Source of the DNA: Magnetococcales bacterium
GTDB lineage: Bacteria; Pseudomonadota; Magnetococcia; Magnetococcales; JADFYX01
Assembly: GCA_002753565.1 (NCBI GenBank)
Contig: PEAM01000022.1
Coordinates: 1-64,000 of the forward strand
DNA length: 64,000 nt
Direction of reading: 5' to 3'
In this document: positions 1-64,000 of the stretch, piece after piece
Position numbering within the stretch: the first letter of the stretch is position 1
Layout: the number at the start of each line of letters is the position of its first letter
Made by a program: the position numbers and the translations under genes
The notes under the pieces: generated by a model
What the model was told of the DNA's origin: nothing
Seen by the model: only the letters and a program-made list of their open reading frames with translations
Databases searched by the model: none

Positions 1-47
1 GGCTACGAACCAAAAGGTCGGACGTTCGAATCGTTCCGGGCGCGCCA
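1..47 (+). tRNA. tRNA-Arg(ACG), 3' part only
   Basis: The window opens inside a tRNA. The anticodon loop CTACGAA (anticodon ACG) is followed by the 3' half of the anticodon stem, a variable loop, a T-arm (GGACG / TTCGAAT / CGTTC) and an acceptor strand ending in an encoded CCA at 45-47. The 5' half lies outside the window. Confidence 0.85.
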
Positions 48-54
48 TAAAATC

Positions 55-88
55 AATGACTTAGCTGGAAACGGCTAGGTCATTTTTT
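55..88 (+). terminator. Rho-independent terminator of the tRNA-Arg gene
   Basis: Stem AATGACTTAGC pairs with GCTAGGTCATT (one G-T wobble) across a short loop and runs into a T tract at 83-88, eight bases after the tRNA CCA. Confidence 0.8.
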
Positions 89-181
89 GTTTGAGTGACC
101 TATAAGTGACCACGAAACATGCAAAACCATGATAGGCGGTGACACTCCCCACACCGCTATTCCTACCAGGGGTCGCGTTTC

Positions 182-331
182 TGTTACCCGATTCCTGTCT
201 TGGCACAGTTTACGACTCTCTTGTCACCAGCAGCAAACGGGGTATAGCGGGAAGTGGCGGGATATAGCGGGAAGTTTCTTGTCACTACCGGGAGATTTCA
301 GCGTGTCGTGCGGAGAAGCTCTCTTGTCATC
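182..331 (+). repeat. Phage right-end transposase-binding repeats
   Basis: The terminal 24-mer at 182-205 (TGTTACCCGATT..) resembles the inverted terminus at 44181-44204. Internal copies TCTCTTGTCACC (217-228), TTTCTTGTCACT (275-286) and TCTCTTGTCATC (320-331) lie in the same orientation. A direct repeat ATAGCGGGAAGT occurs twice between 240 and 275. In Mu the right end carries three MuA sites in one orientation, and this layout matches. The last copy overlaps the stop codon of dcm. Confidence 0.65.
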
Positions 332-1523
332 ACCGATAAAAATCTAGCCAAAACTCCTCCCAGAAATTTGCTGTCACCGGAGCGTTTGACGTTTTCATAA
401 TAACTCGTCCGATCAACTCCGGGATCTGCGGAACCACGGCGTTGCCCAGGGCCTTCAGCCGTCCGACCCTGTTCTTGCGCTGTCCGTCCTTATCTCCCGG
501 TATCCTTGTGGTCACTCTTGGAACTCCCCATTCCCAAGATCCGTCCAACCACGAGGAAATCCCATCATACCCTCGACCCAGTCCGGGTTCAAGCGGCCAT
601 TGTTGGTCGGGTCTGCCGCCGTTACCATCTCGTTGAGCGGTCTGGAGTTCCGCTTCAGCGATTTCTGAGAGACTTTGCCGGACCGATGATCTCGAGATAA
701 TGGGGTCGGCCACATGGTCAAAGCCACCGCATCCTCCAACCGGCCCCTTGCTCCCGTTCCTTCCAGGCGTTTGCTGCCGATCCGCAGCTTGTGCGTCATA
801 CCGTCCCCGCAGCGTGGAGTCGGCCAGAGCTGACCCTGAACCGCACCCAATAGAGTCTGGCCACGTTTGCCGTCCGGCTGATTCACACCCTGCTTGGCTA
901 TGGCGGCTGTTGGTGTAGGCCATGTCTTGGGCATTCTTACCTGTGCCGCCAATGATTGAGCGCACCGATCGGTCCGATCCCCCATTCGTTTCAAGAATGT
1001 TGTCTGACCCTCTCCTTTTGCCGTATCGCTTGCCCGTGGCGTGAGCCACAATCCAGATCCGGTCCCTCTGGTGAGGCGCACCAACGGCGGAAGCTGGTAT
1101 ACAGTGCCATTCCGCGTCATACCCGAGCGACCATAGATTTTGCAGCACGATGACAAGCCCTTTAGAGCGCAGGGCGGCGACATTTTCGATGATGACCCAC
1201 TCAGGCCCCACTTCTTTAATAAGGCGGGCGAACTCGAACCAGAGCCCGGATCGTTTGCCGGAAAGCCCGGCTCCGAGACCGGCATTGGAGATGTCTTGGC
1301 AGGGGAATCCGCCACAGATAAGATCGATTGGTCCAACTTCCTTTTCAAGCTGCTCACCAGTCAACTCCAGTACATCTTTATAGATGGGAATCCCCGGCCA
1401 GTGCTTGGCAAGTACCTGGCGAGGGAATTCCTCTTTTTCACAAAATGCCACCGTGGCCATCCCGGCCCTTTCCAGGCCGAGAGAAAAACCGCCGATGCCG
1501 GAGAAGAGATCAAGAACCCTCAT
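330..1523 (-). CDS. dcm: DNA (cytosine-5) methyltransferase, phage-encoded
   Basis: This 397-residue protein should methylate the C5 of cytosine in a specific duplex target and is likely part of the phage's protection against host restriction. Visible C5-MTase motifs in order are the SAM-binding DLFSGIGGF near the N-terminus, the catalytic GGFPCQ with Cys at about 75, ENV at about 113, HQRDRIW at about 151, and a C-terminal GNAVVPQ at about 360. The stretch between about 160 and 340, the target-recognition region, is low in obvious structure and rich in G, R, S and Q. It is the last gene of the prophage and ends on the third right-end repeat. A long second ORF overlaps it in the +1 frame (512-1357). 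Confidence 0.93.
   Translation of the reverse strand: MRVLDLFSGIGGFSLGLERAGMATVAFCEKEEFPRQVLAKHWPGIPIYKDVLELTGEQLEKEVGPIDLICGGFPCQDISNAGLGAGLSGKRSGLWFEFARLIKEVGPEWVIIENVAALRSKGLVIVLQNLWSLGYDAEWHCIPASAVGAPHQRDRIWIVAHATGKRYGKRRGSDNILETNGGSDRSVRSIIGGTGKNAQDMAYTNSRHSQAGCESAGRQTWPDSIGCGSGSALADSTLRGRYDAQAADRQQTPGRNGSKGPVGGCGGFDHVADPIISRSSVRQSLSEIAEAELQTAQRDGNGGRPDQQWPLEPGLGRGYDGISSWLDGSWEWGVPRVTTRIPGDKDGQRKNRVGRLKALGNAVVPQIPELIGRVIMKTSNAPVTANFWEEFWLDFYR
512..1357 (-). CDS. Possible dual-coding ORF inside dcm (+1 frame)
   Basis: This 281-codon ORF starts with ATG and lies wholly inside dcm, shifted by one base. Its product does not look random. It has a Ser/Pro-rich N-terminus (SPAKTSPMP..), a block ending GTVYQLPPLV, repeated W-P-T-P units (LTPRASD, WPTPTAA, WPTPRCGD, WPTPLSRD) and a C-terminal LNPDWVEGMMGFPRGWT. 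From memory, such WPTP/LNPxWVE proteins recur among phage ORFs, either separate from or next to C5 methylases. The DNA for methylase motif GFPCQDIS reads SPAKTSP in this frame. It may be truly translated or only a by-product of the conserved dcm sequence; I cannot tell without comparative data. Confidence 0.4.
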   Translation of the reverse strand: MSSLKRKLDQSILSVADSPAKTSPMPVSEPGFPANDPGSGSSSPALLKKWGLSGSSSKMSPPCALKGLSSCCKIYGRSGMTRNGTVYQLPPLVRLTRGTGSGLWLTPRASDTAKGEGQTTFLKRMGDRTDRCAQSLAAQVRMPKTWPTPTAAIAKQGVNQPDGKRGQTLLGAVQGQLWPTPRCGDGMTHKLRIGSKRLEGTGARGRLEDAVALTMWPTPLSRDHRSGKVSQKSLKRNSRPLNEMVTAADPTNNGRLNPDWVEGMMGFPRGWTDLGNGEFQE

Positions 1524-1529
1524 CCTTAT

Positions 1530-1760
1530 TTAAGGCCCTGCAATAAAATCCAGATATTCATCAGCCTGGACAAAATCTTGTTCGATAAATGTCAAACTGT
1601 TCAAAATATCTCCACTTCGAGGGGTGATCTCATTGTCTGCTTCCACTTCGACATTCCTATGCTCTTGGATTGCTTTCCGAAGGGTTTGAATGCCACGAAT
1701 CCCACTATCTATCCGCACTCTGGCACTATTTACCACCCGCGTTTCAGTATTATTTGCCAT
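1530..1760 (-). CDS. Small phage protein of unknown function (76 aa)
   Basis: I do not recognise the family. The start ATG at 1760 is chosen because a good GAAGGAG Shine-Dalgarno lies just upstream; an in-frame upstream extension lacks one. The protein is hydrophilic and probably helical, with no cysteines or membrane segment. It sits between the zinc-ribbon microprotein and dcm, six bases from dcm, so it is part of the DNA-modification cassette and co-transcribed with it. Confidence 0.7.
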   Translation of the reverse strand: MANNTETRVVNSARVRIDSGIRGIQTLRKAIQEHRNVEVEADNEITPRSGDILNSLTFIEQDFVQADEYLDFIAGP

Positions 1761-1771
1761 GCTTACTCCTT

Positions 1772-1915
1772 CTATTTTGCACACTCTTCGCAACACCCGT
1801 CATCATCACCAGCGCAGGCATCACAAGTGATGGCAAAACAATCCGGGCACTCGAAAATATCTCCAGAGCTGCTGTGTTCAGCCCCACATCCATCGCATTC
1901 AAATTTATCTTCCAT
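1772..1915 (-). CDS. Cysteine-rich zinc-ribbon microprotein (47 aa)
   Basis: ATG at 1915 follows the Dam stop codon directly, and the end of the dam gene supplies a strong AGGAGGT ribosome site. The product is acidic and holds nine cysteines in CxxC-type pairs (CDGC, CPDC, CDAC, CEEC), so it should bind one or two zinc ions. It is too short to judge function. It differs from the Com-like protein on the other side of dam, so dam is bracketed by two small zinc-binding proteins. It could be a translational or DNA-binding regulator of the following genes; that is inference. Confidence 0.7.
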   Translation of the reverse strand: MEDKFECDGCGAEHSSSGDIFECPDCFAITCDACAGDDDGCCEECAK

Positions 1916-2719
1916 CTACGAAACCTCCTGATTATAGTTACTGATCAACACCTCATCAGCCTTTTTGGTCCCGGCCCGAGAAAGGCTGTATTGAGTTTGC
2001 ACTTTTTGAATTTCAAACCCGGCAAACACCTCCCGAACACCTGGCGTATCGTTGAGACTCAAAAGAAACTTCCCTTTGATATTCGCCAGAATCACCGCCA
2101 ATTTAGCAAAGTCTTCCCGGCTGAAAATCCCTTTGCCGTAGTAGTTTTCACAATCCCAATAGGGTGGGTCCAAATAGAACAACGTTTGCGGTCGGTCGTA
2201 GCGGGTGATGATGTCGGCATAGGGCAGTTGCTCGATATAGCATCGCGAAAGCCGCAGATGGGCGGCACTCAACTCCTCCTCGATACGCAACAAATTCAGC
2301 TTGGGAGGTCTCGTAGTGGCATAGCCGAAAGTGGGTTTTCCGCTGATTCGACCGGCAAAGGCACTCTTCTGTATATAATAGAAGCGAGCAGCCCTCTGGA
2401 TATCGGTCAGGGTGACAGGATCAGCTTTCAACAGCCGTTTAAACTCCCCTCTGGATATCAACGCCCATTTAAACCAGCGTAAAAACTCTTCCAAATGATG
2501 CTGCAAAACTCGATAAAGGGTGATGACATCGCCGTTAATGTCGTTGATTACTTCTACCTCCGACGGTGGTTTGCGAAAAAGCACCTGTGCGCCACCAGCG
2601 AATGGTTCGACATAACATTGATGCTCCGGCAATCTAGCCACAATGGTCTTGGCCAGCTTGTATTTCCCACCGACCCAGCCCGTCAAAGGGCTTTTAACCT
2701 GTTCTCTCATGATGTTCAT
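1916..2719 (-). CDS. dam: DNA adenine methylase, Dam/D12 class
   Basis: This 267-residue N6-adenine methyltransferase probably modifies phage DNA. The D12 class is shown by the N-terminal GWVGGKYKL, the SAM motif FAGGAQVLF at about 40-48, and the catalytic DPPY at about 184-187. Alternative start codons lie at 2719 and 2710. Both lie inside the end of the Com-like gene, as mom lies behind com in Mu. Here the Mom position is taken by an adenine methylase. Target specificity (GATC or other) cannot be read from the sequence. Confidence 0.92.
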   Translation of the reverse strand: MNIMREQVKSPLTGWVGGKYKLAKTIVARLPEHQCYVEPFAGGAQVLFRKPPSEVEVINDINGDVITLYRVLQHHLEEFLRWFKWALISRGEFKRLLKADPVTLTDIQRAARFYYIQKSAFAGRISGKPTFGYATTRPPKLNLLRIEEELSAAHLRLSRCYIEQLPYADIITRYDRPQTLFYLDPPYWDCENYYGKGIFSREDFAKLAVILANIKGKFLLSLNDTPGVREVFAGFEIQKVQTQYSLSRAGTKKADEVLISNYNQEVS

Positions 2720-2867
2720 TTCCCTGACGCTCCAGGCGCTCGGGTATTGGACTCTCGGTCCTGATTTGACTGATCGTCCGACAACGCGGACACTTTATTT
2801 CCAACTGATTACAACGACCTTTGGCTAGCAACTTATTACACTGACCGCAACGTATTTCCTCCAGCAT
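2694..2867 (-). CDS. com: Com-like zinc-binding translational regulator (57 aa)
   Basis: The product begins MLEEIRCGQCNKLLAKG and has two CxxC knuckles (C7/C10 and C26/C29, the latter in IKCPRC), the pattern of Mu Com (IRCxxCNKLL ... IxCPRC). In Mu, Com binds mom mRNA and opens its ribosome site so that the overlapping mom gene is translated. Here the com 3' end overlaps the start of the dam-type methylase by 17-26 bases, so it probably has the same job with dam as target. No clear Shine-Dalgarno precedes com itself. Inferred from motif match and overlap. Confidence 0.85.
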   Translation of the reverse strand: MLEEIRCGQCNKLLAKGRCNQLEIKCPRCRTISQIRTESPIPERLERQGNEHHERTG

Positions 2868-2970
2868 GATTCTTGCTCACTGATTCTTGCCGTGTTCAAG
2901 CACGGCAGGGCGACTTTGTCGGCAGGTTAGTGGCCTGCGGTTCGGGGCGCAGCCGCGCCCCGTCCCCCAT
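2868..2970 (-). promoter_or_regulatory. Hairpin-rich leader between tail genes and com
   Basis: Three strong dyads lie in about 100 bases: GGGGCGCGGCTGCGCCCC, GCAGG..CCTGC, and TGCCGTGCTTGAACACGGCA (minus-strand sense). None has a U tract, so they are not standard terminators. They separate the tail-fibre operon from the modification cassette and could be a leaky terminator, a processing site, or the control region for com, as Pmom is in Mu. Confidence 0.45.
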
Positions 2971-3408
2971 TTACCAGGTGAACGTCGTGATCTCTTCCAT
3001 GGTTTCCAGGCTTACTACCTCCTGTTCTGCCTCATCACTAGCTTGGCGGATCAACTCCCGTTCGGTGTAAACATCCTGCAGGGTGGTGGTGCCGTTCAAA
3101 ACATCCCGCTCACGGGCACGCTCCACCTTCCAGTCGGTATCGGCGATCCGTTGGGCGGCCTCGGTTTTGATGCGGGTGGTGAGAGCTTGTTTTGCATCAT
3201 CCAAAACAGCCGCTTCCTTGTCAGCAGCCGACTGAGCATCAATAGCCTTGACCTCCTCATCGGTCACCCCGTCGTAGCGATCCTCAACCACACCATCCAC
3301 CAATCGAAAACGGTGGCCCAGTTGGGATTCGACAGGAAGATCGTATTGACCCTCCTCAGATATGGTTCCCCATTCAGTACTGTGTGAAAAATCGATTTTT
3401 GCTGGCAT
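2971..3408 (-). CDS. Probable tail-fibre assembly or fibre-associated protein
   Basis: A 145-residue acidic, largely helical protein with a long charged central region. A stretch reading IADTDWKVERARERD resembles the TDW block common near the end of phage tail-fibre assembly chaperones; this is a weak match. It is the last gene of the tail operon, directly after the 447-aa fibre-like protein, which is the usual place for a fibre chaperone. A good ribosome site (GGAAG) precedes ATG 3408. Confidence 0.6.
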   Translation of the reverse strand: MPAKIDFSHSTEWGTISEEGQYDLPVESQLGHRFRLVDGVVEDRYDGVTDEEVKAIDAQSAADKEAAVLDDAKQALTTRIKTEAAQRIADTDWKVERARERDVLNGTTTLQDVYTERELIRQASDEAEQEVVSLETMEEITTFTW

Positions 3409-3411
3409 GAC

Positions 3412-4755
3412 TTAGCTTCCTCCCAGAATCGGAACGATGAACGGGTAATTTGTGGATGTGTAGGCGCTATCCAGAAGTTGACTGCCAAAGTCTGGGATTT
3501 TGCCCGACATATTGGCTTTATCCGCGATGTCTCGGAATATGAGTGCTGGATCGATATGGCTGGAACTCATCCCGGCGCCACTGTCGGCATCGATGCTTTG
3601 AGTCATCAAAAAACCCTTTTCACGGATAGGCACAAATGAGCGACCATTAGAACTATCCTGATGCTGTAGATAGGCATACTGACCATCTGACACACGAATC
3701 AGGAATACTTCAGCCCCACCGCCGTAATAGTAATAAGGCTGATAGGTCAGGATATATTTGCCGTCATTGGAGATCTGAAAACGGACCCCATAATGGCTCC
3801 CCTGTTCCGCTCCATAAGCTGTGGTGGTTGAAAGAGTATGAGTAGTCTCCTTGGTGTAGCTTCCTGCTCCATCAGGGGTGAAACGGTCCAACATGCCATA
3901 AGAACTGGGAGCCATACGGACGATGATGATTTTTCCATCATCACAAGGAACTACTACGGCTCGGTAGTAACTCTCGATGTTGCTGGCGTCATTGGCGGTC
4001 CAGTCGAAGGTGGTATGGTTGGCTTCATCAATGTTATCGAACCAACTACGGCGATCATCGGCATCAACATTGATAGGATCAACATCGGTGTAAATATGGA
4101 GCCGCATGGCAGTACTGGCGGCAGTGTTTTCATTGATTACCAATGTGCGGGTTTTTTCGTTATAACCGATCATTCCCCATTTATTGCGGGTGCCGTAGCC
4201 GTTCTGGTTATAAAATTTGGAATTGGTCCAGGCGATGTGATTCCCCTCATAACTCATTCGATAGCTCATAGCTACCGATCGGGGGGAGATAGCGGCATAC
4301 TGGTTCTCCATAAATAGAGCCAAATTTTTATTGGTTTGATTGTTAACCCAGACCCCGACATTGCGTAACGCCATACCTGAAGCGGTTTGATGACGACCAA
4401 TCATCGTACCATCCGGACCAACTCCAAGAGCAATATGGCCTATATGACCACATCGAGAAGTCAGATTGCCGTAGGAGCTGGAGCTTGTGCCCGGCCCACT
4501 GTCCGTTTGACCCCACTGATAATGGATGTTAAAAAACTCAGTAGCATTGTTACTTGTTGTTTCTTGATGGTATGTATCAGCCATATAGTTTTTCCGAGCC
4601 ATCTCTTGGAGATAGTGATTGTAAACCACTGTGCCCCAATAGCTGGATGAATTTACACTTACCACGGCAAAAGCCGGTTTTTTCCAAGGATCGAGAATTT
4701 CCCGAGCTACTTTACGACTGAGTTGCTGAATGGCATTGAATGAGAGGATATCCAT
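3412..4755 (-). CDS. Probable tail fibre / receptor-binding protein
   Basis: This 447-residue protein is rich in Tyr, Ser, Thr, Asn and Gly and poor in charged clusters, as beta-rich distal fibre domains often are. I recognise no domain. It starts with an amphipathic N-terminus (LSFNAIQQLSRKVAREILD), then repeated WTN, YYYYGGG and similar aromatic motifs. Its place between the repeat-bearing fibre shaft and the small chaperone candidate suggests it binds the host surface. Strong GGAGGT ribosome site before ATG 4755. Confidence 0.6.
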   Translation of the reverse strand: MDILSFNAIQQLSRKVAREILDPWKKPAFAVVSVNSSSYWGTVVYNHYLQEMARKNYMADTYHQETTSNNATEFFNIHYQWGQTDSGPGTSSSSYGNLTSRCGHIGHIALGVGPDGTMIGRHQTASGMALRNVGVWVNNQTNKNLALFMENQYAAISPRSVAMSYRMSYEGNHIAWTNSKFYNQNGYGTRNKWGMIGYNEKTRTLVINENTAASTAMRLHIYTDVDPINVDADDRRSWFDNIDEANHTTFDWTANDASNIESYYRAVVVPCDDGKIIIVRMAPSSYGMLDRFTPDGAGSYTKETTHTLSTTTAYGAEQGSHYGVRFQISNDGKYILTYQPYYYYGGGAEVFLIRVSDGQYAYLQHQDSSNGRSFVPIREKGFLMTQSIDADSGAGMSSSHIDPALIFRDIADKANMSGKIPDFGSQLLDSAYTSTNYPFIVPILGGS

Positions 4756-4758
4756 AAA

Positions 4759-5385
4759 TCAAACCTCCGTGATGGACGCGATGCGTCCCTGGTCGTCATA
4801 GGTGAAAGAGTAGTTTTTGTTGTAGGTGATGCCGCCCAACACTAACTGCTCAGAAAAGGAGGTGATGGAGCCGTTGCTGTTGAACACCACATTATCTATG
4901 GTCCGGGGGCCGACGGTGATGGCCATGATTCGCCCCTCGGCATCGTAGGTAATGGCATCAGCGGCAATAGCTCCGGTAAAGAGCGCATCCGGGTAGGCGT
5001 CACCTGCGGCCTGAACGGCGGCCACCTGTTCGACACCTTTGGCGGCAACATTACCGACCTGAGTGGTTCCGGTCGCATTGACCGAATTAACCTGAGCAGC
5101 CCCGGCACTATTGACCGTGCTAACTTGGGTATTACCCTCATCGGTAACGTTGCCGACCTGGGTATTACCCTCACCGGTGACATTGCCAACCTGGGCTGTC
5201 CCTTCAGCCTGGATATTGGCCAGATGGTTCTCGGCGCTGATTTGCAAATCCAGCACCGTGGTACGACCACCGATCAACTCGATGGCTTTTCCCAAATAGG
5301 ATAGATCTTGCGGGGTGGCGTTGGCAGCCAACTCTTCCATTCTGGCCCGCAACGCCTCAACGGCGGGATCAAGGCTTGTACTCAT
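4759..5385 (-). CDS. Tail-fibre shaft protein with ten-residue repeats
   Basis: Residues about 55-125 consist of some seven tandem ten-residue units of the form GNTQVGNVTD or GTTQVGNVAA, a periodicity typical of trimeric coiled or triple-beta fibre shafts. The C-terminal third is a beta-rich domain ending in YSFTYDDQGRIASITEV, reminiscent of YD-type repeats. ATG 5385 is chosen over an upstream TTG because GGGAGT lies nine bases before it. It probably links the baseplate to the receptor-binding protein 3412-4755. Confidence 0.7.
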   Translation of the reverse strand: MSTSLDPAVEALRARMEELAANATPQDLSYLGKAIELIGGRTTVLDLQISAENHLANIQAEGTAQVGNVTGEGNTQVGNVTDEGNTQVSTVNSAGAAQVNSVNATGTTQVGNVAAKGVEQVAAVQAAGDAYPDALFTGAIAADAITYDAEGRIMAITVGPRTIDNVVFNSNGSITSFSEQLVLGGITYNKNYSFTYDDQGRIASITEV

Positions 5386-5391
5386 TAGCAA

Positions 5392-5598
5392 CTACTCCCA
5401 AAGCTGAATTTCAGTTTCAAATAGGTGTCGGGATATCCGTCCACCCATCGTTTGTTGGGTGGCGTCCATCTCTCCAATATCGGTATCAATTCCGCTGATG
5501 GATTCCCGCAACCGGGCCGCATCATCCGGCATCATGTTGTCCGGGTGGGGAAGCGGATAAGCCCGGTTGACGGTTCGATCGTCATGTTCTGCGGCCAT
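5392..5598 (-). CDS. Small tail-region protein (68 aa), unknown
   Basis: Acidic, histidine-containing 68-residue protein without a recognised domain. It lies tightly between the large DUF4815-like protein and the fibre shaft, so it is probably a structural or assembly component. No membrane segment or signal. Confidence 0.55.
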   Translation of the reverse strand: MAAEHDDRTVNRAYPLPHPDNMMPDDAARLRESISGIDTDIGEMDATQQTMGGRISRHLFETEIQLWE

Positions 5599-5599
5599 A

Positions 5600-8500
5600 T
5601 CAGGTCACCACCAAGCGGAAATTCCGGGCGCGTGGGCGATCCAAAGCCGTACCGGAAAGCACCACTTTGGCTCGGGTTTCGGTGGCGGTGTGGCCGGTAA
5701 GGATAAACCGGCGCTCCTCCCAGTTTTCCCCGACCGGCATGCTGCTATCCAACAATACCGGAACCCAGGAACTATCAGCCGCCTGAATGGAGACCGCCAA
5801 TCCTGACTGGCCCGGCAGCCACGCTTCACAGGTAAAGCTGATGGTCCGATCGGCTCCACAAGGAATGGCTCGGGAGATGTAATCGGCAGATTCCGACAGA
5901 TTACCCAGCACCGCCTGCACCCCTGGATAGAGCACTGGGGATCGCCAGTCGGAACCGGAAAGCTCGGCTTTAAGGGCATAACTTCCGGCCAATCGCTGGG
6001 AAAGATTGATCGGCTCTCCGGCCTGAGCCCGAACCGCTTCTCCATCGGCATTATTCAGAGTCAGGGTAATTTCAGTATCAGGGCCGGTTAACTCCACCCC
6101 AGCCAAAGTCAGAAGATCGGATACTTGATCGGCATCAATCTCACCCAGGTCGATGGTTCTGCTGGCTTGGCTGAATTTGGCACCAAGGAGAGTAAAAAAG
6201 AGATCCATATCCTGGTGCGGTGTCCAGGTGGAAGCGTTGGAGCTGGAGAGCAATACCCCGACCTGATACGGCTGGCTGGTGATCCAGGTGGCGCGAGCAG
6301 CATCATATTTGCCCAGTTGGGCGATAGCCACCGCATGATCTCCATCATCGGTGAGCAGGACCAACGCATACTCCCGACCGCCCTCTAACCAGACCGGTTC
6401 CCAGGTGATACGAGTAGTGCCGACCAGGGTGATATCGGTCGCCAGAATCTCGCCGGCCGCCAGAATTTCCTGATTGGGCATACCGACGGTGGTCTCACGG
6501 ATCTGTGCCCTAACCGGGGTAGTGCCGATGGTTTCAAACTGGACATCGACCCCGCCAATATGACGACCTTCATTCAGCACAAACGTTTGTGCCAGCGGAT
6601 CGACCGCATTCCAACGTTGGGTCACTTGGGTCACCACTCGGCGCATCTCCTGAGTGGTAATCTCACCCCGACCGGTATAGGTGGCATCGCCAAAACCGCC
6701 ACCTGCCCCGATAAACTCCACCGACTTCGATCCGGCAGGAATGCCAGCCGGTACGGTAAATTGGCCGGAGAGTTTGCCGTCTGTATCGGTGGGCACGATG
6801 GAGTCTGGGACCACATCGACCCCGTCAAAACGCAATGTATCCAGGGCTTCTTCCGATCCAAAACCGGAAAGCTCAAAGTTGACTGGTTGCTGACGCAGTT
6901 CAGCGGCCTGGGTGGTACGAGAAGCCAATAACTCGGTAGAAATTTGAGTGCTGGTACTACTGCGGCTACCGCTACCCCGAGTCATAGCCCGAGTGACATC
7001 GCTGGCCCAATTGGTAACAGTCTGGGTCCAGCGATCGGTAGCCAAACGTAGAGAAACCCGGGCCGGAAGTGGATCAAACACCTGATAGGGGTTGATCTTC
7101 ATGGAGCCGGTTTTAGCCGGTTGAGTCAGTACCGGCTCCAAGTCAAAATCCAAAATCCAGGGCGAAACCGCCATACCGGCCTCGGCAACACTGGCAGAAA
7201 TCGGCAGCATCAACTCGCCATCAACGATGGCAGCGGTTTGGGCTAACCCCTGATCCCGCATATCATCATCAAGTAATGGATCGACAAATACACCATATTT
7301 GGCTGCCGGGTCGGCAGCATTGGCATCATTACGCAATCGCTCGATGGCTATCAAATCATAGAGGGTACCGATGGCATCACGCATGGACTCGATATCGGCC
7401 ATGGGAATCACCCGAACGGTCACGTCGGAAACGGAAGGTGCACCCCGCCAGTTTTGATCCAGGGAGGCCAGAGCGGTCTGGCCCCGTGGCACAGTCGGTT
7501 TAGGTGGTGTGTAGGCGTGAGAGAGTCCCTCGACACGTCGAACCTGGCCGTCACGATCCAGGGTAATCAGATCCACCCGAGGCAACCGCCACTGGTAGTC
7601 GATCATCACCAAGGTGCCATCCACAGCACCGCTTACGGTCAATCCATCCTCATCTACCAGGGTCGGTGGGATCTGGGTCCGGTAGTGATAGACCACGTCG
7701 TAGCTGGAGCCAGGGGCCGGTTCATCACCACCCAAAGACCAATCCACATGATCACCGCTACGGATATAATTGGTCCCTTGAACAAAAACGGTTGCGCCTT
7801 GGGTGATTGAGACAATCTCCAAAACCGCTGCATCCGGTAGCTGATCGCTGGCTCCAGAATAACCACCATGGGTCAAGGTGACCGATTTTTCCGCCGTAAT
7901 GTCGACGACCGAGATGGACTCTACCGGCGCATGATTGAGATCAATCCGCATATCACCGTTGCCGTCCGGGGCAAAATGGTGTGGCTCGGAGAGAATGGTG
8001 GCCAGTGTCGGATTATCGTCTGTAATCAGTCGCAATGCCCGAGGCAGTTCCAACTCGTAACCGTCGATATGGGCCTTACCCTCACCGACACTCACTACCT
8101 GACGACCCCCATCGCCGGAGATCACCCGAACCCGAAGCCCCTCAACCACATAACTGCCGTTGGACTCCCGATCATAACGGGCCAGGGCCGTGGTCACACT
8201 ATCCAGTTGCGGCGGTGGCGCTTTAACCAGCAGTGTGCCGTCGATCAGGGTATGGATCGGATAAAAATACCCTTCACCACCATCCCCTTCTACCCCCCAG
8301 ACCAGACGGATCTGCAAACGAGCAGCCCCCGGCTCCTGGTAGTTTCGAGTACCGACGGCGGGATCACGCAGATTAGAGTCCTCTAACTCGGTAATAACCA
8401 CTTCCTGATAATAGACACCGACCAACACAGTACCGATCATGGCCGGATTGAGGAGTGCGCCATCCACATCATGGGCACGGCCTCGAAGGTAGACCGTACC

Positions 8501-8731
8501 GCTGTCAATGGTGGCGGTTCCGGCTTCACTATCAATACTGCAGACACACCCTTTCAGGATGTCGCCATCGGAAAGAATCGCATCGGCGACCCCCTGAATG
8601 TGCTGGGCGTTTTGATCCTGCAGTTCGTTCAACTCCGAACCCTGCAGGGCTTTACTGGCACGAAACAGATGGCGACTATAGCGTTTTTCCGGGTTGTGGC
8701 GGTTGTAATAATCGTCTGGCATGACGGGCAT
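5600..8731 (-). CDS. Large baseplate/fibre protein, DUF4815-like (1043 aa)
   Basis: The N-terminus (YYNRHNPEKRYSRHLFRAS followed by LQGSELNELQ) matches what I know of the DUF4815 phage family, whose members sit at the baseplate-fibre junction. The remainder is mainly beta-rich with several Gly/Asp loops, a helical linker near residues 560-650 and a C-terminal jelly-roll-like carbohydrate-binding type stretch. It is the largest protein of the phage. ATG 8731 has a strong GGAGGGG site. It likely replaces the gpS/gpH-type fibre of other Mu or P2 relatives; exact role unknown. Confidence 0.7.
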   Translation of the reverse strand: MPVMPDDYYNRHNPEKRYSRHLFRASKALQGSELNELQDQNAQHIQGVADAILSDGDILKGCVCSIDSEAGTATIDSGTVYLRGRAHDVDGALLNPAMIGTVLVGVYYQEVVITELEDSNLRDPAVGTRNYQEPGAARLQIRLVWGVEGDGGEGYFYPIHTLIDGTLLVKAPPPQLDSVTTALARYDRESNGSYVVEGLRVRVISGDGGRQVVSVGEGKAHIDGYELELPRALRLITDDNPTLATILSEPHHFAPDGNGDMRIDLNHAPVESISVVDITAEKSVTLTHGGYSGASDQLPDAAVLEIVSITQGATVFVQGTNYIRSGDHVDWSLGGDEPAPGSSYDVVYHYRTQIPPTLVDEDGLTVSGAVDGTLVMIDYQWRLPRVDLITLDRDGQVRRVEGLSHAYTPPKPTVPRGQTALASLDQNWRGAPSVSDVTVRVIPMADIESMRDAIGTLYDLIAIERLRNDANAADPAAKYGVFVDPLLDDDMRDQGLAQTAAIVDGELMLPISASVAEAGMAVSPWILDFDLEPVLTQPAKTGSMKINPYQVFDPLPARVSLRLATDRWTQTVTNWASDVTRAMTRGSGSRSSTSTQISTELLASRTTQAAELRQQPVNFELSGFGSEEALDTLRFDGVDVVPDSIVPTDTDGKLSGQFTVPAGIPAGSKSVEFIGAGGGFGDATYTGRGEITTQEMRRVVTQVTQRWNAVDPLAQTFVLNEGRHIGGVDVQFETIGTTPVRAQIRETTVGMPNQEILAAGEILATDITLVGTTRITWEPVWLEGGREYALVLLTDDGDHAVAIAQLGKYDAARATWITSQPYQVGVLLSSSNASTWTPHQDMDLFFTLLGAKFSQASRTIDLGEIDADQVSDLLTLAGVELTGPDTEITLTLNNADGEAVRAQAGEPINLSQRLAGSYALKAELSGSDWRSPVLYPGVQAVLGNLSESADYISRAIPCGADRTISFTCEAWLPGQSGLAVSIQAADSSWVPVLLDSSMPVGENWEERRFILTGHTATETRAKVVLSGTALDRPRARNFRLVVT

Positions 8732-8745
8732 TTTTTATCCCCTCC

Positions 8746-9228
8746 TTAAAAAGTTATGACAAACTCGAAGGTTTCCCGAGTAGCGGTGGATCGATGGATG
8801 GGGGCGCTATTCTCCACCACCAGCAGCGTTCCGGGTGTAGTGACCTGTTCCGGGAGAAAATAGCGCTGTCCTTCCGGCAACCCTTCGACCATCACCGTTC
8901 CAACAAAAACCGCCAATTCCCGAATGACATGCTCGGCCCCGTCTCCAAAATCGTGACGAAAGGCACAGTAGAGGTTGGATGTCGGTGTGACGGATCGGCT
9001 GTAGCGACCGGTGGGGGTGACGATCTCCCCGGCTTCATCCGGCTCGGCATAGGCGATATCGAAAGCCGTCCGTCGCCCCACCTCATTCAAAAGAGCGGTG
9101 GTGGCGACATCCTCGGCCGGTGGCGTATCGCCCCAAGCCGGATCTCCGGTTCCCCAAGCGAGATGAATGGGTTGTAAGGCGATGGATTCGGCGATGGCAG
9201 CTCGCCCAGATCTAGTGAGTACGGACAT
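8746..9228 (-). CDS. Conserved tail protein (160 aa), unknown
   Basis: A 160-residue beta-rich protein that begins MSVLTRSGRAAIAESIA and contains WGTGDPAWG. It overlaps the end of the protein I gene by 17 bases and lies before the large fibre protein, so it is a baseplate-fibre connector candidate. The family is unrecognised. Confidence 0.6.
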   Translation of the reverse strand: MSVLTRSGRAAIAESIALQPIHLAWGTGDPAWGDTPPAEDVATTALLNEVGRRTAFDIAYAEPDEAGEIVTPTGRYSRSVTPTSNLYCAFRHDFGDGAEHVIRELAVFVGTVMVEGLPEGQRYFLPEQVTTPGTLLVVENSAPIHRSTATRETFEFVITF

Positions 9229-10462
9229 GGTTTTTTCCCGTTATGGTGTTGAGGGTGTTCCAGGTTTTTCCTGCTGGCCAGTAAGCGTCCAGCCAGGGCT
9301 GTTTGTCATATGCGGCACTCTTGCCACGGGTGACCTGGCGTGATTTATGTATTGGCCGATCGGCGGCTCTGTCGGAGAGTACCGGCCAGTAGCGTCGGCG
9401 ATGGCTTACGCCCCGAACAACATCTCTCACCTGATGGACTACACTTTCCTGCTTGGCATCCACCGCGACTGGATGAATACGCTCCGGGTAGATATCCACC
9501 GGTTGCCACTCAAAACGGTGAATCTCCTCAGAGAGCAAGCTTTCACTCAATATCGTCGGCCCACCGATCTCCACCCGAATACGAGGAGAGAGCCGTTCAT
9601 TGAGAGACCCCAACGGATCGCCACCGGAGAGAACCGCTTGGGCCCGGCTGATGGTACGATTTTTCAGTATCGGTGGTGGGGCCAGAGATCCGGCGACAAA
9701 TCCCCGTAAAACACTGTGGGTCATAGGGTTGTTGGGTAGTGATTTTTCCCCGAAATAGCTGTGATCGAGAATAAACCGATCCCGATAGACGGTATGTAGA
9801 GAGCGGTAGCTGTCATGGATAAAATGCGGTTGGGTCAAGGATCGTTCGGCATGGGATTTGACCGTGCGACAGAGACTCATCACCACCCCGTTAACCATTA
9901 CTCCAGAATAGTCGGAGAGGTAGTCACCAAAACCGCCTTGGTCCAACACCAAATGGGGCGTATGGCAACCGGCCGTAATACGAGCCAGACGGGAGCGAGC
10001 CGGTTTTTGTTCGTTGGTCAGATGAATCAGGGTTTCGAAATCCGACTCTTCATAGCCTCTCTCACGAGGGGGCAGATGGATTTGAAAATCATATTGACCT
10101 CCCGGTCCGCCGACGATCAACGGCTCGATGACTGCACCCTCAAACCCAAATACAGTAAAGAACTGATTTAAACCCTTTTCACGACCACCCAGACGATACC
10201 ACGCATAAGCATTGATGGTGCGGGCTGCAAACTGACCGTCATCTTCACCGGGGATGCGCTTGATACCACGTGCATTGGCAAAATGGGTGAGAAAAGCGGG
10301 ATCAGCTTTGACTGGGAGAAACTGATCCCGCAGCCAGAGCATATCATCACGCACACCGTCCAGACTCTCGGCACCACCACGGGCCATTTGCGATAGCGGC
10401 CCTGGCTGTTGAATCAATAGAAACTGCAGAGATCGAGTAAAATAGTTCCAGAAAAACCCCAT
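9212..10462 (-). CDS. Tail protein I (P2 gpI-like)
   Basis: This baseplate-wedge protein follows baseplate J, the normal J-I order in P2 and Mu-like phages. The N-terminal half carries the gpI-type signature (FLPVKADPAFLTHFANARGI and a Trp/Tyr-rich INAYAWYRLGG block); the C-terminal half is an extension rich in Arg. ATG 10462 follows GGGAGGCG at good distance and lies just after the J stop; an upstream GTG at 10468 is less likely. Confidence 0.78.
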   Translation of the reverse strand: MGFFWNYFTRSLQFLLIQQPGPLSQMARGGAESLDGVRDDMLWLRDQFLPVKADPAFLTHFANARGIKRIPGEDDGQFAARTINAYAWYRLGGREKGLNQFFTVFGFEGAVIEPLIVGGPGGQYDFQIHLPPRERGYEESDFETLIHLTNEQKPARSRLARITAGCHTPHLVLDQGGFGDYLSDYSGVMVNGVVMSLCRTVKSHAERSLTQPHFIHDSYRSLHTVYRDRFILDHSYFGEKSLPNNPMTHSVLRGFVAGSLAPPPILKNRTISRAQAVLSGGDPLGSLNERLSPRIRVEIGGPTILSESLLSEEIHRFEWQPVDIYPERIHPVAVDAKQESVVHQVRDVVRGVSHRRRYWPVLSDRAADRPIHKSRQVTRGKSAAYDKQPWLDAYWPAGKTWNTLNTITGKNHVRTH

Positions 10463-10464
10463 GG

Positions 10465-11607
10465 TCACGCCTCCCCAGCCGCACGGCTACTAATGGAGAG
10501 CGTAGTAAGAGTCGCGAGTCCATCCCCTGGCACCGCAATATCTGTTGTCGGAGAACGCCACTCCACCCGCTTGACCCCATTTACAGCCATGATCACAGCG
10601 ATCATTCGATCCAGAGTCAGATCTTCTCCAATGCCAAGGGGCACAATGCCGGGAATGGTGACAAATCCGGCGAACAACGCCCGCAACCGACTTCCTGCTT
10701 CCATCCTGATCGTACTGCCTTCACCAACAATCAAGAGCAGTTCCAGATCGATATTCACAGGTACTAAAACCGGACCCTTAACCAATGCGTCATCATTGAT
10801 GGGAGCATTTTTCTCGATTACACCGGCAACAGTAGAGAGAAGCTCCTCACTGGGTATTCCGGCAGAACCGCGAATAACGACATCCACCGTACCCTGACCA
10901 CGCGGGTGCTGATCACCGATTTTAACCGCTACGACACCGGTCACCGATCTGGCCCAGGATTCATAGGCGTATTTGGTTGCCCCGCCAGTGGCCATCCAGG
11001 CTAGAGCATACCGCTCCCGAAGCGGCTCATCCCCTTCGGTGTCGATTCCCTCCGATTCGATCCAACCGGAGCGGTTTTCCACCCCGTCGATACCGGGGAT
11101 GACAGTGGTGATTTCCCGGATCGCTCCGGCAGTAACATTACCGGCTTGACCATGCTGTTCCGACTCCACCAACACCGCCACTTCGCTCACGCCATCAAGC
11201 AACACTGTATCCGCTAAGGTTACAAACCGATGGATACGACCGGTGCCGTCAGGTAGGGTTTTGACCACTCTCCCAGCGGGTATCGGCACGTTGCCGGAAG
11301 AGTCGGAACGGGTAAAATAGACCATGCCCCGACATTTACCGGCAGGCAGACGTTGCACCCCTACCTGGTCACAGTGCAGATCCAGCCAACAGCCTGTGGC
11401 CATGGAAGGAAAAGCCTGCTTTAGGATCAGTCCGAGAAGTTGATAGAGCTGAAACAACCCCCACGCCCATAACTCGATCATCCCTCGAACCGGACCCCGA
11501 TTCAGGTTGAGATTTTCCGGTAGCCAGCCATCGGCCTGCACCGATGAAATACGGGCAAACAGATCGCTTCTCACCTCTTCCAGGCTTTTTTTAACGGGGA
11601 TCGACAT
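10465..11607 (-). CDS. Baseplate J-like protein (Mu gp47/P2 gpJ)
   Basis: This 380-residue protein is a wedge subunit of the contractile-tail baseplate. It has the family layout: N-terminal helical LxxLxARI segment, a GCWLDLHCDQVGVQRLPAG block at about 90-110, IPAGRVVKT, central beta domain with RYALAW, and GVVAVKIGDQHPRGQGTVDVV near residue 235. Overlaps the gp25-like gene upstream by 17 bases and is followed by protein I. Confidence 0.88.
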   Translation of the reverse strand: MSIPVKKSLEEVRSDLFARISSVQADGWLPENLNLNRGPVRGMIELWAWGLFQLYQLLGLILKQAFPSMATGCWLDLHCDQVGVQRLPAGKCRGMVYFTRSDSSGNVPIPAGRVVKTLPDGTGRIHRFVTLADTVLLDGVSEVAVLVESEQHGQAGNVTAGAIREITTVIPGIDGVENRSGWIESEGIDTEGDEPLRERYALAWMATGGATKYAYESWARSVTGVVAVKIGDQHPRGQGTVDVVIRGSAGIPSEELLSTVAGVIEKNAPINDDALVKGPVLVPVNIDLELLLIVGEGSTIRMEAGSRLRALFAGFVTIPGIVPLGIGEDLTLDRMIAVIMAVNGVKRVEWRSPTTDIAVPGDGLATLTTLSISSRAAGEA

Positions 11608-12031
11608 CGGTGATTACCATCTCCTTGTCGCTGTCGGCCTGAATGACCAGGTTGAAGGGATGGCTGATATTGACCAAACGGAACCAGGCTTGAATTTTTA
11701 CGCTGAGATGATTCCAAGAGAGGATCGACACTCGGCAGCTTTGCGGCTCAACCCGTGGATCAAGCTCAATGCGAAACTGTACCTCGGTGGCCAGGGCCAT
11801 CCGGTTGGTAGTGGTGTTTTCATCCTTGATAAATTGATGAATGAGAGAGCCGAAATCCTTATCGTAAAAGAGTGAGCCAAGAGGAGTGAAGAGTCGTAGC
11901 TTGATATCCTGCAGGGCAGTAGCTGCCCCTTGGGCAAGCAGGGTTTCACCATTGGCTGCCAAGGGTGCTGAAAGATCCACTCCCAGAGCGATATCCTGGC
12001 CAAACAGCTCTATTTCATTCGCCATAGTCAT
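11591..12031 (-). CDS. Baseplate protein, gp25/Mu gp46-like lysozyme-fold
   Basis: About 146 residues, matching the gpW/gp25 family that initiates sheath polymerisation at the baseplate. The signature LFTPLGSLFYDKDFGS is at about 65, followed by an LDPRVEP motif typical of the family. The start at 12031 overlaps the PAAR stop as TGATG; an ATG two codons later is an alternative. Confidence 0.82.
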   Translation of the reverse strand: MTMANEIELFGQDIALGVDLSAPLAANGETLLAQGAATALQDIKLRLFTPLGSLFYDKDFGSLIHQFIKDENTTTNRMALATEVQFRIELDPRVEPQSCRVSILSWNHLSVKIQAWFRLVNISHPFNLVIQADSDKEMVITDVDPR

Positions 12032-12294
12032 CAGCCGTTCACCCGTATCCAGCCCCGACCACTGGCCGGATGACCGCATGTTGCGGCATGACCGGCCCGA
12101 CATACCGGTATGCCGTCAATACGAATCCAGGGCGTACCTTCAGCCATAACCGGAGCGGCATGAGGTGGCAGTCCGTGGCCATCGACCGGAGAGCCGACCA
12201 CCGCCCATGGATTACCGTCAAGACGGACAAAACTTTGCAGCGGACGGATGGTGCCACCGGCAGCATCAACATTGGTTTGGGTTGCGCCAGCCAT
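12031..12294 (-). CDS. PAAR-domain spike tip protein
   Basis: This 87-residue protein is a small zinc-binding cone that should sharpen the gpV/gp45 spike. It shows the PAAR-type arrangement: DGHGLPPHAAP, then GIPVCRAGHAATCGHPASG, with Cys and His suited to bind metal. It follows directly after the spike gene, as in other contractile systems. Confidence 0.85.
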   Translation of the reverse strand: MAGATQTNVDAAGGTIRPLQSFVRLDGNPWAVVGSPVDGHGLPPHAAPVMAEGTPWIRIDGIPVCRAGHAATCGHPASGRGWIRVNG

Positions 12295-12878
12295 CAGCCA
12301 CCTCCGCTTTTGTAGTCAATTGAAGGGCTGTTAAAAGTGAGTTGTGGTGTTTTCAAAGTGATTGACGTGGTCGATTCGACGGTTATCGCTCCGACCACTT
12401 TGGCGGTCCACGTGCCGCCGATCTCCTCCGACTGGTTGGCCGGAGTGAGGGTGATGACGTTGTTGTCGCTATCGATCTTGATGTGGGTACCGGGTTGCCG
12501 TTGGATGATCAACCCACCGATCTCCACCTCGGGTGCTTCCATGTCGTGCCAACGGAAATTGGAAATCCGTGGGTAGTTGGGGTCGCCGTCGTAGTAGCTG
12601 AGATCGCAAAACGTACCGATCTCGGGTGGGCAGATAACGCCCCGCTTGGGTCCGGCCCAGATCACTGGGATCTCGACATTGGGAATGATCGGTTCTGCTT
12701 CATCCACCGAGTCATCATTACGCAAAGGTTGCACATCGGCCCAGTAGTGACCGTCGGACGCGTAGGTTTTAACCACCTTGGCCTTACGTACCACCCGGTA
12801 GTAGTGGCGCAGGTTGGGCATGGCCAACTCCACCACCCGTTTCATCAAAGAGAGTAGATTGGCGTTAGAAGCGGCCAT
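12294..12878 (-). CDS. Baseplate spike protein (Mu gp45/P2 gpV-like)
   Basis: About 194 residues. An N-terminal helix precedes an OB-like domain (HYWADVQPLRNDD..PVIWAGPKRGVICPP), then a C-terminal repetitive beta-helix with VITLTPAN and ITLKTPQLTFNSPSI, as in membrane-piercing spikes. The ATG at 12878 overlaps the hub gene by 14 bases and has GGGAGAAG upstream; the longer in-frame extension overlaps too much of that gene. A PAAR tip gene follows. Confidence 0.85.
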   Translation of the reverse strand: MAASNANLLSLMKRVVELAMPNLRHYYRVVRKAKVVKTYASDGHYWADVQPLRNDDSVDEAEPIIPNVEIPVIWAGPKRGVICPPEIGTFCDLSYYDGDPNYPRISNFRWHDMEAPEVEIGGLIIQRQPGTHIKIDSDNNVITLTPANQSEEIGGTWTAKVVGAITVESTTSITLKTPQLTFNSPSIDYKSGGG

Positions 12879-13671
12879 ACTCTTCTCCCATATGGATGGT
12901 GGTCCGGGCGCGTTTCCCAGAAATACGGTGTTCCACTGCCAACGCCCGAAACTCGTTGTCCACCCCACGACGATCATCTTTCAGATGAAACCGCTCGGAG
13001 TGCCAGAAACCGGGGAGAAGAAAGGTCTCTACCCGATTTTCAAACCATTGGCCGGAGTCGGGATCATGGCGGATTAGTCCGGCTCCGGTGGCAACCACCG
13101 GCACATCGACCTGTTCTCCGGCAAAATCTCCCCAATTGACACGGCCCTCGGAATCCACCCAGAAAGCCCAGTTTTGCATATTGATGCCGAACTGCTGTTC
13201 ACAGGTCCGGGCGCAACTTTTAGCAATCTCCCAAGGCGTGGAATGGGATGAGACAAAGTGGGGAAAGGTCGGTCCAGGTGCTGCAATCATCCCCATATCC
13301 ATACCAGCTTGTTCAGCGGCATAGGTGATGATCGCTTCCGGTGCTTCGTTGCGCCATGATTGGGTGATTCTGGTGGTGGCCAGGGGCCGCTCCACTCCAA
13401 CACAATCGATCTCAATTTGATCCCGATTACCGGTTGTCGTAGCACTCACCGTTCCACTCCAGGAGCTCAAAGCCCCACCACGATGGCCGTAGGTGATGGT
13501 GACCGGCGCATCAAGCAGACTCTCCCGAGCCAGCTCACCAGCAGGGTCTGCCAATCGTATGGTGGCCCGACTTAATGGATGGTGGCGACGGGCGGAAATA
13601 ACGCTCTCTACCACTCGGTGGGAGCGAAATCGACCGATGATTACCTCGTTATGAATGCCTCGGATCTCCAT
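12865..13671 (-). CDS. Baseplate hub protein (P2 gpD/Mu gp44-like)
   Basis: A late-control-D type hub protein, about 268 residues, that should trimerise and carry the spike. Its features are the TYGHRGGALSSWSGTV region and IEIDCVGVERPLATT, followed by the PWEIAKSCARTCEQQFGINM segment resembling the LDA-type hub motif. ATG 13671 is preferred to GTG 13677 because GGAGGGG precedes it. Order hub-spike-PAAR-gp25-J-I is canonical. Confidence 0.8.
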   Translation of the reverse strand: MEIRGIHNEVIIGRFRSHRVVESVISARRHHPLSRATIRLADPAGELARESLLDAPVTITYGHRGGALSSWSGTVSATTTGNRDQIEIDCVGVERPLATTRITQSWRNEAPEAIITYAAEQAGMDMGMIAAPGPTFPHFVSSHSTPWEIAKSCARTCEQQFGINMQNWAFWVDSEGRVNWGDFAGEQVDVPVVATGAGLIRHDPDSGQWFENRVETFLLPGFWHSERFHLKDDRRGVDNEFRALAVEHRISGKRARTTIHMGEEYGRF

Positions 13672-13673
13672 GG

Positions 13674-14198
13674 TCACCCCTCCAGATCCACGAGTAGGGC
13701 CGGGTCCAGTTCCGGTTCGGTGTTTCCAGTCACTGGTGCGGTGGAAGAATCACCACCGGCAATCGCTCGCTCTTCAACTCGAGTGACGGCTGGAACATGC
13801 TCGACAAAACGCAAAGTGGTTTGAATGACATCATCCCGATCGGACTCTTCGGAATCCAGCCCGGAAAACACCACCTGACGGATGCCCCGTGCCAGACAGT
13901 GAACGTTGGCCACGGAAAGTACCAGCGGATTGCCTTTGCTGTCCGCCCCTTTGAACAGGGTGGTGAGGATGGCCAGTTTTTCGTAGCAGGTGGTTTTGTC
14001 GGTCAAGAGATCGACGGTCAACGCGATATCGGCATCCTCCCAGCCCATTGGGATTTTAACCGTGCCGGAAAGTCCATCCTGTTCGGCCTCGTCAAAACGG
14101 ACGGAACCCCGTACTGATTGTCGAACCAGAATACCGGGGATCAGACGATCACCGAGTTGCACCTGACCATCCTCGAAGGTGAGCATGCGATCAGTCAT
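13674..14198 (-). CDS. DNA circularisation/tail hub-linker protein candidate
   Basis: About 174 residues, lying between the tape measure and the hub where Mu has gp43 and other phages have gpU/X-type tail completion proteins. Beta-rich, with acidic C-terminal tail. Two adjacent ATGs (14201, 14198) follow GGAGGAG; the second has the better spacing. Starts inside the end of the tape-measure gene. Function assigned only from position. Confidence 0.6.
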   Translation of the reverse strand: MTDRMLTFEDGQVQLGDRLIPGILVRQSVRGSVRFDEAEQDGLSGTVKIPMGWEDADIALTVDLLTDKTTCYEKLAILTTLFKGADSKGNPLVLSVANVHCLARGIRQVVFSGLDSEESDRDDVIQTTLRFVEHVPAVTRVEERAIAGGDSSTAPVTGNTEPELDPALLVDLEG

Positions 14199-16632
14199 CA
14201 TGCTCCTCCGCCAACATCCGTAAACGACGCTCAAAGCTCTCCGGGTCAGTAACGCCAGGCAGGACTATTTTATGGATGGTGATGACCGTTTTTCGGCTAT
14301 TTGTAGTGTGTGAGGCTTTTCCTTGACCTTTACTATCAACGGTCTCATCTCTGTTTCCATCGAGACGGACGGGAGGAACCGGCCCCAGTGAAGTCGGAGT
14401 GGTTACAACCGTATCCTGGATGGTGGTCGGAGCTGCTGTGGCTATCTCCGGCATAACAATGGGTGCAGCCAGAGCGATACCGCTCAACGCTGCCAGTGCG
14501 GTCTTCCGCAGTCCCGGCGCAGCGCCCTGCATACCAACCCCCAAAGTATCGAGAATTTTTGCACCTGACAGGGTCAACTGGGAGAGTGGCCCCTCTTTAG
14601 CGTCGGAAAACGGTAGTAGGTTGCGAACCTTGTTCAAAACCCCTTTAACCGCTTCAACCGGGGCAGATATGCGGGATTTTATTCCGTCCACCAAGGTGTT
14701 GATCATCTTGGCTCCAGACTCAAAGAGGTTAATCCCCTTGAACCATTCACCCAAGTCAATAAATTTAGCTCCAACCCAGCCGATCAGCTCAAATAGTTTC
14801 TCAAAAGGCCAGATCACCGCCCGTATCGTCAAAGCCAACAACCGGAAGGCACTACCCAGGGTTATGCCAATAATCTCACCAAACAATCGCCAGCTACCCG
14901 ATGATGTCGCAGCACTCAATCCGAACAGGTTTTCCGCTATCCAACCGATCAGACGACCAATGGGAGAGAGAGCCGAGCCCAGAGCATCCATCACCGGCAG
15001 GAATATTTCGGAAATTCCCCCCAGTGGCTCCTGGAACCCAGCCCACATACCGGAGAACATCTCCCGAATCCGATAGATCACTTTTGAGATGTTGGTAACG
15101 ACACCCAGTAACCCGGCCGCTTTGAGCTTTTCAGCTAGTACAGCACCGATCTCGCCAGTAGATCCGGTTAAGTTGGAAAAAACAGCGGATACCCCGCCCA
15201 CCACCAGTTTAACCCGTCCGTAAAAGGCGGAGAGTTTTTCCTGAATGCCGCCCAGATTGGCACTCCAGGCCAGATAGAGCGCCCCTGCCACAGCAATGAT
15301 TGGCCAAAACGGCAACAGCAGGGCTTTCAAACTGGTACCGACTCCAATCAACCCGGCCTTGACCATGGGTAATACGGTTGAAACACCCCACCAAGCCCCG
15401 GCAAACAGGGTAACTCCGACTATGGCCGCCGAGACATATCCAGCGGTTTGAATCAACCACTGACCCACCGGATGGCGGGCCAGATCACTCATCCAACCCA
15501 CCACCTCGGTCAAACCCAGATTTAAATTTTTGAGTGTCGGCAGAAACAGTTTACCTATGATAATTTGAAGCCCCTCCCAAGAAGAGGAGAGCATGGTCAC
15601 CGAGCCATCAAAATTATCGAGCTGCTTGCCGGCCACTCGGGCCGCCGTGCCAGCAGAATCCTGGATAACAGTCAGATATTTGGAGATACCACCAAGCCCC
15701 TCTTGACCCATCAGCTCCGAGATACCGGTCATCGCCTCGGCCCCGAAGATTGTGGAGAGATGTTTAAGTTGATCTCCGCTCCCCATACCATCCATTTTTG
15801 CAGCCATCTCACCTAAAATGGTAATTGGGCTGCGTAGATTGCCGGAGAGGTCTTTGGCTTTAATGCCCAGATCACGCAAGGTACTACTGGCCGCCCCGGC
15901 TGGAGCGGCTAAACGGGTCAACATGGCTCGCAGGGTGGTTCCCGCTTGAGATCCCTTGATACCTACATTAGCCAACAACCCAGCCATAGCGGAGGTCTCT
16001 TCCAGACTCATCCCCGCTTTTTGAGCGACAGGTGCAACATATTTCATGGTGTCACCGAGCAGCTCCAAATTGGTATTGGCTGTGGTCACGGTAACGGCCA
16101 GAACATCGGCAACACGAGCCATCTCGGTGGCGGGTAATTTAAAACCTGAGAGAATATCGCTGGCGATATCGGCACTGCGGGCCAGGTCGGCATTGGCAGC
16201 GGAGGCAAGGTTCAACACACCGGGAAGAGCGGCTATATTCTCTTGTGCTTTAAATCCGGCCATAGCCAGATACTGTTCGGCTTCGGCCACTTGGGCGGCG
16301 GAAAATGCAGCGGTGGTGCCGGAGCTGCTCAAGCGCAAAGCGGCATTCTCCAACGCCAGCATTTCAGCGGTGGTGGCGTTGGATTTGGCTCCTACCTGGG
16401 TAATCGCTTTTTCAAACTGTCCAGCGGTGGCCACCGAGGAGCCCAACGCTAACATGACCATCCCGGCCCCAGCCGCCACCGGCAGCATAGTATGGGCAAA
16501 CCTCCCCATACGATCTGAAAGAGAGGAGATTCTTTCGCCAGTATCATCCATTGCTGAATGCATGTTGCGCAGCGGACCGGAAACCAGATCCACCAATCGC
16601 ATAACAGCCTGTACGCTGAACAGTCCGTCCAT
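14191..16632 (-). CDS. Tail tape measure protein (813 aa)
   Basis: This protein sets tail length and is ejected with DNA. It starts with an amphipathic region (SGPLRNMHSAMDDTGERISSL), then the conserved core about residues 70-330 rich in Ala (VGAKSNATTAEM, LANVGIKGSQAGTTLRAML), typical of the TP901/PhageMin tape-measure family. Several hydrophobic segments at about 390-450 and 590-640 would be membrane-active. The protein is shorter than many tape measures, suggesting a tail near or below 120 nm by the usual rule (inference). The gene follows the frameshifted chaperone, as expected. Confidence 0.92.
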   Translation of the reverse strand: MDGLFSVQAVMRLVDLVSGPLRNMHSAMDDTGERISSLSDRMGRFAHTMLPVAAGAGMVMLALGSSVATAGQFEKAITQVGAKSNATTAEMLALENAALRLSSSGTTAAFSAAQVAEAEQYLAMAGFKAQENIAALPGVLNLASAANADLARSADIASDILSGFKLPATEMARVADVLAVTVTTANTNLELLGDTMKYVAPVAQKAGMSLEETSAMAGLLANVGIKGSQAGTTLRAMLTRLAAPAGAASSTLRDLGIKAKDLSGNLRSPITILGEMAAKMDGMGSGDQLKHLSTIFGAEAMTGISELMGQEGLGGISKYLTVIQDSAGTAARVAGKQLDNFDGSVTMLSSSWEGLQIIIGKLFLPTLKNLNLGLTEVVGWMSDLARHPVGQWLIQTAGYVSAAIVGVTLFAGAWWGVSTVLPMVKAGLIGVGTSLKALLLPFWPIIAVAGALYLAWSANLGGIQEKLSAFYGRVKLVVGGVSAVFSNLTGSTGEIGAVLAEKLKAAGLLGVVTNISKVIYRIREMFSGMWAGFQEPLGGISEIFLPVMDALGSALSPIGRLIGWIAENLFGLSAATSSGSWRLFGEIIGITLGSAFRLLALTIRAVIWPFEKLFELIGWVGAKFIDLGEWFKGINLFESGAKMINTLVDGIKSRISAPVEAVKGVLNKVRNLLPFSDAKEGPLSQLTLSGAKILDTLGVGMQGAAPGLRKTALAALSGIALAAPIVMPEIATAAPTTIQDTVVTTPTSLGPVPPVRLDGNRDETVDSKGQGKASHTTNSRKTVITIHKIVLPGVTDPESFERRLRMLAEEHDD

Positions 16633-16635
16633 CCC

Positions 16636-17117
16636 TCACTCCTTAGTGCCCATTACCTTTGCCAAACTCTTGAAATACCGCTCTTCCAACCACTGCGCCC
16701 GAACCGTCTGATCAATCAGACCATTCAGGCTCCTGGCCGCTCTTTCGTTCAACCAGTAACCGGCCAAAATCCCAGCTTGCGCCAACCCGTCTTGGTCCAG
16801 ATCAACGCGGGCCGCTTTAATCAGTTTCCCAGGGACTCAAACCCCGTCCGTTTGTAAATCTCTCCACCGATGGCGGTAGCGATACCGGGATAGCGAGCAA
16901 CACTCTCCTTGAACGATTCCCGCTCACTTTCGGCTACCAAGGGGAGAATCATATTTTTGAATGCGACCACCGGATCTTTGGTCATTTTCTTGGTGCAGAG
17001 GGAAAGCTCCTGGGGGGTTGGTTCCCGCAAATTGACCGTGCCGGACACCAGCTCCCCAGCAAAATTGGTGAACTCATAGTCAAAAGGATAGAGATTGGGT
17101 TTGTTGGTCTTCTCCAT
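16636..17117 (-). CDS. Tail assembly chaperone GT product by -1 frameshift
   Basis: At the very end of the upstream ORF the minus strand reads CTG GGA AAC TGA, which contains the slippery heptamer G-GGA-AAC (16824-16830). A -1 slip re-reads the last C, and the new frame stays open for 62 codons (LIKAARVDLDQDG...VMGTKE) to a TGA at 16636, three bases before the tape-measure ATG. The long product would be about 160 residues. This matches the conserved G/GT scheme of tailed phages, where both forms bind the tape measure. The extension has no start codon or ribosome site of its own. Confidence 0.85.
16821..17117 (-). CDS. Tail assembly chaperone G (short form)
   Basis: 98-residue protein made when ribosomes do not slip. 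Begins MEKTNKPNLYPFDYEF and includes LREPTPQELSLCTKKM, the pattern of Mu gp41-type tail chaperones. Strong GGAG site before ATG 17117. It lies between tube and tape measure, its usual place. The stop codon TGA at 16821-16823 directly abuts the slippery heptamer. Confidence 0.85.
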   Translation of the reverse strand: MEKTNKPNLYPFDYEFTNFAGELVSGTVNLREPTPQELSLCTKKMTKDPVVAFKNMILPLVAESERESFKESVARYPGIATAIGGEIYKRTGFESLGN

Positions 17118-17127
17118 GGTTTACTCC

Positions 17128-17571
17128 TTATACAGCCGCCTGGCCGTTCCATTTGATGGGTGAAAAAATGGTAAAATCGAACTTCTCCACCCCGGTGTTA
17201 TCCTCATCCTGTTTGGCTGAGGTATCAGATTTGGTGATTAATACCTGGGGCAAGGTATCGGTGATCACCGGTTTTCCCTCTGGGGCGTAGGAGACGACGA
17301 TGTCGAACGGCGTATCTCCGTAGACCTTGCCGCCCAGCCCCTCCCGGAGACGCTGGGCCTCGTCCTTATCCAGAGTCATAGAGCCGCCTGCCTTGTAATT
17401 CTTGGTACCGAAACCACGTGGGGTGCGACCCTTGCCGTAACGGGCCTCACGGCCCATCTCATCGTTGTAGCTGATCTCGGTGGCACCAACGGCAATACCG
17501 CTGGGTAGTTGAATCTCTACGGAACCCCAATCGTAGAGACGCCCATTAATGGTTGGATTTTCTCCAGGCAT
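17128..17571 (-). CDS. Tail tube protein
   Basis: A 147-residue tube subunit following the sheath, in the order sheath-tube-chaperone-tape measure. It begins with INGRLYDWGSVEIQLPSG and has KWNGQAAV at the end. The family resembles the P2 FII/Mu gpM-type tubes in size and beta-rich content. Strong AAGGAGG site before the ATG. Confidence 0.8.
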   Translation of the reverse strand: MPGENPTINGRLYDWGSVEIQLPSGIAVGATEISYNDEMGREARYGKGRTPRGFGTKNYKAGGSMTLDKDEAQRLREGLGGKVYGDTPFDIVVSYAPEGKPVITDTLPQVLITKSDTSAKQDEDNTGVEKFDFTIFSPIKWNGQAAV

Positions 17572-17574
17572 GGT

Positions 17575-19260
17575 TTAGCCCTCCTTCAAACGAGGATCAA
17601 AAGCCGATCCTGCGTAGGTATAGTTGGCGAATAGTTTGATCTGGCGGATGATGGGAATACCGATCAGGGCCGCCTCCACCGCCACACCGTTTTTGACGAT
17701 ATCCTGCCTTGGTGGGATGACGATATTGTGTCCGGCCAATTCTTGAGGCACCGCACCGACCATACTGTTCAAGGCGTTCTCCAGATTGGCCGTAAGATAG
17801 GCCAGCCCCGCAGCACCACCTTCATGGAGCGGATCTCCCGCTTCATCGTAGAGAGATTTCAGTGCTTGAATACGCATCAAGCGGATACCCTTGAAGATGG
17901 TCCGAAGCGGCTCCAGGTATTGGTAGTCGGAAGTCAGCTCAGCCAGGGTTTTGCCATCTCCCCAATAGGCGGAGCGCATCCCAGCATAGTGGCGAGCAGT
18001 AACAAAACCCTCTTTTTCCAGAACCGCCTGATGAGCCTCGCTGTAATCCCCAGGCAGAGAGCCTTGAGAGATACCGCCATCCCGAACCCGACCGATAGCC
18101 CGCATGACCGGAGTGGAAAGAATACGACCGGTCAAAAGCCCGGCCCAGTTACGGACCACTCTTTTGCCCGTTGTATCGCTCACCTCACCATGGGCGGTGC
18201 AGACCGCAACAAAGCGATGGGCAAACCCCTGCCGCTCCTCGATCAGATCCGCCACCCACTCATCCAGGCTTTCGCCATCCTGTGGTAGACGGGATTCGGC
18301 AATAAAAAAGGTGGGGCGGTGTCTGTTCCAAAGTTCGTCCGCCTTGGCCCCCATGGCCGCCCAATCCACCGAGTCCGATGGACCGGTGACGTGAACAAAC
18401 TCGACATCATAAAGGGAAAGCGGTGTTTCCAGAGCGGTCAGGACAGAAGAGATACTCGGTACCGGCGGTAGTAGACGGCATTCGTAGATGTCGCCGATCT
18501 CCATTTCAGCATCCGGTACGGTAATGGTCGCCCCGGTCGATCCGGCCAAAATCAGGCCATCCACCGGAATGGTTCGCTCCACATCCCAACTATCGCCACC
18601 ATCGACGGAGAGTTGATAACGGCCCTCATTGCGTCCACCCGCCCCGGTGATGTTCAACCGGATCTCTCCGGCAGCTGCTACTGTTCCGGCCAGGATGATA
18701 TCCGGGCCGCTGCCGATATGCCTGACAGGACCGATAGGTGCCCGGACGATACAGGCGTATTCATCTGCCGCCACCTGATCACTGTCCGAACCCAGTATGA
18801 TGGTGATACCGCCGACACCGATTTGACCATCAACCGGTGTTACGGTATCGGCCCCAAAAGTAGTTCCGCCATCGGTGGATAGTTGGTAGGTGGCGGTGCC
18901 GAGCGCACCACCGGTGCCGATCCGCACTACAATATCGCTGTTTTCCGAGGCCACTCCGGCAACCGTGGCCACCGGTCCAAGGCCGGTTTGAGAGATATCG
19001 GAAAAATATCCGCCCGATTGACCAGCTACCGGAACCGCGATCACCACCGGGTTTTGACCCCCAGCGGCAAACAGATCCCGAAGCCGGTCAACCAACGGAC
19101 CAACACCCAGCAACCCGGTGAGGTCGGAGGATTTACCCAGCAAATAGCCGCGACCCACTTCCCCCAAGGAGCAAACCCCGGCGATAATGCCGGAGCCGCT
19201 GACATCTCCCGGAGCCAGGCCCGAGGTGCCGTCCACCAAAAATTCCAGTACGTCACCCAT
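17575..19260 (-). CDS. Contractile tail sheath protein, DUF2586-like (561 aa)
   Basis: Sheath subunit of the contractile tail. The N-terminal start (GTSGLAPGDVSGSGIIAG) and C-terminal half (residues about 270-561, with GVAVEAALIGIPIIRQIK) match the DUF2586 sheath type seen in some Mu-like phages. Between them lie two tandem beta modules of about 90 residues each (YQLSTDGG at 125 and YQLSVDGG at 215, each followed by a PVDG turn), presumably surface-exposed decoration domains that arose by duplication. The sheath is followed at once by the tube. Confidence 0.85.
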   Translation of the reverse strand: MGDVLEFLVDGTSGLAPGDVSGSGIIAGVCSLGEVGRGYLLGKSSDLTGLLGVGPLVDRLRDLFAAGGQNPVVIAVPVAGQSGGYFSDISQTGLGPVATVAGVASENSDIVVRIGTGGALGTATYQLSTDGGTTFGADTVTPVDGQIGVGGITIILGSDSDQVAADEYACIVRAPIGPVRHIGSGPDIILAGTVAAAGEIRLNITGAGGRNEGRYQLSVDGGDSWDVERTIPVDGLILAGSTGATITVPDAEMEIGDIYECRLLPPVPSISSVLTALETPLSLYDVEFVHVTGPSDSVDWAAMGAKADELWNRHRPTFFIAESRLPQDGESLDEWVADLIEERQGFAHRFVAVCTAHGEVSDTTGKRVVRNWAGLLTGRILSTPVMRAIGRVRDGGISQGSLPGDYSEAHQAVLEKEGFVTARHYAGMRSAYWGDGKTLAELTSDYQYLEPLRTIFKGIRLMRIQALKSLYDEAGDPLHEGGAAGLAYLTANLENALNSMVGAVPQELAGHNIVIPPRQDIVKNGVAVEAALIGIPIIRQIKLFANYTYAGSAFDPRLKEG

Positions 19261-19263
19261 GAT

Positions 19264-19509
19264 CTATCCTCCCACCTTGATTCGTCCGCTACCCTGCTTA
19301 CGATTACGAAACCCAGCCAGGGCCTGACTGAATATATCGGCAGTCGCTTGTTTGCCCTTCGCCCACCCAGCAGCTCGCATCACTCCAGCCAACTCCCAAC
19401 CAGGCACTTTGCTTTGTTCAGCCAACGTCTCCACCGGCTGTAGCGGGTTTTCCTCAACAACCGGCTTTGCCTGCGGTTCCGGTTCTGTTTTTTTCGTGCT
19501 ACGTGCCAT
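19264..19509 (-). CDS. Small protein upstream of sheath (81 aa)
   Basis: Lys/Glu-rich N-terminus (KKTEPEPQAKPVVEEN) and a C-terminal basic patch; a short region VPGWELAGVMRAAGWAKGK looks folded. In Mu relatives a small ORF of this kind lies just before the sheath gene. Family not recognised; probably real because of tight spacing and a GGAG site. Confidence 0.65.
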   Translation of the reverse strand: MARSTKKTEPEPQAKPVVEENPLQPVETLAEQSKVPGWELAGVMRAAGWAKGKQATADIFSQALAGFRNRKQGSGRIKVGG

Positions 19510-19520
19510 CCTTCTTCTCC

Positions 19521-20036
19521 CTATTGATAGTTCGCCCCGTCAACCAGGTTGACATCGGTTATTAGCGGTACCTCGTCATCCCGGTACAAACCGCCTTTAA
19601 AGGTGATGTAAACGGTGGCGGAACGCTCCTTGGCTACTTCCACCATTTTGGTGGCAAATCCGCCCCGAACTGCTTTTTCCACGGAAACGGTAACCAGATT
19701 GCCGCCGCTGTCGGCAACACGAACGGGGAGAGATGTGACGAAAGTCCGATAGAGTCTGTCCATCGCCTCATCTCCTATAGCCCGCAGTACTACTCGCACC
19801 CTTAACACCACACGATGGGTCCGAAACCGGTGTGTGGCCACTGCCGCTCCGGCCTCCTGTAGTCGGGCAAAAAGAGCGCCGTCTGTTTCCAACTCCTCAC
19901 CGACTGTCTCAAGCTCCAATCGGGGTGTGGGTAGCAAAATGGAAGAGATCCCTTCCGGCCTGTCCATCACCGCATCCACAGCAACCCCGGCGATTACCGC
20001 TGCATCGGTTATCACCTCTTTGGCCAACGACCTCAC
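19521..20036 (-). CDS. Neck/tail terminator-type protein (Mu gp37-like position)
   Basis: 171 residues, beginning at a GTG that overlaps the preceding stop. In Mu relatives this slot, after the virion morphogenesis protein G and before the sheath, carries the gp37-like tail terminator. Regular alternation of Val, Arg and Leu (RVVLRVRVVLRAIGDEAMDRLYR) suggests a mixed alpha/beta fold. Function from position only. Confidence 0.6.
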   Translation of the reverse strand: MRSLAKEVITDAAVIAGVAVDAVMDRPEGISSILLPTPRLELETVGEELETDGALFARLQEAGAAVATHRFRTHRVVLRVRVVLRAIGDEAMDRLYRTFVTSLPVRVADSGGNLVTVSVEKAVRGGFATKMVEVAKERSATVYITFKGGLYRDDEVPLITDVNLVDGANYQ

Positions 20037-20461
20037 GTGAACGGTTCCGCGATAAAATCCCGGATGATCTCGGCCGCTTCCGCCTGATCCTCTTCATTGA
20101 TTCCAAGAAACGGGCGGGCCAGAAGATTCACAGCATGCCCACGACCGGTTTCTCCGCCTTTTTGGTGAATACGGGCGTAAACCACGTTGCTGCCGACAGC
20201 CGTCAGATCGGATGTTGCCTCATAGCCGATGGAGTTTTTTAACCGAGCGGTGTCTGTCAGGGTTTTCCCATCCCGTTTGGATGGTTCCCACGCTTTACCA
20301 TCCGGCCCTTTTTCATCCTTGAAACGCTGCTTGACCGAAGTCACCAACATCTCGCCGATCTCGGCGTTCATCTGTTGTCGACCACTGGCCAGCTTCTCGA
20401 TCCCGGCTTTGATGGCGGTATCAAAACCGCCCCAATCCAATGTGGCAGAGCTACCAGCCAT
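20033..20461 (-). CDS. Virion morphogenesis protein G (tail completion)
   Basis: 142-residue protein with the Mu gpG/P2 gpS-type layout: QRFKDEKGPDGKAWEPSKR at about 45-65, LKNSIGYEATSD, and a C-terminal HAVNLLARPFLGINEED, typical of the phage virion morphogenesis (tail completion) family. It should join head and tail. Flanked by the gp36-like and gp37-like neck genes. Confidence 0.87.
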   Translation of the reverse strand: MAGSSATLDWGGFDTAIKAGIEKLASGRQQMNAEIGEMLVTSVKQRFKDEKGPDGKAWEPSKRDGKTLTDTARLKNSIGYEATSDLTAVGSNVVYARIHQKGGETGRGHAVNLLARPFLGINEEDQAEAAEIIRDFIAEPFT

Positions 20462-20907
20462 CAGAACCGATTCTCCAGGTCACTAAAAATGGGTTGTGGT
20501 GCGATCACCGCCGACCCCACCGCTGACTCTTCCCTATCAACGGACAGTTTTTGCAAAGGCAGCGACAAACGCCCCTCCCGAATAGCAGCCAGATCCTTTG
20601 TCGCCTGATTGAATTGGCGCTGTAGTGCAAAGAACTCGTTATTATTCTCACCACCGCTTTTAATCAGAGAGGTAATAGCCCCCAGCGTCCGATAGGCGGC
20701 CATAACTGCCGCAATGCGACGCAGGGATTCAGGAATCGATCCCGCCACCGGCTCCGCATAACCGGCAACCAACAGCACCTCGTCGATCTCCCGACAGACG
20801 GCAGCAAGGCTCTTTTCCGTGATACCGGGCGAAATCTCCTCCGCCTTGGCCAAATAGGCCGGGAGGAGAAATTCACCCAGATCATCTACTGTGGCGTAGA
20901 TGGTCAT
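20461..20907 (-). CDS. Head-tail connector, Mu gp36-like (DUF1320)
   Basis: 148 residues beginning MTIYATVDDLGEFLLP, with the helical DUF1320 pattern (repeated LxxxxxEID and AVMAAYRTLG). In Mu gp36 is a connector component between portal and tail. Overlaps the next gene by one base (ATG/TGA). Confidence 0.85.
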   Translation of the reverse strand: MTIYATVDDLGEFLLPAYLAKAEEISPGITEKSLAAVCREIDEVLLVAGYAEPVAGSIPESLRRIAAVMAAYRTLGAITSLIKSGGENNNEFFALQRQFNQATKDLAAIREGRLSLPLQKLSVDREESAVGSAVIAPQPIFSDLENRF

Positions 20908-20909
20908 GA

Positions 20910-21935
20910 TCAGGTAGCCGGAGTCGGTGGACCGTCAACCACAGCAGCCCGGCAGATCGCTTTGGTGACCGGGACCGGAACCGGCTTTGACTTGACGATC
21001 ATATCGTAACCGGAGGGGTCATCTTTTTTGATGGTTTTGACAAACAAGGCGAAGGGCTGTAGACCCGCATCCAGATCATCAATAGCGCAATAGTAAATGG
21101 TATGTGGCGCATCCTCAGCCACCGCCACCAGATCGTTAGCGTCCACCGAGGGAACATGAGGCGTCCCTTCACTAACCAGGTCGGCATATCCGCCCTGAGC
21201 CAATTCAATGACAAATCCGGCAATCTCGATCCCTTGAGAGGTAATCCGGGCCTCGACCGATCCGGTTTTTGTCCGAGCGCTGGAGGTCGCCATGACCAAA
21301 CTGGCCAGATGCAGAAAGACGTTTTGTCCGGCCAAATACGAAATCCTACTGCCAAAACCACTCTTTTTCTTGATGACGGCACTCATCTCGATAAGGTCCA
21401 TCAACACAAAAGCCAGTTTGATGTTGGCGTTATCCCACTTGATCTCCGGCGCATAAGTGTTGGGCGTGCCAAAATCAATCTGATACTGTTCAAACCCTCC
21501 GCCATCCAGCTTGACCGGATAATCGATCGCACCGGCAAACGCCTGACAACAGAGCGCTTCGGCAGTCAATCGAATGGTCTGCCGTCCCTGTCGGATTTTC
21601 CCGGAAAGCCAGTTTTTTCTGGCCTGTTCAGGAAGCATCTTTAAATCGTTCAACTCTTTTGCGCTGGCAAAGGTTTTGACGTCGGCACTATACGGCTCAA
21701 TATAATCCGTACCACCCTGGCCGCCACCAAGGGAAAAAGCCGCTGAACCCCGCTTGACCAATGGTGCGTTGCCGACCAAAGTCAATATTTCGGAAATACC
21801 TAAAACAGCAAACGGATGATCGACCCGTGTTTTAAAAATCCGGTCATAGATATAGGTCTCTTGTTTGGGCATGAGACTGACAAGCAGGGCCACCAGTTGT
21901 GGTGTGACAAAACTTCTAAGATCAAAACTTGGCAT
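20910..21935 (-). CDS. Major capsid protein, lambda gpE-like
   Basis: 341-residue capsid subunit of the gpE type. It begins DLRSFVTPQLVALLVSLMP, carries the E-loop region FKTRVDHPFA and a C-terminal YDMIVKSKPVPVPVTK, where gpE homologues have KSxPLPVxxxP. Mu itself uses a different capsid protein (gpT), so the head module here is of the lambda-E type, as also known in some Mu-like prophages. Preceded by the decoration and protease/scaffold genes. Confidence 0.85.
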   Translation of the reverse strand: MPSFDLRSFVTPQLVALLVSLMPKQETYIYDRIFKTRVDHPFAVLGISEILTLVGNAPLVKRGSAAFSLGGGQGGTDYIEPYSADVKTFASAKELNDLKMLPEQARKNWLSGKIRQGRQTIRLTAEALCCQAFAGAIDYPVKLDGGGFEQYQIDFGTPNTYAPEIKWDNANIKLAFVLMDLIEMSAVIKKKSGFGSRISYLAGQNVFLHLASLVMATSSARTKTGSVEARITSQGIEIAGFVIELAQGGYADLVSEGTPHVPSVDANDLVAVAEDAPHTIYYCAIDDLDAGLQPFALFVKTIKKDDPSGYDMIVKSKPVPVPVTKAICRAAVVDGPPTPAT

Positions 21936-21950
21936 GATTTAATCGCCTCT

Positions 21951-22532
21951 TTAAACAGGATAAATGGAAAGACCGACCAGACGCTCCAGGTCGGCGGCAT
22001 TGGGCTGTCCGCCACCAGCGATAACGAGACTGGCGGTATAGACGCAGCCATGACACAAAAGAGCGACTACGGTGTCGATCACCGCGTCGGTCACCTGGGT
22101 GTTGACGCCGACCAGACGGTTGCCGTAAGTCACATCCACAGCGACCGTGTCGGCAACGGCAACCCCAAAGCTGACAGAAACCTGACCGGTGGCATAATCA
22201 ATACTGCCGCTCCCATCTCCTCCCAGAGATCCGTAGCCGTCGTCGGTCAGGGTCTGGGTACCGTCACTGATGGAGACCGAGCCAGGCTGAGCCGGTCCAA
22301 CCAGTACCCCAGAAAAATCGGTTGCTGATCCGTCGCCCGTACCCAGATTGACGGCTGCAACCGGATCGTAGGGAATGAGTTTGCCATCAGCCCCTTTGGC
22401 CATCAGCAGACCGGCATCCAGGTCCCCGTTACCACCCGCTGCAGCATAAGCTCGAATGACAGCGGGATGCGCCCCATCAATGAGCGGCTTTTCGTTGTGT
22501 GACGTTGATGCAATAATTCCATTGATCGGCAT
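21951..22532 (-). CDS. Head decoration-type protein
   Basis: 193-residue beta-rich protein between protease/scaffold and capsid, the normal slot for a lambda gpD-like decoration protein. The N-terminus (MPINGIIASTSHNEKPLI) and a Gly/Asp-rich middle (SGVLVGPAQPGSVSISDGTQ) fit a surface-bound trimer with an inserted extra beta domain. Strong AAAGGAG site. Confidence 0.7.
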   Translation of the reverse strand: MPINGIIASTSHNEKPLIDGAHPAVIRAYAAAGGNGDLDAGLLMAKGADGKLIPYDPVAAVNLGTGDGSATDFSGVLVGPAQPGSVSISDGTQTLTDDGYGSLGGDGSGSIDYATGQVSVSFGVAVADTVAVDVTYGNRLVGVNTQVTDAVIDTVVALLCHGCVYTASLVIAGGGQPNAADLERLVGLSIYPV

Positions 22533-22544
22533 GGGCCGTCTCCT

Positions 22545-23555
22545 TTAGATGGTGTTGGCGCTGACGCCCGTAGGTTGCTCCGTATTCTCAGTGCCGGGAT
22601 CACTGTCGGCCCCGGCGGCCTCGGAAAAATCCATCTGCTTGGGAAATTCCCGGATCACTGCCCGAAGCACCTCTCCAGCCGGTTTGGAGGCACCATCGGA
22701 AAAACTGATGGCGGAGTCGGCCAGGCCATCGAGAAAATTCAAGGCATCTGAAAGTCCTGCTTTCTCCATCGCTGGAGTCACACGACCCTCAGTCCGCATC
22801 TCTTCCATAAATTCACGATTGGCCCGCTCGCGCTTGGCGGTTTCAGCAAATCTAGCCTCGGCCTGCTTGACCGCTTCCTCCATATCCTGCTGGGTAAAGC
22901 TCTTGTCTGGTGCTGGGGTAGTGGTATCGTCTGCCACGTTGGCCTCCATAGTCGGTTGGTCGGAAAAATCACCATCCCGATCGGATCGCTCCAGGGGACG
23001 GCGTAAATTATCGATGGTCCAAGAGGGGTAGAGCTGGTCCGCCGACTCTACCCCCTCTTTTTCAATGTGGTGTTCACGCAATCGGGTCAGCCAATCGGCT
23101 ATGGCATCCAGCCGCCATTCCAGATCGCTTTTGTCGGAAAAATCGAAGGTGAGCGGGTTCTCTTCAGAAAAGGAGACATCCGGCAGCCCTCTTACAGCAG
23201 GGGGAACAGCACCCAAGAAACCGACATGGCGCAATCGACCGTCCGGGTAGAAGGAGGCAGACCGTTTTTTAAACAGTCCCTGGTTGACCATATCGGCAAA
23301 GGCTGGCTGTACGTCTTTGAATTGGGCTAGAAGAAGTTCGCCGTCACGCTTGAGATCCGAAACCCAACCCCAGGCCGGTCCGTTCTCTTTGGGATGGCCG
23401 ATCACTACCGGCGGCTCATGCTCGCTCGTATTGAACGAGGCGACCGCCTTGTCCAGCAGCTCGGAGCCGTCATGGCTACGACCGGATGAATCGGTCTGCT
23501 TGCCGCCTCGAAAAATGGCGACCCAGGGATTGGGTTTGTCGGTTGTTTCGTTCAT
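22545..23555 (-). CDS. Prohead protease/scaffold (Mu gpI-like)
   Basis: 336 residues with an N-terminal protease part (FRGGKQTDSSGRSHDGS, EPPVVIGHPKENGPAWGWV at 50-70, with KKRSASFYPDGRL holding the family's Ser) and a C-terminal Glu-rich helical part about residues 210-280 (QQDMEEAVKQAEARFAETAK) typical of internal scaffold. In Mu, I matures the prohead and its C-terminal Z domain acts as scaffold. It is the first gene of the head operon, 37 bases downstream of a palindromic promoter element. Confidence 0.85.
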   Translation of the reverse strand: MNETTDKPNPWVAIFRGGKQTDSSGRSHDGSELLDKAVASFNTSEHEPPVVIGHPKENGPAWGWVSDLKRDGELLLAQFKDVQPAFADMVNQGLFKKRSASFYPDGRLRHVGFLGAVPPAVRGLPDVSFSEENPLTFDFSDKSDLEWRLDAIADWLTRLREHHIEKEGVESADQLYPSWTIDNLRRPLERSDRDGDFSDQPTMEANVADDTTTPAPDKSFTQQDMEEAVKQAEARFAETAKRERANREFMEEMRTEGRVTPAMEKAGLSDALNFLDGLADSAISFSDGASKPAGEVLRAVIREFPKQMDFSEAAGADSDPGTENTEQPTGVSANTI

Positions 23556-23588
23556 GGCGCGGACTATCCCACGCCAAAGCAGACGGTT

Positions 23589-23608
23589 TGATGGTGACAG
23601 GTGTCACC
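23589..23608 (-). promoter_or_regulatory. Candidate late-promoter operator upstream of head genes
   Basis: The palindrome GGTGACAGGTGTCACC (23593-23608) with flanking TGAT is identical over 20 bp to the element at 30598-30617. It lies 34 bases upstream of the protease start; a possible -10 (GATAGT) lies between. In Mu the corresponding promoter PI is activated by protein C, which binds a dyad at -35. Binding of the Mor/C-like protein (31980-32420) is inference. Confidence 0.6.
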
Positions 23609-23908
23609 ATTGGTAAGTTTTTTTCAAAAAAATGGGATTTGATCGGATTACCTGCCTACGGCAGGAAGTGCGGGGGGAGGAGGATTATGAAACCACCTTA
23701 GAATAACGTTTAAAAATTCGCCTGTCGCATTCTAAAGAAAAAGAGGTGGTACGACCTTCTTTGCCATTGAAGATGGCTTAAATCGCCGAAAATCGCAATT
23801 GCTTTTTTCCCCATACCGAGTAGAATAAAACTCGTAGCGGGAACGTGCGTGCAGCGGGGGAGATACCTCTGACGGGAGCGGCGCATGAGAGGACGGGGTA
23901 TCACGGTC
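23609..23908. other. Intergenic stretch between gpF-like gene and head operon
   Basis: No convincing gene. It holds a small dyad CCTGCCTACGGCAGG (23651-23665) that may end transcription from the packaging operon, and a short AT-rich T tract. The rest looks like plain spacer; its unusual length beside a palindromic element fits an independent head-operon promoter. Confidence 0.5.
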
Positions 23909-25192
23909 TCACTGTCCCGCTTTTTTCTTGTCCGCGTTCTTCCCTGGATGCAAAAGCAACCCTTTTCGAATCAACTCCAGATACTCTAAATCCGGCAGAT
24001 CCGTACCGCGCTGAAACGGCATGAACGCCGTTACTCCCTGAAACTTGCCATCCACCACCTCAAATACCGCCAATCCGCCGATCCGCTCCTTGTTCGGGGT
24101 TTTCCACAATGACACGTAACGCTTGACCAGACGAATCCGGCCGCTATCAGGATCTCGCTGTGGTGTCACCCAGATCTCCAACGGCTTTTCCACCGCCTCT
24201 TTCAAAAGCGGGATCATCTCCCCGTGGCCCTCTTTTTTAAACTTCCAGCGTTTTTTCAGCTTTGGGTTTTTGGTGGCGAGGAAACTGCGTAGGGTTAAAA
24301 CCACCGCTTCTCCAGCCGGATCGGTCAATACCGTCTCCTCACCGTATAGATCGAGAAATTTATCCTTATAGAAGGTGTTGGTCTGGCCTTTGGGTAGCTT
24401 TTTGGTGGTGAGGTCGGGAATGTCTGCCGGTTTGAGGTTGGCCAGCTTTGGTCGTCTGTTATTGGCTGGGCCCGGCAGATTTTCAAAATCCTTCCAGCGT
24501 GCCGACTTCTCTCCCGGTCCATCATAACCCCATTGGGTCTGGCCCGGATTATGGGCAAAACCGGGGTCTGGTATTAACGGCCTGGCTGGTTGTTGTGAGC
24601 CATCAGCCAGCTTTGGTTCAATCAGCCCACCAGTCGGGTCTTTATCCGTAACCGTCAATCCCAACCGTTTGACCTGGCGGGCCGAAAGAGAGATCACCCC
24701 ACAACGACAACGAAAGCCGTTGGGCGGATACCAAGTAGACCAGAAAGAGCTATCATGCCGGTGGACCGTACCGTCCAGGGCGTTGTGGGTGGGGCGGGTG
24801 CGCTTATCACCCACCGCGTCATATTGCCAATAGGGCCGACGCTCGGCCACCTGCTTCATCTGCTTGTAGCGACCCACATGATAGGCGGTTTGGATGTTGG
24901 TGCGGAAAATGGTCTCCATCCGCCAACGACTCCAACCCCGTTTATCGGCAATATCGCGGATATCCTTTTTGAAGTCGCCAAAGGAGATCCCGTCATCGAC
25001 GGCCAGCTGCATAGAGTTAAAAATGGTCGTGAGCTGCTCTTTTTTTGCTACTCCACCCACCGCAAAGGCTTTCACCTTCATTTCATCGGTCAGCTTGGCA
25101 TACTCACCTGGAGTGAGGGTGGTTTTGGATTTCCAGAACTCGACCGCCTCCTTCATGGGAAGCGGATCGAGAAACGCCTCCTTGTCAGCCAT
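23909..25192 (-). CDS. Head morphogenesis protein gpF-like with C-terminal nuclease-like domain
   Basis: 427 residues. The N-terminal half is the Mu gpF/SPP1 gp7 minor head protein (FRTNIQTAYHVGRYKQM about 95-110, then GFRCRCGVISLSARQ with a CxC near 160). The C-terminal part (about residues 280-410) carries a block PLEIWVTPQRDPDSGRIRLV..RYVSLW..IGGLAVFEV that resembles the PBECR2-type BECR-fold domains attached to some phage head proteins. A truncated relative of this domain occurs in the neighbouring remnant (44361-44834). Overlaps the portal gene by 8 bases. Confidence 0.85.
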   Translation of the reverse strand: MADKEAFLDPLPMKEAVEFWKSKTTLTPGEYAKLTDEMKVKAFAVGGVAKKEQLTTIFNSMQLAVDDGISFGDFKKDIRDIADKRGWSRWRMETIFRTNIQTAYHVGRYKQMKQVAERRPYWQYDAVGDKRTRPTHNALDGTVHRHDSSFWSTWYPPNGFRCRCGVISLSARQVKRLGLTVTDKDPTGGLIEPKLADGSQQPARPLIPDPGFAHNPGQTQWGYDGPGEKSARWKDFENLPGPANNRRPKLANLKPADIPDLTTKKLPKGQTNTFYKDKFLDLYGEETVLTDPAGEAVVLTLRSFLATKNPKLKKRWKFKKEGHGEMIPLLKEAVEKPLEIWVTPQRDPDSGRIRLVKRYVSLWKTPNKERIGGLAVFEVVDGKFQGVTAFMPFQRGTDLPDLEYLELIRKGLLLHPGKNADKKKAGQ

Positions 25193-26672
25193 TATTGATT
25201 TCCCCGGTCACGGCGGCCGCTCCAAACAGAGCCCCGTTGACCAAACCCCGCTCCAGCAGCTCCTGTACCGGCTCAGATTTTAAATCAGGATAGAGAGCGA
25301 GCAGCTTCTCCATTGCCTCTTCATAACTGTCGGAATTCTCGATGGCGGAAATAATCATCTCCTCATTTTCGGCCATGGCTGTCTGAGCTTCCGGTAGCAA
25401 CTGATCAACCAGACCATCCACCGCCGTCTGGGGATGACTCTCTGACAGCTCAGAAAAATCAGCAGACTCTTTCAACGCCGACTTTCCACTACTACCGAGA
25501 ATAATTACATCCTCTCCATTGGCCGGGATCGGCAGGTTCAGCCGCTCATAGACCATAGATCGGGATACCGGTAGCTCTACACCCAGATCCTTGATCTCCT
25601 TGAATGCGGAGAGCCACGCCTCGTTGGGCTGATCCTCTTCGAAAAACTCAAACCGGGGCGGAGTCACTTCTTCACCAAAATTCAGCCGCACCATCGGCCC
25701 AATCAAATCCCGACACAAAGCACCTGCAATCATCTTGCCATCAGCGCCAACTAACATCTTCAATATGTCCAGATGGGTTTTGGCCGCCGCATGGCTCGCT
25801 TCTCCCTTGACCTCCGTGGTCAGATTCTGACCCAGAATCGCCTTGGAGATTTCACCGTTGCAAAACTCTGCTTTGCTTTTAAATGCCTCTCCACCGTTCT
25901 TGCTGTCGATCTTGGCGATCTCCGCCGACTGATCCGCCCGGATCGCCACCGCCGCATCCCGAATAGCCGCCTGCAAATTAGCCAGAAGCTGATCAATTTC
26001 GGGTTGTTTGGCCTTTGTATCGTATTTTCCGATCAAAAAAGGCGTGCCGTATTTTTCCAAAAACTGTGCCCAGAAGGTCTGAGAGGCATGTTTGAAAAAA
26101 TAGGACCAAAAAATGACCGAAAAAAGTGCCTTGCCGTATGGGTTGTCGTAGGTCGGCTGGTTACGGGTTAGAATAAACTTGCCAGATGGCACTAAGACTC
26201 CTTCTACGGGATGCTCTCTGGTAAATAGTTTTAACTTTCCTTCTCCGTCGAATGCAAAACGCCGATGAGGACGGTCGATAACCTGCTCCACACCCCACTG
26301 TTTACCATCAGGCTGCCACAAGATTTCTGAAGCGGCAAACCCCCAAAATACTGCCCGGTGCATATCAGAGATAATCCGCCCCATATCCAGCCCTTCAAGC
26401 ACTTCGGCAACAAAATCCCGTGCCTTGATGGCCGTAGCTGAACTATCCGGCTGCACCAACCGCCACTCCTTGGACTGCACCAACAATTGCCGGGTGGAGA
26501 CGACGCTGGATACGTGAGCATCCATCTCAACATCCCGATAGATCGCCCAAGTATGACCGCTCTTTTCCAATACACGATCCGGGTTGGGCAAAATCCCCAT
26601 CAACTCCGTCCAACGATTGGGATCGTTGGCCATCCCAGCCAGGTTTTCCAACAACCATTTTTGCTTGATCAT
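25185..26672 (-). CDS. Portal protein, Mu gp29-like (DUF935)
   Basis: 495-residue portal protein, part of the packaging motor vertex. The DUF935 layout is clear: LPNPDRVLEKSGHTWAIYRD, LVQSKEWRL, YGKALFSVIFWSYFFKHAS (about 170-190), FLEKYGTPFLIGKYD and LILGQNLTTE. Gene order small terminase, large terminase, portal, gpF is the Mu order. Confidence 0.92.
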   Translation of the reverse strand: MIKQKWLLENLAGMANDPNRWTELMGILPNPDRVLEKSGHTWAIYRDVEMDAHVSSVVSTRQLLVQSKEWRLVQPDSSATAIKARDFVAEVLEGLDMGRIISDMHRAVFWGFAASEILWQPDGKQWGVEQVIDRPHRRFAFDGEGKLKLFTREHPVEGVLVPSGKFILTRNQPTYDNPYGKALFSVIFWSYFFKHASQTFWAQFLEKYGTPFLIGKYDTKAKQPEIDQLLANLQAAIRDAAVAIRADQSAEIAKIDSKNGGEAFKSKAEFCNGEISKAILGQNLTTEVKGEASHAAAKTHLDILKMLVGADGKMIAGALCRDLIGPMVRLNFGEEVTPPRFEFFEEDQPNEAWLSAFKEIKDLGVELPVSRSMVYERLNLPIPANGEDVIILGSSGKSALKESADFSELSESHPQTAVDGLVDQLLPEAQTAMAENEEMIISAIENSDSYEEAMEKLLALYPDLKSEPVQELLERGLVNGALFGAAAVTGEINNG

Positions 26673-28250
26673 CTAAAATCCCCGTAAAATACGACGGATA
26701 CCACCACCTGGTGGTGGTCTAGAGTGAATCTCGGTGGTGCCTTCATACGCTTCCTCTCGAGCTGCTGCCCAGGCCATCGCACCAGCGACCGCACTATCGG
26801 CATGACGCTGACCACCATCACTGCCTTTGGCTCGGGCATCGGGTGGGATAAAGGGCCGACCATCCTTCAAAACCACCAATCGGTGGTCGGCAATAATATC
26901 CTCGGACTCCGGTGCCACGATAGACTGATCCTCATACGCCTGATGCCAAGCAGTCATGTGCAAGCCGTACCAACTGGCGGAAGTCATCACACACTCCACA
27001 AGAACCTCTCCATAACGCTGTATGGCCGCTTCTGCATGGGATTGACCATTACCGCGAGCATCCAATTTGATGTGATGAAAAAGCGGTACGTTGTCGATGA
27101 TGTAGAAGAGAACCAACTGCTGCATATCGAACGGGATATTGCGCATCTCCAAAAGAAAAGGGGTCCGCCACAGATCTTTTCGAACCTCCTGCAACGGCCA
27201 GATATCTGACAAATCCCCGCTACGACCGAAATCCTGTCCCAGTGCCGTGCGTTGATCCGGCGGCATAGCATCGATAACCGGTTTTAAATACTCCTCAATC
27301 CAGCCGCGGGTGATCAGCTCCCGGTCGGGATTCAAAAAAAACTCCGACTCACGGGAAAATAGCAAAACCGGAATATCCGGCTCCATACAGTTTTCCACCA
27401 AAATACGGGAGAAGTAAGCACCGCTGCCCCGCTTGGGCATCACGCTTAACTCCTCTTCCGCATCCTCTCGGTTAGGATAGGTGGCATAGACTTCAGCCCG
27501 ATACTGCTCTTCCCCTTCCTCGCTCCACTCATTTCCACTAATCAGACAGACCCGACGATAGAATCCCTGGCGCAAGGCATCATCAAAGGTAACCCGATGT
27601 CGGCTCCAGTTCAGATTGCCCGCCTGAATATCCCGGATCAATTGATTGAAATGGTTCTCCTCACTGTTGTGGGTAGAGACAATATCCACCCGACCGCCCC
27701 ACATGAGGAAGGCCAGCGCACCCTTGATCAGCTCTGTTAGATCCTTATGAAACGCCGCCTCGTCGATCCGGGCGTGACCCTGGCGACCCCGCCAGTTATG
27801 TGGATTGGATGACAACGCCTCAATCTTGAAGCCGCTAGCGAAGGTAATCCGGTAAGTGATGATATCCCGGCGTTCATCCTCAATGACCACCGTCTCTTTT
27901 TCCACATCTATAGCGTTGACAGCCGCTCCGGCGATCTCGGCAAAAAAAGCGCAGTCACCGATATACTCGGCGGCCATACGTTGGTTGTAGCCCATATAGA
28001 ACTGATCCATCCCTCCGGCCTCTTTGGATAAGGCAGCCTCAGCTACCGATTCAGCAGCCAGACAGCCCCAGGAAAAACCGATTCGGCGGGATTTTTCGGC
28101 AATACGGACCGGGCTTTTATCTTCATGCCATCGAGCCTGATAAGGGAGGAGTAATCGAAGTTCACGAATTTCATCCGGCAACTCGCTGGTTCGGGTTTTT
28201 TGCACCTCTTCAACCAGCTTAAGCGCACGCTCTTTTTCGCTTCTATCCAC
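26673..28250 (-). CDS. Terminase large subunit (Mu gp28-like)
   Basis: ATPase-nuclease that packages DNA by the headful mechanism used by Mu-like phages. Visible are the adenine/Walker A region (LLPYQARWHEDKSP, AEKSRRIGFSWG), Walker B ARIDEAAF near residue 170, and acidic nuclease residues (GQDFGRSGD, KLDARGNGQ, HADSAVAGAMAW). GTG 28250 has GGAG nine bases before it; a TTG five codons earlier is the alternative. It overlaps the small-subunit gene. Confidence 0.92.
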   Translation of the reverse strand: MDRSEKERALKLVEEVQKTRTSELPDEIRELRLLLPYQARWHEDKSPVRIAEKSRRIGFSWGCLAAESVAEAALSKEAGGMDQFYMGYNQRMAAEYIGDCAFFAEIAGAAVNAIDVEKETVVIEDERRDIITYRITFASGFKIEALSSNPHNWRGRQGHARIDEAAFHKDLTELIKGALAFLMWGGRVDIVSTHNSEENHFNQLIRDIQAGNLNWSRHRVTFDDALRQGFYRRVCLISGNEWSEEGEEQYRAEVYATYPNREDAEEELSVMPKRGSGAYFSRILVENCMEPDIPVLLFSRESEFFLNPDRELITRGWIEEYLKPVIDAMPPDQRTALGQDFGRSGDLSDIWPLQEVRKDLWRTPFLLEMRNIPFDMQQLVLFYIIDNVPLFHHIKLDARGNGQSHAEAAIQRYGEVLVECVMTSASWYGLHMTAWHQAYEDQSIVAPESEDIIADHRLVVLKDGRPFIPPDARAKGSDGGQRHADSAVAGAMAWAAAREEAYEGTTEIHSRPPPGGGIRRILRGF

Positions 28251-28791
28251 TGTTATTAACTCCAAGAAATAGGGAGTTGAATAACCCCATCTGCTCTCTG
28301 CTCAAACCCATCTGCCGACCACCTTCATTGATCGCCTTGGCCGCCTTCTCCTGAACCTCACGCTCAATCCGCTTGCGAATTTGATCTTCCATGTCCGCCG
28401 AAGACTTGACCGCTCCTTGCAGATCCTTCACGGCTCGGGACATTTCGCCGATTTCACGGGTTGTGAAATCCTTATCACTCTGCATCATCCGATCCTGGAT
28501 GATCATCAACATGCTTTGCAATGACTCTGCCAATACCTGGGTGTTTTGCCCTGAATTTTCATCCATATCCTGTCTGTTGGCTCGAGATACTTCACGCAAC
28601 ATGCGGACGTTACGGCGGACCTGATCAAAATCCAGTTTATAACGACCAACGGCAGAGCGGGATACCTCTGCTCCCCGCTCATTCAGGTAGGCGGTGATCT
28701 GATCCAGCGTGATTTGATCCTCCCTTAACAGGCGGTCCAGCTCCTCGCGTAGATCCTCGGGCAGTGCCTTGATAGACGATTTGCGACCCAC
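28243..28791 (-). CDS. Terminase small subunit, Mu gp27-like (DUF3486)
   Basis: 182 residues with the DUF3486 pattern: MGRKSSIKALPEDLREELD, an HTH-like VSRSAVGRYKLDF, and a long coiled-coil region with Met/Asp repeats. It should recognise the phage end and feed DNA to gp28. Starts at GTG 28791 with an AGGTG site. Confidence 0.85.
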   Translation of the reverse strand: MGRKSSIKALPEDLREELDRLLREDQITLDQITAYLNERGAEVSRSAVGRYKLDFDQVRRNVRMLREVSRANRQDMDENSGQNTQVLAESLQSMLMIIQDRMMQSDKDFTTREIGEMSRAVKDLQGAVKSSADMEDQIRKRIEREVQEKAAKAINEGGRQMGLSREQMGLFNSLFLGVNNSG

Positions 28792-28792
28792 T

Positions 28793-29095
28793 TCACACCT
28801 CTCCAGGCTGGGGACGACGTATACCAGGGACTTTTGTTTGGCCTAGCACACACTCATCCCCCCACTCTGTCAGAGTCGCCACCGTATAACGGCCCACCGT
28901 ATCCAGGGTCACCAGATTCATCCTTTTTAGCCATTCCAGCTGACCGAGAATCACTTCGCGGGAATAACGATGCCCGATCTGCTCCAAAGCGGTTTTGATC
29001 ACCACGTCGTTCAAAGAAAAATCCCCCTGATCATGCAGCAGGATCAACATATACAGCCGCATATCGGCAAAAATCACGTCCCGTGTGGCATTCAT
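28793..29095 (-). CDS. Phage winged-helix-like protein (Mu gp26 position)
   Basis: 100 residues containing an ArsR-like winged-helix pattern (SREVILGQLEWLKRMNLVTLDTVGRYTVATLT..GTKVPGIRRPQPG). This corresponds to what I know as the VpaChn25_0724 family, found in Mu-like phages between the DUF2730 gene and the small terminase. Role unknown, perhaps packaging-related. Confidence 0.75.
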   Translation of the reverse strand: MNATRDVIFADMRLYMLILLHDQGDFSLNDVVIKTALEQIGHRYSREVILGQLEWLKRMNLVTLDTVGRYTVATLTEWGDECVLGQTKVPGIRRPQPGEV

Positions 29096-29553
29096 GTCCC
29101 AGACCCATCCATCAATTTTCGATCCAGAAGGCCTCGACTTCTTTTCGCCTCCTCCATCGCGCCTTGGATCAGTAAGTCCACATTACGGTCCATCTTTTCC
29201 ATTCCAGCCCGCAAAGCCTTTTGATCTCCGGCCAAATCTCCCAATCTATCGCGTATTTCACGGCTTTCTGATTGAGTCGGTAATCGCGCTAAAGACTCCT
29301 TGAAGGAGCCAACAGCAGAAGAGAGCGTTCTCAGCTCGGCATTAAGTCGCTGCTCCTGCCGGTCGCCCTGCTCCTGCAACTCCTTGAGCATATTTTGCTT
29401 ATCGTCCCGAAGCGATGCTATAGCCTTATCCATTTGTTCGGTCGTAACAAAATGGGCGTTGATGGATCGCCAGGCCATATAACCGGCTACTTTGATCAGG
29501 GTAATCAGGCCGGAGAGAATCCATAACCAGATATCTTTTGGTATCGCATCCAT
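29092..29553 (-). CDS. DUF2730-like membrane-anchored coiled-coil protein
   Basis: About 153 residues. One N-terminal transmembrane segment (WLWILSGLITLIKVAGYMAW) is followed by coiled coil with ERLNAELRTL and LARLPTQSESREIRDRLGDL, as in Mu gp25-like DUF2730 proteins. ATG 29553 has GGAGAG upstream. Likely a lysis or spanin-like accessory. Confidence 0.75.
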   Translation of the reverse strand: MDAIPKDIWLWILSGLITLIKVAGYMAWRSINAHFVTTEQMDKAIASLRDDKQNMLKELQEQGDRQEQRLNAELRTLSSAVGSFKESLARLPTQSESREIRDRLGDLAGDQKALRAGMEKMDRNVDLLIQGAMEEAKRSRGLLDRKLMDGSGT

Positions 29554-29566
29554 GCTCACTGCTCTC

Positions 29567-30079
29567 CTATCCTTTGGCCGTCTTATTGGAGTGGTTGATC
29601 CGCTTACCGCCGTAATACCAGGTAACCCCGGTGATAGTAAGATAGAGCACCGCATCGACCACTGCTGATTCCAAGCTGCTTTTCGATTGGGTATGGATAT
29701 AGATGTAGGTGGTAAGAACCAATAAATAGACCGTGACCAGAGGCCGAATCAGACCCCGAACCACATCCACCCCAGTCAGCCAGGCTGAACCGCCGGCAGT
29801 AGAATAGGTGGCTCTGTCGGTTTTGTAGCTGGCAATCATTGCCTGGGACTCAGCAATCTGATTCTGGGACTCGGCGTTGATGCTCGCCACCCGCTCCTGA
29901 CCTTTAATCTCAAGCTCCAAGATAGTTCGCTCTTCCCGAGCCATCTCCAGTTTCTGCTGATGTTCCTGTTTGGCCTTGAAATGGCCAGAAACCGCCTCAA
30001 TGGCAGTACCGACAAGGCCGGTTGCCCCGCCGGATAAAATCGCCAGACCGCTATCGGCCAGGCTGCCTAAAATACTCAT
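29567..30079 (-). CDS. Membrane protein, candidate holin
   Basis: 170 residues. An N-terminal short hydrophobic Gly/Ala-rich segment (about 8-26) precedes a charged coiled region with EREERTILELEIKG-like composition, then two C-terminal transmembrane helices (LIRPLVTVYLLVLTTYIYI and AVVDAVLYLTITGVTWYYG). It lies between endolysin-like and DUF2730 genes in the lysis cassette, so a holin or holin-like role is likely. Overlaps the DUF5675 gene by four bases. Confidence 0.6.
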   Translation of the reverse strand: MSILGSLADSGLAILSGGATGLVGTAIEAVSGHFKAKQEHQQKLEMAREERTILELEIKGQERVASINAESQNQIAESQAMIASYKTDRATYSTAGGSAWLTGVDVVRGLIRPLVTVYLLVLTTYIYIHTQSKSSLESAVVDAVLYLTITGVTWYYGGKRINHSNKTAKG

Positions 30080-30564
30080 TCAAGTTCTCCCGTCACTCTC
30101 AGGGTAAAAGGTTTTTCGCCCATGGTTTCATAAAACGCCCGCGTCGCCGGTCGTGAGACCAACACCGCCTGTTGCGCCCCGATCACCCCACGCCGCCGAC
30201 CCGGTAGAATACAGCCGTGGGTATGGGTTTTAAGGCCCAACGCCCGATTACCGCCAAAATTCCCCGGATGAATCAGGATATGGCCCCGGCCAGGAACTCC
30301 AGTGACCAGATAGACCCAGCCATATTTAGGAGAGCGATGCCAGATGCATTGATAGGTGCCGGTAGGAATACAGGAGATATTGGGTTGGTTGTCCGCCCAG
30401 GGCGGTTCACAGGTAAAGGGTCCCGGCTCGCCATGGATAATTAGTTGGCCGAATGTGCCGTGTGGGCCGGACTCGGAACGGGCCAAAACCACCTCGGCGG
30501 ATTGCTCCACCGGTGGCTTGGGCTTACGCCGGAATGGTTTGGGTATGGGTATATGAAAAGTCAT
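30076..30564 (-). CDS. DUF5675-like protein, candidate endolysin
   Basis: 162 residues. The core (FTCEPPWADNQPNISCIPTG, then YQCIWHRSPKYGWVYLV, GHILIHPGNFGG and THTHGCILPG) matches the DUF5675 family, in which Cys and His of HxGN and GCILxG resemble an L,D-peptidase active site. As first gene of the lysis operon it is a peptidoglycan hydrolase candidate. ATG 30564 is preceded by a hairpin that could mask its ribosome site. Confidence 0.7.
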   Translation of the reverse strand: MTFHIPIPKPFRRKPKPPVEQSAEVVLARSESGPHGTFGQLIIHGEPGPFTCEPPWADNQPNISCIPTGTYQCIWHRSPKYGWVYLVTGVPGRGHILIHPGNFGGNRALGLKTHTHGCILPGRRRGVIGAQQAVLVSRPATRAFYETMGEKPFTLRVTGELE

Positions 30565-30617
30565 GCCGGTCAAAATAGACCGGCACTCCGTGCCGAGTGA
30601 TGGTGACAGGTGTCACC
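30565..30617 (-). promoter_or_regulatory. Candidate late lysis promoter with palindrome and leader hairpins
   Basis: The palindrome GGTGACAGGTGTCACC (30602-30617; 20-bp identity with the copy at 23589) lies between antirepressor and lysis genes. It is followed in the direction of transcription by GGCACGGAGTGCC and GCCGGTCTATTTTGACCGGC dyads that reach the endolysin start, with a TATTTT -10 candidate within. This is where Mu has the C-activated Plys promoter. Confidence 0.6.
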
Positions 30618-30626
30618 CTTGCCAAA

Positions 30627-31400
30627 TTAACGTATGGATGCTTGGTAGGGCTGTAGTGTCAGTGTTGCTGTTTCAAGCGGATTTTTCAAGCGGCTTTCCA
30701 GCCAATCAAATGCCTGATCGAAATCATCCAGATGAAATCCTAGCATGCCGGAGCAGAAACGACTGTCCAATACCAGCAACATCCCCTCACGGGTCAGATT
30801 ATAGGCATTGCATAAGCGATTGTGGGCGGAGCGATAGGGTGCATAGTGAATATGCTTCTCGCGGAATGCACCCTGTAGCTCCATCCGATCGATACGGCGC
30901 ATCAGTGAGTAATGGTGGCGATTGACATTATAGGCCAGCACCGTGGAATGGATGAACGGCTTGCCGTTGATCACCTCCAAATCCGGCATCCCCTTCGGGG
31001 TCGTCACCGTGCCGTTGGGTAGGGTGTTGAAACGGGGGTTACGAACCACCCCTTCGGTCCAGTATTTCCAAAGTGCGTCATCGCACTCGTTTTGGAACAG
31101 AATGATTTGATCGCGGATCTCTGGCTTGGTCCGGCTAGCTTGAATAGTAGCAAGCCAACCGAATAGCTTTCGGTGAGGAATGCAAATCATTTCACGCTGT
31201 TTTCCATCCGCTGCAACCGTGGTCATTATGACCACGGTTAAACGTTGCCGATGTTCATCAATTCTCCGATATTGAGCCTTCCAATCCAGCCCCATCGCCT
31301 CAACAATGGGTCTCATAGGGACATAAGGCTCACCATCCCTATCAATGATGAACAAGTTGTATTTATGGAATGGGACAGGGATCAATGATGAAATGATCAT
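30627..31400 (-). CDS. Phage antirepressor (P22_AR_N / Rha-like)
   Basis: 257 residues. The N-terminal part (LFIIDRDGEPYVPMRPIVEAMGLDWKAQ..RID) is a P22 antirepressor N-domain, also with RKLFGWLATI and RDQIILFQNECDDALWKYW. The C-terminal part (NRHHYSLMRRIDRMEL, NAYNLTREGMLLVLDS) resembles Rha-type regulatory proteins. It should counteract a repressor or regulate the switch to late expression. It lies directly upstream of the lysis promoter. Confidence 0.85.
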   Translation of the reverse strand: MIISSLIPVPFHKYNLFIIDRDGEPYVPMRPIVEAMGLDWKAQYRRIDEHRQRLTVVIMTTVAADGKQREMICIPHRKLFGWLATIQASRTKPEIRDQIILFQNECDDALWKYWTEGVVRNPRFNTLPNGTVTTPKGMPDLEVINGKPFIHSTVLAYNVNRHHYSLMRRIDRMELQGAFREKHIHYAPYRSAHNRLCNAYNLTREGMLLVLDSRFCSGMLGFHLDDFDQAFDWLESRLKNPLETATLTLQPYQASIR

Positions 31401-31657
31401 TATTCTTCTCCTTGGCGCTCAATTACACGGGCTCTACCCAAATCCTCTTCGATATCGACCAAAGCATACGTGAGATCATTGAGCAACAAGCACAAACCCG
31501 AAGGCAGGATCTGAATCCGCTCATCGTCCGGGACGAAAGAAACCAAGCTGTGGACGGCGTCCAGACGTCGTTGTAGATCCTGAACTTTGGTCAAGGCTTT
31601 ACAGCGAAGGGAGTCAGCCTCGGAAACTAGGGTAAACGGAGTGTGTGGCGTGGTCAT
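31400..31657 (-). CDS. Small phage regulatory-region protein (85 aa)
   Basis: Begins MTTPHTPFTLVSEADSLRCK. Helical, acidic C-terminus. Chosen start ATG 31657 has GAGGAG upstream; the much longer in-frame upstream extension to 32026 lacks a start signal. Family not recognised. It lies between the palindrome-bearing leader (31658-31979) and the antirepressor and overlaps the latter by one base. Confidence 0.6.
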   Translation of the reverse strand: MTTPHTPFTLVSEADSLRCKALTKVQDLQRRLDAVHSLVSFVPDDERIQILPSGLCLLLNDLTYALVDIEEDLGRARVIERQGEE

Positions 31658-31979
31658 GGTTTTTGCTCCTCGAGTAGCAATTGCCGGAGCGAAAACACTT
31701 CTTAAGGTATTGAGACTCCGGGGGTTAAGAACCCACACGAGGTTGGGCCAGGATGCCTTTAGGCCGAAGCCCTGGACATACGCAACCTGCCCCCGGAGAA
31801 CAGAGATTAAATGCGGATGGTATGGCCTCGGAAGAGGTGAGGTGTTTCGATAATCGAAACACCTTTGAATGGAATTCCGGGCGCAAAAATACCGCCAAAG
31901 CTGTCGGGGGCGGGTGACCGCCTCGTGTTTGGAGTTCTTAAGCTCCGCACCCAGAAATACGGCAAAAATGTAATCTATG
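31658..31979 (-). promoter_or_regulatory. Leader region with long perfect palindrome
   Basis: About 320 bases without a convincing gene. At 31840-31864 lies AGGTGTTTCGAT-A-ATCGAAACACCT, a 12+1+12 perfect dyad suited to a dimeric repressor or to a hairpin. In the reading frame upstream of the 85-aa gene the sequence spells LPRPYHPHLISVLRGQVAY and similar text; this recalls recurring Ash/Icd-type phage ORFs, so a regulatory RNA or a small conserved protein is possible. Confidence 0.5.
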
Positions 31980-32420
31980 TCAAGCATTTTGATTATGATC
32001 AAAACAAAGCACCCCCTGCCGATCATCCTTTTTTTTGCTTTTCAAATGCCGTTCAACCCGTCTGTAAATGGTACGACGAACACATTTATGTTTCCGGGCC
32101 AATGTATCAGCCGTAACACCGGGTTTGCCGTATTCTGAAATAATCTCCTTATCACGTAGGATCTCCAACGCCCGTGCGCAACGAGGAACGTCGATGGCCT
32201 CTCCGTCGAAATAGACCGCCAGCATGATAGCCCGATCCAACCCCACCTTTAAAGCCAGGGTATGATCCTCCCCATCGGCCCGAATTGTTTTCGGGGAGGG
32301 AATCGCCAACCGGGTACCACCCCAACTCTCCACTACCTCCCAGGCCGCTGCCATATCACCATGAAAGGCGTGGACGATATCCTGGGCCAACGGTGGCAGA
32401 TCTTCCAGATCCAGATCCAT
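31980..32420 (-). CDS. Mor/C-family transcription activator
   Basis: About 146 residues. The C-terminal region (ALEILRDKEIISEYG, VTADTLARKHKCVRRTIYRRVERH) is the helix-turn-helix of the Mu Mor/C family, which forms dimers and activates middle or late promoters. The N-terminal DLDLEDLPPLAQDI block is the dimerisation type seen in Mor. Position at the end of the early region, before the lysis operon, fits the role of C. Likely targets are the two identical palindromes at 30598 and 23589. Start 32420 overlaps the GemA stop as TAATG. Confidence 0.85.
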   Translation of the reverse strand: MDLDLEDLPPLAQDIVHAFHGDMAAAWEVVESWGGTRLAIPSPKTIRADGEDHTLALKVGLDRAIMLAVYFDGEAIDVPRCARALEILRDKEIISEYGKPGVTADTLARKHKCVRRTIYRRVERHLKSKKKDDRQGVLCFDHNQNA

Positions 32421-32923
32421 TACGGCTCCCAACCTGGAGCATTCTCCCGTTTACACTGTTTGTTCAAAGCACTGATCACGGCTCGCAGTTGCTTGGAATC
32501 CAGATGCTCGACAACAACCTTCACATCCGGCTGGTTGCGAAATAATTGTTTTTTGGCTACACCATCGGCATAAGCGAGAAATTCCGGGGTATCCTTCGGT
32601 CCCAGTTTGCCCAGCAGAGCGCATAATCGGATGATCTTGTTGATCTGACCCTCCCGACCTTTCGATGGCTTGGTCCGTCCGTGCCAGCCAGGAGAGGATG
32701 GGGCTGCTCTGCCGACTGGTAGTGCTTTACGGCTCTTGGCCGCCTTCGGTTTCCAGCCCTTTTCCTTAAAAATCCCGATTAACTTCCCGGCTTGACGATC
32801 GCTGAGATCTTTGGAGCTGCTGCACTTAAAATAATCATGGAGCATGCCCCGATAGAGATCATCAGATAACCCCAGCTCCTTTTTGGCAATATGGATTTTT
32901 GCCAATGCGGCACGTCCCGGCAT
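32420..32923 (-). CDS. GemA / Mu gp16-like protein (DUF1018)
   Basis: About 167 residues starting at ATG 32923 with AAGGAG in front. The DUF1018 signature is clear: ALAKIHIAKKELGLSDDLYRGML at the N-terminus (as segments KIHIAKKELGL and DDLYRGML), then LIGIFKEKGWKP. In Mu, GemA modulates host gene expression and DNA supercoiling. It directly precedes the Mor/C gene. Confidence 0.85.
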   Translation of the reverse strand: MPGRAALAKIHIAKKELGLSDDLYRGMLHDYFKCSSSKDLSDRQAGKLIGIFKEKGWKPKAAKSRKALPVGRAAPSSPGWHGRTKPSKGREGQINKIIRLCALLGKLGPKDTPEFLAYADGVAKKQLFRNQPDVKVVVEHLDSKQLRAVISALNKQCKRENAPGWEP

Positions 32924-32925
32924 GG

Positions 32926-33093
32926 TTACCTCTCCTTCTTTGATTGGTTGATTGGCCAAGAACGGGTTGTCTCCAGTGCTCCCGGTGGCAAAGCCCACTT
33001 GCCACACCAAGGGCAATGCTCACCGCCCGGGCCATCCCCTGGTTTTTTGATGATCCACTCACAGCCACACCCCATACAGAGATACTCAGTCAT
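32926..33093 (-). CDS. Small zinc-ribbon protein (55 aa)
   Basis: ATG 33093 start. CMGCGCEW and CPWCGKW give a classical CxxC..CxxC zinc ribbon. Such small ribbons are common in phage early regions. No further assignment. Confidence 0.6.
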   Translation of the reverse strand: MTEYLCMGCGCEWIIKKPGDGPGGEHCPWCGKWALPPGALETTRSWPINQSKKER

Positions 33094-33165
33094 TCTGCTC
33101 TCCATTCGGCTGCTCATCAGACCGGAGCCGCCACGCTCCGATGACGGGGATAAAACCCCGTTTCG

Positions 33166-33318
33166 CTATACCTCGGTGAAGTCCGCATCAAGCCCCACTT
33201 TCATCAAACTCTCTCTATCCTCGGCTTTCAGGTCAAACCGGGTACCATCTGCCAAAGTGGCCCGATGAACCTTCCAGCTCTCTGGGTCAGTTGTCGTTGT
33301 GGAGCTATCAGCTTTCAC
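33166..33318 (-). CDS. Possible small ORF with unclear start
   Basis: From GTG 33318 the frame encodes about 50 residues (KADSSTTTTDPESWKVHRATLADGT.., ending GLDADFTEV). The same frame is open upstream into the 3' end of the GapR-like gene and there reads a plausible AKAFYELTEIYPVIASEW, but no ATG exists. It may be a decayed gene, a frameshift product, or use a rare start. A dyad follows its stop. Confidence 0.35.
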   Translation of the reverse strand: MKADSSTTTTDPESWKVHRATLADGTRFDLKAEDRESLMKVGLDADFTEV

Positions 33319-33380
33319 CCATTCCGAGGCAATGACCGGATAGATCTCGGTCAGTTCGTAGAATGCTTTGGCAGTCGGGG

Positions 33381-33689
33381 TTATGCCACATCCCCAACCT
33401 GTCCATGCAGCATGCCTAACGCCTGTTTGTAGAGATGGATCATGGCCTCTTCCTCATCCACTTCATGAGGGTCCATATTGCGAAGCCGGATAATTTTCCT
33501 CATGATCTTCGGGGCGAACCCTTGGGATTTTGCTTCTGCGTATACTTCCCGGATATTGGTACCTACCGCCGTTTTCTCCTCCTCCAACCGTTCTATGCGA
33601 TCAATGAAACGGTCAAGCTGCTCGGCAGCAATACCCTCACCATCTACTGTCTCCCCTGCCATAGGATCATGCTCTTCTGTATTCACCAT
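33381..33689 (-). CDS. GapR-like nucleoid protein (DUF2312)
   Basis: 102 residues with the DUF2312/GapR core: EQLDRFIDRIERLEEEKTAV, REVYAEAKSQGF, KIMRKIIRLRNMD. In Caulobacter GapR is a coiled-coil clamp that binds overtwisted, AT-rich DNA in front of polymerases and assists replication. A phage copy could assist transposition-replication or protect phage DNA topology; this is inference. Starts at ATG 33689 overlapping the Gam stop (TGATG). Confidence 0.85.
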   Translation of the reverse strand: MVNTEEHDPMAGETVDGEGIAAEQLDRFIDRIERLEEEKTAVGTNIREVYAEAKSQGFAPKIMRKIIRLRNMDPHEVDEEEAMIHLYKQALGMLHGQVGDVA

Positions 33690-34210
33690 CAGGGCTCCAC
33701 CTCCAATCCTTCCTCTTTGATCTCATAAAAAAAGGTGTCCTTCTGCACCCGCCTGGCCCCGACCAGCTCCAGCCGTTCGTCTGGCCACTCACGCATCACC
33801 TCCTTGTTGATGGTGAGCTTGGTTTTGATCGCATCAACCAGCTTAAGCTGCTGTAGCCGCTCCAAAATTCCGCCGATGCTGTTTTTCGGGACCGGCTTAA
33901 TCTCGGTAGAGCGACGAAAACCGATAAAGCCGAACAGCAGCTCCCGGCTTCGCTTTTCCTTGAATAGGGCGCTTTTGTTGTACTCCCCAAAGGCGGCCAG
34001 CCCACCATCCAGTTGCTTTAACTCCTCCCGAAGTGGTGCGACCACGGCATCGGCACGGGATTTATGCTGATCAACCAAGGCTTGCATTTCATCCTCAGCC
34101 GAGCCGATCGCCCGCTTCAACTCACCGATCCGCATCAACACCTGGTCGGCATGATCCAAATCCCGGACGTGAAACACCTCCGGCTTGCTGCGTTTTTTCT
34201 TCTGTACCAT
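33689..34210 (-). CDS. gam: Host-nuclease inhibitor Gam
   Basis: About 173 residues, matching Mu Gam, which binds DNA ends like Ku and protects linear phage DNA from exonucleases. Features are the N-terminal LDHADQVLMRIGELKRAIG coil, FGFIGFRRS and the C-terminal TKLTINKEVMREWPDERLE. Four methionines cluster at the start; ATG 34210 has the best spacing from AGAGGAG. Gam follows A and B as in Mu. Confidence 0.9.
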   Translation of the reverse strand: MVQKKKRSKPEVFHVRDLDHADQVLMRIGELKRAIGSAEDEMQALVDQHKSRADAVVAPLREELKQLDGGLAAFGEYNKSALFKEKRSRELLFGFIGFRRSTEIKPVPKNSIGGILERLQQLKLVDAIKTKLTINKEVMREWPDERLELVGARRVQKDTFFYEIKEEGLEVEP

Positions 34211-34215
34211 CTTCA

Positions 34216-34677
34216 TCATCTCCTCTTAAATGGGGCCAGATCGGCCCGCCAAAATGTCAATTCCTTGGGCAACGGGTTTTGCCTTGTTGTTACGCTGGCG
34301 GCCCGAATCTTCTCTTCACGCAATAGTTGATCAAGTAGCGGCTTCAAATGATCCCGGCTTGGAATCTCCGGCAGAATGTAGGCGATCTCCGCCGCCGTCA
34401 GGCCGTCTGGGGCGAACCCTAAAACCTCCAAGATGGAGCGCCGTGCATTGGCAGCCGCTTTACGGCGTTTACGGTTGTCAAACCCTTTCGGTAATACCAT
34501 CCGAGCCGCCAACAGACCGGCCATACCCTGTAAACCCCGAAAACTGAGATTGCAAAACCGCTTTCTCCAGCCCGGTCTGGAGATTGTGGCCGGTTTCAGC
34601 TCTCGCTCAATTTCGGTAAAAAGAACGGAAACCATCCGATTGTTTGAATGCTGCTCAGAAGTTGGTTGCCTTTTCAT
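34216..34677 (-). CDS. Phage early protein (153 aa), unknown
   Basis: Basic protein; a conserved-looking FCNLSFRGLQGMAGLLAARM segment precedes a C-terminal winged-helix-like region (LTAAEIAYILPEIPSRDHLKPLLDQLL). No function assigned. It shares the operon of B and Gam and overlaps both neighbours by four bases. Confidence 0.65.
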   Translation of the reverse strand: MKRQPTSEQHSNNRMVSVLFTEIERELKPATISRPGWRKRFCNLSFRGLQGMAGLLAARMVLPKGFDNRKRRKAAANARRSILEVLGFAPDGLTAAEIAYILPEIPSRDHLKPLLDQLLREEKIRAASVTTRQNPLPKELTFWRADLAPFKRR

Positions 34678-35495
34678 ATCCTCACCTCCTTTTTCATAAG
34701 ATTTACACGCACTGCTTGTTCAAATTTTCCTGAATTTCCTAGATATTTGTTATAAAGAACCTTGTTGACCGTAGCTGGAGAACAGCCGATCTTCCTCGCA
34801 GTATCTCGTTGACCCTTTGCTTTACAGATCCTGGCCAACACCATTACCCACTCTGGGGGTTTGCCGCCCCAGGCCCGCTTGACCTTGTCCGGGCCGCTTT
34901 CATCCAAAACCATCTGCAAGGGATAGATCTCCCCGCTGTTGGGGTCGAAAATCTCCCCTTTGCTCTGTCGCCAGATGGGAGCCTTGGGACCGGTGTAGTC
35001 GAGCAGAATCCACTCCACCGCGCCGGGACTGGTTAGTGCGATCCCTTTTACCGGTCGGCTGTTGCGGGTGATAAGACCGGTGGCGCAAAGGGCATTGAAA
35101 TACCCGGAGAGGTTGTGGTGATGACTGCGACTCTCCTCCTTACCAAGCAGTGGCAGTAGTTCGTCGATGGTGGCCGAGCCTCCCATGTTGTTCAGCATCC
35201 GCCACGCACAATCACGGAATGTACGGCGTTCAGAAACACGCACCCCGGCTTTCCCTCTATCACCGCAGCGCACCGATTCACCACTTTTGGCAGCTTGCAG
35301 GCCAGAGTCCGTTAAAAACCAAGCTGGAGAGACATAACGGACCCAGGCTCGACGCTTCAGGGTCTCCAAAGCGTTACTGATCTGCTTGCCGCCATAACCG
35401 GTTGCCGCTGCCAATGCGCTATTGGCCAATCCACCATTCACACGCAGCAACTCAGCAATTATCGCATCCGACACCCAAGCACGATCGTTGCTCAT
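34674..35495 (-). CDS. Phage DNA-binding early protein (273 aa), unknown
   Basis: Two winged-helix-like segments (about residues 15-60, ISNALETLKRRAWVRY; and 95-150, ATIDELLPLLGKEESRS) and a C-terminal helix-turn-helix (AKGQRDTARKIGCSPATVNKVLY, read as parts DTARKIGCSPATVN) suggest a DNA-binding regulator of early functions. I do not recognise the family. It follows the B ATPase with a four-base overlap. Confidence 0.65.
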   Translation of the reverse strand: MSNDRAWVSDAIIAELLRVNGGLANSALAAATGYGGKQISNALETLKRRAWVRYVSPAWFLTDSGLQAAKSGESVRCGDRGKAGVRVSERRTFRDCAWRMLNNMGGSATIDELLPLLGKEESRSHHHNLSGYFNALCATGLITRNSRPVKGIALTSPGAVEWILLDYTGPKAPIWRQSKGEIFDPNSGEIYPLQMVLDESGPDKVKRAWGGKPPEWVMVLARICKAKGQRDTARKIGCSPATVNKVLYNKYLGNSGKFEQAVRVNLMKKEVRI

Positions 35496-36247
35496 GATGC
35501 TTTCCTCAAGCGAGGCTGACGCACCTTGCAGGGTGAGTTATCCCGCCAGTCGTGGCTGATGATTTCCCCGACCATATCGGTCTGCTTGACCGTGGAGAGC
35601 TTATTGCGGACCGCAAATCGCTCTACCAGAGCGATGGCATTTTTTACCAATCGGTAGCGGCCTCGGGTGTGGTGATGGACCTCGCAGACCAGATCATCCG
35701 CCACATCCACCTCGGCCAACTTGGTAAAACAGAGTCGAACATCATCAACAGTGGCATCCACCATCCGTACCGTGGTCGGCACGATCCGGTCGGCGATATG
35801 TTGATGTCGGGTCAGCTCCTCGCGGATATCCTCCATGGTGGCCAGAATCACCGAGTTATCGCCTCGTGCAGTTATTTTGCGAATCACCTCCAACGGCTCC
35901 GCCTTCCCCTGAAGAAAATAGTGGGCCTCATCCAAAACGATGGCCTGCCCGGAGCGGGCCAATAGTCGACGAGCTTGCAGCTCCCGCCGCTCTTGGCTGT
36001 TCAACGGCTTTTCCCCCAACGCCAGGATTAAGTCCCCCAACACCCAGTTAGGGGTTAGCTTGGGGCCACCCAACAGATAAATGGCGTTTACATCATTAGT
36101 CCAACGCAACAGACATGAGGTTTTACCGGACCCCGGCGCACCGGTTACCAGCAACATATTAGCCTCCCGTGCTCCCCGTTGTTCCAGCTCCATCACCCCA
36201 GCCAAAAACAGCTCCACATTTTTCGTTCTTGCCAATCCATGTTTCAT
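35492..36247 (-). CDS. Transposition ATPase B (MuB-like)
   Basis: 251-residue AAA+ ATPase that binds target DNA, gives target immunity and stimulates transposase A. Walker A GAPGSGKT at 36-43, Walker B VLDEAH at 104-109, and sensor-type ILATMED near 134. It lacks Mu B's long N-terminal region, as do many relatives. Encoded immediately after A. Confidence 0.92.
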   Translation of the reverse strand: MKHGLARTKNVELFLAGVMELEQRGAREANMLLVTGAPGSGKTSCLLRWTNDVNAIYLLGGPKLTPNWVLGDLILALGEKPLNSQERRELQARRLLARSGQAIVLDEAHYFLQGKAEPLEVIRKITARGDNSVILATMEDIREELTRHQHIADRIVPTTVRMVDATVDDVRLCFTKLAEVDVADDLVCEVHHHTRGRYRLVKNAIALVERFAVRNKLSTVKQTDMVGEIISHDWRDNSPCKVRQPRLRKAS

Positions 36248-36299
36248 CAGATACCATCCTCCTCGTGATATTTATTTTGGCCGGTCTCGGATTCGCCTC

Positions 36300-38375
36300 C
36301 TAGCCGGCCGTTTTTTTTTGATCCTCGTCCACACCCACCATTCGGCGAAAATGGGGATCGTCCAGTTTCTCTTCCAGGTCCATTCGCTCCTCCTCATCCA
36401 GTAGTTCCGGGTTGGCTATCGCCCATTTTCCCCAATCCATCTCTGCCGTAGGGCCGTTAAAGATGGGGCGTTCTCCCGGTTGTGGTTCAGGCCGTAAGGG
36501 AATTACATCAGCATCATCGCCAAAGCCGATCTCCTCGGCATATTCGTCAGCAGCAATCTGTTGGGATGGGGTGAGCGGTTCTGGTTCGGCAGTCAGATCC
36601 AAAGTAGATCTGGCCTCAGCCTTGATCCGCTCAATATCATTTTCCTTCCGCCGAATCTGGGCCGCTTCCCGCTTTTGCTTGCCCTGGCCCAACATATTGT
36701 CCGCCAGATAGGGAACCAAATTACGATCTTTGGCTGCTTCACAAATAAATTGATCTTCGCTACCCAAGCTCCAGACCCAAACCTTTGAGCCATCACGAGG
36801 GTCGTAGCGAACCCGTACCTTTTGGTCGTTATAACCCCGTAGCACCCCGGAGGCGTAAATCATGTTGTGGAAACGAATCTGGCCTCGCCGGACGGTGCCA
36901 ACCTCCTCCAGCCGGAACTCGGCCAGGGCGTCTTCCACCACCACCGGTTTCCACCCCTTTAAAACACATTCCTGCCACGCTTCGGTTGGTGTCTGATGTC
37001 TCCGCTTGCGTGTGATGGGGTCTATGATTTTGGGTAGGGAAGAGTGCGGATTGTTGTTGTACCGCTCCCGGTATTTCTCGATGCGCTCCGCCAACTCCTC
37101 CAGGGGCGGTAGTTGAATCCGTCCATCCTTCAACCGTTTTTCCACCTCCCGGCGTAAATGCGCATCACTCTTCTGCTTGCCTATATAGGTGAAAAAAGAC
37201 TTGGCGGTGGGCAGTAGCACTTGCCTGTGACCCCGTTCGACGATACCGCCAGCTTGTGGGTTGCCCGGCAGTTGGTGATATAGATCAAATCCCAGCCGGT
37301 TTTTAAGCCCAGTCACCTCATCTGCCATCGCTTTGTTCTTTGCCCCAGAGCCGTTATCCCATTGAACAATAGCCGGTATGCCGCCAGGAGAACCGCTAGG
37401 CCCGCCGCACTCTACCGCCATGCGAATTGAATCCATCACCGCATGTTTATTCTCGGAATAATTGATTGACCAACCAACGTGGTAGCGTGTGCGTACATCA
37501 AAGATCTCAGTCACCTCCGGTTGAAAAGCTTTTCCAGTGTCAGGGTGGCGAAACCAGGTTGGGAAAGTGTAACCATCGCCGTTGATCACATCCATTGGCT
37601 CCAGCATCATGAAGTCTCGACGCATATTGGGGCATATCGCCTTCAAAGCCGACCGAGAAAGCCGACTTTTGCTCCGCTCCACCATGCCGATCTTGCGCAG
37701 ATAGCGGCTCACCTGATGGTATTCGGGAACCTGGGAATAACCGCTCTCTTTCAGGTCTGCCAGCGAATCCCGCACAGATGGTTGTCGCCGATCCCGGTAG
37801 AACTTCATGAAGTGCAGCACCCAAACCGGTGGGGCCAGAGACTCCATGGAGCGGGGTGCCAGGGCCGAGAGTCCCTTTTTAAGATCCGCCTGCCAGCGTT
37901 GAATGGTCCGTACTGAAAGCATGTTTTTCCCTTTCTTGTTCTTACCCAATGCCACCGGAATGGCCGACTGCACCGACTCCGGCAATAACTCGATAGCCGC
38001 CATCTCCACCACCGCCTGCAACGCCTCCCGTCGGCTGGATGTTTCTGCTTGCAGATCCACTTCCCGCAATATCACCAACCGGGCATCCATCACCCGTCGT
38101 TGCCAGCTTTTTAATTCCGCTACCGGCACCAGAACCCGACTTTGGTTGGTTGGAACAGGTAAATTCTCCACTCCGATCTGCTGCAGCTCATAGGCGGCTC
38201 TAGCATCGGCAGGTAGTTTGACCAGGGGGTATTCCAACCCCTTGCCTTTGGCTCGCTTGCGACCGTCGATGCCGTTACGCTCCAAATAGAGTTTTATCCC
38301 CCGTGGCGAACCCGGCAACCCCGGCAATCCAGCCAGTTGTGCCGCCGTCAGCCAAATGTCGGCCGGTAGGTTCAC
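36300..38375 (-). CDS. Transposase A (MuA-like, DDE)
   Basis: 691 residues. The N-terminal domain includes an enhancer/operator-binding winged helix (WLTAAQLAGLPGLPGSPRG) and an internal end-binding part; the DDE catalytic core has D267 (NGDGYTF), D340 (QWDNGSG) and E380 (GIVERGH), with spacing close to MuA. The C-terminal part holds the non-specific DNA-binding and ClpX/B contact region, rich in charge. The start is GTG 38375, overlapping the DUF3102 gene. It should join the 182 and 44204 ends into the transpososome. Confidence 0.95.
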   Translation of the reverse strand: MNLPADIWLTAAQLAGLPGLPGSPRGIKLYLERNGIDGRKRAKGKGLEYPLVKLPADARAAYELQQIGVENLPVPTNQSRVLVPVAELKSWQRRVMDARLVILREVDLQAETSSRREALQAVVEMAAIELLPESVQSAIPVALGKNKKGKNMLSVRTIQRWQADLKKGLSALAPRSMESLAPPVWVLHFMKFYRDRRQPSVRDSLADLKESGYSQVPEYHQVSRYLRKIGMVERSKSRLSRSALKAICPNMRRDFMMLEPMDVINGDGYTFPTWFRHPDTGKAFQPEVTEIFDVRTRYHVGWSINYSENKHAVMDSIRMAVECGGPSGSPGGIPAIVQWDNGSGAKNKAMADEVTGLKNRLGFDLYHQLPGNPQAGGIVERGHRQVLLPTAKSFFTYIGKQKSDAHLRREVEKRLKDGRIQLPPLEELAERIEKYRERYNNNPHSSLPKIIDPITRKRRHQTPTEAWQECVLKGWKPVVVEDALAEFRLEEVGTVRRGQIRFHNMIYASGVLRGYNDQKVRVRYDPRDGSKVWVWSLGSEDQFICEAAKDRNLVPYLADNMLGQGKQKREAAQIRRKENDIERIKAEARSTLDLTAEPEPLTPSQQIAADEYAEEIGFGDDADVIPLRPEPQPGERPIFNGPTAEMDWGKWAIANPELLDEEERMDLEEKLDDPHFRRMVGVDEDQKKTAG

Positions 38376-39073
38376 TGCTCGGCCCCACCTTCCAGCAAGG
38401 GCTGTTTTATGGTTGGGCTCGGTGCCCGTTTGGTGAATTTACTCATCAGCAGTTCCGGGTTGGGTTTTTCTTTTTCATCAGATAAATTGGACTCGATAAA
38501 CCGCTCTACCCCACCGGTGTTGTAGGCTGCGGCATACATCTCCTGAAGCAGCCGGTATTCAATGGTGGTCAGTTTGAGGGTAACCATCTGGGGTTGATTA
38601 ATCGTTCGGGAGCCGGGTAGCGGTTTGTTTGAAGAGCTGGAAGATCTGGAACCAAGCTGGCTTTTTAGCTGTTTGGCGAGGCTGCGTTCCAATTTGGAGC
38701 TGATGATTCCCTTCTCTATTCCCTCTTGGAATTGGGAATCAGAGAGCTGAGTAAGTTCATAGAGTGTTCCCCAGCTTGTTGGCAAATGCGACACGTGTGT
38801 CGTATTTGAAATTCTGGAATCACTGGCAATTGCCATAAAACGTTGGGCTGTGCGACCACTAAACGGCAGTTTTTCATGAATCATATCCAGAAAAGAGCCT
38901 TTCGGCATCTCCTTCTTGGCCTCCAACAGAATCCGCCCGGTCTCCAGAATCGCCTCGAAGGTTTTGGTATGCTGATCCTTGATGCGATCAACATAGCCCT
39001 GGGTGACAATACCGAAGGTGTCCGTACCCTGATCAATGATCTCCCCGGTTATTGTTTCATCTTCTTTGCTCAT
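38372..39073 (-). CDS. DUF3102-like phage protein
   Basis: 233 residues. The N-terminal part (THTFEAILETGRILLEAKKEMPKGSF, FSGRTAQRFMAIA) matches the DUF3102-type pattern, often found in ParB-like or early phage proteins. A Ser-rich linker precedes a small C-terminal helical domain. Good GAGGAG site before ATG 39073. Possible regulator of transposition or of the lytic switch. Confidence 0.7.
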   Translation of the reverse strand: MSKEDETITGEIIDQGTDTFGIVTQGYVDRIKDQHTKTFEAILETGRILLEAKKEMPKGSFLDMIHEKLPFSGRTAQRFMAIASDSRISNTTHVSHLPTSWGTLYELTQLSDSQFQEGIEKGIISSKLERSLAKQLKSQLGSRSSSSSNKPLPGSRTINQPQMVTLKLTTIEYRLLQEMYAAAYNTGGVERFIESNLSDEKEKPNPELLMSKFTKRAPSPTIKQPLLEGGAEQ

Positions 39074-39157
39074 TTCCGACTCCTCTTGTCACAGCCTGTT
39101 TTGACTGATAAAAACAATGTTATTTTTGTCTCCGTACTACTTTCAGGGAGAGATGTA

Positions 39158-39805
39158 ATGCCAACTGATGCTGGCCTCCGGCTCTATCTAAAAGAGAGCC
39201 TCGGAAAACTGACCATCCTCGACTACGCCACCGGAGAGAAAAAACAGGTTGACCTCGATAGGCGTAAGCTGGTCCGATTCAAAAAACGTGAGCAACTCAA
39301 CAATCCAGAGCGCATAATTGACTGCCTGAATGTTGAACATATTTCGCGCATCTATTTAGCCATTCAGTCTGAAGCGCAAGCACTGAGAAAATCCCTCGTG
39401 CTTACAAGAATATTCTCAGCCTGCGAAATCACTCGGTTTGAAACACAAGCCAAGGCACTCCAAGAATACGAAACCCACCTGATTCACCCACACAACCAAC
39501 CTCCAGACACCCGTGTTGCCGCAATCGGGTTCACAGACGCCACTCCTCCCAATATCAACATCTGGTTGCTGGATGATCCCTTTTTGGGATGGTGCCCAGA
39601 GCGCGGCGTCCCTTACGTATCGTTCAGTGACTGCTTTTCGGAGCCGCGAAAGGAGTTGCTTGGGCATTCCTACGGCTACGCACGCGCCAACCTGCTCTTG
39701 ATGGCTAGCTTGATTCGGGCCTACAACGCCATTCTGTTGGATTGGCATATGCACGGCTTTACTGCCTACCGCTTTCCCGAGCGGAGCGATCAGCGGGAAA
39801 CATAA
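39158..39805 (+). CDS. Plus-strand accessory gene inside the early operon (moron)
   Basis: 215 residues from ATG 39158 with a clear AGGGAGAG site; it runs against all neighbours and its 3' end overlaps the following minus-strand gene by 47 bases. A promoter-like TTGACT and TATTTT pair lies in the 85-base gap behind DUF3102. The product is soluble (NNPERIIDCLNVEHISRIYL, and a C-terminal RANLLLMASLIRAYNAILLDW). I recognise no family. Its orientation and own promoter suggest a lysogenic-conversion or superinfection-exclusion gene; this is inference. Confidence 0.7.
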   Translation: MPTDAGLRLYLKESLGKLTILDYATGEKKQVDLDRRKLVRFKKREQLNNPERIIDCLNVEHISRIYLAIQSEAQALRKSLVLTRIFSACEITRFETQAKALQEYETHLIHPHNQPPDTRVAAIGFTDATPPNINIWLLDDPFLGWCPERGVPYVSFSDCFSEPRKELLGHSYGYARANLLLMASLIRAYNAILLDWHMHGFTAYRFPERSDQRET

Positions 39806-40046
39806 ATGCCCGGCACTCAAGAAACTCCTCTGGATGATCGTGTTTATAGGCTACTGCCAGCTCATGCTGCCGCTTGCGCAATTCTCCGGCGCGTTTCTCC
39901 AGCTTGGAGATTTTCTTCTCCAGATCGCAAAGTTCAGGCATATTTTTGACAACCTGCATAAGAAACCAATTGGGTCTCATGGTCCCAGGCTCCACGATGA
40001 AGCATTGCGGCTTCTGCCATTTTCTTCCCTTATTCTTCCGCCCCAT
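39759..40046 (-). CDS. Small coiled-coil early protein (95 aa)
   Basis: ATG 40046 has an AGGAGG site eleven bases before it; an earlier GTG at 40064 lies upstream of that site. Basic N-terminus (MGRKNKGRKWQKPQ) then a coiled segment (LEKKISKLEKRAGELRKRQHELA). Function unknown. Its 3' end overlaps the plus-strand gene tail to tail. Confidence 0.55.
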   Translation of the reverse strand: MGRKNKGRKWQKPQCFIVEPGTMRPNWFLMQVVKNMPELCDLEKKISKLEKRAGELRKRQHELAVAYKHDHPEEFLECRAFMFPADRSARESGRQ

Positions 40047-40093
40047 TTTCGCCTCCTTTTTCACAATTTAACGAACATTTCAAAAGTTATTGC

Positions 40094-40597
40094 CTACCGG
40101 TTTTTTTTGATAAAATCCGGCTCTTCCCCGGCTAGGGTCTCATAGCGCTTGGAAAGCTCGACCCGCTTATGGATCTTCTTCCGCTCCTGTTCCAGCTCCT
40201 CCATCAACTGTTCGATCCGCCCCAGGTTGGCCGCCTCGACATCACGACCAACCAGCAAAGTGCAGCCACACTGGGAGGCGATGTACTGGAGAAGGCCCAG
40301 ATCGCCAGTAGCAGCGACAAATGCCGGAAGATAGGAGAGTGGGAACTTGTTTCCCTCCTTTCCAGAGGTATAGGCATTGAGAATATGGTGGGTAATGCTT
40401 CGGCCGGTGTCCCGACTCATTTCGGCAGCAATGATGTGCCGATCTTTTAATGTGCCCTTGATCGCCTCACCGACAAAATGTTTCACCGGCTCTTCACAAT
40501 CCCGGCTGCCAGGAATCCCTGGCTCTAACTCCTGCGGCTCCAGCAGATCCAAAGTTAACTGTCGTGTTTCGCTGTATTTCCCCTGTTTTTTGCCCAC
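40094..40597 (-). CDS. Early regulatory protein, CII-like candidate (167 aa)
   Basis: GTG 40597 with GGAGGCG upstream. A central region (FPLSYLPAFVAATGDLGLLQYIASQCG) resembles phage CII/CP76-type regulatory proteins, and the C-terminus is coiled coil (LEQERKKIHKRVELSKRYE). Probably a DNA-binding early regulator; weak family match. Confidence 0.6.
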   Translation of the reverse strand: MGKKQGKYSETRQLTLDLLEPQELEPGIPGSRDCEEPVKHFVGEAIKGTLKDRHIIAAEMSRDTGRSITHHILNAYTSGKEGNKFPLSYLPAFVAATGDLGLLQYIASQCGCTLLVGRDVEAANLGRIEQLMEELEQERKKIHKRVELSKRYETLAGEEPDFIKKNR

Positions 40598-40644
40598 GTT
40601 TCGCCTCCTGATTAGATATACGGTGTGATATTTCTGTTTTGGCC

Positions 40645-41277
40645 TTAAAGGGACGCCTGTTTTCTGTTTCTCAGGATGCCCTGAATGGTCGACCTGGCCC
40701 GATTGGTGGTGCGGGCGATATGTCCTTTGGAGAAGCCCTGATCCCGCAACTCGTAGACCTGCGCACGCAGTTCCGGCGTGACCGGCAGGGCACGGGGTGG
40801 CGGGTTCAATGCCTTTTCTAGTGCCACCGCTTTAAACTGCTGCAGATCACTAATCTGACAAAGATGCCGGTTGGTCTCCTCCAGCATCTCCACATAGCGG
40901 TGTTGGGAAATGGCGTTTTTGGTCCAGCTACGCAGCTCTTTTTCACAGGTGATGAAATAGCGTCGGGCCTCCCGACCTTTGGCGTTGCGCTCGACCATGG
41001 AGAGCTCTTTGGCCATGTCCAGGGTGAGGTGGTAGTCCGTAACCTCCTTAAAACCACCATTTGCAACTCGCCGGTTTTGGCGAGTTGTAATGTAGTCATG
41101 ACCATCCTGAAAGCCGTACTTTTCTATGCGATCTTTGACCCAGTTGGAGAAGTCACGACCAACATCTAGAAAGGTGTGTAACTCACGTGCATCAATCGTG
41201 GGAGCACCCTCCTGGTCGGGATGGTCATGATTCAGGCTGATGACTGGGTTGGTTGTTGCTACGGATTGATCAAGCAT
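40645..41277 (-). CDS. AntA/AntB antirepressor
   Basis: 210 residues. N-terminal AntA/AntB domain is clear: IDARELHTFLDVGRDFSNWV, DRIEKYGFQDGHDY, LTLDMAKELSMVERN, ARRYFI. The C-terminal part (LRDQGFSKGHIARTTNRARSTIQGI) is a resolvase-type helix-turn-helix. It should relieve repression by the repressor encoded at 41669. A second antirepressor lies at 30627. GGGAG site before ATG 41277. Confidence 0.85.
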   Translation of the reverse strand: MLDQSVATTNPVISLNHDHPDQEGAPTIDARELHTFLDVGRDFSNWVKDRIEKYGFQDGHDYITTRQNRRVANGGFKEVTDYHLTLDMAKELSMVERNAKGREARRYFITCEKELRSWTKNAISQHRYVEMLEETNRHLCQISDLQQFKAVALEKALNPPPRALPVTPELRAQVYELRDQGFSKGHIARTTNRARSTIQGILRNRKQASL

Positions 41278-41332
41278 TTTTTTCTCCCATTTAGATAATA
41301 TTTTGCGCTATTTGCGCAGTGTGATATTCTTG

Positions 41333-41587
41333 TTACTGGTCTGGATAACGGCTTGGCCAGATCTCTTCGGGTCGCTTGCTCAGCTTGTCAGCGATGATCC
41401 GTTCCATAGAGCGGATTCGCCCCTTCTCCGGGTTACAAATGGCTCGGGAGGCCACGACGCAGCTGAATCCATGGTCCAGGCTGAGCTGGCGCAGGGATTT
41501 AACCCCAGCTTTTTCCAAAGCCGCCTTAATGTCGGCCTTATGCCAATCCCGCTGAGCGGGTTTTTGTTTGCTGTCAAATGTTGTCAT
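41333..41587 (-). CDS. ner: Ner-like negative early regulator
   Basis: About 84 residues with the Ner/Nlp signature: DWHKADIKAALEKAGVKSLRQLS, IIADKLSKRPEEIWPSRY (seen as separate blocks DWHKADIKAAL and RPEEIWPSRY). In Mu, Ner is the Cro-like repressor that shuts down early transcription. It is the first minus-strand early gene and is divergent from the repressor. No clear ribosome site precedes ATG 41587, so it may be read as a near-leaderless message. Confidence 0.87.
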   Translation of the reverse strand: MTTFDSKQKPAQRDWHKADIKAALEKAGVKSLRQLSLDHGFSCVVASRAICNPEKGRIRSMERIIADKLSKRPEEIWPSRYPDQ

Positions 41588-41668
41588 AGGAAGTAGACTA
41601 CACGTCATTTTTGGCGGATTCAAGAAATTATTTTCTTATTCTGCCTTTTTTTTCTTATTTGGTTAGAG
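41588..41668. promoter_or_regulatory. Divergent early/repressor operator-promoter region
   Basis: An 81-base AT-rich gap between ner and the repressor. It holds the dyad AAGAAA-TTAT-TTTCTT (about 41622-41637) and a further TTTCTTATT copy at about 41651, plausible half sites for repressor and Ner. Corresponds to the Mu Pe/Pc control region. Confidence 0.6.
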
Positions 41669-42169
41669 ATGATTGATAACAAGTCAGAAATTTCTGAAAG
41701 ATTTAGGCTGATTTTTGGAGAGCGAGGAGCACCTGATGCCATTTCCGAAAAAGTTGGCGTTCCAGCTCGCACTCTTCTCAACTATCTAAACGGAAAGTCA
41801 GAGCCAAAAGCTTCGGTAGCCGCCGCTCTTGCAAAAGAAGCAGGCGTTAACGTTGAGTGGCTCATCACCGGAGAAGGCCCAATGCAACCTGGTGAGAAAA
41901 CGGACCAGGCGGAGATTCCTCAGATTGGTGGCGGCCCATCCAGCTACCCGGAGATCGGTGCGGAGCAGGTGTTGGAGGTCTTAGCGGCTTTAGAGCGCTT
42001 CATGCAAAATGAAGGCACTGAGATGGAGACAGAGAAAAAAGTGGATCTGATTCGTCTGATTTGTGAAGAGTTGGCTGCTGAGGATCAGGATGTGGTGGCC
42101 ACGGCCAGGCGGGAAGGTAAGTTGCTTGAGGTACCAAAAGTAAAAAGGATTCTTAGAATCGCTTGCTGA
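41669..42169 (+). CDS. Prophage repressor (XRE/Mu c-type)
   Basis: 166 residues. N-terminal helix-turn-helix (APDAISEKVGVPARTLLNYLNG, with LLNYLNGKSEP), then WLITGEGPM as in bacteriophage CI-type repressors, an acidic linker, and a C-terminal helical region ending KVKRILRIA. No LexA-type Ser-Lys protease motif is visible. It is divergent from ner and is one of the few plus-strand phage genes, as expected for the lysogeny repressor. Confidence 0.85.
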   Translation: MIDNKSEISERFRLIFGERGAPDAISEKVGVPARTLLNYLNGKSEPKASVAAALAKEAGVNVEWLITGEGPMQPGEKTDQAEIPQIGGGPSSYPEIGAEQVLEVLAALERFMQNEGTEMETEKKVDLIRLICEELAAEDQDVVATARREGKLLEVPKVKRILRIAC

Positions 42170-42230
42170 AGATTCGATACCCTATCTATCCGGCTAATCC
42201 TGGCTGGTTTATCCTGATAGGAGATCGAAT

Positions 42231-42557
42231 ATGGAAAGCACCCTGACACCACGCACCGAACGCATTCTCAACATCTTCAACACCCGAAAGCCAGCTCCAG
42301 TAAACCGGTATAAGATAGTTTCTGCCGCCCTGGCTTCTGCCCTTCTTCTCTCTTGGGGTGGCTGGTACTTCCACTACCAACACCAACCTCTACCCCCAGA
42401 TAAACATGCCACCCTCGCAAACCAAGTCAAAAAACGCAGCCAACAAACCGGTCAAACTCGACGAAAAATATGGAACCAAGTTAAAATGGGTCTGGAGATC
42501 CGCCGTATAGACCAGTTACAGAATCGCCACTATGAGAAAGTCTTGGAGTTGTTGTAG
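42231..42557 (+). CDS. Small single-pass membrane protein of the phage (108 aa)
   Basis: One transmembrane segment near residues 28-46 (ALASALLLSWGGWYFHY) then YQHQPLPP and a basic Gln/Arg-rich tail. Ribosome site AGGAG. A truncated paralogue with the same GWYxHYQHQPLPP block sits in the neighbouring remnant at 45021-45179, so it belongs to this phage family. Its place behind the repressor suggests expression in lysogens; a superinfection-exclusion role is possible but unproven. Confidence 0.65.
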   Translation: MESTLTPRTERILNIFNTRKPAPVNRYKIVSAALASALLLSWGGWYFHYQHQPLPPDKHATLANQVKKRSQQTGQTRRKIWNQVKMGLEIRRIDQLQNRHYEKVLELL

Positions 42558-43170
42558 CAACCTTGACCGCAGCTTTATCCCTGCCCGGAGATATCTGGAC
42601 AGGGTTCATTGTAGAATAACTGAATTTACATTCTCTTTTTTCATTACCAAGGATGTTTGATATAATTATGTAGATTGTGTTGGCTTGAGTCACCAATGAG
42701 GGGTTACTGGGAGCAAGTCGTGATCTAGATTCTTTTACCCACCGAAATGAGGTGGTTTTTATGTTCAGTTTTCTTGGTTTTTTAAGTATTTTTGAACATA
42801 GGCTAAATGAGTTAAGCAAGTAAGAGATCGAAAAAATCATACAAGATCAATATTATTGATGAGTTAGGGCTATGTGTGGTTCTATGAAAAGTGAACATAA
42901 AAAAAAACCTAGAGCCGTCTTCCTGGTTGGATTTTGAAAGTGAGAAGTGCAAAGCATCATCTCCCTCTAGCTTTCGTTCACCTGTCGTATAACAGATCTT
43001 ATGTAAATTCTTCTGCTTAAGATTCGAGATGTCCGGTCTTAAAAATGGAGTCGCACTCCATTCCGCCCATTCTGACCTGAACTATACACACACTGCTTGA
43101 CTGGAAGTTGATTTTTCTGTTTAATATTATTATTCAAAATTGTTAAATATGAATATGCGAGGTGTTTGTC
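42558..43170. other. AT-rich intergenic stretch before parDE
   Basis: About 600 bases of low-GC DNA with no convincing gene. A minus-strand ORF over 42481-42840 has unusual composition and no ribosome site. A dyad-poor segment near 43098-43130 holds TTGACT and TAATAT, possible parD promoter elements. Confidence 0.45.
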
Positions 43171-43416
43171 ATGGCTACCACCAGTCTAAGCTTAGGAGAT
43201 CATTGGGAGGTCTTTATCAAGAACCAAGTCGCTAGCGGGCGCTATGGGTCAGCAAGCGAAGTCGTACGCGATGCGCTACGACACATGGAAGAGTATGATA
43301 GTAAATTAACGGTGCTACGTTCTCATCTGGCCGAAGGGGAAGCGCAAGCAGCAAGAGGTGAATTTGTTAAAAACTTTTCAATTAATCAACTCATAACCGA
43401 GTTGGATAACGAATGA
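43171..43416 (+). CDS. parD: ParD-type antitoxin
   Basis: 81 residues. Ribbon-helix-helix N-terminus (TTSLSLGDHWEVFIKNQVASG, in part), followed by YGSASEVVRDALRHMEE, the classic ParD motif, and an acidic/helical C-terminus that binds the toxin. ATG 43171 has AGGTG upstream. Overlaps parE by four bases (ATGA), so the pair is co-translated and autoregulated by the usual scheme. Confidence 0.9.
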   Translation: MATTSLSLGDHWEVFIKNQVASGRYGSASEVVRDALRHMEEYDSKLTVLRSHLAEGEAQAARGEFVKNFSINQLITELDNE

Positions 43417-43712
43417 CCAGAACTTATAGGATTACCCCACGCACACAGGAAGATTTGAAAAATATTGGACGCTACACATTAAAAAAATGGGGTAATAAAC
43501 AGCGTGATAATTATCTGCAATCCATAGCAAAGCGGTTTGAGTGGTTGGTTAAACACCCAGACAAGGGACGGCATAGATCGGATGTTCAGGAAGGATATTT
43601 TAGCTACCCGCAAGGATCACATGTTATTTTCTATCTACTACGTGAAGACGGTATAGACATTATTGGCATTCCACATCAGCGTATGGATGTTATGAGCTAT
43701 TTTTCAGGATAG
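43413..43712 (+). CDS. parE: ParE-type toxin
   Basis: 99-residue RelE/ParE superfamily toxin: YRITPRTQEDLKNIGRYT, IAKRFEWLVKHPDKGRHR, and a C-terminal IIGIPHQRMDVMSYF as in ParE. Known relatives poison DNA gyrase. With parD it forms an addiction module that stabilises the prophage in the host. Confidence 0.9.
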   Translation: MTRTYRITPRTQEDLKNIGRYTLKKWGNKQRDNYLQSIAKRFEWLVKHPDKGRHRSDVQEGYFSYPQGSHVIFYLLREDGIDIIGIPHQRMDVMSYFSG

Positions 43713-44204
43713 ACAGCTCTTCTGCTCAATGCCTTAGCCGGGAAAAATCGGAAATTGAAAGAGTGGTCGTGTGAGGAACAACAGTCCAAGAATCGGAAAT
43801 TGGAACCACCACTCCAACCTAGAATTGAAAATCTTCATTTTTCTCCATATGTGCTCACTTCTTGTCATTATACGATTACAACACAAGATGAATCAACGAG
43901 TTGAGGGAATCGGAAGCGAAGAAACGGAAAACGGAATTGGATTTCCGTTTCTCAGAAAATAGAATCGGAAATGATAACGATCAGTTATCAGGCTGAATGT
44001 GGCTTGTAGCAAAGGATTCACCCTGTTATTGCCTTAAACCCATGTGACAAGAAAAATGAACACCATCCACTGAATACCGGCAAAACACCCGCCTTACGAT
44101 TTACACGTCTCTTGTCACCACCAAGAAGTTAAATGTTGGATTTTACGCTAGAATATGACCGATTTCACGAACCGGAAAAATGACAAGAAAAAAATCGCGT
44201 TACA
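43713..44204 (+). repeat. Phage left-end region with transposase-type repeats
   Basis: No gene. It holds GTGACAAGAAA (44044-44054), TCTCTTGTCACC (44108-44119) in opposite orientation, and the terminal TGACAAGAAA..GTTACA (44181-44204). A second set of iterated motifs, AATCGGAAATTG or close, lies at about 43746, 43786, 43910 and 43960, and a dyad GAAACGGAAA / TTTCCGTTTC at about 43919-43951. The TTACA end mirrors the TGT start at 182. Such mixed orientations are usual at the Mu left end. Confidence 0.6.
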
Positions 44205-44360
44205 ACAGCAGCTCCAACATCGATTTTTATTTCAATCGGGCCATCCATGATGGTAATCTCTCCTTGAGATAGGCGGGAGCGGGAAAGTGGCTGGACCTGA
44301 ATCCAATAGCCATAGACCCAGCCATAGTGGTTTCAGGGCTGTGCGTGGCGGACCTCCCGT

Positions 44361-44834
44361 CTATTTCTCCCTTTTTATATAGAGCAACTCCCCTACTCTC
44401 TGGTTATCTAACCCCTTCATCTCCTTGCGCATCATATTGTAAAAATCAATCCCGCCATCTTTATTCACGTGGAGAACAACCACCAGATCTTTTTTCCCGG
44501 CAACCGGACAGATGTACCGATGACGCAAAACCCTCTTACCACTTAAACTCTTAACCACTATCTGCCAGATCTCCAGAGGATCCTCTAAGGCGGGAATAAT
44601 ATAAGCCGCCTGTCGTTCCCGGTGCTGGCTATGCTTTTCGGCAATATATTTAACCCACTCCCACCTCAATGCAATCGACTCCAGAGGTGTCTTTATCATC
44701 CGAAGAGGATTTTGCTCTGAGATGCCTAAAACATCGCTTAGAATTTTTTCTGCCTCTTCTTTGTCAGCCCCTGCCTTAAGTTTTGGCTGAACCGGCAACC
44801 GCAAGCCCTCCGGGATCTCCTTGATCATCGGCAA
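44361..44834 (-). pseudogene. gpF C-terminal fragment with PBECR-like nuclease domain
   Basis: The ORF starts at a TTG but is open further upstream in frame (QRNYKDFGLPMIKEI), so it is the tail of a longer gene. Ribosome-site quality is poor. EKHSQHRERQAAYIIPALED, PLEIWQIV, RVLRHRYICPV, LVVVLHVNKDGGIDFYN and RVGELLY form the BECR-type domain also found at the end of the intact gpF (24 kb). The N-terminal head-morphogenesis part is missing. The domain itself looks intact. Confidence 0.65.
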
Positions 44835-45020
44835 ACCAAAATCCTTATAGTTCCGCTGACCCTCTTCTTGCCGTGAATCTTATGGTCTCGGCGGATTTTT
44901 ACTGTCGTTTCCAATGTCATCATCCCCTGTTTTCCCCATGTCAAAATGAGCCATGGGTGGTGAGTATACAGAGGGGTCAATATTCGAAGCCGTTTTGCCT
45001 CTCTAGGGGGTCATTATTGA

Positions 45021-45179
45021 ATGCCGATTCACAAAAAACTGAGCACAACCTTTCTCACCGCCATTCTCACACTGACCCTGACCGGCTGGTACATCCACTA
45101 CCAACACCAACCTCTACCTCCAGCAAGTCACGGTTTTGGAAAGGTGATGCCGTGTATGAAGGACATGTTTATGGTATGA
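45021..45179 (+). pseudogene. Truncated phage membrane protein (52 aa)
   Basis: Reads MPIHKKLSTTFLTAILTLTL then GWYIHYQHQPLPP, which repeats the GWYFHYQHQPLPP core of the intact 42231-42557 protein. The C-terminal part is replaced by unrelated sequence and a stop, so it is a fragment. It places the remnant's gene order parallel to the intact phage's left end. Confidence 0.65.
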
Positions 45180-45279
45180 TTTGTTAGTATTTTTCAAATC
45201 ATATCAAATGGATCAAGCGCGCGTTGTTTCGATTGATGGACCCGCAGTTAAGCATGGACGAGTCGGTCAATGCGGCATG

Positions 45280-45327
45280 GACCCATTTCACGAACCGGAA
45301 AAATGACAAGAAAATAATCTCGTTACA
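45280..45327 (+). repeat. Duplicate Mu-like terminus
   Basis: These 48 bases match 44157-44204 with three mismatches, including CACGAACCGGAAAAATGACAA and the terminal GTTACA. The CA end lies 31 bases before the ubiE ATG. Flanking pentamers are CTACT here and ACAGC after 44204; neither equals GTTTC at 177-181. Confidence 0.75.
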
Positions 45328-45358
45328 CTACTCATTGTTACCAATAGGGAGAAGCTCC

Positions 45359-46069
45359 ATGCCACGGGATCAACAGTTTGGTAAGCATCCAGTGACGTCT
45401 GATGAACGCCGACAAATGATTCGCACTGTCTTTAAGTCCGTTGCTACGCGCTACAATCTCATGAATGATCTGATGAGCTTTGGTATTCATCGGTTTTGGA
45501 AATCTTCTTTTGTTAAACAGGCCGCTCACTATTCTGGCAAAAATAATATTGATCTAGCTGGTGGAACCGGTGACATCGCTGCTCTGATATCTAGAAAAGC
45601 ATCTGTCTGGGTAGTTGATCCAAGCATAGAAATGATGACTCAAGGAAGGGCAAAAAAAGCTGACATCACTGGATGGATAGCGGCTGAAGGAGAACAGCTC
45701 CCCTTGGCTGATGGGTCCATCAATCTTGTCACGATTGCTTTTGGCATTCGCAACCTGACATCCCTTCAGGGTGGATTGATAGAGATTCATCGGGTAATAA
45801 AACCCGGTGGTTGGGTGTTCTGCCTGGAGTTTTCACAACCCCATTGGTGGCTAAGGCCCTTTTATAATGCCTACTCTGAACATGTCATCCCGAGGCTTGG
45901 GGCTTTGGTAGCGCAAGATTCATCTGCCTATCGCTACCTTGTGGACTCTATCCGCTCTTTCCCTGATCAAACACATCTGGAACGGCTGTTTGCTGAAACA
46001 GGCTTTAGGGATGTGGGCCACCGGAATCTTAGTTTTGGTATCGCTGCCATACACTGGGGAAGAAAATAG
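45359..46069 (+). CDS. ubiE: Ubiquinone/menaquinone biosynthesis C-methyltransferase UbiE
   Basis: 236-residue SAM-dependent methylase that adds a methyl group to the quinol ring (2-methoxy-6-polyprenyl-benzoquinol or demethylmenaquinol). Motifs: VFKSVATRYNLMNDLMSFGIHRFWK at the N-terminus (as segments ATRYNLMND and MSFGIHRFWK), SAM loop LAGGTGDIAAL, PLADGSINLVTIAFGIRN and IHRVIKPGGWVFCLEFSQP. ATG 45359 with AGGGAG in front; the longer open frame runs back into the prophage remnant and is not coding. The remnant end lies 31 bases upstream, so the native promoter must have been replaced or was internal. Confidence 0.95.
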   Translation: MPRDQQFGKHPVTSDERRQMIRTVFKSVATRYNLMNDLMSFGIHRFWKSSFVKQAAHYSGKNNIDLAGGTGDIAALISRKASVWVVDPSIEMMTQGRAKKADITGWIAAEGEQLPLADGSINLVTIAFGIRNLTSLQGGLIEIHRVIKPGGWVFCLEFSQPHWWLRPFYNAYSEHVIPRLGALVAQDSSAYRYLVDSIRSFPDQTHLERLFAETGFRDVGHRNLSFGIAAIHWGRK

Positions 46070-46175
46070 AGGAGTCTAACTATCAAAAAAAAAAAAAGAA
46101 CTCTTTCTATTAACCGATGTTTATGTTATAGGTTACTAACGATCAGATTAACATGAGTGGGGAGCAAGAAACACC

Positions 46176-46424
46176 ATGGTGCAAGCCATTTCTACCGTTC
46201 TCGCAAAGAATGAGTCCATCAAGCTGGCTGGGCCTGGCATTATTAAGGTTAAAGCTAGCAGCTCAGTTGTTCTTTCTGCCATCAAAACAAACACCCTGGC
46301 TAAATCTTCTCTACTGGCATCGTCAACTCTCACCCCTCTTATTGGCTTGACGCTTTTGATTGGTGGCATGCTGATGATGGTCAAGATGGCCACGGATGCC
46401 ACCAATCAAAACCTTAAAAAGTGA
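46176..46424 (+). CDS. Small hydrophobic protein, single membrane segment (82 aa)
   Basis: Ser/Lys/Ala-rich N-terminus (KLAGPGIIKVKASSSVVLS) and one transmembrane helix near 52-70 (LTPLIGLTLLIGGMLMMV) with a short hydrophilic tail. GGGGAG site before ATG 46176. No family recognised. Lies alone behind ubiE, with a poly-A run between. Confidence 0.55.
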   Translation: MVQAISTVLAKNESIKLAGPGIIKVKASSSVVLSAIKTNTLAKSSLLASSTLTPLIGLTLLIGGMLMMVKMATDATNQNLKK

Positions 46425-46594
46425 TTGTGAGTTATTATTTTGCAAAAAGGTATTAATCAAAGGTATGACCGTTTGGAAGAGTGGCTCAATTTTGACAGGG
46501 TAAAACTTGGTGGTGTCTTGAATGGGTAGACGCGATTGAATGTCGCGCTACGGCACTTTTCCCCTCATTTTTTTGCTAGGATGGTTGTGAATAG

Positions 46595-46894
46595 ATGTTA
46601 GAAAGTACTAAAAAACACCCCAACAAAAAAAGTAAGGGCAATCGTGCCAAACGGGTTAGGTCTGAATACCCTGTGTCGTTTGAAGTTGATGAGGGGGAAA
46701 GGTACGCTGGGACGATTGAAAACATTAGTGAGTCTGGGCTTTTTTTTACCCCCAAAGAGAATCTTCCCCAATCAATGCAAGGGAAATCAGGCATGTTATA
46801 CCTACTCAAAAACAAGCTGCAGCTTGGTAGAAAAGTGCGTGTCGTACGGGTAACAGATCAGGGTCTTGGCCTGGAACCACTATCCAAGAAGTAG
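46595..46894 (+). CDS. PilZ-like domain protein (99 aa)
   Basis: A basic stretch (NRAKRVRSEYPVSFEVD) and the second PilZ motif GTIENISESGLFF ([D/N]xSxxG) are present, followed by beta strands and KLQLGRKVRVVRV. The first motif is not the strict RxxxR, so c-di-GMP binding may be weak. Single-domain adaptor type. A protein with GGDEF and EAL domains is encoded 4 kb away. Confidence 0.75.
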   Translation: MLESTKKHPNKKSKGNRAKRVRSEYPVSFEVDEGERYAGTIENISESGLFFTPKENLPQSMQGKSGMLYLLKNKLQLGRKVRVVRVTDQGLGLEPLSKK

Positions 46895-46938
46895 CCCCCT
46901 CCTCTGGGCCACACAGGCTCGCTCCCTCTTCCTAGGGT

Positions 46939-47184
46939 TTAAGATACTCTATAAACTCGGCCCCGAGACCTGGCTGTATCCAGAAAACGAAGGTAGGCAG
47001 GCTCCTTGAAGGCTATTTCAATTTGATACCTCGCCTGATCAGGTGCCATCTCTTTACATGACAGGAATGTGTCCATTTTCCAAACCATCCATGCAACAAT
47101 CCAACCGATCAGCATTGAGCAGACGCACACATTGTTGAACCTGGAAACGGCCGTTGCCAAGTTGAAAAGAGTTTCCACCTGCAA
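46939..47184 (-). CDS. Possible small membrane protein (minus strand)
   Basis: A TTG- or GTG-started ORF of about 80 codons with a membrane segment (VCVCSMLIGWIVAWMVW) and a basic C-terminal tail. No strong ribosome site or ATG. It fills a 400-base gap, but may be chance. Confidence 0.3.
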   Translation of the reverse strand: MQVETLFNLATAVSRFNNVCVCSMLIGWIVAWMVWKMDTFLSCKEMAPDQARYQIEIAFKEPAYLRFLDTARSRGRVYRVS

Positions 47185-47298
47185 GTAGTGACACCCATTG
47201 TTACAGACTCCTGTTGCACTGTTCTATCTGCTGTTATTATGGTAGATTGAACCAACGGGCTGTACTTGTTTTCCTCTTACTGACTTGAAGGAGCTGCT

Positions 47299-48207
47299 GT
47301 GGAAAAAAAATCTGAGAAAACCTTAACGGATCGCCGCCAAGTCCTGATACGAATGCTCTCGCTAGGTCTGCTGGCCGGAACCGGACCGGTTCTTCTTTCG
47401 GCTTGTGGCGGTGCCAAACCTCGATATATTGAGCCTGGCATCAACGAAGTGGAAGGGAGGGTCTTGATTGACGGCAAACCGGCGGCACTGGGTATGAAAG
47501 CCAATCCAAACAGCCTGATTGAGACCGGCCCTGATGCCATGGTGGCCCTGGTCTTGGGACTGGACGCCTTTTTACTTCGAGAGAATACCCGTTTGCGGTT
47601 TATCCCCAAATCCTCTACCTCTCTCCACCAGATGGTTGCGGAAACCGTGAGGGATCAAAGTACCACGACCGATACCAGCCAAGGTCCGGCCGTGGTGGTA
47701 GCTCAAGATGTTTTCGGCTTCTCTTTGGAGTCGGGCAAAGTGCTTTCGGTCTTCTCACCCGGCTCTCGCCTTCTGCGGACCCCCTCCATCAATATCGGTA
47801 TTCGGGGAACCGGTGTCTATCTGGAGTCCGCCTTAAAATCCGACGGCGAACAGTCCTATATCTGCACCTGTTACGGCACCGTGGATATTCAGTCTCGGGT
47901 TGATCCAACCATCAAGGAGACCGTGGTATCCAAACATCATGATGCGCCAAGAACCATCACCTCATTCAAAAACAAAAGCCAAATCCGGCTGGCCCCCTTT
48001 ACCAACCATACCGATGCCGAACTGACCATGATCGAGGCCCTGGTGGGTCGTGTGCCACCTTTTAAAGTCGAGGCCATGCGATCACACAGCATGCAGCAAA
48101 ACCGGACCATGCCACGCATTCAGCACGTACCGACAACAACCGGCACCCACTCAGCGCCCACCTCGGCACCCGTCTCCATTCCGACCCACACACCCCATTA
48201 CCATTAA
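47299..48207 (+). CDS. FecR-domain lipoprotein with Tat-like signal
   Basis: 302 residues from GTG with a strong GAAGGAG site. The N-terminus has a twin-arginine (TDRRQVLIR), hydrophobic stretch and LLSAC lipobox with Cys at about 36, so it should be exported and lipidated. Residues about 100-215 form a FecR-like beta domain (GKVLSVFSPGSRLLRTPSINIGIRGTGVYL in parts, e.g. NIGIRGTGVYLE), and the C-terminal tail is Pro/Thr/His-rich. No sigma-regulator context is seen; it may be an envelope sensor or structural factor. Confidence 0.8.
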   Translation: MEKKSEKTLTDRRQVLIRMLSLGLLAGTGPVLLSACGGAKPRYIEPGINEVEGRVLIDGKPAALGMKANPNSLIETGPDAMVALVLGLDAFLLRENTRLRFIPKSSTSLHQMVAETVRDQSTTTDTSQGPAVVVAQDVFGFSLESGKVLSVFSPGSRLLRTPSINIGIRGTGVYLESALKSDGEQSYICTCYGTVDIQSRVDPTIKETVVSKHHDAPRTITSFKNKSQIRLAPFTNHTDAELTMIEALVGRVPPFKVEAMRSHSMQQNRTMPRIQHVPTTTGTHSAPTSAPVSIPTHTPHYH

Positions 48208-48276
48208 CAATGCTACGGGAGTGGCTACCCTTTCAGGCAGCCACTCCTCCAAGGGATACACCTCAGAGGTAACAAG

Positions 48277-49065
48277 ATGTCGGCACCATTCAAAGGCCAT
48301 TTTGATCAGATCGGAGAGGGGCCACCTATCTTGTGCATTCCCGGCTTTGGTAGCTCCAACCGGATATTCAGACCGTTGGCTGAACGGCTAAAAGATCGGT
48401 TCTGCCTGATCCTGCCCGATAACCGGGGCATGGGACAATCTCCGGCCGCCTGGAAACCCTATCAGTTGGATGATCTGGCTGGTGACTGTCTTAACCTGAT
48501 GGACAGTCTGCACCATGAACGGTTTGCGGTTATTGGTTTGAGCATGGGCGGTTTTGTGGCGCAACTCCTCACACTGCAAGCCCCCCAACGGGTAGGCGCT
48601 CTGGCGCTGCTCTGCTCCACCTCTGGCGGAGAGGCGTTTCAGCAGGTTTTCCCCTCTTTGAGCGAAGAGCAGGTCAAAGGGATCTATAGCTTAAAGGCTC
48701 AAGCACGTATTGAAGCCGCTCTCTCTCCGGCCATCTGCCCCCTACTGAAAACCCGTTATCCCGATGTTTATCAACAGGTGTTGGGGTGGAGAAGCAGAGA
48801 GCAGGAGAACCTGCCTCAGATCATGCTCCAATATTATGCAGTCAGCCAATTTATGGCCAACACCGTGGCGCTGGAGTCCATCACCTGCCCGACCCTGGTG
48901 ATGAATGGCGATACCGACCTGCTGGTTCCCCTTATCAATGCAGAGATGTTGGTGGAGAGGATTCCAGGCGCCCAACTCTCGGTCATCACAGAGACGGACC
49001 ATCTTTTTTTCCTGGAAAAAGAGCAGGAAGTGGCCGAAAAACTGGGGCTTTTTTTGGGAGGCTAG
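48277..49065 (+). CDS. Alpha/beta hydrolase
   Basis: 262 residues. HG-type oxyanion region (LCIPGFGSSN), nucleophile elbow GLSMGGF with Ser near 92, acidic residue near 210 (LVMNGDTDLLVP) and His near 243 (TETDHLFF) complete the triad. Sequence type is that of small carboxylesterase/lactonase hydrolases. The acyl-CoA ligase gene starts 45 bases downstream, so the pair is probably an operon for fatty-acyl or aromatic-ester metabolism; substrate unknown. Confidence 0.88.
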   Translation: MSAPFKGHFDQIGEGPPILCIPGFGSSNRIFRPLAERLKDRFCLILPDNRGMGQSPAAWKPYQLDDLAGDCLNLMDSLHHERFAVIGLSMGGFVAQLLTLQAPQRVGALALLCSTSGGEAFQQVFPSLSEEQVKGIYSLKAQARIEAALSPAICPLLKTRYPDVYQQVLGWRSREQENLPQIMLQYYAVSQFMANTVALESITCPTLVMNGDTDLLVPLINAEMLVERIPGAQLSVITETDHLFFLEKEQEVAEKLGLFLGG

Positions 49066-49110
49066 GTTAACTCACCTCATGAAACAGCGTTTAACCAAGA
49101 GGGTACCTTC

Positions 49111-50580
49111 ATGTGGCAGGACTTTATTCAAGAACAAGGGCGGCTCATCCCCGACAAGCTGGCACTTATTGATCGGCTGACCGGCAGGCAGCTGACCTAT
49201 GCACAACTGGATCGAGAGGTTTGTCTCTGGACTCGCCATCTGGCGGAGTGCAACCTTGAACCAGGAGACCGGGTGGCCTATCTGGCTGCCAACCGACTGG
49301 AACATATCACCCTTTTTTTTGCCTGCACACGACTGGGCACCATCTTTGTTCCTCTCAACCACCGCCTTGCCCCTCAAGAGTTGGCAGAGATTCTCACTCG
49401 AATCAAGCCATCCTATTTTCTGGCCGAAGGAGAACCTCCCCTTCCCAACAAGGTGGCATATCAGCCGATACAAGAGATTACCCTCACAGAGGGCCCCTCC
49501 CCCCCAGCGGCAAAGCTATCCGGCCACACTCCCCTTTTAATGCTCTTCACCTCCGGCTCTACCGGCCAGCCCAAAGGGGTGCTGTTCCATGCCGACATGT
49601 TGATGGCCAACATCACCCAGACCATCGCCGCAGGTGTTCTGCAACCGGGAGACATCTCTCTGGTCAACACCCCCTTTTTCCATACCGGCGGCTACAACGT
49701 CTTCTGTCTGCCATTGCTCTACCTTGGCGGTACCCTGATTCTTTTTGAAAAGTTTGATCCGGACGGTGTTCTTCAGGCGATTGGTCAGGATGGTGTCACG
49801 GTATTTTGGGCTGTACCCACCATGTTTCAAGCCATCTACGAGGCACCGAATTTTTCCCAAACCGATTTTTCTACCATTCGTTTTTTTCTCTCGGGTGGCG
49901 CCCCCCTGAGTCTTCCCCTTATCCAGGCTTATCAACAACAGGGGGTCCCGTTCAAGCAGGGGTTTGGCCTCACAGAAGTGGGACCCAACTGTTTTTTACA
50001 TGAGACCGAAGAGTCCTACCACCACCCCGACTCCATTGGTCGACCCATGGCCCACTCCCGTGTCAAGGTGGTGAATGCAGAGGGCCAAGAGGTTAAACCG
50101 GGAGAGGTGGGAGAGCTGCTGATTGGTGGTCCTCACCTCTGTCTGGGCTATTGGCAAGATGAGGAGGGGTTTCAAGAGGCCCTTCGGGGAGACTATTTTG
50201 CCACGGGTGATCTGGTGCGGGTAGACGAAAAAGGCCTGTTCTATGTGGTGGGCAGACAAAAAGAGATGTACATCTCCGGTGGCGAGAATGTCTTTCCTGG
50301 AGAGGTTGAAAAACAACTCGTTACCCATCCAGCCATTACCCAGGTGGTGGTGGTTGGGGTGGCCGACAAAAAATGGACCGAGGTGGGCTCTGCCTTTTAT
50401 GTGGGCAATCGGGAGATTGGGCTGGCAGAGATGCGAGACTATCTCACCCCTCTTTTGGCCCGGTACAAACATCCCCACCACATCCAACGCCTCACCGCCC
50501 TACCCCTGCTGGCTAACGGAAAAATTGACCGAAAAACAGTGGAAGAGAGGGCAAAAAAACAGACTGGAGAATACCGCTAG
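49111..50580 (+). CDS. AMP-dependent acyl-CoA synthetase/ligase
   Basis: 489-residue ANL-family enzyme that adenylates a carboxylic acid and transfers it to CoA. Motifs: LMLFTSGSTGQPKGV (A3) near 150, QGFGLTEVGPN (A5) near 287, ATGDLVRVDEKGLFYVVGRQK (A7/A8) near 370, and KHPHHIQRLTALPLLANGKIDRK with the catalytic Lys near 478. Length fits medium/long-chain or 2-oxo-acid type ligases. Shares its operon with the hydrolase and meets the GGDEF-EAL gene tail to tail with a four-base overlap. Confidence 0.92.
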   Translation: MWQDFIQEQGRLIPDKLALIDRLTGRQLTYAQLDREVCLWTRHLAECNLEPGDRVAYLAANRLEHITLFFACTRLGTIFVPLNHRLAPQELAEILTRIKPSYFLAEGEPPLPNKVAYQPIQEITLTEGPSPPAAKLSGHTPLLMLFTSGSTGQPKGVLFHADMLMANITQTIAAGVLQPGDISLVNTPFFHTGGYNVFCLPLLYLGGTLILFEKFDPDGVLQAIGQDGVTVFWAVPTMFQAIYEAPNFSQTDFSTIRFFLSGGAPLSLPLIQAYQQQGVPFKQGFGLTEVGPNCFLHETEESYHHPDSIGRPMAHSRVKVVNAEGQEVKPGEVGELLIGGPHLCLGYWQDEEGFQEALRGDYFATGDLVRVDEKGLFYVVGRQKEMYISGGENVFPGEVEKQLVTHPAITQVVVVGVADKKWTEVGSAFYVGNREIGLAEMRDYLTPLLARYKHPHHIQRLTALPLLANGKIDRKTVEERAKKQTGEYR

Positions 50581-53500
50581 GAGGATTTTTCCATCCCTTT
50601 GATCAATAGCTTGGTAAAATCATCCACCGGCAGGGGCCGGCTGAAATAGTAGCCTTGAATATAATCACAACCGCGGGTGGTTAAAAAATCCAACTGCTCC
50701 TTGGTCTCCACACCCTCGGCGACAACCTTGAGGTTCAGACTATGGGACATGGAGATGATGGCAGACACAATCTGCGCATCTTCGGAGTCGGCCGATAGAT
50801 CGCGGACGAAGGATTGATCAATTTTCAAGGTGTCGATGGGAAAACGTTTCAACACACTCAACGAAGAGTAGCCGGTACCAAAATCATCCATGGCGATGGA
50901 TATACCTCGGCTCTTGATCTGTTTCAGGATGGCGACCGCCTCATCGACATTATCCACCAGCATGCTCTCGGTAATCTCCAGTTCCAGATTTTCCGCCTTC
51001 AGACCACTATCTCGAAGGGCGGCATCCAGACGATTTAACAGGCTTTTCTCTCTAAATTGCCGGGTGGAGAGGTTGACCGCTATACAGAGGTTGGGATCGA
51101 TCTTCTGCCAATGGGCATTTTGAAAACAGGCCTCTCGCAAAATCCAATCCCCCAAAGGAACAATCAGACCGGTCTCCTCGGCAACCGGAATAAACTCTGC
51201 CGGAGAGACCAACCCGCCCCCCGTCTGATTCCACCGAACCAGAGACTCCATACTGACTATTTTGCCACTCTTGAGCTCCACCTTGGGTTGATGGTGCAGG
51301 AGAAATTGCCCCCGTTGAATGCCGGTCCGCATCTCATTTTCCAAGGCCAACCGACGAACAGCCCGCTCATCCAGGCTTTTGGTGAAAAACTGAAAATTAC
51401 TGCGGCCAAAATCTTTGGCTCTACTCATGGCCAAATCGGCATTTTTCAACAGGTCGTTGGGATCGTTGCCATCTTCCGGGAAAATGGTCAAGCCGACTGA
51501 GGCGGTTAAATGGAGATTTTGATTGCCAAGTTGAAAGGGCTTGGCAAGGGACCCAAAAAGACGTTGGGTCATCAAGGCAATCGCCTCGGCACTGCCGGCA
51601 TTGGGGTGGATGATGGAAAACTCATCCCCACCCAATCGACACACCGTGTCCTCCTGACGGACAGTCTCCAGAATACGGCCAGCCACCATTTTGAGCAGTT
51701 CATCACCCCAGACATGCCCCAGGCTGTCGTTGATCTTTTTAAACAGGTCGATATCAATGACCGTCACGCCCACCCGGGTATTGCCCCGTTTGGCATGGCG
51801 AATCGCCTGTTGCAAACGGTCTAGAAACAGCCCACGATTGGGCAGGCCGGTCAGGCCATCATGGGTGGTCGAGTAGACCAGCTTTTCATCACGCTGTTTA
51901 ATATCGGTCAGATCGTTGTAAATACAGACAAACTGTCTCACCTCTCTCTTATCGTTGTAGACCGCCTGGATGGAAACCTTGACCGGAAACACCTCCCCAT
52001 CCTTGCGGCGATTCCACAACTCTCCAATCCAACGCCCCTTCTCCAGCAACTGTTTCCACATTTCGGAATAGAATTGAGTATCCTGATGATCCGACCGAAA
52101 CAGGTTGGGGTTTTCACCTATTATTTCATCGGCCCCATAGCCGAAAAGCCGACAGAGCGCTGGATTAACCGAGACAATGGTGCCTTTTTTATCCGAAATA
52201 AAAATACCTTCATTGGTCTGATCCAGAACGGTTTGGACCAACTGAAGCTGGTCTTCCACCAAACGTAAATCGGTTATATCGTGAACCGTTCCCACCATAC
52301 GTGTGGCCTTGCCGGTTGAGTCTCTTGTTACCCAACCCCGTTCAACCACAATCCGCTCTTCACCAGAGGGTCTTACCACCCGGTGTTCGACACGGTAGGA
52401 GTAGTTGGTATCGACCAGAGCCTGCTTAATGGCTTCTTGAACTTTTTTGTGGTCATCCGGATGGACCGACTGAAGAAAAAGATCGTAGGTGGCGGGGGTG
52501 GCTTTGGGTGTCAGTCCGAAAATACGATAGACCTCATCCGTCCAGTTCAGCCCTCCCCCCTCAATATCCCACTCCCAACTACCCAGATGAGCAATTTGCT
52601 GACTGACCAGGAGGGTCTCTTCGGTCCTTTTCAAAAGAGTGATATCGGTAATCGTGCCCACATATCCCATCAGGTTATCGGCAACATCTCGCTCTTCGGA
52701 GGCCTGGCCCAACACCCAGGTGAGGGTCCCATCTGTTGAACAAAAACGATATCTTGAATAAAAAGGGGTCCCTTTCTCGACAAAAAGGGTCCAATCGGCA
52801 AAAACCTGTTTGCGATCATCCGGGTGGATTCCATGGGTCCACCCCTTGCCCAAGGCAGAGGAGGCGGGAATTCCGGCAATCTGGCACCATCTATCGTTGA
52901 CAAAGGTACACTCCCCGCTGGCATCGGCATAAAAGACCCCAACCGGAGAGATCCCCACCAACGCCTGCATCTCCGCTTCACTCTGTTGCAGAGCAGCCAG
53001 GTCGGACTTTTGCCGATTTTCATAGCGACGAAAGATATGGCTGATCAGGAAGGTGACCACCAAACAGAGAACAATCAGGCCACTCTGCATGATCCGAAAA
53101 CGGTTGAGATCCTTTTCAATCGCCATGTTGAGGGTAATCTCGACCTGATCGACCTGTCGAAGCAGCTCTTTGAAGGTGGTATCAAAATATTGATCGAGAA
53201 CCGTCCCGACACCGGAGGCGGATTGATTCTCCCAACGTTTTTTGGCCAGAGAATGGAACTGCTCTATTTTGAGGGAAACCTCGTTGATTTCGTGGCGTAG
53301 TTGGGCATCGTGGAGGGGAACAATCAGCCCTTTCTCATTGCCACCCCCCTGGAGCATGGCCTGAGCATACCAGGCAGACTGCTCGATATGCTGATAGACC
53401 TCTTGAATCATCTGACCCCTGTCGCCACTAATGGCCTCCTCAAACCATAAATGACCAATGGCAGCCTCAAATTTGATCTCCATGGCGGCATGGACAAGGG

Positions 53501-53645
53501 GCATGTAGCGTTGGGAGATTCGGGAACCGGTAAACAGGGAGTACCCCATGGCAGCCGCGATCAGAAACCCCAACCCGACAATGAAGGGAACCAAACTTCC
53601 CTTTGATACCTTTTGTGTTTCTGTAGTATTCTGTTGCGCTTTCAT
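50577..53645 (-). CDS. Membrane sensor with PAS, GGDEF and EAL domains
   Basis: About 1022 residues. Two transmembrane segments (about 18-38 and 190-210) enclose a periplasmic helical sensing region; then PAS domains (ISPVGVFYADASGECTFVN; SQQIAHLGSWEWDIEG; ILDQTNEGIFISDKKG in parts), GGDEF (RLGGDEFSII intact, near 690) and EAL (ESLVRW as ExLxR, near 805; later DDFGTGYSSL). It could make and break c-di-GMP. ATG 53645 is chosen for its GGAAGAG; ATG 53675 and GTG 53696 are alternatives. A PilZ-like protein is encoded 4 kb upstream. Confidence 0.9.
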   Translation of the reverse strand: MKAQQNTTETQKVSKGSLVPFIVGLGFLIAAAMGYSLFTGSRISQRYMPLVHAAMEIKFEAAIGHLWFEEAISGDRGQMIQEVYQHIEQSAWYAQAMLQGGGNEKGLIVPLHDAQLRHEINEVSLKIEQFHSLAKKRWENQSASGVGTVLDQYFDTTFKELLRQVDQVEITLNMAIEKDLNRFRIMQSGLIVLCLVVTFLISHIFRRYENRQKSDLAALQQSEAEMQALVGISPVGVFYADASGECTFVNDRWCQIAGIPASSALGKGWTHGIHPDDRKQVFADWTLFVEKGTPFYSRYRFCSTDGTLTWVLGQASEERDVADNLMGYVGTITDITLLKRTEETLLVSQQIAHLGSWEWDIEGGGLNWTDEVYRIFGLTPKATPATYDLFLQSVHPDDHKKVQEAIKQALVDTNYSYRVEHRVVRPSGEERIVVERGWVTRDSTGKATRMVGTVHDITDLRLVEDQLQLVQTVLDQTNEGIFISDKKGTIVSVNPALCRLFGYGADEIIGENPNLFRSDHQDTQFYSEMWKQLLEKGRWIGELWNRRKDGEVFPVKVSIQAVYNDKREVRQFVCIYNDLTDIKQRDEKLVYSTTHDGLTGLPNRGLFLDRLQQAIRHAKRGNTRVGVTVIDIDLFKKINDSLGHVWGDELLKMVAGRILETVRQEDTVCRLGGDEFSIIHPNAGSAEAIALMTQRLFGSLAKPFQLGNQNLHLTASVGLTIFPEDGNDPNDLLKNADLAMSRAKDFGRSNFQFFTKSLDERAVRRLALENEMRTGIQRGQFLLHHQPKVELKSGKIVSMESLVRWNQTGGGLVSPAEFIPVAEETGLIVPLGDWILREACFQNAHWQKIDPNLCIAVNLSTRQFREKSLLNRLDAALRDSGLKAENLELEITESMLVDNVDEAVAILKQIKSRGISIAMDDFGTGYSSLSVLKRFPIDTLKIDQSFVRDLSADSEDAQIVSAIISMSHSLNLKVVAEGVETKEQLDFLTTRGCDYIQGYYFSRPLPVDDFTKLLIKGMEKSS

Positions 53646-53804
53646 ACTCTTCCAGATTTCGGTTAACCATGCCATGGTTCCGATCAGACGAAACACGGTA
53701 CAGAAGCAGATTGTCAGCTAAACACCAGCCAAACCAATACTAAACCAATATGGGCCAAAAAACCACGGCAGTAGAAGGAAAAAGTTCTCTTAACTTCCCG
53801 CCAT

Positions 53805-54149
53805 TCAAACTTGGCCAAACCGCTGCCAGAACCACTCCTGAGGAGAGAGATATTTTTTACTCTCCTCCCTAGAGAACGAAAACCGGTACTGCGCACAATA
53901 ACCATCCAAAATAGCTTTGGCTTCCACAATCTGCCTGGTGAACTTCTGATGCGCTCTGGCGTGGCCCCCTACCCGATCGGGGTGCCACTGTTTAAGCAAT
54001 CTTTTAGCACTCTCCTCAATCTCACCTCCTGTGGCTGTCTCACCCAGTCCCAACACCTCCCTTGCCCAGGTAAGACGCTGGTAGAGTCCGGCTTCGTCAC
54101 TTAAGTCATCCATTGTGGGCGGGATGGGCTCTTGTTTAGGATTGGTCAT
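53805..54149 (-). CDS. J-domain (DnaJ-like) protein
   Basis: About 114 residues; the C-terminal half is a J domain with the HPD motif in LKQWHPDRVGG. The N-terminal LSDEAGLYQRLTWAREVLGLG precedes. ATG 54149 is preferred to GTG 54170. It should stimulate an Hsp70 (DnaK). Weak coupling to the flanking genes; it is divergent from the phosphodiesterase gene. Confidence 0.8.
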   Translation of the reverse strand: MTNPKQEPIPPTMDDLSDEAGLYQRLTWAREVLGLGETATGGEIEESAKRLLKQWHPDRVGGHARAHQKFTRQIVEAKAILDGYCAQYRFSFSREESKKYLSPQEWFWQRFGQV

Positions 54150-54319
54150 CACGCAATCAGCACCTCTCACGGCTCAAAATATAATAAAACAGGTAAACAC
54201 ATCCATGTTAGAGTGTACACTCCCCGCTGTGGTTCCTGGCTCACTTCCACGTCATGGAGTGCGATGGTATTCTCCTGGATACCAGATCACCCCCTTCCAT
54301 AATGATAGGATATGAAATC

Positions 54320-55078
54320 ATGCGAATCCTGCAAATCACCGACTTTCATCTCTACTCAGACCCAGAAAAAAACTATCGAGGTGTTCTGCCCACTCAAACC
54401 CTGGATACCGTCCTCTCTGCCATCACCAAACGAGGAGAGCCCATTGAATTGATCCTGGCAACAGGGGATCTGGTGGCTGATGATTGGGAAGCTTATGGGA
54501 TCATCAAAGAGAGACTGCTTGGCCTGGAGATACCGGTCGCCATCCTACCGGGAAACCACGACAACCCCAAGGAGATGAAAAAAAGAGTCGCAGGAGGGCC
54601 GCTCCATCTCTCCTCCTCCTACTCTCTGGATGGATGGCGCATTATTCAACTCAACTCTGCCCTTCCCGGTCAGGTGGCTGGGCGATTATCCCAAACAGAG
54701 CTTGAACTCCTGAAAGAACAACTGGCAAGCCATCACGACACCCACCTGCTCATCGCATTGCACCATCAACCGGTACCTGTTGGTTCGGCGTGGATGGATG
54801 CCATCGGCTTGGAAAACCCAGAGGCGTTTTTTGCCCTAATAGACCCTCATCCACAGGTAAGAGGCATCGTTTTTGGTCATATCCATCAGGCATTTGATGG
54901 CTGGCGCGGGTCAATCCCCCTGATGGGAACCCCCTCAACAGGGCTGCAGTTTGCCGCCAACTCTCAGCAGATGCAAACCAGTGCCGAGTTGCCAGCTTAC
55001 CGTATCTTGGACCTCAACCCGGACGGCTCCATCCAGTCGGAGGTTGTCCGTGTCACGGCTTCCAATCCTAAAGGCTAA
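54320..55078 (+). CDS. cpdA: CpdA-type cyclic-nucleotide phosphodiesterase
   Basis: About 252 residues of calcineurin-like fold. Metal-binding motifs: DFH near the N-terminus (QITDFHLY), ATGDLVADD, LPGNHDN, HHQPVP and FGHIHQAF. The arrangement is that of 3',5'-cyclic-AMP phosphodiesterase CpdA. An in-frame ATG at 54302 would add six residues. Substrate is by homology only. Confidence 0.85.
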   Translation: MRILQITDFHLYSDPEKNYRGVLPTQTLDTVLSAITKRGEPIELILATGDLVADDWEAYGIIKERLLGLEIPVAILPGNHDNPKEMKKRVAGGPLHLSSSYSLDGWRIIQLNSALPGQVAGRLSQTELELLKEQLASHHDTHLLIALHHQPVPVGSAWMDAIGLENPEAFFALIDPHPQVRGIVFGHIHQAFDGWRGSIPLMGTPSTGLQFAANSQQMQTSAELPAYRILDLNPDGSIQSEVVRVTASNPKG

Positions 55079-55171
55079 AGCCCTCCTTAAGCGGACAGCC
55101 ACGATTAAAGAACCAGTTTTTTTCTACTTCGGCGGGGACGGGAAAGGTATTCGACAACCAGGAGGTAGAGG

Positions 55172-55309
55172 ATGGCAAAAGGAAGAATAATCAGAACGAA
55201 TTCCACAGTCTACTCCCATAAACTGATAGGGTTACATGTTTTTTTTATTGAAGGGATATTTTTCTCAGGCTTTTTACCGACAGGCTATTCCCCTCGCCTA
55301 CTCTTCTGA
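55172..55309 (+). CDS. Possible small ORF (45 aa) with strong ribosome site
   Basis: AGGAGGTAGAGG lies just before ATG 55172. The product begins MAKGRIIRTNS and has a hydrophobic middle (GLHVFFIEGIFFSGF). It overlaps the minus-strand small ORF that follows; one of the two is probably not coding. Confidence 0.28.
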   Translation: MAKGRIIRTNSTVYSHKLIGLHVFFIEGIFFSGFLPTGYSPRLLF

Positions 55310-55442
55310 CCTTCTCTTTGTTCAGGTCGGGAATAATGGAGAAAACATCCTCGGGGGAGAGGCCATTCACAAGAACCTGACCCTGATGGATCAAGGTATA
55401 GCCCTTTTTCTCTTTCTTGATTTTAGTAGCACCCATAGCCAT
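55245..55442 (-). CDS. Small basic protein (65 aa), unknown
   Basis: ATG start with GGGTAAG in front. Lys-rich, with KKGYTLIHQGQVLVNGLSPEDVF, which looks like a folded beta-hairpin segment. Family unknown. Overlaps the candidate 55172 ORF on the other strand. Confidence 0.4.
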   Translation of the reverse strand: MAMGATKIKKEKKGYTLIHQGQVLVNGLSPEDVFSIIPDLNKEKVRRVGEGNSLSVKSLRKISLQ

Positions 55443-55768
55443 CTTACCCGCATAGATTCAGGACCGCTCAAGCCAGCCGCAGCATTGACAGATTAATGGT
55501 CCTTTTCAAACATCCGTTAATTTATTTTACTGAATCTTAGAACACTTTTCTTCGGATGAAAAGCCCTTTTTGGCCTTTCAACTGTTTTTTCTCTCCTGTT
55601 CGACTGAGATTATCTATTTTTGTTCCCACAAAAATGGTACACTTTGGATAGAGGGTCGGGTATCAAAAAAGATCTTTTTTTTCATCGATCAAACCCTTTT
55701 TTCCATCCAGACAACCCTCGGGGAGCAACCGCCACTCTCCCCCACCCGTAACCAGGGAGAACAGAAGA
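55443..55768. other. Intergenic stretch upstream of the 55.8-57.8 kb gene run
   Basis: No gene seen. T-rich, with possible promoter elements near 55620-55655 (TTGTTC and TTTGGATAG). It probably contains the promoter of the following genes. Confidence 0.4.
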
Positions 55769-56074
55769 GTGAACAACCGTTCCGAACAGGAGATTCTGGC
55801 GCTGATTCACCATCTGCGCAGAAAATCTGGCATCAAACCCATCCCCTACTCACAAGAGGAGTTAAACAGCGATATTTTTTCCACCTTCTCTTCGGTTATG
55901 GCCCCAGGAGGGAGTTCCAAACCAACCCCTCCTCCAAGGGTTTCTGAGACTATTTTACCCCCACCAACCCAACCACCTCCTGCCCCACTGCTCTCAACCC
56001 AAGAACCGGAAATTCCCCAAAAGATCGGCCAACACCCCCCTCACCACCGCCCCTCATTCAGCATCAAATGCTAG
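55769..56074 (+). CDS. Proline-rich small protein (101 aa)
   Basis: GTG start. A short helical N-terminus (SEQEILALIHHLRRKSGI) is followed by a long Pro/Thr/Ser linker (PPPTQPPPAPL) and a basic end. Unrecognised; first gene of the run ending with the hemerythrin protein. Confidence 0.45.
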   Translation: MNNRSEQEILALIHHLRRKSGIKPIPYSQEELNSDIFSTFSSVMAPGGSSKPTPPPRVSETILPPPTQPPPAPLLSTQEPEIPQKIGQHPPHHRPSFSIKC

Positions 56075-56110
56075 CAGACCCTTTTTCCCTGTTAAGCCAC
56101 CGTTAAAACC

Positions 56111-56674
56111 ATGATGGAACCGAGCCTCTATCCGCTGCAGAAGGCCCACGAAAGCCGGCTCTATTTAATTGCCCTGGTTCTTCTTATCGCCCGCCTTCGT
56201 ACCCTTTCCACCACCAACCGTTTTTTAACAGGCCTCTTCAACCTGTTGGGAACCTTTTTCCACGAACTGGCCCATTATATGGTTGGCCTATTACTGGGAG
56301 CAAAACCCAGCGGTTTTTCTCTCTGGCCCAAACCCCATAGGGAAGGAGGTGTTGTGTTGGGGAGTGTCACCTTTGCAAACCTTCGTTTTTACAACACCCT
56401 CCCAACAGCACTGGCCCCATTGCTGCTCTTTATTTTAGCCTACCTGGCAAACATTCGTCTATTCAGCCCACAGGACGAGAGTCTCTTTTCCTATACCCTC
56501 TCCCTTTTTATCATCGTAATTCTACTGGAAAATGCCATCCCTTCCACCACAGACATCAAGGTGGCATTTCGTGATAAACTCGGTCTGACGCTTTACGTCG
56601 GAGGCGGTTTAGTCTACCTTTTCCGAAACCAGATTGAAGCTAAACTGCCCCTTTGGGTACCGTTTTTTCAGTGA
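56111..56674 (+). CDS. Membrane zinc metalloprotease-like protein (M50-like)
   Basis: 187 residues, five or so hydrophobic segments. HELAH at about 57-61 in FFHELAHYMVGLLLGAKP fits the HExxH zinc site of M50-type intramembrane proteases, and NAIPSTTDIK near 145 could supply the third ligand region. Much shorter than S2P/RseP (no PDZ), like small M50 paralogues. Substrate unknown. Confidence 0.7.
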   Translation: MMEPSLYPLQKAHESRLYLIALVLLIARLRTLSTTNRFLTGLFNLLGTFFHELAHYMVGLLLGAKPSGFSLWPKPHREGGVVLGSVTFANLRFYNTLPTALAPLLLFILAYLANIRLFSPQDESLFSYTLSLFIIVILLENAIPSTTDIKVAFRDKLGLTLYVGGGLVYLFRNQIEAKLPLWVPFFQ

Positions 56675-56688
56675 AGAGGAGTACGAGG

Positions 56689-56901
56689 GTGAATGAGTCA
56701 AAAATTGATCAAGCACAAGGGTTGACCCCTGAAGGGATTCAAAAGCTGGAGGCTCTGAAAGCCGAACTGGAAGGGATGAGCCTGGCTATCCAGAACCTGG
56801 AAGGAAAAGACCAATATGAGATAGAGGGACGCATCCGGGCTTTTCAGGATAAAGAGGCTGAGATTAAAACGTTTCTTCGTGAGTTGGGTCTCCTCCCTTA
56901 A
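56689..56901 (+). CDS. Small coiled-coil protein (70 aa)
   Basis: GTG start at 56689 with AGAGGAG seven bases before it. Mostly helix with heptad-like charge (GIQKLEALKAELEGMSLAIQNLEGK in parts). Unknown function, 30 bases ahead of the hemerythrin-rhodanese gene and 14 after the peptidase gene, so likely an operon. Confidence 0.6.
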   Translation: MNESKIDQAQGLTPEGIQKLEALKAELEGMSLAIQNLEGKDQYEIEGRIRAFQDKEAEIKTFLRELGLLP

Positions 56902-56931
56902 CAAGAACCTCTTCTTTTAAAAGGCAACGGT

Positions 56932-57762
56932 ATGCGCACGTTTTCTCTGGCAGATGTCGGTGTTGAGCGGTTTAACAACGACCATAAACGGCTGCTTTTC
57001 TATCTTGAGGCGTTCACCCGTCTGGCCAAGCGGTTTGCGCAGCACCAACCCAAAGAAGATGATTGGGACCAGGTCGACCAGCTTTTCCCTCGACTGGAGC
57101 GCTATACCCAAAGCCATTTCAAAGAGGAAGAGGATCTGATGCTGGCGCAACACTATCCCCATCTATCCGAACATCAGACCCAACACACCAACCTGATTAA
57201 ACACCTGGAACAGTTAAAAAAAGGTGTTAAAACAAGAGATGAAAGGGAAATTGCCAAGCTCGAAGACTTTTTGCTGGATTGGCTTTCCAACCACATCAAC
57301 AAAAGCGATCTTCAATACCGGGGTCTGCTCCAGCGGGCCGAAACCCGAAATATTATCGACTCCGCCCTGTTCAACGAGATAATCTCTGTCTCTCAACTCA
57401 ACCAGATTGTCAAACAGCCCCCTTCCGATGCTCTCATCGTCGACCTGCGTACCGAAACAGAGCAGCAGGAGGGGATTATTCCTGGATCACACCTGTTTCC
57501 CTGTCATCATAATCTGCTGAACAGGCAAGATACCCAACCCTTCAAAGAAGATTTTATGCAACGGTTCAACCCCAACATGTTTGACCCGGAAAAACGCTAT
57601 TTTTTAATCTGCCGTTCCGGCCCCCGAACAGAAATTGCCCTGGAAGTTTTTCTAGAGCACAACCTGATGGCCTGTGAGTTGATTGGTGGCATTCAGGAGT
57701 GGTTGAGAGAAGGTCTCCCCCTTGAGACCATCACCCCCCAGACTCCAAGGATTGGGAGCTGA
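56932..57762 (+). CDS. Bacteriohemerythrin-rhodanese fusion
   Basis: 276 residues. The N-terminal part is a hemerythrin-like di-iron bundle with H18, H62xxxE66, H81xxxH85 (and H77) and H121xxxxD126. The C-terminal part (about 155-268) is a rhodanese with active-site loop CRSGPR at 227-232. Hemerythrins bind O2 or NO; rhodaneses transfer sulfane sulfur. A coupled role in redox or sulfide/oxygen sensing is inference. It is the last gene of its run and is followed by a bidirectional terminator. A separate rhodanese with CRSGHR is at 62815. Confidence 0.88.
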   Translation: MRTFSLADVGVERFNNDHKRLLFYLEAFTRLAKRFAQHQPKEDDWDQVDQLFPRLERYTQSHFKEEEDLMLAQHYPHLSEHQTQHTNLIKHLEQLKKGVKTRDEREIAKLEDFLLDWLSNHINKSDLQYRGLLQRAETRNIIDSALFNEIISVSQLNQIVKQPPSDALIVDLRTETEQQEGIIPGSHLFPCHHNLLNRQDTQPFKEDFMQRFNPNMFDPEKRYFLICRSGPRTEIALEVFLEHNLMACELIGGIQEWLREGLPLETITPQTPRIGS

Positions 57763-57803
57763 CGAGTGGTGTGACTCACCCAGTCAAAGTATCACCAACA
57801 GCC

Positions 57804-57840
57804 AAAAAAAAGGCCACCCCAATCCGGGTGGCCTTTTTTT
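57804..57840. terminator. Bidirectional Rho-independent terminator
   Basis: AAAAAAAGGCCACCC and GGGTGGCCTTTTTTT form a perfect stem with A and T tracts on both sides, between the convergent hemerythrin and glnA genes. Confidence 0.92.
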
Positions 57841-57862
57841 ATTTACCAGATACTAAAAACAG

Positions 57863-59284
57863 TTAGCAGCTGTAGTACATCTCAAACTCAGCTGGGTGCG
57901 GTGTATGCTCAACTTTATGCACCTCATCCATTTTCAATTCAATCCAGGCATCGATCAGGTCATCGCTGAACACATCGCCCTTGGTCAAAAATTCACGGTC
58001 AACATTGAGTGCTTCCAAGGCCTCACGCAGAGAACCACAAACCGTTGGAATACCGGAAAGCTCTTCTGGTGGCAGATCATAAAGATTTTTATCCATGGGT
58101 GCGCCGGGATCAATTTTGTTTTGAATGCCGTCCATACCCGCCATCATGATGGCGGCAAAACACATATAGGGGTTGGCTGTGGGGTCAGGAAAACGCACTT
58201 CACACCGTTTGGCAGCCGGGTTGGATGCCGCCGGAATACGGATACTGGCTGAGCGGTTGCGGGCTGAGTGGGCCAACAGTACAGGGGCTTCAAAACCGGG
58301 AATCAACCGCTTGTAAGAGTTGGTTGAAGAGTTGGTGAAAGCGTTCAATGCCCGAGCATGTTTTTTGATGCCACCAATGAAATAGAGTGCCTCTTCTGAA
58401 AGATCTGCATACTGGTTGCCAGCAAAAATCGGCTTACCCTCTTTCCAGATAGAGATATGGGTGTGCATTCCGGAGCCGTTGTCGCCGGCCAGAGGCTTGG
58501 GCATAAAGGTTGCCGTCTTGCCTGCGGCATGGGCCACATTATGCACCACATACTTGTAGCGTTGGATGTTGTCGGCCATCTCCAGCAGAGGACCATATTT
58601 CATGTCGATTTCACACTGGCCTGCTGTCGCCACCTCATGGTGGTGGAACTCGATGGTGATCCCCATCTCTTCCATCACCATACTCATCTCAGAACGGATA
58701 TCGTGGAGAGAGTCAACCGGAGCCGTTGGAAAATAGCCCCCCTTCACGCCAGGACGGTGTCCCAGGTTACCATCTTCATAATCGGTTGTGGAGTTCCAAG
58801 CGCCCTCTTCGGAGTCCAATTCGACGGTTGCGTAGTTGATGCCGGTACCAAAACGTACGGAATCGAAAATAAAGAATTCTGCCTCAGGACCGATCAAGAC
58901 CTGATCGCCCAATCCGGTAAACTTGAGATATTCTGTGGCCCGTTTGGCTACGGCCCGTGGGTCGCGAGAGTACCCTTCACCTGTGAAAGGATCAACAATA
59001 TCACAGATGAGGATAAGGGTTGGAACATCGGTAAAAGGGTCCATGGTGGCGGTAGCGGCATCGGGCATATAGACCATATCGGACTGGTCAATCACACACC
59101 ATCCGGCAATGGAAGAGCCATCAAAGCCGAAACCATTAACAAAGGAGTCCTCGTCAACCTGAGAAGAAGGTGCGGTAATATGCTGCCACTTTCCATGAAA
59201 ATCGGTGAAACGAAAATCGATAAAACGGACATCGTTCTCTTTGATCATATCCATTACTTTTTTTACTGCTTCTTGGTCTGACAT
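57863..59284 (-). CDS. glnA: Glutamine synthetase, type I
   Basis: 473 residues from ATG 59284 (AGAGGA upstream; longer in-frame start unlikely). It makes glutamine from glutamate, ammonia and ATP. Signatures: [10 protein letters not shown] near 52-61, the ATP site [26 protein letters not shown] and the Tyr adenylylation site in NLYDLPPEE. So it is the adenylylation-controlled proteobacterial form. A decayed ammonium transporter lies just upstream. Confidence 0.97.
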
Positions 59285-59351
59285 TGCCGATCCTCTTATA
59301 ACTAAATGGTTGGTGTTTAAATTAAAAAACAAAATTAATCAGATATTTACA

Positions 59352-59606
59352 CTAAAGAGTGTCGTCTCTCTCATCATAAAGAACCAAGTCAAGACCTTCT
59401 GTCTCCTCATCCATGGTAACCCACAGCCCGACCACGGAGTCGACCAAATAATGCAAAACAGAATGCCACTCCAGGCAAATCCAGCCAATCATGGTACCCC
59501 CAAACGGGCCTACATAACCAGAGGTTGGAATGATGATTCTCAACCCGGCCAGCATACCAGTGACAATACCCAATAGACTAGGTTTTCCGTGACCATGGTC
59601 ATGTAA
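59352..59606 (-). pseudogene. Ammonium transporter Amt fragment
   Basis: Reads HGKPSLLGIVTGMLAGLRII, a match to the Amt HGKPSxLGxxTGxxAGL block, then PTSGYVGPFGG and the C-terminal tail VVGLWVTMDEETEGLDLVL. The segment between is missing, and so is the N-terminal two-thirds, so it has lost part of its pore and is not functional. Its place next to glnA is the usual one for amt, and it is read in the same direction. Confidence 0.8.
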
Positions 59607-59828
59607 ACCCAAGGACACATCGGAGCATAAGATTCCCCCCATCTCTGCAAAACAAAAGCCAGACAAACTAACATTTGATTAATACAGGCTATTTGACTAC
59701 TATTCAGGAAGAAACAGAGGAAATGAGCAGAGGATGCGCTTAAAAAACAGGCAGAACGCCCTTATTTTAAGCATAAACCAGACTATGTACGCACAAAATA
59801 TCAGCACCGCTGGGGAAGGGAGCCTCTG

Positions 59829-61793
59829 TTACTTGTCCATACGAACCACACGAAAACCCACCATGCTGTTACGCATTTTGGGTGAGACAGGCTGACGGTT
59901 GGCCACACGACACTCCCGAGGTGGACTTGCCCAACTCCCCCCCCTAACCGACCTGTTTTTTCCGACCCCCCCGGTTCTGGAAGGGTTTTTTGTGGGGCTG
60001 TTTTTATAGAAATCAAGACTGTACCAATCCTCAACCCACTCCCAAACATTCCCTAATAAATCATGAAATCCCCATGAATTTGGTTTTTTCTCACCCACAG
60101 GATGGGTACGTTTTTCGCTGTTACTCTTAAACCAGGCATGGTTGGGAAGCTCTCGGCCTCCCCCTTTAAAGAAAAAAAGACCCTGTGTCCCAGCCCGAGC
60201 CGCATACTCCCATTCCGCCTCGGTTGGCAGTCGAAACCGCTGGGAATCTTCGCCCATATTGGAGAGCCTCATTAAAAACTTTCGCACATCCTCCCACCCC
60301 ACCCGCTCAACAGGATGGTTGGCTTTGCTGGGATCGTACAGACCCTGGGGATAGTTACCCATCACTTGCCGCCATACCGCCCAGGTGACCGGATATTTTC
60401 CCAACCAAAACCCTGCCAGCTCTACTTCGTGAACCGGACCTTCATCCCCATCCCGCCCTGGCTCTTTCTCCTGGGACCCCATTAAAAATTTTCCGGCAGG
60501 CACCCAGATAAACGCCATCTTGGTGTTGGGATCGACCCAATGGGTAGCGGGCTTCTGGCTCCCCTCCAAGGTCTGCTTGACCGGCACCACTTTGGCGGAT
60601 GGAAGTGGTGTTGGGACTGGACGGGAGGGGGGGATTTCAGGGCGCGGCAAGGGCTTGACAACACTGCCAGCCGGTTGGGCAGCCGTCTTGCCATTATCTC
60701 CACGGTTTGGTAATGAGATACTACCTTGGCGGGAAGCAATGGTCGTCTCCCCATCCTCCACCTCCCGACCAAACTCACTGACCGAAGAGATAAAACTGCG
60801 CCAACTGCTTTTTTTCCTTTTTTTAACCTGACTCCCCGATTGGGACGAGAGGGATTTGACCATCACACTCTCCCTTTTCTGGGGAGCAGGTCTCTCTTTC
60901 AACTCAAGAATTTCCATCCGCCACGCATCGATTGTCTGGGGACGTTCTGTCTCCAGCACCATGAGAGCATGGTCAATCGCTGCCAAAAATTTTTCTGAGT
61001 AACGCCCCTTGCCCATTACCACAGCAGGCAGCATGGGGTCGGTATCGTTGCGAAGGCGAGCCGCAATCCGCATGGCAGCATCCGGGGGCTTTTTACCACT
61101 GATACAACGGTAAAGAACCCCACTCATGGCATAAATATCCGACCAGGCCCCCTGCCTCTCTCCGGAAGAGTCATACTGTTCAAAGGGGGAGTAGCCCAAA
61201 CTCAACAGGCTGGTCATCTCATCCCCCTGGCCCGCCACCGACTGCCGGGCAGATCCAAAATCGAGAATAATGGGGCTGCCATCTTTGCGGATGAGAATAT
61301 TGGGGGGTTTGAGATCGCGATGGATGAAATGACTGTTGTGCAGCTCTTCAAGCCCCTCCAGAAGAGGAGGTAGAATCACTTTCAACTCGGCTTCTGGGAG
61401 GGTTTTACGCTTTTTCAGGATAGCGTCCAACCCCTCTCCTTCCACATAATCCATTACCATATAGGCGGTGTTGCTGTCGCGAAAGAAGCTGATGACCCGA
61501 ACAATGGCAGCGTGTTTGAAGCGGGCCAGAATTTGCGCCTCTTTTAAAAACCGCTCCAGCCCCCACTCAAAGGTTTTGGCATCATTGGAAGAGTTGGGAC
61601 GTACTTCACGGGATTCGGTACGAGAAGCGAAAGCGGTGGGCAGATACTCTTTGATGGCGACCAGTTTATCCTGGTTGGTATCACGACCCAGGTAGGTAAT
61701 GCCAAAACCACCTTTACCCAACACCTGCAGGATCTCAAACCAGAGCAGCTTGGTTCCTGGCAATAGGGCGTCGGTAAAATGTTTGGAGTTCAT
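59829..61793 (-). CDS. Ser/Thr protein kinase with C-terminal FGE-sulfatase domain
   Basis: 654 residues. Kinase domain about 15-290: GKGGFG 26-31, Lys48 in VAIKEY, HRDLKPPN 158-165, DFGSAR 178-183, and a SLGYSPFEQYD substrate loop. A Pro/Ser-rich linker about 310-410 follows; then a formylglycine-generating-enzyme type domain (MAFIWVPAGKFLMGSQ, YPVTWAVWRQVMG, WEYAARAG, GNVWEWVEDW, RGGSW, GFRVV). Such fusions occur in bacterial signalling, where the FGE part is often a substrate-binding module. Hypothetical partner gene upstream (61860). Confidence 0.93.
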   Translation of the reverse strand: MNSKHFTDALLPGTKLLWFEILQVLGKGGFGITYLGRDTNQDKLVAIKEYLPTAFASRTESREVRPNSSNDAKTFEWGLERFLKEAQILARFKHAAIVRVISFFRDSNTAYMVMDYVEGEGLDAILKKRKTLPEAELKVILPPLLEGLEELHNSHFIHRDLKPPNILIRKDGSPIILDFGSARQSVAGQGDEMTSLLSLGYSPFEQYDSSGERQGAWSDIYAMSGVLYRCISGKKPPDAAMRIAARLRNDTDPMLPAVVMGKGRYSEKFLAAIDHALMVLETERPQTIDAWRMEILELKERPAPQKRESVMVKSLSSQSGSQVKKRKKSSWRSFISSVSEFGREVEDGETTIASRQGSISLPNRGDNGKTAAQPAGSVVKPLPRPEIPPSRPVPTPLPSAKVVPVKQTLEGSQKPATHWVDPNTKMAFIWVPAGKFLMGSQEKEPGRDGDEGPVHEVELAGFWLGKYPVTWAVWRQVMGNYPQGLYDPSKANHPVERVGWEDVRKFLMRLSNMGEDSQRFRLPTEAEWEYAARAGTQGLFFFKGGGRELPNHAWFKSNSEKRTHPVGEKKPNSWGFHDLLGNVWEWVEDWYSLDFYKNSPTKNPSRTGGVGKNRSVRGGSWASPPRECRVANRQPVSPKMRNSMVGFRVVRMDK

Positions 61794-61859
61794 AAAGGGT
61801 TCTCAAGATCCATGGATACTCATGATACGGTATGGATCCAGTCGATCAGGATCGAAAGA

Positions 61860-62732
61860 TCAGTTTTGAGGGGGTCTGTTGGAGAACATGGAGCGTAATC
61901 GGCCCGCCTGATCTTCCAACTCCCCTTCATCCAACCCAAACTCCTCCTGGTCTTGAGAATCCATCTTGCTCCACTCAATGCTGTGGCGGAGTATATCAGA
62001 TTCGGGCAACGACTGCTCGCTGGAAAAAGGGGGAAGGTCGGCCAGGGCCAACTGGCTCTCCCCACTGGGGAGCTCTTCTTCTGGCTCCGTCAACCAATCC
62101 ACCTGCATACCTTCATCGTATCCCGCGTCATATCCCGCTTCCAACGCCGGCTCAACCCGATCTTGAGAGAGAGTTTCGTTCTTTTCAGAAAAACCCACAC
62201 GCAGGGGGGGGATAGCAGCATTTTCAATCACTTCACGCCCCTCTTTAACCAGACCAAACAGATGATCCATACCATTTTTTACAACACTGGACAGACCCGC
62301 TGCAATAAAAAACCCCCCCTCCAAAAACCGAGCCCGCCACTCGCCACCCTGGGGGTCATGCTCCCATCCCATGGCACCTCTGTTTTGAGAGATTTCATCC
62401 GGAACAGCGCGGCTGTTCCAGGTTGGTTTCCGGATACGACGACTGACATTCTGGTGTTCCAGAATTGACGGTTTTCCCGCCCATCGACGCCCTTTATTTC
62501 CCCGTTGGCTTTGGACACGACGCATTGACTGTTTCCGTTTTAAATGGTTCTTATTAGAAACTAACATATTGGCTCTTAGTTTACTGACAGGAGATGGGCT
62601 GAAATCCATCCATGTATTTTTGGTTTCATGTTCATGTCGATCTCCCTCTACAAATCGGTATGTGAGTACTGAGTCCCCGCAACCAGCACTCGAAATCACA
62701 CTCGTTTCAAGGTAAGACGGGTACCATAACAC
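61860..62732 (-). CDS. Hypothetical protein with acidic C-terminus (start uncertain)
   Basis: Up to 290 codons; GTG 62732 or ATG 62609 could be the start. A basic Arg/Lys-rich middle (LKRKQSMRRVQSQRGNKGRRW) is followed by an acidic C-terminal half (EEELPSGESQLA; DSQDQEEFGLDEGELED). No domain. It lies 67 bases before the kinase-FGE gene on the same strand, so it could be a partner or substrate; that is speculation. Confidence 0.5.
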   Translation of the reverse strand: MLWYPSYLETSVISSAGCGDSVLTYRFVEGDRHEHETKNTWMDFSPSPVSKLRANMLVSNKNHLKRKQSMRRVQSQRGNKGRRWAGKPSILEHQNVSRRIRKPTWNSRAVPDEISQNRGAMGWEHDPQGGEWRARFLEGGFFIAAGLSSVVKNGMDHLFGLVKEGREVIENAAIPPLRVGFSEKNETLSQDRVEPALEAGYDAGYDEGMQVDWLTEPEEELPSGESQLALADLPPFSSEQSLPESDILRHSIEWSKMDSQDQEEFGLDEGELEDQAGRLRSMFSNRPPQN

Positions 62733-62814
62733 TGTTCGACTTGAGTTTCGAAAGTTTTTTTAATGAAACTTGGTTTTTCTCTCTCTTTCACATCCAAAGA
62801 TAAAGTGACTCGTC

Positions 62815-63243
62815 ATGACCATGATGCCCTCTGCACCCCACAGCCCCTCCCATTCCGGACTGGTCGGTCTCTCAGCTCTGGAGGCCTTCGAACTGGTTCA
62901 GCAAAAGGGGGTTGTTTTTATCGATATTCGCGCTGAAATCGAACATTTTTTTGTTGGCAGCCCCCCCAATGTGATCAATATTCCCTGGCAGGACGCCCCC
63001 GACTATGAACTCAACCCCGACTTTCTTAAAGAGATGAATGAGGTGGCCCAAGTTGAGCAGACCGTTGTTCTAATCTGCCGATCCGGACACCGTTCCATCG
63101 ATGCTGGTAATGCCCTGATTGAAGCCGGCTATCAAAAAGTCTACCACGTTGATGAAGGGTTCGAAGGTGATAAAAACGATCAGCACCATCGTTCCACCGT
63201 TAACGGCTGGCGTTTTCACAAACTACCCTGGGTTCAGTGCTGA
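62815..63243 (+). CDS. Rhodanese-domain protein (142 aa)
   Basis: Stand-alone rhodanese fold: VVFIDIRAEIEHFFVGSPP, INIPWQDAPD and the active-site loop CRSGHRS near 93 with Cys as the persulfide residue. Ending VDEGFEGDKNDQHH. No signal. It should transfer sulfur from a donor such as thiosulfate or a persulfide; donor unknown. Divergent from the hypothetical gene at 61860. Confidence 0.88.
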   Translation: MTMMPSAPHSPSHSGLVGLSALEAFELVQQKGVVFIDIRAEIEHFFVGSPPNVINIPWQDAPDYELNPDFLKEMNEVAQVEQTVVLICRSGHRSIDAGNALIEAGYQKVYHVDEGFEGDKNDQHHRSTVNGWRFHKLPWVQC

Positions 63244-63392
63244 GCCTGTTCGCATCAAAACAGTTGAACAATGGGTGGAGTGTATGGTTATTCAAGCAAT
63301 TACAATGCCATAGTATTAATGTCACTTAGGGAAAAATGACAGGAAATCACAACCATCTCATTGTTATTTAACTTTTTTTCCATTATAATAAT

Positions 63393-63435
63393 TAAAAAAA
63401 GACCCGGCTTCCATCTTGGAAGCGGGTCTTTTTTT
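63393..63435. terminator. Bidirectional terminator
   Basis: AAAAAAAGACCCGGCTTCC and GGAAGCGGGTCTTTTTTT form a near-perfect stem (one bulge) with A/T tracts on both sides, between the rhodanese and the minus-strand gene at 63549. Confidence 0.9.
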
Positions 63436-63548
63436 AAGGAATAGTCCGTCACGCTGTAGCTGGGACCCTCTTTAAACCGTCCGGTACTGTCAAAAAATGT
63501 GGCAGAGGTGACAAACAGGAAGAGATCGGCCAAAGGGGCCGCTCTCCA

Positions 63549-63929
63549 TCAAGCTGCTACCTGGATCTCTGGGGATTCACTGACAGAGGCTTGCTCCAGA
63601 AAGGATTTCAGCTCACCAAACAGTACCCCCATCGGGGGCGCATACATCCCCTCTCTGCCCATTACTTCGTTGATAAAGTCGATAGTATATTTTATTTTAC
63701 GTGAAGAGGCCCCTTTCAGTTGATTATCCCAACCATTCAAAAGCTTGGTCCACCCTGTTACCGTCAAATAGCCGGTCGGTGATCCCACACCATCCTCTTC
63801 GGCCAAGACAACCCGGAGTTCGTCTATCATGGAGACTGCACTCTCCAGGCGCTCTTTTTGAGCCTCTTGGGAGAGGCTTAAGAGTGAGTTTTGAATATCC
63901 CGACCGTATGCCGCACCAATTGTGTCCAT
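63549..63929 (-). CDS. Hypothetical protein (126 aa)
   Basis: Helical acidic N-terminus (SLSQEAQKERLESAVSMIDELR) and a C-terminal helix bundle (LKSFLEQASVSESPEIQV). Weak ribosome site. No family recognised. Ends 113 bases past the bidirectional terminator. Confidence 0.6.
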   Translation of the reverse strand: MDTIGAAYGRDIQNSLLSLSQEAQKERLESAVSMIDELRVVLAEEDGVGSPTGYLTVTGWTKLLNGWDNQLKGASSRKIKYTIDFINEVMGREGMYAPPMGVLFGELKSFLEQASVSESPEIQVAA

Positions 63930-64000
63930 TATATAACCTTATTGTTTAGAAAAATGGGAAAAATTCCCTGAATTAATGTGAAAAATCGATAATACCGGGT

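Follow-up and report, generated by a model that had tools for sequence, protein, structure and literature searches.

C5 cytosine methyltransferases have a small domain, formed by the recognition region and motif IX, and a large domain with the other motifs, and fragments of several of these enzymes complement each other in cells (PMC3404938). M.EcoHK31I (YGGCCR) is made up of two polypeptides, of which the larger contains motifs I-VIII and X and the smaller motif IX (PMC3404938). The gene of its small subunit reportedly lies within that of the large subunit and is read in a different frame (Lee, Kam and Shaw 1995). M.EaeI is similar to M.EcoHK31I. M.AquI (CYCGRG) is split in the variable region after motif VIII (PMC3404938), and its small subunit contains both IX and X. 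The enzymes of SPbeta-group Bacillus phages (Trautner et al. 1996, cited in PMC12707154) contain several contiguous, exchangeable recognition modules of ~40 residues. No published account of a nested phage family was found in the literature searched. Prophage m5C enzymes of Paracoccus aminophilus with relaxed specificity (PMC3925955) looked like functional data for such a family; their relatives are about 700 aa (PMC5537653) and they are probably of another type.

The gene pair described here lies in a stretch of 64,000 nucleotides (positions 1 to 64,000 of contig PEAM01000022.1, Magnetococcales bacterium), referred to below as the window. It meets both the division of M.EcoHK31I (large chain with I-VIII and X, small chain with IX) and its reported nesting (small-subunit gene inside the large one, in another frame). 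In our opinion the pair is likely to be a two-subunit C5 methyltransferase comparable to M.EcoHK31I, with the catalytic gene harbouring the target-recognition domain as a nested frame; that the chains are expressed, form a complex and confer specificity is inferred. Two enzymes of a similar split plan are already known. The predicted recognition domain of M.EcoHK31I is in the large subunit (PMC3404938), whereas the window type has its cassettes in the small one, and neither the shuffled cassette array nor the wide phage distribution has been described in the literature searched. The split of M.AquI resembles that in the actinophages Samy, Vash, Bora and Clarenza; the window type differs in keeping motif X in the large chain and in having a wholly nested small gene. 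The recognition region of the pair resembles that of the multispecific Bacillus phage enzymes in being an array of short modules that can be exchanged, but the Bacillus phage modules share chain and frame with the catalytic domain, whereas here they are in the +1 frame.

The nested gene pair of the window

The window contains a Mu-like phage, as shown by transposase, transposition protein, tail sheath, tape measure, portal and terminase families. The C5 pair is present at one end of this phage, adjoining a D12 adenine methyltransferase (1916-2719, PF02086, E 3e-27). Phage Mu carries mom at the phage-end place where the D12 and C5 genes sit here. The location beside the D12 gene would fit a function in shielding phage DNA, a possibility inferred from location only. 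Beyond the end of the methyltransferase gene, at 185-380, repeated TTGTCA(C) and GCGGGAAGT-like words were seen by eye only; they are possibly transposase sites of the phage end.

We refer to the frame-0 protein as alpha and to the +1-frame protein as beta. The features of the pair are as follows.

330..1523, minus strand: alpha (dcm, frame 0), a C5 cytosine methyltransferase of 397 aa, with motifs I-VIII in its N-terminal half, motif X close to its end and no canonical motif IX
1287..1310, minus strand: motif IV of alpha, GFPCQDIS; its +1 reading is SPAKTSP (1306-1286), in the weakly constrained beginning of beta
408..470, minus strand: motif X of alpha, RVGRLKALGNAVVPQIPELIG, downstream of the beta stop
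512..1357, minus strand: beta (+1 frame of dcm), 281 codons with a GTG start, the proposed target-recognition subunit
1365..1368, minus strand: Shine-Dalgarno-like GGAG, seven bases upstream of the beta GTG, read from the sequence
1082..1129, minus strand: RSGMTRNGTVYQLPPL of beta, the most conserved stretch ahead of the cassettes, with near-invariant columns
593..1048, minus strand: cassette array of four WPTP-type units in beta, with unit starts at 1048, 922, 826 and 712
542..592, minus strand: C-terminal LNPDWVEGMMGFPRGWT of beta, motif-IX-like, residues 256-272

Alpha matched PF00145 over residues 1-205 only (E 1.2e-43), and its match to TIGR00675 spanned residues 3-163. The catalytic motifs I, IV (PCQ), VI (ENV), VIII and X are all present in alpha; a canonical motif IX between the recognition region and motif X was not found in this chain. 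Beta gave no match in Pfam. It matched the PHROG_1008 profile (E 1.7e-31), as did all 33 aligned homologues; the entry is annotated 'DNA methyltransferase' but is silent on nesting, subunit role and cassettes. The stretch RSGMTRNGTVYQLPPL is predicted to form a beta hairpin (AF2 pLDDT about 88 locally) and lies immediately upstream of motif VIII of dcm, reaching towards it. That both chains of the window pair are made is inferred from sequence alone; there are no expression or activity data.

A preliminary description had reported a long ORF of 281 codons at 512-1357 in the +1 frame of dcm, and this held. The reported ATG start did not, since the start codon is GTG. The repeated WPTP units were confirmed with a correction: there are four, at beta residues 104, 146, 178 and 216, and the first reads WLTP. 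The end, given as LNPDWVExMMGFPRGWT, had to be corrected to LNPDWVEGMMGFPRGWT. It was right that the DNA of GFPCQDIS (1310-1287) spells SPAKTSP in the +1 frame. The claim that the GLGRGYDG region spells NPDWVEGM held as to the overlay, dcm EPGLGRGYDG (590-561) overlying LNPDWVEGMMGFPRGWT (592-542).

Openness of and selection on the +1 frame

Openness was compared with synonymous shuffles of dcm that preserve amino acids and codons. In the window, the +1 frame is open for 282 codons against about 149 expected (p 0.007) and the +2 frame is at the shuffle expectation, so the ORF is more than chance. A set of 80 viral loci (IMG/VR) was retrieved using alpha as the sole query. The +1 frame was open for 150-360 codons in almost every locus, against about 50-200 expected, and this was also seen in genomes of 44-50% GC; the +2 frame of the 80 loci had no excess openness. 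Related genomes provided 25 full-length canonical C5 methyltransferases as a negative control; their +1 frames were at expectation and contained neither a WPTP array nor a motif-IX-like end. In the record of Paenibacillus phage Tadhana both overlapping frames were annotated at deposition.

Selection was tested on 25 homologue pairs by an OLGenie-like procedure, in which every difference was classified according to what it changes in each of the two frames, with omega for the +1 frame defined as dNN/dNS. The pairs are not all fully independent, and confidence intervals are from a block bootstrap over sites. The +1 omega was 0.76 [0.60-1.18] for codons 1-50, 0.80 [0.59-1.01] for codons 63-100, 0.53 [0.39-0.71] for codons 100-130 and 0.33 [0.24-0.46] for codons 130-160; the last value is the selection evidence cited for RSGMTRNGTVYQLPPL. 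It was 0.36 [0.29-0.41] over the cassettes (the WPTP region), 0.25 [0.18-0.34] over the last 30 beta codons (the conserved end, motif IX) and 0.77 [0.58-1.01] past the end of beta. The +2 control ranged from 0.95 to 2.08 and was above 1 for codons 100-130, codons 130-160, the cassettes and motif IX. Purifying selection thus acts on the +1 frame in homologues of dcm.

The alpha frame is under selection as well; its omega is 0.09-0.24 over the catalytic part and 0.16 downstream of beta. Over the cassettes the alpha omega is near neutral (0.90 [0.77-1.02]) and that of the +1 frame is low; the conserved protein in this region is therefore the unannotated one and not dcm. Synonymous divergence of alpha was 0.78 before and 0.65 after the constrained overlap, against 0.25-0.27 at codons 100-160 and 0.18-0.22 over the cassettes and motif IX. 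In the window's own gene the +1 ratio was below the +2 ratio in all six comparators, yet it was only 0.59-0.99; these comparators are distant (60-73% identity), too far for a strong selection test, and the +1 signal is weak.

Alpha has no stops across the cassettes in 81 loci, against 322 expected from beta-synonymous shuffles. These loci were chosen by alpha, which gives a bias towards an open alpha; in a set chosen by beta (described below), 78 loci had alpha in view, and in 77 of these it stayed open until at most 40 bases from the end of beta.

The rival explanation that the +1 ORF is a mere shadow of the amino-acid and codon usage of dcm, without a gene, finds some support in the first ~45 codons of beta, which are not significantly constrained (the 0.80 given above), and in the lengthening of chance ORFs by high GC. 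SPAKTSP lies ahead of dcm codon 100, around which selection sets in; it is mostly such a shadow, and its being part of a conserved product is not supported. For the ORF as a whole this explanation can be all but excluded: the frame is open also at 44-50% GC, it is absent from canonical enzymes, and its omega is well below 1 where dcm is near neutral. In addition, similarity was higher in +1 than in frame 0 for 3471 pairs and lower for 174, and beta can be intact where frame 0 is broken (locus L187, below). A chance or GC artefact was rejected on the openness in homologues, the canonical-enzyme control and omega.

The preliminary description had considered a true overlapping gene possible, to be refuted if the +1 frame broke in most homologues or if synonymous-site rates of dcm were equal inside and outside the overlap. 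Neither occurred; the frame was open in essentially all 80 IMG/VR homologues, and the rates were lower within the overlap. Frame openness and selection thus support the gene; expression of beta is untested.

In 75% of the 61 loci with a beta frame opening within alpha, at least 5 bases matching the Shine-Dalgarno sequence preceded a possible start; the figure for synonymous shuffles was 21%. These loci are related, so the enrichment is supporting evidence only. The match in the window itself is four bases.

Motifs IX and X and the two-chain reading

The end of beta has the consensus LNPxWVEWLMGFPxGWT. In one clade of relatives (L049, L058, L069, L087, L088, L093 and a Megaera plasmid) the motif IX sequence is present in frame 0, directly ahead of motif X (LNPDWVEWLMGYPISWTDGGSRMQRLQSLGNAVVP). 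Actinophages such as Samy, Clarenza, Vash and Bora have split genes that overlap, in which beta contains both IX and X and alpha terminates after VIII. Frame 0 has stops in Samy, Vash and Clarenza, in Samy and Vash shortly after motif VIII. Gordonia phage Jabberwocky and Mycobacterium phage Ritam007 have all parts in one chain and retain, ahead of the fusion point, a vestige of the +1 reading, and fused chains are present among the viral contigs too. In profile comparisons the fused chains served as a bridge, matching the end of beta with probability 95.5 and canonical motifs IX-X with probability 90.6; when the end of beta was compared directly with canonical motif IX, the result was not significant. 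The motif-IX identity of the beta end rests on the actinophage intermediates and the frame-0 copies in relatives.

For one fused chain (L168), AF2 modelled the catalytic domain and the IX-X region with confidence but left the cassettes under pLDDT 50; the best PDB matches of this model were M.HhaI and M.HaeIII. Beta alone was modelled with a pLDDT of 55.8 and a pTM of 0.25, too low-confidence for a fold search, and was confident only at the hairpin near residues 78-90 and at the IX helix. No solved relative of beta was found in the PDB (best E 0.76).

As alpha corresponds to the large domain and beta to the small one, and given the M.EcoHK31I precedent and the complementation by fragments, a separate recognition subunit is the simplest explanation of beta. 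Frame 0 would supply the catalytic domain (motifs I-VIII and X), and the +1 frame, from its own internal start, a small domain of one to six target-recognition cassettes of ~34 residues followed by motif IX. The two chains would assemble into the active enzyme, as is the case for split C5 methyltransferases, both artificial and natural. Cassettes are swapped between phages in both frames at once, and such exchange would give phages altered or additional target specificities and thereby shield their DNA from restriction by the host. The production of both chains, their assembly, the reading of DNA by the cassettes and the anti-restriction role are all inferred.

Alternatively, programmed ribosomal frameshifting may join the N-terminal half of dcm to the +1 frame, giving one chain with I-VIII, cassettes and IX and no separate beta. 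A joined chain would be workable, since in-frame fusions occur in actinophages, and the early end of frame 0 in Samy and Vash would agree with it. We nevertheless consider frameshifting unlikely. A single shift into +1 would cost the window type its motif X, internal starts with Shine-Dalgarno sequences are enriched, and the +1 frame is constrained (codons 100-160) upstream of any needed junction; slippery sites were not systematically searched for.

Two further arrangements were observed. In L187 (604-1688) the alpha frame is full of stops past motif VIII and beta is intact; motif X was not recognised in either frame, by regular expression and by eye. L136 and L142 represent a subgroup in which alpha ends in PLAHGxPARVxxLxGYGNAxVPQ and a WPTP-type +1 frame ends in LNPxHxRWLMGxPPxW, so the phenomenon may reach beyond the sets tested for selection.

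Distribution of the pair and variation of the cassettes

A second viral set, chosen by beta, comprised 80 loci retrieved with the beta alignment. Beta was nested in alpha in 69 of these, extended past the alpha end in 9 and was cut by the contig end in 2. Of 80 bacterial loci, 72 were nested, 7 overlapping and 1 unclear; they derive from Pseudomonadota, Bacillota, Planctomycetota, Bacteroidota, Actinomycetota, Synergistota and other phyla. The nested arrangement is thus shared by phages and prophages from a wide range of bacterial phyla. Free-standing beta genes were not found among the 80 viral and 80 bacterial loci examined.

The sole bacterial locus classed as 'other' was that of Sphingomonas sp. 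BT553 (L293), where the script read an alpha frame that terminates early, ahead of beta. Five places on one Roseovarius MAG chromosome (OX638333.1; L285, L286, L287, L289 and L290) had identical beta match statistics, which suggests that they may be several copies of one prophage.

Another rival explanation accepts beta as a true overlapping protein but gives it a different role; it might have originated by overprinting and act, for example, as a separate regulator or anti-restriction protein. Selection indicates a product and not its role, and AF2 gave no clear fold. Such a role appears improbable, however, because beta was never seen away from alpha in the loci examined, is fused to alpha in actinophages and carries motif IX, in some lineages also X, whereas alpha is without IX.

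For the recognition-subunit reading, the variation of the cassettes is of importance. Cassettes were cut between WPTP-type motifs by means of a regular expression, and their boundaries are approximate. In 155 non-redundant beta proteins we found 483 cassettes with a median of 34 residues, mostly two to four per protein, belonging to 74 recurrent families in 135 distinct arrangements. Family 0 is mainly the conserved region ahead of the first cassette. Members of a given cassette family are present at different positions and beside different neighbours, and two loci (L017 and L053) that are 99.6% identical over their first 480 bases differ by one whole cassette. This shuffling suggests that the cassettes are interchangeable specificity modules, an inference from position and variability only; DNA recognition is untested.

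A bolder reading, for and against which we see equally good grounds, is that of a widespread phage methyltransferase family whose specificity would reside in a mobile cassette array, open and moving in two frames. The selected reading would be in the unannotated frame of the nested subunit, the annotated frame being merely stop-free to reach motif X, and targets would be gained or changed by cassette exchange. If cassettes do set specificity, phage methylomes could be read from sequence, and the cassettes would be a ready parts list for split methyltransferases. Many records annotate one frame only, so recoded or single-frame clones of phage methyltransferases could look inactive. The family is also a large natural set for the study of dual coding, in which the location of motif X seems to predict the openness of the second frame. 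In the +1 frame of Paenibacillus polymyxa plasmid pAP1 (L104) two copies of LNPxWVECLMGFPLxWT were observed, as if the beta end had been duplicated.
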